Shown piece after piece: positions 1-10,000 of a DNA stretch of 10,000 bases. Origin of the DNA: Kiritimatiellota bacterium. Lineage in GTDB: Bacteria; Verrucomicrobiota; Kiritimatiellia; JAAZAB01. Position numbers and translations under genes: made by a program. Each line of letters starts with the position of its first letter. Position 1 is the first letter of the stretch. Location: positions 1-10,000 of the forward strand of contig VSJD01000308.1 of NCBI GenBank assembly GCA_008636095.1. Reading direction: 5' to 3'. The notes below the pieces were generated by a model that had not been told where the DNA came from, made no database searches, and saw only the letters and a list, made by a program, of their open reading frames with translations.

Positions 1-105
1 CTGGCCATTGATGAGCGAATCCAGCGGAGCATTGAAGCAGCCCAGGCGGCGCCCTTCCCGCAACCCAGGGCGCTTTATCAGGGAGTTTTTTATGAGGAAC
101 ATTAG
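1..105 (+). CDS. ThDP-dependent E1 alpha-type subunit, C-terminal end (5' truncated by window)
   Basis: The first reading frame is open from the window edge to a TAG at 103-105, giving 34 residues. They include IEAAQAAPFP and then ALYQGVFYEEH. This matches the usual tail of pyruvate/acetoin/2-oxoacid dehydrogenase E1 alpha subunits, an 'EA...A..SP.P....LY..VY' pattern. The gene directly downstream encodes the partner E1 beta-type subunit, and its ATG lies inside this gene, a 14-nt overlap that suggests translational coupling and equimolar synthesis. The ThDP-binding GDG...N motif would lie upstream of the window and cannot be checked. The identification rests on a short tail plus strong context. 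The enzyme would be the ThDP-binding half of an alpha2-beta2 heterotetramer that decarboxylates a 2-oxoacid. Confidence 0.7.
   Translation: MAIDERIQRSIEAAQAAPFPQPRALYQGVFYEEH
81..85 (+). promoter_or_regulatory. Shine-Dalgarno site fixing the E1 beta start
   Basis: GGGAG lies 6 nt upstream of the ATG at 92. It favours this start over the in-frame TTG/ATG codons at 8-13, which would add 28 residues of basic, unrelated sequence. That stretch is really the E1 alpha tail read in another frame. Confidence 0.7.
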
Positions 106-1132
106 TTTTTGTGAAGCCGTTAACGAAGCACTCATGCAGGAGATGGAGCGAGATTCATCCGTCGTGGTTTATGGCATTGGGGTGCCGGATCACAAGAAAG
201 TCTTCGGAACCACCCGCGGGCTTCTCGAACGATTCGGTCCTTCCCGTTGCTTCGATACTCCACTCTGTGAGGAAGCCATGACGGGTTTTGGGTTGGGCGC
301 GGCCATCAATGGGTTGCGTCCAGTACATGTTCATATTCGTGTTGATTTTTTACTTTTAGCCATGAATCAGTTGGTCAATATGGTTTCCTGCTTTGCTTAC
401 GAAACGGGCGGCAAACTCAAGACACCCTTAGTCATCAGGGCAATCGTCGGCAGGGGACTGGGCCAGGGAAGCCAGCACAGCAAAAGTCTGCATTCGTATT
501 TTTCGCATATTCCGGGGTTGAAGGTCGTTATTCCTACAACGCCCAGAGATGCCAAGGGATTAATGATCGCGGCAATCCGGGACAATAACCCGGTTGTTTA
601 TATCGAACATCGCTGGCTTCATTGGGCGGTCGGCGAGGTTCCCGAAGAACCGTATGAAATCCCAATTGGCGAAAGTCAGCGTCTGCACACAGGAGATGAT
701 GTCACGCTTGTAGGGACGTCATGGATGAACGTGGAAGCGTTGAAGGCGGCCGAAATACTGGACAGGCATGGTGTTGGATTGGATGTGATAGACCCGCGAA
801 CAATCGCCCCTTTTGATGATTCGTTAGTTATTCAATCTGTGCTAAAAACCGGTCGTTGTATCGTTGCCGATAATGATTGGGTGGATAGCGGATTCAGCGC
901 CGAAGTGGCCGCGCGAGTGTCCGAAAAATGCTTTGGAAAACTCAAGTCTCCCGTTCTGCGTATGGGGTTCGCGCACACGCCGTGTCCGACAGTCCGATGT
1001 CTTGAGAATGGATTTTATCCCAATGCGAGCAACATTATCCGGCTCGTGGAACATATGCTAAATATACACCCCATTGATCTCTCCGGTGAAGATTTCTATA
1101 GTCACGAGCGACATTTCAAGGGGCCTTTTTAA
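92..1132 (+). CDS. E1 beta-type / transketolase C-terminal-like ThDP enzyme subunit
   Basis: The protein has 346 residues, close to the roughly 325 usual for E1 beta subunits. The N-terminal pyrimidine-binding domain contains TPLCEEAMTGFGLGAA at 56-71, where Glu60 matches the conserved Glu that activates the ThDP aminopyrimidine ring. GQGSQHSKS at 124-132 followed by IPGLKVVIP at 140-148 is the family signature with its active-site His (H129). The transketolase C domain shows DVIDPRTIAPFD at 231-242. With the overlapping E1 alpha-type partner it should form an alpha2-beta2 decarboxylase that generates a C2 (hydroxyethyl or acetyl) carbanion from a 2-oxoacid. No lipoyl E2 or E3 gene follows; nucleotide-sugar genes do. 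A role in attaching a two-carbon branch to a sugar, as proposed for AviB1/AviB2 in avilamycin biosynthesis, is therefore a reasonable inference. The exact donor and acceptor are unknown. Confidence 0.85.
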   Translation: MRNISFCEAVNEALMQEMERDSSVVVYGIGVPDHKKVFGTTRGLLERFGPSRCFDTPLCEEAMTGFGLGAAINGLRPVHVHIRVDFLLLAMNQLVNMVSCFAYETGGKLKTPLVIRAIVGRGLGQGSQHSKSLHSYFSHIPGLKVVIPTTPRDAKGLMIAAIRDNNPVVYIEHRWLHWAVGEVPEEPYEIPIGESQRLHTGDDVTLVGTSWMNVEALKAAEILDRHGVGLDVIDPRTIAPFDDSLVIQSVLKTGRCIVADNDWVDSGFSAEVAARVSEKCFGKLKSPVLRMGFAHTPCPTVRCLENGFYPNASNIIRLVEHMLNIHPIDLSGEDFYSHERHFKGPF

Positions 1133-1242
1133 TCGGCGACAGGTTGGCTTATAAAAGCGTTTGCAAGTCCTTTAGCATAACGGTACTGATACATTGGCGT
1201 TGATGAAGAGCGTAATTGTTCCTTGCATAGAAAGGGATATTC

Positions 1243-2169
1243 ATGCCCGCTGTAAGCCTTGAAGATTTTGCGCTATCCTTTGGAATACCAATGGATTCTC
1301 TTGCTGGCGATTGCCGGCAAATGGTGAAATCCGCTGATTTCTCATACTCTGTCATCCAGAATGCCGCCAGAGATGCCTTGATATTGGATGTTCTGAAGCG
1401 GATTGATGCAGACAATCAACAAATAGGAGCAGAAGCGCGGCGTGGGGTATGGGAAAAAGGATGGAGCGAAAATCTCAATCGGTTCCGGGAAAGTGGATAC
1501 AATCTTAATGCGTTAAGGCCTAAGTTTATTCGAGCGGATCTTCCTGTCCGCTATGCCGGCAATTATATCAGACCCAATAACCCGGATTTTGAATATGATT
1601 ATATGACGGTTTTTCGAACATGGTTGTTTCGGGAATATTTAAAGGATTGCGATCGGGTTTATGAGTTTGGGTGCGGGACAGGGTTAAATCTGGTTCTGCT
1701 CGCTTCGCTATTCCCCAATATGGAACTCCATGGGCTTGATTTCGTCCCATCATCGGTGGATTTAGTCAATGAGGTTGGCCGGAGCAAGAAGCAGGAAATA
1801 TTCGGGCATTTGTTTGACATGATCCATCCGGATCGTTCGTTCCAGCTTAAAAAGAATTGTGCGGTGTTTACCTTTGGCGCTATCGAGCAATTAGCCGGTA
1901 AGTTCGAAGCATTTCTTCAGTATTTAATGGCAAATCGGCCGGCCATATGCTTTCACATCGAGCCAACGATAGAACTTTATGACGAAAACCTGCTGTTCGA
2001 TTATCTAGCGATTAAGTTTCACCGCAAGCGCGGGTATACGGAAGGGCTCCTGCCACGGCTTCAGGAACTTGCCTCTAAAGGTATCATTGAACTGATTAAA
2101 GTTAAACGCCTGTATTTTGGGAGTTTGTTCATGGAAGGATATTCGTATTTCGTATGGAGAATGAAATGA
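1243..2169 (+). CDS. Class I SAM-dependent methyltransferase
   Basis: The protein has 308 residues. The start is supported by AGGGA at 1233-1237, 5 nt before the ATG. Residues 139-147 (VYEFGCGTG) are SAM-binding motif I. Residues 163-168 (HGLDFV) end the second strand with the acidic residue expected to bind the ribose hydroxyls. The first 135 residues form a separate N-terminal region with WEKGWSENL at 70-78 and PVRYAGNYI at 101-109; I cannot assign it to a named domain, but it probably shapes the acceptor site. Residues 250-308 are a C-terminal extension rich in aromatic and basic residues. It sits 110 nt after the E1 beta gene and 18 nt before an SDR gene. In this setting it probably methylates a sugar or sugar-nucleotide intermediate, but the substrate and the methylated atom (O, C or N) cannot be read from the sequence. 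Confidence 0.75.
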   Translation: MPAVSLEDFALSFGIPMDSLAGDCRQMVKSADFSYSVIQNAARDALILDVLKRIDADNQQIGAEARRGVWEKGWSENLNRFRESGYNLNALRPKFIRADLPVRYAGNYIRPNNPDFEYDYMTVFRTWLFREYLKDCDRVYEFGCGTGLNLVLLASLFPNMELHGLDFVPSSVDLVNEVGRSKKQEIFGHLFDMIHPDRSFQLKKNCAVFTFGAIEQLAGKFEAFLQYLMANRPAICFHIEPTIELYDENLLFDYLAIKFHRKRGYTEGLLPRLQELASKGIIELIKVKRLYFGSLFMEGYSYFVWRMK

Positions 2170-2187
2170 GATGCGGCAGGGAATGCT

Positions 2188-2967
2188 ATGGATTTAAACT
2201 TAAAGACTAAATTTGCACTTGTAACTGGAGGCAGTCATGGCATCGGCCTGGCAACAGCCAAGGCGTTGGCAGCGGAAGGATGCAATGTGGCCATATGCGC
2301 CCGGCAGGAAGACCGTATTCGTAGTGCGGTGGCGGCATTGAAAGCTACGGGGTGTCAGGCAATCGGTATTCCGGCAGATGTTTTAATCCCCGCAGATATT
2401 GAGCGTGTCATGAAGACGGTGATTGCGGCTTGGGGGGCGCTCCATATTCTGATTAACAACGTAGGCGGTGGGGGCCGGTGGGGAAAACCATCAATCGAAG
2501 AAACTACTGAGGATGTCTGGATTGACGTGTATAATAAAAACGCCATGGCGGCCGTCCGATTTATCCGGCGGGTACTTCCTTATATGCGCAAACAGAAATG
2601 GGGGCGTGTGGTGACGGTAACATCAATTTGCGGCCGTGAGGGTGGGGGACGTCCGTGGTTTAATATGGCGAAAAGCGCTGAAATCAGTCTTATGAAATGT
2701 TTGAGTATGAGCAAAGAACTCGTTCGGGATGGACTCACCTTTAACAGCATTGCTCCTGGAGCCATTATGATTCCGGGAACCGGATGGGATGCCGAGCGCA
2801 AAAAAGATCTCGCAGGATTTGAGAAAATGATAGATGCCTTGCCTTTAGGGCGCTTGGGCACTCCCGAAGAAGTGGCGCATGTGATTGCGTTTTTATGTTC
2901 GGATAAGGCCGGTTGGGTTAATGGCGCCTGCATTACCGTGGATGGCGGAGAAAGCCGGTCGTTTTAA
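2188..2967 (+). CDS. Classical SDR oxidoreductase with Phe in place of catalytic Tyr
   Basis: The protein has 259 residues, typical for a classical short-chain dehydrogenase. AGGGA at 2178-2182 supports the ATG. The Rossmann cofactor motif TGGSHGIG is at 13-20, and Asp64 in ADV marks the adenine pocket. NNVG at 90-93 replaces the usual NNAG. The catalytic Ser is S146 in VTVTSICG, and Asn114-Lys or Asn117 lies in the helix that normally supplies the catalytic Asn. The YxxxK signature reads FNMAK at 158-162, so Lys162 is kept but the proton-relaying Tyr is Phe158 (codon TTT). The C-terminus is normal, with LGRLGTPEEVA at 220-230 and TVDGGESRSF at the end. It lies 18 nt after the methyltransferase gene. 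It probably acts on the product of the ThDP enzyme or on a keto-sugar, but the substitution leaves open whether it is a dehydrogenase, a mechanistic variant or a non-catalytic protein. Confidence 0.8.
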   Translation: MDLNLKTKFALVTGGSHGIGLATAKALAAEGCNVAICARQEDRIRSAVAALKATGCQAIGIPADVLIPADIERVMKTVIAAWGALHILINNVGGGGRWGKPSIEETTEDVWIDVYNKNAMAAVRFIRRVLPYMRKQKWGRVVTVTSICGREGGGRPWFNMAKSAEISLMKCLSMSKELVRDGLTFNSIAPGAIMIPGTGWDAERKKDLAGFEKMIDALPLGRLGTPEEVAHVIAFLCSDKAGWVNGACITVDGGESRSF

Positions 2968-3096
2968 GTGATTTGGCAACATGCGCAACAATGATCGTGT
3001 TGAAATCTCTGTTGAATAAATTGGCGCCGCATTATCCCAAAAAGTACACTTCTGTGATAATGATCTGTATTGTATGCATTGGCATGGAAAAGTCCC

Positions 3097-4188
3097 ATGA
3101 ATATTTCATCATACTATAACGCTTTAAAGTTTTCCTTGAATGATCAAGGATGGAACTCAACATCCAGGCTTGTGGCCAAAATGGCCCGGCAAGCATTATT
3201 TGGCAAAGCTCCATTCAAGTCGCGCGCATATCCGGGCGCAATTATTGTGGGGAGCATGAATTTCTGTAATCTTCAGTGTCAACATTGTTATCTGCGTGCC
3301 CAGCCAACGGCTGTCAAGCGGATGATGGATATTAATACGTTCGCTCGTATGACTGCACGGATAACCCCCTTAATTGAAAAAGCGGGTATATTCAACTTCG
3401 CCACGGTTGAGGCCTTGTTCCATCCAAAATTATTTGAGATGATGGACATGGTACGTTCGATCAATCCCGCTCTTTGCTGTGTCATATTTACCAATGGCAT
3501 GCTCCTGGATGAGGCGCGGATTGATGCTATTATCCATCATCGCCTGCGGCGGATTACCATATCATTGGATGGGTGCAATAAATCAACCGTGGAAGCCTTT
3601 AAAACGGGGATTGATTTTGACAAAGTTATCAGGAATATCCGATTGTTAAGATCAAGAGCGAGCGACAATATCAGGATCACAACAATATTTGTGGCGCATC
3701 GAAAAAATATTAAAGAACTGCCCGATTATGTTGACTTTTGCGCGGAGCTGGGTGTCGATGCCATTATTGTGAACGGATTGATTGCTTATCAGCCAGAAGC
3801 AGAGATTGATTGCCTGTATTCTTGGGAGGGACGGCCCGATATTGACGCCATTATTTTGCAAGCCGAACATAAGGCGGATCGAATTGGGATCTGTTTGCGG
3901 CACTTAGGCACAAAGCTGAACCCGGTCGGCTGTGGCTCTTCTGATGTGATGTATATTGACTTGGATGGCAATGTGACAACATGTGCAATGTTGGCCCAGC
4001 CTACAGCATGGGCGTTGGCGGGGAAAAAGGGAACGTCACGCCAAACTTTGTGGGGAAATATATTCAAGCAGAATCCATATGATATCTGGACCAGTGCGTC
4101 GTTTGTTGAGTTTCGGAAACAACTGTATGAAAATCATTTGCCGACGGCATGTTCGCTTTGTGCGGCTGGTCATAAGGTGATCTGTTGA
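3097..4188 (+). CDS. Radical SAM protein with SPASM-like C-terminal cysteines
   Basis: From the ATG at 3097 the protein has 363 residues. A TTG at 3070 in the same frame would add nine residues, but GGAAAAG at 3086-3092 favours the ATG. CNLQCQHC at 57-64 is the CxxxCxxC signature that binds the SAM-cleaving [4Fe-4S] cluster. FTNGMLLDE at 131-139 and ITISLDG at 153-159 are typical core strands of the radical SAM barrel. The C-terminal part has Cys279, then DLDGNVTTC at 288-296, then CSLCAAGHKVIC at 352-363. This spacing resembles a SPASM/twitch domain that holds auxiliary Fe-S clusters. Such proteins modify peptides or, in glycan and antibiotic clusters, dehydrogenate or epimerise carbohydrates. 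Here, just before nucleotide-sugar genes, a carbohydrate substrate is the better guess. No small peptide-precursor gene is evident nearby, which argues against RiPP maturation. Confidence 0.8.
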   Translation: MNISSYYNALKFSLNDQGWNSTSRLVAKMARQALFGKAPFKSRAYPGAIIVGSMNFCNLQCQHCYLRAQPTAVKRMMDINTFARMTARITPLIEKAGIFNFATVEALFHPKLFEMMDMVRSINPALCCVIFTNGMLLDEARIDAIIHHRLRRITISLDGCNKSTVEAFKTGIDFDKVIRNIRLLRSRASDNIRITTIFVAHRKNIKELPDYVDFCAELGVDAIIVNGLIAYQPEAEIDCLYSWEGRPDIDAIILQAEHKADRIGICLRHLGTKLNPVGCGSSDVMYIDLDGNVTTCAMLAQPTAWALAGKKGTSRQTLWGNIFKQNPYDIWTSASFVEFRKQLYENHLPTACSLCAAGHKVIC

Positions 4189-4201
4189 TGTTAGAAGCGT
4201 T

Positions 4202-5188
4202 ATGATTAATCAAGAAATATTGATGCTGTTCGCGGGCCGTAATGTGTTGGTAACGGGCGGGACAGGGATGATTGGCCGTGAAGTTGCTGCCATACTATGT
4301 TCAGCCACTGCCAAGGTGCGGATCGTTTCTCTGGATAGGATCGTGGTTCATCCAAAAGCCGAGCACGTCTATGGCGACCTGACCGACTTCTCGTTCTGTA
4401 AACAGATTGCCACGGACATTGACTACGTCTTTCATGTGGCCGGGATCAAGGGTTCCATCGAGGTGACCAAAAGCAAGCCGGCCAGTTTTTTCGTTCCGCT
4501 CCTGATGATGAACACCAACATGCTGGAGGCCTGCCGGGTTAATAAGGTTAAAAAAGTGGTTTACACAAGTTCCATCGGGGCTTATCCCAGCGCCGAGATA
4601 TTCCGCGAGGCGGATGGAAACGAAGGGCCGCCCATGGATATGTTCCCCGGCTGGGCCAAGCGCATGGCCGAAATGCAGGTGCAGGCCTATCGCATCCAAT
4701 ATGGCTTGGATAATTTCGCCGTGGTGCGCCCGTGTAATGTGTACGGGCCGGGCGATAATTTCGATCCGAAAAATGCCATGGTCATTCCGACGCTCATGTC
4801 CCGGATTGCCAACAAGGAAAACCCGGTGGTCATCTGGGGGGATGGTTCGGCGGTGCGCGATTTCGCGTTCAGCCGGGATGTGGCCGAAGGAGTGATTTTG
4901 GCGTTATATCACGGCACGAAAGACCAACCGTTCTTGAACTTGGGCAGTGGGGTGGGGGTCACGATTCGCGAATTAGTGGAAACCCTGCACAGGTTTCTCG
5001 ATTTTAACTATCGGTTCGACGCCTCCAAGCCGTCGGGTTTTCCCAAACGGGTCATGGATATTTCCCTGGCGCGGCAGATGCTCGGATATAATCCGAGCAC
5101 GTCCCTGCATGATGGGTTGAAAGAAACATGGAGCTGGTTCATGGCGCATCGCCAGGAATATCTTCAGCGGCAAAATTATTTTGCTTAA
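4202..5188 (+). CDS. NAD(P)-dependent sugar epimerase/dehydratase-type extended SDR (GDP-fucose synthase-like), copy 1
   Basis: The protein has 328 residues. The cofactor motif GGTGMIG is at 19-25, and YGDLTD at 57-62 is the adenine-pocket Asp region. YTSSIGAYP at 121-129 carries the catalytic Ser/Thr. RPCNVYGPGDNFDP at 176-189 and WGDGSAVRDFAFSRDVAEG at 212-230 are typical of GDP-fucose synthase and related 4-keto-sugar reductases. Two expected residues are missing: the YxxxK position reads PGWAK (149-153), keeping Lys153 but not Tyr, and the SxHVIP-like His of GDP-fucose synthase is Met193. A weak AGAAG at 4193-4197 precedes the ATG; Met8 (4223) is an alternative start. It lies 13 nt after the radical SAM gene and 20 nt before the RmlC-like gene, with a related paralogue at 5951-6916. 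It is probably a nucleotide-sugar C4 reductase, dehydratase or isomerase; the nucleotide (GDP favoured) and sugar are inferred. Confidence 0.8.
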   Translation: MINQEILMLFAGRNVLVTGGTGMIGREVAAILCSATAKVRIVSLDRIVVHPKAEHVYGDLTDFSFCKQIATDIDYVFHVAGIKGSIEVTKSKPASFFVPLLMMNTNMLEACRVNKVKKVVYTSSIGAYPSAEIFREADGNEGPPMDMFPGWAKRMAEMQVQAYRIQYGLDNFAVVRPCNVYGPGDNFDPKNAMVIPTLMSRIANKENPVVIWGDGSAVRDFAFSRDVAEGVILALYHGTKDQPFLNLGSGVGVTIRELVETLHRFLDFNYRFDASKPSGFPKRVMDISLARQMLGYNPSTSLHDGLKETWSWFMAHRQEYLQRQNYFA

Positions 5189-5197
5189 TCGCTAATT

Positions 5198-5203
5198 GGG
5201 AGG
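5198..5203 (+). promoter_or_regulatory. Shine-Dalgarno site fixing the RmlC-like start
   Basis: GGGAGG (within GGGAGGGGAAG) lies 5 nt before the ATG at 5209. It rules out the longer in-frame reading that begins at 5128 inside the preceding epimerase gene. Confidence 0.75.
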
Positions 5204-5208
5204 GGAAG

Positions 5209-5727
5209 ATGGAAGTACAAAAAACAAAACTGGACGGGGTGTTGCTAATAACTCCGCCGACAATATTCGAGGATTTCCGGGGGTGCTATGTCGAAACCTA
5301 CAACGAAAAGCTCTATAACGAGGCTGGCATCACGATGAGATTTGTCCAGGATGATATTTCCATCTCTTCCCGGCACGTGTTGCGCGGCCTGCATGGAGAT
5401 TGCGAGACCTGGAAATTAGTGTCCTGCCTTTACGGCCAATTTTATCTGGCCGTGGTGAATTATGATGAGTCCTCGCCCCAGTATCTTCAACGGGATGAGT
5501 TCACCCTCTCAGACAAGAACCGCCTGCAGGTGCTGATTCCGCCCCGGTTTGGGAATGGGCATCTGGTCTTAAGCGAGACGGCGGTTTTTCATTACAAACA
5601 AACATCATATTATAACCGGGCCGGGCAGTTTACGCTGGCCTGGAATGATCCTAAGTTTGGGATTTCGTGGCCGGTCAAACAGCCGATTGTCTCGAAACGG
5701 GATGAATCGGCGGAACTCTTAAAATAA
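5209..5727 (+). CDS. RmlC-like cupin, nucleotide 4-keto-sugar 3,5-epimerase
   Basis: The protein has 172 residues, near the 180 usual for RmlC-type epimerases. Family landmarks are FEDFRG at 20-25, QDDIS at 47-51 and RGLHGD at 59-64 with His62 as the expected catalytic base. IPPRFGNGH follows at 110-118, then Tyr129 in FHYK as the likely catalytic acid, AWNDPKFGISWP at 144-155 and SKRD at 162-165 with Asp165 completing the His-Asp dyad. The catalytic set therefore looks intact. The RGLHGD...TWKLV version differs from the RGLHYQ of true dTDP-rhamnose enzymes. It resembles, from memory, the epimerases of the Campylobacter jejuni GDP-6-deoxy-heptose pathway (MlghB/DdahB type). It would epimerise C3 and/or C5 of a nucleotide-linked 4-keto-6-deoxy sugar before C4 reduction. 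The 4,6-dehydratase that makes its substrate is not in the window and may lie upstream. Confidence 0.82.
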   Translation: MEVQKTKLDGVLLITPPTIFEDFRGCYVETYNEKLYNEAGITMRFVQDDISISSRHVLRGLHGDCETWKLVSCLYGQFYLAVVNYDESSPQYLQRDEFTLSDKNRLQVLIPPRFGNGHLVLSETAVFHYKQTSYYNRAGQFTLAWNDPKFGISWPVKQPIVSKRDESAELLK

Positions 5728-5870
5728 GAGACTATAGTAAACCCCATTCGGGAGGCACCTGAACGACAAAATCCTGAAAAAACAAGAATTTTTACACGAA
5801 GGGCGCAAAGTATTCATGGAAGATTGGTATATATTCTGTAACCTCTTTGATTTTTCTTTTCGATCTTCTG

Positions 5871-5899
5871 TTCAAATTTTCACCTTTTGTGGCTATACC
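5871..5899 (+). promoter_or_regulatory. Weak sigma70-like promoter candidate
   Basis: TTCAAA at 5871-5876 and TATACC at 5894-5899 each match 4 of 6 consensus bases, and they are separated by the optimal 17 nt. The site lies 51 nt upstream of the ATG at 5951, within the only long AT-rich gap between genes. Such matches are common by chance in AT-rich DNA. Confidence 0.22.
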
Positions 5900-5938
5900 C
5901 TTTTTGAGCAGGCACTAAAGTAGTCCATAGTCATCTTC

Positions 5939-5944
5939 GGGAGG
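5939..5944 (+). promoter_or_regulatory. Shine-Dalgarno site of the second epimerase gene
   Basis: GGGAGG lies 6 nt before the ATG at 5951. It is part of the duplicated TTCGGGAGGC box, whose other copy at 5747-5756 has no ATG at the right distance. Confidence 0.75.
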
Positions 5945-5950
5945 CTTTTT

Positions 5951-6916
5951 ATGTATAAAGGGGCGCGTGTTTTAGTGACTGGCGGCGCCGGTTTTGTGGG
6001 GTCTAATCTTGTGCGGCGGCTGGTGGTCCTGGGGGCCAAGGTGCGTGCCACCGTGCATATCGCCAAACCGATGGCGCCCGCCGAAGGGGTTGACTATCTG
6101 CCGGTGGATTTGCTGGAGGCCGATGACTGTGCCAAAGCCTGCAAGGATAAGGAATATGTGTTTCTGTGCGCGGCGGTGACTTCCGGCGCCGCGGTCATGG
6201 AAAAAACACCATTAGTCCATCTGACCCCGAACCTGATTATGAATGCCAGAATGCTGGAGGCCGCTTACAGCGCCGGTGTCCGGAAAGTATTGTTCATCAG
6301 CAGTAATACCGTATATCCGGTCACGGATTATCCGGTCAGGGAAACGGATTGCACCAACGAGTTTTACGAAAAATACTTTATTGTGGCCTGGATGAAGCGC
6401 TTTAGCGAGATCATCTGCGAAATGTATGCCGCGAAAATCAAGAAACCTATGCAAGCGGTCGTTGTTCGGCCAGCCAACATCTATGGGCCATTCGATAAAT
6501 TTGACTGGGAAACCTCGCATGTCCTGCCGGCCCTGATTCGCCGGGTGGTTGAGCGCCATGATCCCATCCAGGTCTGGGGCGACGGCAAGGATATCAAGGA
6601 CTTTATCTATGTGGATGATCTTGTTGAGGGATTGCTGTTGGCTATGGAAAAGATTAATGGATTCGATCCAATCAACCTGGCCAGTGGTCGGCAATACTGT
6701 TTGCGGGACCTTCTTGACCTGATGCTCAAGATTGATGGCTATGAGAATGCCCGCGTTGTATATGATGCCTCCAAGCCGACGATGATCCCCAAGCGCCTGA
6801 TTGATCCGACGAAGGCTAAGAGCCTGCTGGGGTTTGAAGTCAAAACCCCTGTTGAAGAAGGCCTGCGCAAAACAATCGAATGGTATCGCGGCGTTTGGGA
6901 AAAGACGAGGCGTTAA
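5951..6916 (+). CDS. NAD(P)-dependent sugar epimerase/dehydratase-type extended SDR (GDP-fucose synthase-like), copy 2
   Basis: The protein has 321 residues, the usual length for this family. GGAGFVG at 11-17 binds the dinucleotide, and PVDLLEADD at 51-59 is the adenine-pocket loop. ISSNTVYP at 116-123 supplies the catalytic Ser. RPANIYGPFDKFD at 173-185, SHVLPALIRR at 189-198 and VWGDGKDIKDFIYVDD at 208-223 resemble GDP-fucose synthase. It shares the ASKP...PKR C-terminal pattern (273-282) with the paralogue at 4202-5188. The YxxxK motif reads VAWMK (145-149), so Tyr is replaced by Val, and the Ser-Ser-Cys of GDP-fucose synthase is Ser-Ser-Asn-Thr. Loss of that Cys argues against self-epimerisation and fits a separate RmlC-like epimerase two genes upstream. 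It probably finishes the nucleotide-sugar by redox at C4 or nearby, but direction and substrate are uncertain. Confidence 0.82.
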   Translation: MYKGARVLVTGGAGFVGSNLVRRLVVLGAKVRATVHIAKPMAPAEGVDYLPVDLLEADDCAKACKDKEYVFLCAAVTSGAAVMEKTPLVHLTPNLIMNARMLEAAYSAGVRKVLFISSNTVYPVTDYPVRETDCTNEFYEKYFIVAWMKRFSEIICEMYAAKIKKPMQAVVVRPANIYGPFDKFDWETSHVLPALIRRVVERHDPIQVWGDGKDIKDFIYVDDLVEGLLLAMEKINGFDPINLASGRQYCLRDLLDLMLKIDGYENARVVYDASKPTMIPKRLIDPTKAKSLLGFEVKTPVEEGLRKTIEWYRGVWEKTRR

Positions 6917-6981
6917 TGCGTTGATTTGTCGGTCGGGTGATTCGTCTATGATGCCGGGCCATCTCTTTAAAAAAATAAGTC

Positions 6982-8214
6982 ATGAAGATTATATTTTGCA
7001 GTCCTTGCTTAAGTCATTTCCCCGGTGCTTATAGGGGACCGACGGCTCTCAAAGCTCGGAGCATGGCCGAAGTTGGGCTGGATGTCACAGTTATGGGGTT
7101 CCCATTAGACTTCGATCCCATTAAAACCCAGGAACGATTGCGTTACATCAGCGTTCAATCTGGTTTATCGGCACGATGTCGCGAGCTTATAGCCTTCTGC
7201 AGTCGCCGGTTAGGCCGCAGTTGGCTCTTTGTCGTAGAAGTCGGCTGGACGCAATGGGCTGCCTTGCGTTATGCGCGCCGACACGGCGCCGATGTGCTGT
7301 ATATATCAGACATTGAACCTTGGCTATTTCTTCCGGTTATGTGGTTGAACCGTTTTTGGCGGCGCGGACCGCGAGTGGTAGGGTTCTATGCGCAGCCATT
7401 TGACTGTATATCAACAACGTCATCCCTGTTGCAGATGCCGTGGTATACATGTTTGCGGACCCGACTTAACTATTGGGCTGCGCTTCGCTTGCCGAAAATT
7501 ATAGACGTGGTGAGCGATTGCAAATATACCGTTACGCCTTACACCAAAGTCAGTCCTGACCGGGTGCACGCCATTATGGAAGGTTATGAGCGCCCGCATC
7601 TGAATGGTTTTGAAAAATGTCGGGCCCGTCGCGAATTAAGCCTTCCATCAGACAAAAAGATATTGCTTCGTTTCGGCTTGGGAAGTCCGGGAAAAGGGAC
7701 CGATTTTCTTTTGGCGGCACTTAAGGGGATTCCAACAGCATTTGAGCTTTATGTTGTTGGCCAAATGGGAATCATCTGCCCTGACGAGGATCTGGCGTCA
7801 TTGGTGCCCGGCGCGTGGCGGGAGCACGTTCATTTTGTGTCTCGGTATGTATCGGAGAAGGAGCGGATTGCTTACTTTTCAGCCTGTGATGGCATTGTCT
7901 TGCCGTATCGGTTTGGTTTTTCAGGTGCCAGCGGAAATTTCCGTGATGCAATCAGTTTTGGGAAAGCTGTTCTGGCTTCCGATCAGTTTCTGATGGGCGA
8001 GATGGTCCGAAAATATGACTTAGGGCTTCTGTTTAAGCCGGAGGATGTTGAGGATTTGCGGCGCGCGCTGGTGGAGTTTACACAAAAGACGGATGACTGG
8101 TTTCAGGGAATTGCCGAAAGGAGCAAGGCCATCGTCGAAGAATTCGCATGGGATAAGATCGGGATGCAATATCGGGAGCTGTTTGAGCGGCTGGTTGCCG
8201 ATGGTAAGCGGTAA
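6982..8214 (+). CDS. GT4-like (GT-B fold) glycosyltransferase
   Basis: The protein has 410 residues with the two-domain pattern of GT-B enzymes. The N-terminal acceptor domain starts MKIIFCSPCLSHFPGAYRG, with a short glycine-containing loop after the first strand. The C-terminal donor domain begins near LRFGLGSPGKGTDFLL (229-244), the strand-loop that in GT4 enzymes reads G.....KG.d.L. HFVSRYVSEKERIAYFSACDGIVLP lies around 284-308, and SGASGNFRDAISFGKAVLASD at 314-334 replaces the usual EGfg.v..EAma.GkPVIa. The expected EX7E motif is not canonical: the first Glu is not evident. The protein is probably cytosolic or membrane-associated and adds one sugar to a lipid-linked glycan. The ribosome binding site is weak (ATAAG, 6975-6979). 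The stop codon and last codons lie in a GGTAAGN repeat, so the C-terminus is repeat-derived. Confidence 0.75.
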   Translation: MKIIFCSPCLSHFPGAYRGPTALKARSMAEVGLDVTVMGFPLDFDPIKTQERLRYISVQSGLSARCRELIAFCSRRLGRSWLFVVEVGWTQWAALRYARRHGADVLYISDIEPWLFLPVMWLNRFWRRGPRVVGFYAQPFDCISTTSSLLQMPWYTCLRTRLNYWAALRLPKIIDVVSDCKYTVTPYTKVSPDRVHAIMEGYERPHLNGFEKCRARRELSLPSDKKILLRFGLGSPGKGTDFLLAALKGIPTAFELYVVGQMGIICPDEDLASLVPGAWREHVHFVSRYVSEKERIAYFSACDGIVLPYRFGFSGASGNFRDAISFGKAVLASDQFLMGEMVRKYDLGLLFKPEDVEDLRRALVEFTQKTDDWFQGIAERSKAIVEEFAWDKIGMQYRELFERLVADGKR

Positions 8215-8223
8215 GTGGTAAGG
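8203..8223 (+). repeat. Heptanucleotide tandem repeat GGTAAGN x3
   Basis: GGTAAGC, GGTAAGT and GGTAAGG follow each other without gaps. The tract covers the last codons (Gly-Lys-Arg) and the TAA of the glycosyltransferase gene. It is one of several period-7 tracts in the last 1.8 kb of the window. Confidence 0.8.
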
Positions 8224-8250
8224 GGGACGTCAATAATTCCGAGTTAACAA

Positions 8251-9708
8251 ATGAACGAATCAACGAATCAACGAATCAACGAATCAACGCGCAGCCGGGC
8301 GCCATGGCTTATGGTTGTGGCCATCGTGGGCTTTGCCCTGATTATGTTCCGGCAGGTGCTTATCCCCGGCTATTGCCTGTTCACAACTGATGATAATATG
8401 GGCGCGATACGGTTGGGCAAGGATTGCCTGCGGATTTTTAACGGTTATTGGAACGACATCGTCATTTGTGGCCTGCCAAGCGGGATTGTGCCGATCGCGT
8501 GGAACGCATTGCTGATCTGGCTGTTGCCGATAACGTGCTATATCAACTGGATTCATGCGCTTGAGTTGGTCATCGCATCGCTGTTTTTCATGTTGTTCCT
8601 CAGGTGTCAGCATATTACCTGGCCGGCAATGGCCCTTGGGATTTTGGGCGCTTTATGGGTTGGCAGCAATCTGACCCTGGCTTACGCTGGACACGTCGGA
8701 AAATTCGGTGTTGTTATGATGGCTGCGATTGCGTTGTTTTGCGTGCGGCACGCATTATTCCCGAAAACGAACGTGCTCTGGGGGTATTTGGCGGGTGGTG
8801 CCATTGGGTTCATGTTTCTTGAACAATTGGATGTGGCCTTGTTTTTTGGCTTTGTCCTGGGCGCTTATGCCTTGTTTTTGGCAATCCGGCAATGGCAGGC
8901 GAATGGTGTATGGCTGAAATCAGTAGTCGCGCTCATCTTGATGGGTGGGGTTGGGCTGATGCTTTCAGCATCTACGATGTTTAGTAGTTATACCGCTAAT
9001 GTTAAAGGCGCGGTCAGTATGCAAACGGAATCCCCGCGGGAGAAATGGGATTACGTCACGCAATGGAGTTGGCCGCCGGAGGAATGTATTGATTTCATCG
9101 CGCCGGGCTACATGGGCTGGCGTAGTAGCGAGCCGGCCGGCCCATACTGGGGGCGCATGGGACGGTCCCCAGGCTGGGAACAAACGCGGCAGGGCTTCAT
9201 GAATTTTAAGCTGGAAAACCAGTATCTGGGAATCATTCCGATCCTGCTGGCGGTGTTTGCGGTTTTGATGGCGATTATGGGAAAAGGTTCATGGTTCACG
9301 GTTGATGTTCCAGATGCCGTTGGCAATAGTGGCTCAATTCCAGGCATGGTCCGGCGTCCGGTATCTGGCGTCTGGTGTCCATTTGCTGCCGAGCGCCGTG
9401 CCGAAATCCTGTTCTGGGCCTGTGTGGCGGTGATTACGCTTTTGCTGGCGTTTGGCAAGTTTTTTCCCTTGTATGCTCTGTTTTATAAGTTGCCCTTAAT
9501 CTCCTCCATCCGCAATCCGAACAAGTTCCTGCAGATCTTCCAGTTGGCGCTGGGCATCCTGGCGGCCTATGGGCTGGATGAAGTGTTGCGAAGCAAACGC
9601 CCAACATCCAACGCTCAACGCCCAATGTCGGATGAAAGACCGCGAATCAGACACCAGATGACGGATACCGGACGACAGACGACTAACACCGTAGACTGTG
9701 GGTTGTAG
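8251..9708 (+). CDS. Polytopic YfhO-like membrane protein, probably truncated and repeat-modified
   Basis: The 485-residue product has about ten hydrophobic segments, approximately at 19-37, 79-97, 102-117, 124-142, 149-168, 193-212, 222-241, 325-343, 386-403 and 427-444. A soluble loop spans about 245-322 with KWDYVTQWSWPPEE and DFIAPGYMGWR. Charged motifs TDDN (46-49), AGHVGKFG (146-153) and FLEQLDVALFFG (189-200) resemble YfhO/GT-C-type proteins that may glycosylate or move lipid-linked sugars in the cytoplasmic membrane. YfhO proteins are usually longer (often 600-850 residues). Here the sequence runs into repeat-encoded residues at 448-485 and stops. Residues about 346-380 look like an in-frame insertion, and residues 2-13 come from an 8-bp repeat. 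No good ribosome binding site precedes 8251; Met21 (8311) is a possible true start. Function is inferred from topology and the neighbouring glycosyltransferase. Confidence 0.55.
   Translation: MNESTNQRINESTRSRAPWLMVVAIVGFALIMFRQVLIPGYCLFTTDDNMGAIRLGKDCLRIFNGYWNDIVICGLPSGIVPIAWNALLIWLLPITCYINWIHALELVIASLFFMLFLRCQHITWPAMALGILGALWVGSNLTLAYAGHVGKFGVVMMAAIALFCVRHALFPKTNVLWGYLAGGAIGFMFLEQLDVALFFGFVLGAYALFLAIRQWQANGVWLKSVVALILMGGVGLMLSASTMFSSYTANVKGAVSMQTESPREKWDYVTQWSWPPEECIDFIAPGYMGWRSSEPAGPYWGRMGRSPGWEQTRQGFMNFKLENQYLGIIPILLAVFAVLMAIMGKGSWFTVDVPDAVGNSGSIPGMVRRPVSGVWCPFAAERRAEILFWACVAVITLLLAFGKFFPLYALFYKLPLISSIRNPNKFLQIFQLALGILAAYGLDEVLRSKRPTSNAQRPMSDERPRIRHQMTDTGRQTTNTVDCGL
8254..8289 (+). repeat. 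Octanucleotide tandem repeat AACGAATC x4.5
   Basis: Four perfect copies of AACGAATC (8254-8285) plus AACG follow the ATG at 8251 directly. Because the unit is 8 bp, gain or loss of one copy shifts the reading frame of everything downstream of this ATG. Frame is kept with the present copy number. Confidence 0.9.
9286..9306 (+). repeat. Heptanucleotide tandem repeat GGTTCAY/GGTTGAT x3
   Basis: GGTTCAT, GGTTCAC and GGTTGAT are consecutive. They lie inside the membrane-protein gene at the left edge of a hydrophilic segment between two predicted membrane spans. Confidence 0.7.
9349..9380 (+). repeat. Degenerate heptanucleotide repeat RTCYGGY x4.6
   Basis: GTCCGGC, GTCCGGT, ATCTGGC, GTCTGGT and a partial GTCC are consecutive. 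The tract is in frame within the membrane-protein gene (encoding about VRRPVSGVWCP). Its reverse complement matches the tract at 9650-9684 at about 27 of 33 positions by eye. Confidence 0.8.
9598..9625 (+). repeat. Degenerate heptanucleotide repeat CGCYCAA x4
   Basis: CGCCCAA, CATCCAA, CGCTCAA and CGCCCAA are consecutive. They encode RPTSNAQRP, the start of the unusual C-terminal tail of the membrane protein. Confidence 0.8.
9650..9684 (+). repeat. Degenerate heptanucleotide repeat GAYRCCR-like x5
   Basis: GACACCA, GATGACG, GATACCG, GACGACA and GACGACT are consecutive, and AACACCG at 9685-9691 may be a sixth unit. The tract encodes part of the basic, Thr/Asp/Arg-rich tail of the membrane protein. 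It is an inverted relative of the tract at 9349-9380. Confidence 0.75.
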
Positions 9709-9716
9709 GTTGAGGG
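9700..9716 (+). repeat. Short heptanucleotide repeat RGGTTGW x2.4
   Basis: GGGTTGT, AGGTTGA and GGG are consecutive. The stop codon (TAG, 9706-9708) of the membrane-protein gene lies inside this tract. Confidence 0.5.
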
Positions 9717-9756
9717 CGGAAGGGGCGACTATCCCATGATATCGCGGGGAGAATCG

Positions 9757-9761
9757 AAAGG
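9757..9761 (+). promoter_or_regulatory. Shine-Dalgarno site of the lipoprotein gene
   Basis: AAAGG lies 7 nt before the ATG at 9769. It favours this start over an in-frame ATG at 9736, which would place 11 polar and charged residues ahead of the signal peptide. Confidence 0.55.
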
Positions 9762-9768
9762 TCATTTG

Positions 9769-10000
9769 ATGTATCATGTCAGGTTTTTTGTTGTTGTGGC
9801 CCTGGCGGCCATTTGCCTCTGCGGGTGTTTTCCCGGGAAGAAATCCACGGAGCGTGTGACGTTCCAGCAACTGGTCAACCGGCTTACAGATATTCAAAGC
9901 CTGGCGCGAATGGACCTCCCGGAAACGAGCCTGCTTTGTTCCTCTGATCCCACGGGCGGCAACGGCGACTATAACCATCCTCTGCGGCAGGGTCCCGCAG
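9769..10000 (+). CDS. Lipoprotein with GH172/DUF2961-like N-terminus (3' truncated by window)
   Basis: The first 77 codons are present and open to the window edge. Residues 1-20 form a lipoprotein signal peptide: MYHVR, a hydrophobic stretch VVVALAAICL, and the lipobox LCGC with Cys20 as the lipidated residue. The mature part includes FQQLVNRLTDIQSLARMD (about 30-47) and then CSSDPTGGNGDYN. This resembles the start of DUF2961 proteins, in which a short N-terminal helix precedes an 'SS-D-TGGN-D' motif. DUF2961 is now glycoside hydrolase family GH172, which includes enzymes acting on fructofuranosides and D-arabinofuranosides. If correct, this is an outer-membrane or periplasmic glycan-processing enzyme. 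It begins 60 nt after the membrane-protein gene and may not belong to the same biosynthetic unit. The catalytic residues lie beyond the window, so the assignment rests on a short match. Confidence 0.6.
   Translation, partial: MYHVRFFVVVALAAICLCGCFPGKKSTERVTFQQLVNRLTDIQSLARMDLPETSLLCSSDPTGGNGDYNHPLRQGPA

Follow-up and report, generated by a model that had tools for sequence, protein, structure and literature searches.

A putative E2-independent E1 carboligase in a candidate GDP-heptose-based surface sugar locus of a Kiritimatiellota bacterium

Gene content of the locus

The window analysed here, a 10,000-nucleotide stretch of DNA from a Kiritimatiellota bacterium, encodes its own genes on the forward strand. 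It begins inside the gene for the ThDP-binding α subunit of an E1-type enzyme, of which the C-terminal 34 residues lie at 1–105 (frame 1); joining the adjoining 10-kb piece of the same locus makes this reading frame whole (327 aa; start at G000:C25:9122, the rest being at G000:C25:9122-10000). It is followed by E1 β (92–1132; 346 aa; Pfam domains Transket_pyr and Transketolase_C), by the methyltransferase-like protein MT7 (1243–2169), whose Pfam methyltransferase matches are weak and under the cut-off, by a classical SDR identified with Pfam (2188–2967) with Phe for the catalytic Tyr (FxxxK), and by a radical SAM and SPASM protein (Pfam; about 3097–4188, start codon inferred). Downstream lie the extended, GDP-fucose-synthase-like SDR FCL1 (4202–5188; Pro at the Tyr position, Lys kept), an RmlC-type 3,5-epimerase (about 5209–5727, start codon inferred) whose nearest PDB relatives are the GDP-4-keto-heptose epimerase group, a second extended SDR, FCL2 (5951–6916; Val at the usual Tyr position, Lys kept), and a glycosyltransferase of the Glycos_transf_1 type (6982–8214; Pfam), which places the locus in a surface-glycan context. 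Reading frames, Pfam, and NCBIfam confirmed every gene listed in the initial annotation. The 4,6-dehydratase that had been sought upstream is encoded in the adjoining piece (C25:6126-7184), while a search for a nucleotidyltransferase gave nothing in the locus and weak matches elsewhere in the 87%-complete genome. A second E1 pair is situated upstream on C25 (E1 α 1196–2137, E1 β 3946–5022) and a third on C31/C33.

Classification of the E1 pair

The α subunit contains the ThDP motif GDG..N and an EHVG loop, and its PDB match is the E1 α of PDH/BCDH. In the alignment of E1 β, E61 and H130 are invariant among 16 sequences including its own, and we take both residues to be catalytic. The enzyme is accordingly a heterodimeric E1 α/β with a ThDP motif and conserved, presumably catalytic residues, and it is located with keto-sugar nucleotide genes; both traits are those of alpha-KADH2 sugar carboligases. 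As the domains are of the two-subunit PDH type, an identity as a single, acetolactate synthase (ALS)-like ThDP enzyme of the YerE type was ruled out.

The C-terminal extension of E1 β ends with FKGPF. Such an F-x-GPF tail marks the enzyme type, being found in 92 of the 93 complete E1 β proteins in 80 related loci and missing from all 16 outside the clade; an exception is the tail-less E1 β of a heptose locus in Solidesulfovibrio (L137). In the tree, the clade is separated from the sampled E2-linked E1s (support 0.98), with acetoin-type enzymes represented in the comparison by plasmid sequences alone, and it includes two E1 β proteins of unassigned function from Streptomyces plasmids, which end with FAGPY and FIGPY. 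The α subunits of the related loci mostly have an EHVG or EHCG loop, whereas E2-linked α subunits have GH[S/Y/H/F]; those of L051 and L137 are exceptions without the EH loop.

Neither E2 nor E3 was found in the locus itself or, by tblastn, in the 80 genome loci and seven virus-like loci, and the same E2 query matched five of eight control E1 loci. Since the three other control loci (C233-type E1 pairs, which are tail-less) are likewise without a nearby E2, its absence alone is weak evidence. The single E2 detected in this 87%-complete genome (one PF00198 match) adjoins a different E1, that of C144, to whose β subunit the E1 β of the window is 45% identical. The initial annotation had named an E2 gene directly upstream, or orthology of the pair to a housekeeping complex, as observations that would overturn its reading. 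No upstream E2 exists, and by tail and clade the pair is not orthologous to the complexes sampled. With no adjacent E2/E3 and no orthology to the E2-linked E1s sampled, the identity as a housekeeping pyruvate or 2-oxo acid dehydrogenase E1 was rejected.

Recurrence of the gene set

A search for co-occurrence in other genomes, as proposed initially, recovered the same genes together under many phylum labels, and the gene set recurs well above chance. In the subset of 36 loci flanked by 8 kb on both sides, E1 α is present in 36, a heptose gene in 30, and the dehydratase in 24, while none of the eight control loci has a heptose gene or a dehydratase. Counting against our preferred interpretation, six of the 36 are without a detected heptose gene and 12 without a dehydratase. 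The dehydratase lies within 1.5 kb of E1 α in 26 of all 80 related loci (16 on the same strand, 10 divergent). Relatives of RmlC (at least 45% identity) occur in 32 of the 80 and relatives of MT7, which often adjoins E1 or the SDR, in 30; split transketolase (TktN) was found in 16, GmhA in 10, and ALS-type genes beside the E1 pair in six. Two E1 types exist side by side at the Kiritimatiellota locus and in 13 of the 80 relatives. As a further point against that interpretation, 36 of 94 E1 pairs have no SDR, AKR, or DegT gene within 4.5 kb, although 18 of these 36 are near contig ends. Five virus-like contigs (L130–L134) retain dehydratase, E1 α, E1 β, FkbM, SDR, FCL, and RmlC.

For the glycosyltransferase and the radical SAM/SPASM gene, no relatives were found among the 80 related loci. 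A homologue search with the latter protein yielded 52 proteins, its own included. The radical SAM protein is therefore outside the conserved gene set, and the analogy to AviX12 that the initial annotation had drawn is not supported by these loci.

SDR-fold proteins and heptose genes

Three conserved proteins of predicted SDR fold mostly lack the catalytic tyrosine. In the classical SDR, Phe occupies the Tyr site in 34 of 38 locus sequences (its own and five virus-like ones counted) and in 113 of the 119 readable sequences among the 120 nearest proteins (own counted). FCL1 and FCL2 have the GDP-fucose synthase model as their best NCBIfam match, at 161 and 158 bits against a cut-off of 500, and neither has the Tyr of the Ser-Tyr-Lys triad of a C4 reductase, although FCL2 has a conserved Tyr seven residues ahead of the Lys. 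With scores far under the cut-off and no such triad, GDP-fucose synthase identity was ruled out, and the plain chemistry of this kind that the initial annotation implied was not borne out. An FCL-like SDR on C24 keeps YxxxK.

The dehydratase matches the GDP-heptose 4,6-dehydratase structure 7us5 with 291 bits, compared to 143 bits for GDP-mannose dehydratase in the PDB, and has the SSSEVYG motif in common with the former. For RmlC, the best eight of 26 PDB matches score 128–130 bits and the others at most 113; five of these eight chains are named for GDP-heptose and three as TDP-rhamnose epimerases, which presumably are Campylobacter heptose enzymes too. The locus also encodes an HddA-like kinase, nearest to 4usk (named sugar kinase), which we assume to be WcbL, and to 3k85 (named heptose kinase). 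Kinase, dehydratase, and RmlC all score under the respective NCBIfam cut-offs. Matches to GmhA and GmhB in the genome are weak and lie away from the locus, on C34, and no guanylyltransferase was found in the locus; two relatives (L055 and L063) have a gene of each kind that GDP-heptose synthesis calls for, from kinase and isomerase to phosphatase and guanylyltransferase. The unusual nucleotide-sugar pathway suggested initially was thus supported and, by the dehydratase, RmlC, and kinase matches together with co-occurrence, narrowed to GDP-heptose.

Proposed pathway and alternatives

From these sequence data, the locus very likely combines an E2-less E1 with GDP-heptose genes. By means of a pyruvate-using E1 pair, the products of the gene set probably extend a seven-carbon sugar of the cell surface with a two-carbon branch, and we incline slightly towards regarding the pair as an E2-independent ThDP carboligase in a surface-glycan pathway built on GDP-heptose. 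Heptose 7-phosphate would be activated to GDP-heptose and converted by the dehydratase to GDP-4-keto-6-deoxyheptose, with RmlC as a possible C3/C5 epimerase. Using a 2-oxo acid as donor, of which pyruvate is the most likely, the E1 pair would carry out a decarboxylation and transfer the two-carbon acyl unit onto the ketone, so that a nine-carbon sugar with a 4-C-acetyl branch results. We infer the two-carbon branch from precedent and context, and give acetyl transfer onto a 4-keto sugar by the E1 pair about an even chance. If E1 consumes the C4 ketone, the 4-keto-processing RmlC and FCL genes need another intermediate or sugar. The neighbouring Tyr-less SDRs would then alter the branch, a role that an aldo-keto reductase or a DegT aminotransferase may have in certain other loci; simple reduction of the branch is doubtful, because both FCL proteins and the SDR are without the usual SDR tyrosine. 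The branch would also be methylated, and the finished sugar would enter a surface polysaccharide.

The E1 pair might instead serve another residue of the same glycan while the locus makes known GDP-6-deoxyheptoses alone, as in Campylobacter and Yersinia. The dehydratase, RmlC, and reductase-like genes do mirror DdahA/B/C, and the 12 well-flanked loci without a detected dehydratase would fit such a separation, but dehydratase and E1 are adjacent in 26 of 80 loci, the virus-like cassettes retain both, and the reductases of that route are described with a triad whose tyrosine is missing from FCL1 and FCL2; we regard this explanation as unlikely. Less probable still is that the pair makes the sugar precursor as a decarboxylating transketolase, for example from hydroxypyruvate and an aldose phosphate, yielding a ketoheptose phosphate for GmhA. 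Heptose genes accompany E1 in 30 of 36 loci, a strong association that would agree with this, and since split transketolases are encoded in the same loci, ThDP enzymes acting on sugar phosphates are not foreign there; these transketolases could, however, already do that job. The proximity of E1 to an NDP-sugar dehydratase, the detection of GmhA in just 10 of 80 loci, and the 13 loci with two E1 pairs of different type also argue against it.

Equally improbable in our view is that the pair forms no C–C branch but releases a free acyl compound or aldehyde, which would decorate the glycan as acylation donor. The methyltransferase-like and FkbM proteins suggest a decorated sugar, but inspection by eye of the 45 largest neighbour clusters revealed no acyl carrier or acyltransferase, and the E2 search of the related loci was negative. 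It is very improbable that a housekeeping-type 2-oxo acid dehydrogenase E1, placed here by chance, borrows the distant sole detected E2: identical Pfam domains, the similarity to the C144 E1 β, and three further E1 pairs in the family without nearby E2 would be compatible with this, but the separate clade, the different C-terminus and α-subunit loop, and a polysaccharide context conserved across phyla and virus-like contigs contradict it.

Along with carboligation on GDP-heptose, we tentatively consider, at slightly below even likelihood, a wider interpretation: a mobile nucleotide-sugar pathway, present under many phylum labels and on virus-like contigs and not found in the literature searched, whose E1 carboligases (one or two, without E2) would build a branched or rearranged sugar of nine or more carbons on GDP-4-keto-6-deoxyheptose, and three Tyr-less SDR-fold enzymes would perform non-standard chemistry.

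Comparison with known systems

PDH-like E1 pairs that branch NDP-sugars are described for antibiotics, and the surface-polysaccharide enzymes covered in the relevant parts of a review are YerE-like (PMC12247030). If a conserved E1-type route on GDP-heptose does exist in many groups and on virus-like contigs, it would represent an unrecognised class of bacterial surface sugars and offer many new C–C bond-forming catalysts for tertiary alcohols, and it would raise the question of the role of SDRs without catalytic tyrosine.

The housekeeping PDH, branched-chain, and acetoin E1s have the domains, ThDP motif, and conserved Glu and His in common with the pair described here, but differ by the presence of E2, the missing F.GPF tail, and the GH[S/Y/H/F] loop. 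Campylobacter DdahA/B/C and MlghB/C form the nearest group to the dehydratase and RmlC. Passages of PMC7949155 on GDP-heptose modification in Campylobacter mention no ThDP enzyme, in contrast to the E1 pair found here, and describe DdahC and MlghC with a catalytic triad, whose Tyr is absent from FCL1 and FCL2. YerE (yersiniose) and ErwE perform ThDP-dependent carboligation onto a 4-keto NDP-sugar for surface polysaccharide, according to parts of PMC12247030, as is proposed for our locus; YerE, however, is of the acetolactate synthase type, uses CDP-3,6-dideoxy-4-keto-glucose as acceptor, and differs in subunit architecture.

The alpha-KADH2 carboligases AviB1/AviB2, Pau11/Pau12, EvdU5/EvdS3, and KbDH-α/β are described as two-subunit PDH-like E1s, like the enzyme considered here; our E1 β tree took in no KbDH, Pau11/12, or AviB sequence. 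Sugar branching is proposed for AviB1/B2, Pau11/12, and EvdU5/EvdS3 and was tested in vitro for KbDH (PMC12247030 sec. 2.2; PMC4753412, PMC4425429, PMC10338323), and Pau11/Pau12 are given as 325/345 aa (PMC4425429), compared to 327/346 aa here. The review, in the section concerned, contrasts YerE-like enzymes of LPS with alpha-KADH2 and transketolase enzymes mainly of specialised natural products (PMC12247030). Whereas the alpha-KADH2 carboligases belong to antibiotic pathways, the E1 pairs described here are encoded in surface-glycan loci under many phylum labels, together with GDP-heptose genes.

Layout of the Locus

In the source genome (3.8 Mb in 357 contigs, 87% complete), reading frames run on across the ends of neighboring pieces, namely from C23 into C24, from C25 into the window and from the window (C26) into C27. 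The continuing frames belong to a Ugd-like gene (C23 into C24), a 767-aa gene (C26 into C27) and, as a joined frame of 327 aa from C25:9122 to window base 105, the alpha subunit of a pyruvate dehydrogenase-like E1 pair. C24 appears to adjoin C25, with no gene spanning this boundary. C24 encodes, in this order, a Ugd-like dehydrogenase, a flippase-like protein, a GDP-fucose synthase-like (FCL-like) SDR, an SDR, an HddA-like kinase, a glycosyltransferase, a radical SAM/B12-type protein, a methyltransferase, and another radical SAM/B12-type protein (names partly assigned by eye). C25 continues with E1 alpha (A), a radical SAM protein, E1 beta (A), FkbM, a 4,6-dehydratase, a radical SAM protein, a NUDIX protein, and E1 alpha (B), and the window with E1 beta (B), a methyltransferase-like protein, an SDR (2188-2967), a radical SAM/SPASM protein, FCL1 (4202-5188), an RmlC-type 3,5-epimerase, FCL2 (5951-6916), and a glycosyltransferase. 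Two E1 types, A and B, are thus present, as in 13 of 80 related loci. They are the best 80 out of 477 confirmed relatives, a choice weighted toward close relatives, and one layout is common to several of them (Reyranella group).

The initial annotation had suggested extending the contig upstream for a 4,6-dehydratase and a nucleotidyltransferase. The former is present on C25; a guanylyltransferase was not found in the locus of this 87% complete genome. The radical SAM/SPASM protein, formerly counted among the pathway members, has no relative in the best 80 of 477 loci and is rejected as one.

A third E1 pair of this genome lies in another glycan locus (C31/C33/C34; L046, L048, L173) with two DegT genes, one gene for an HldE-like protein, and GmhA/GmhB-like genes; a plasmid of Azospirillum oryzae (L156) carries a similar gene set in a different order. 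A further pair at C233:8356-9324 (L166), whose relatives within the genus are L164, L165, and L172, has neither a nearby E2 nor the C-terminal F-x-G-P-F tail described below. Toward the end of the window, short sequences at 9347-9380 and 9590-9683 match 14 further places in the genome. They contain an imperfect inverted repeat of 31 nt whose arms are 270 nt apart. This repeat sits inside the C-terminal part of a 485-aa membrane-protein ORF (8251-9708), which by eye resembles one part of a YfhO-like protein; a second membrane-protein ORF (C27:2366-3682), resembling another part, is separated from it by the 767-aa ORF.

Distinction from Housekeeping E1 Enzymes

An E2 gene directly upstream, or clear orthology to a housekeeping complex, had been named as evidence against an unusual role of the E1 pair. 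Given the E2 search, the C-terminal tail, and the tree of sampled E1 betas, a housekeeping E1 is rejected. Using tblastn, neither E2 nor E3 was found in the window's locus, in the 80 genome loci (best 80 of 477 relatives) or in seven IMG/VR loci, and the single match to the E2 core domain PF00198 in the genome, on contig C144, adjoins a different E1 (PF00198 served as query for the window's own genome, a Priestia plasmid E2 for the loci). The E2 query matched five of eight control E1 loci from the same family or genome; the remaining three hold E1 pairs of another type, likewise without a nearby E2, and the missing E2 alone therefore does not single out this E1 class.

The E1 beta carries approximately 20 extra C-terminal residues ending in F-x-G-P-F. 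This tail occurs in 92 of 93 complete E1 betas (94 in all; best 80 of 477 loci) and in 118 of the 120 nearest proteins, the window's own included. When 129 E1 betas were placed in a FastTree phylogeny with the C144 sequence as root, the clade descending from the last common ancestor of all tailed sequences comprised 113 members (support 0.98), among them the E1 beta of the window, and the 16 sequences outside, which include every E2-linked E1 beta sampled, have no tail. Tailless members of the clade are L103, cut by a contig end, and L137. Two Streptomyces plasmid E1 betas with the ends FAGPY and FIGPY also fall inside, one from an annotated biosynthetic region (L138) and one from an unannotated record (L140). 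The E1 alpha loop mostly reads EHVG or EHCG, with EHVG itself in 73 of 94 sequences (best 80 of 477 loci), whereas E2-linked E1 alphas have GHS, GHY, GHH, or GHF at this place; the loops of L051 and L137 differ from EHVG/EHCG. E61 and H130 of E1 beta, presumably with catalytic roles as in PDH E1, do not vary among 16 aligned sequences. When E1 beta was modeled in AlphaFold with a 16-sequence alignment, the result had a mean pLDDT of 75, falling below 50 at residues 339-347, and was therefore uninformative on the tail.

Heptose-Related Genes

The nearest PDB relative of the C25 dehydratase is 7us5, a GDP-D-glycero-D-manno-heptose 4,6-dehydratase (291 bits), with which it has the SSSEVYG motif in common; GDP-6-deoxy-lyxo-hexulose reductase (226 bits), another reductase (172 bits), and GDP-mannose dehydratase (143 bits) follow. 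The eight best PDB matches of the window's RmlC score 128-130 bits and the other 18 at 113 or less; five of the eight are chains named for GDP-heptose, and three are named TDP-rhamnose epimerase, which we take to be Campylobacter heptose enzymes. For the C24 kinase, the closest PDB entries are 3k85, named heptose kinase, and 4usk, named sugar kinase and presumably the heptokinase WcbL. All three proteins score below the NCBIfam cut-offs, so the heptose assignment rests on nearest relatives and context.

This context recurs in other genomes, as the co-occurrence search proposed earlier revealed. Among the 36 loci flanked by 8 kb or more on each side (from the best 80 of 477), all 36 have E1 alpha, 30 a heptose gene (HddA-, HldE-, GmhA-, or GmhB-like), 25 an FCL, 24 the dehydratase, 19 RmlC, and 18 the SDR, leaving six without a heptose gene and 12 without the dehydratase; each of these genes other than E1 alpha was found in none of the eight control loci. 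Neighbors were counted by tblastn, with queries drawn partly from the same 80 loci and identity thresholds of our own choice; ORF calling missed genes in GC-rich loci. E1 alpha and dehydratase lie within 1.5 kb of each other in 26 of the best 80 of 477 loci (16 on the same strand, 10 divergent). L055 and L063 each combine kinase, isomerase, phosphatase, nucleotidyltransferase, dehydratase, and E1 pair. On C34 of the window's own genome, genes of the GmhA/GmhB-like kinds match weakly. Three kinds of ThDP enzyme, the E1 pair, a split transketolase, and an acetolactate synthase-type enzyme, occur together in L049, L063, L065, and L068.

SDRs Lacking the Catalytic Tyrosine

Classical and extended SDRs have a catalytic tyrosine four residues ahead of a lysine. 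The window's SDR has phenylalanine at this position, as do 34 of 38 SDRs across the loci (its own and five from virus-like contigs included; tyrosine in the other four), all of which keep the serine and lysine. The 120 nearest proteins have phenylalanine in 113 cases, tyrosine in five, and histidine in one, with one unreadable by pattern (two rows unmatched by the pattern were read by eye). FCL1 has proline or alanine here (29/29), and FCL2 valine, alanine, serine, or isoleucine (32/32), own and virus-like sequences included in both sets; the lysine is kept in all save one FCL2. A HMMER alignment places proline of FCL1 at Tyr136 and lysine at Lys140 of E. coli GDP-fucose synthase. A tyrosine seven residues before the lysine, conserved in at least 90% of the 32 FCL2 sequences, might substitute for the missing one. 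YxxxK is kept in the C24 FCL-like SDR and in the 4,6-dehydratase, which reads PYAVSK directly; the gaps of the dehydratase and Epi rows in the tyrosine column of the SDR alignment stem from an alignment shift.

GDP-fucose synthase relies on a Ser-Tyr-Lys triad. For DdahC and MlghC, 44% and 38% identical to this synthase, a catalytic triad is described as well (PMC7949155), whereas FCL1 and FCL2 lack the tyrosine at its usual place. As a guess, the tyrosine-less proteins could perform a rearrangement or a reduction in which a hydroxyl of the substrate itself assists.

Distribution and Mobility

The 80 records (best 80 of 477) carry depositor labels, possibly wrong for MAGs, that include Omnitrophota, Gemmatimonadetes, Chloroflexi, Alpha- and Betaproteobacteria, Geobacteraceae, Planctomycetota, Marinimicrobia, Elusimicrobia, Lentisphaerae, Nitrospira, Acidobacteria, Cyanobacteria, several candidate phyla, and some archaeal MAGs. 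Within the own phylum, only the window's genome among 387 sampled has a match at E <= 1e-115, and vertical inheritance throughout the phylum is thus not supported. The same-genus genome G006 encodes an A-type E1 pair and dehydratase with 77-87% identity. The E1 beta DNA had no blastn match in E. coli genomes.

Seven IMG/VR contigs contain relatives, and five of these (L130-L134) a dehydratase-E1-SDR-FCL-RmlC cassette. Its order in L130-L133 is dehydratase, E1a, E1b, FkbM, SDR, FCL1, RmlC, and FCL2, with others interspersed. In L132 the cassette (4664-15246) directly follows genes for DNA polymerase, clamp loader, single-strand binding protein, and UvsX (PHROGs), and an HNH endonuclease gene lies between E1a and E1b. 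GenBank phages gave 36 matching records, with 39% as the best identity and no close relative among the matches listed. The natural reading is horizontal movement, partly by phages.

Proposed Pathway and Comparison with Known Systems

The dehydratase beside E1 would provide a ketone acceptor, and the simplest scheme is therefore that the E1 pair transfers the acetyl group of pyruvate to C4 of GDP-4-keto-6-deoxyheptose; we infer each of these chemical steps. One ketone-processing enzyme per E1 pair is not claimed, since 36 of 94 pairs (best 80 of 477 loci), 18 of them near contig ends, have no SDR, aldo-keto reductase, or DegT gene within 4.5 kb.

In the titles and abstract openings of the open-access PMC papers retrieved, no E1-type pair within a heptose locus for surface polysaccharide was reported, which does not prove absence. 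The Coxiella O-antigen locus presumably contains E1 genes; "pyruvate dehydrogenase" and "thiamin" are absent from the main text of one paper followed up on this lead. Addition of a two-carbon unit to a keto sugar by a PDH-like pair has been put forward for avilamycin, everninomicin, and paulomycin biosynthesis, and in vitro the KbDH enzyme of the kibdelomycin pathway joins pyruvate to ketones (PMC12247030, PMC4753412, PMC4425429, PMC10338323). For aldgamycin, feeding and knockout experiments are described in a review, which links YerE-like enzymes to LPS branching and alpha-KADH2 chiefly to specialized natural products (PMC12247030). The aldo-keto reductases and DegT aminotransferases found in 20 and 18, respectively, of the best 80 of 477 loci recall the branch reduction and transamination of known antibiotics. 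The initial observation of an unusual gene set is real and now better defined: the predicted pathway is an unusual form of an already known kind of carboligase pathway.
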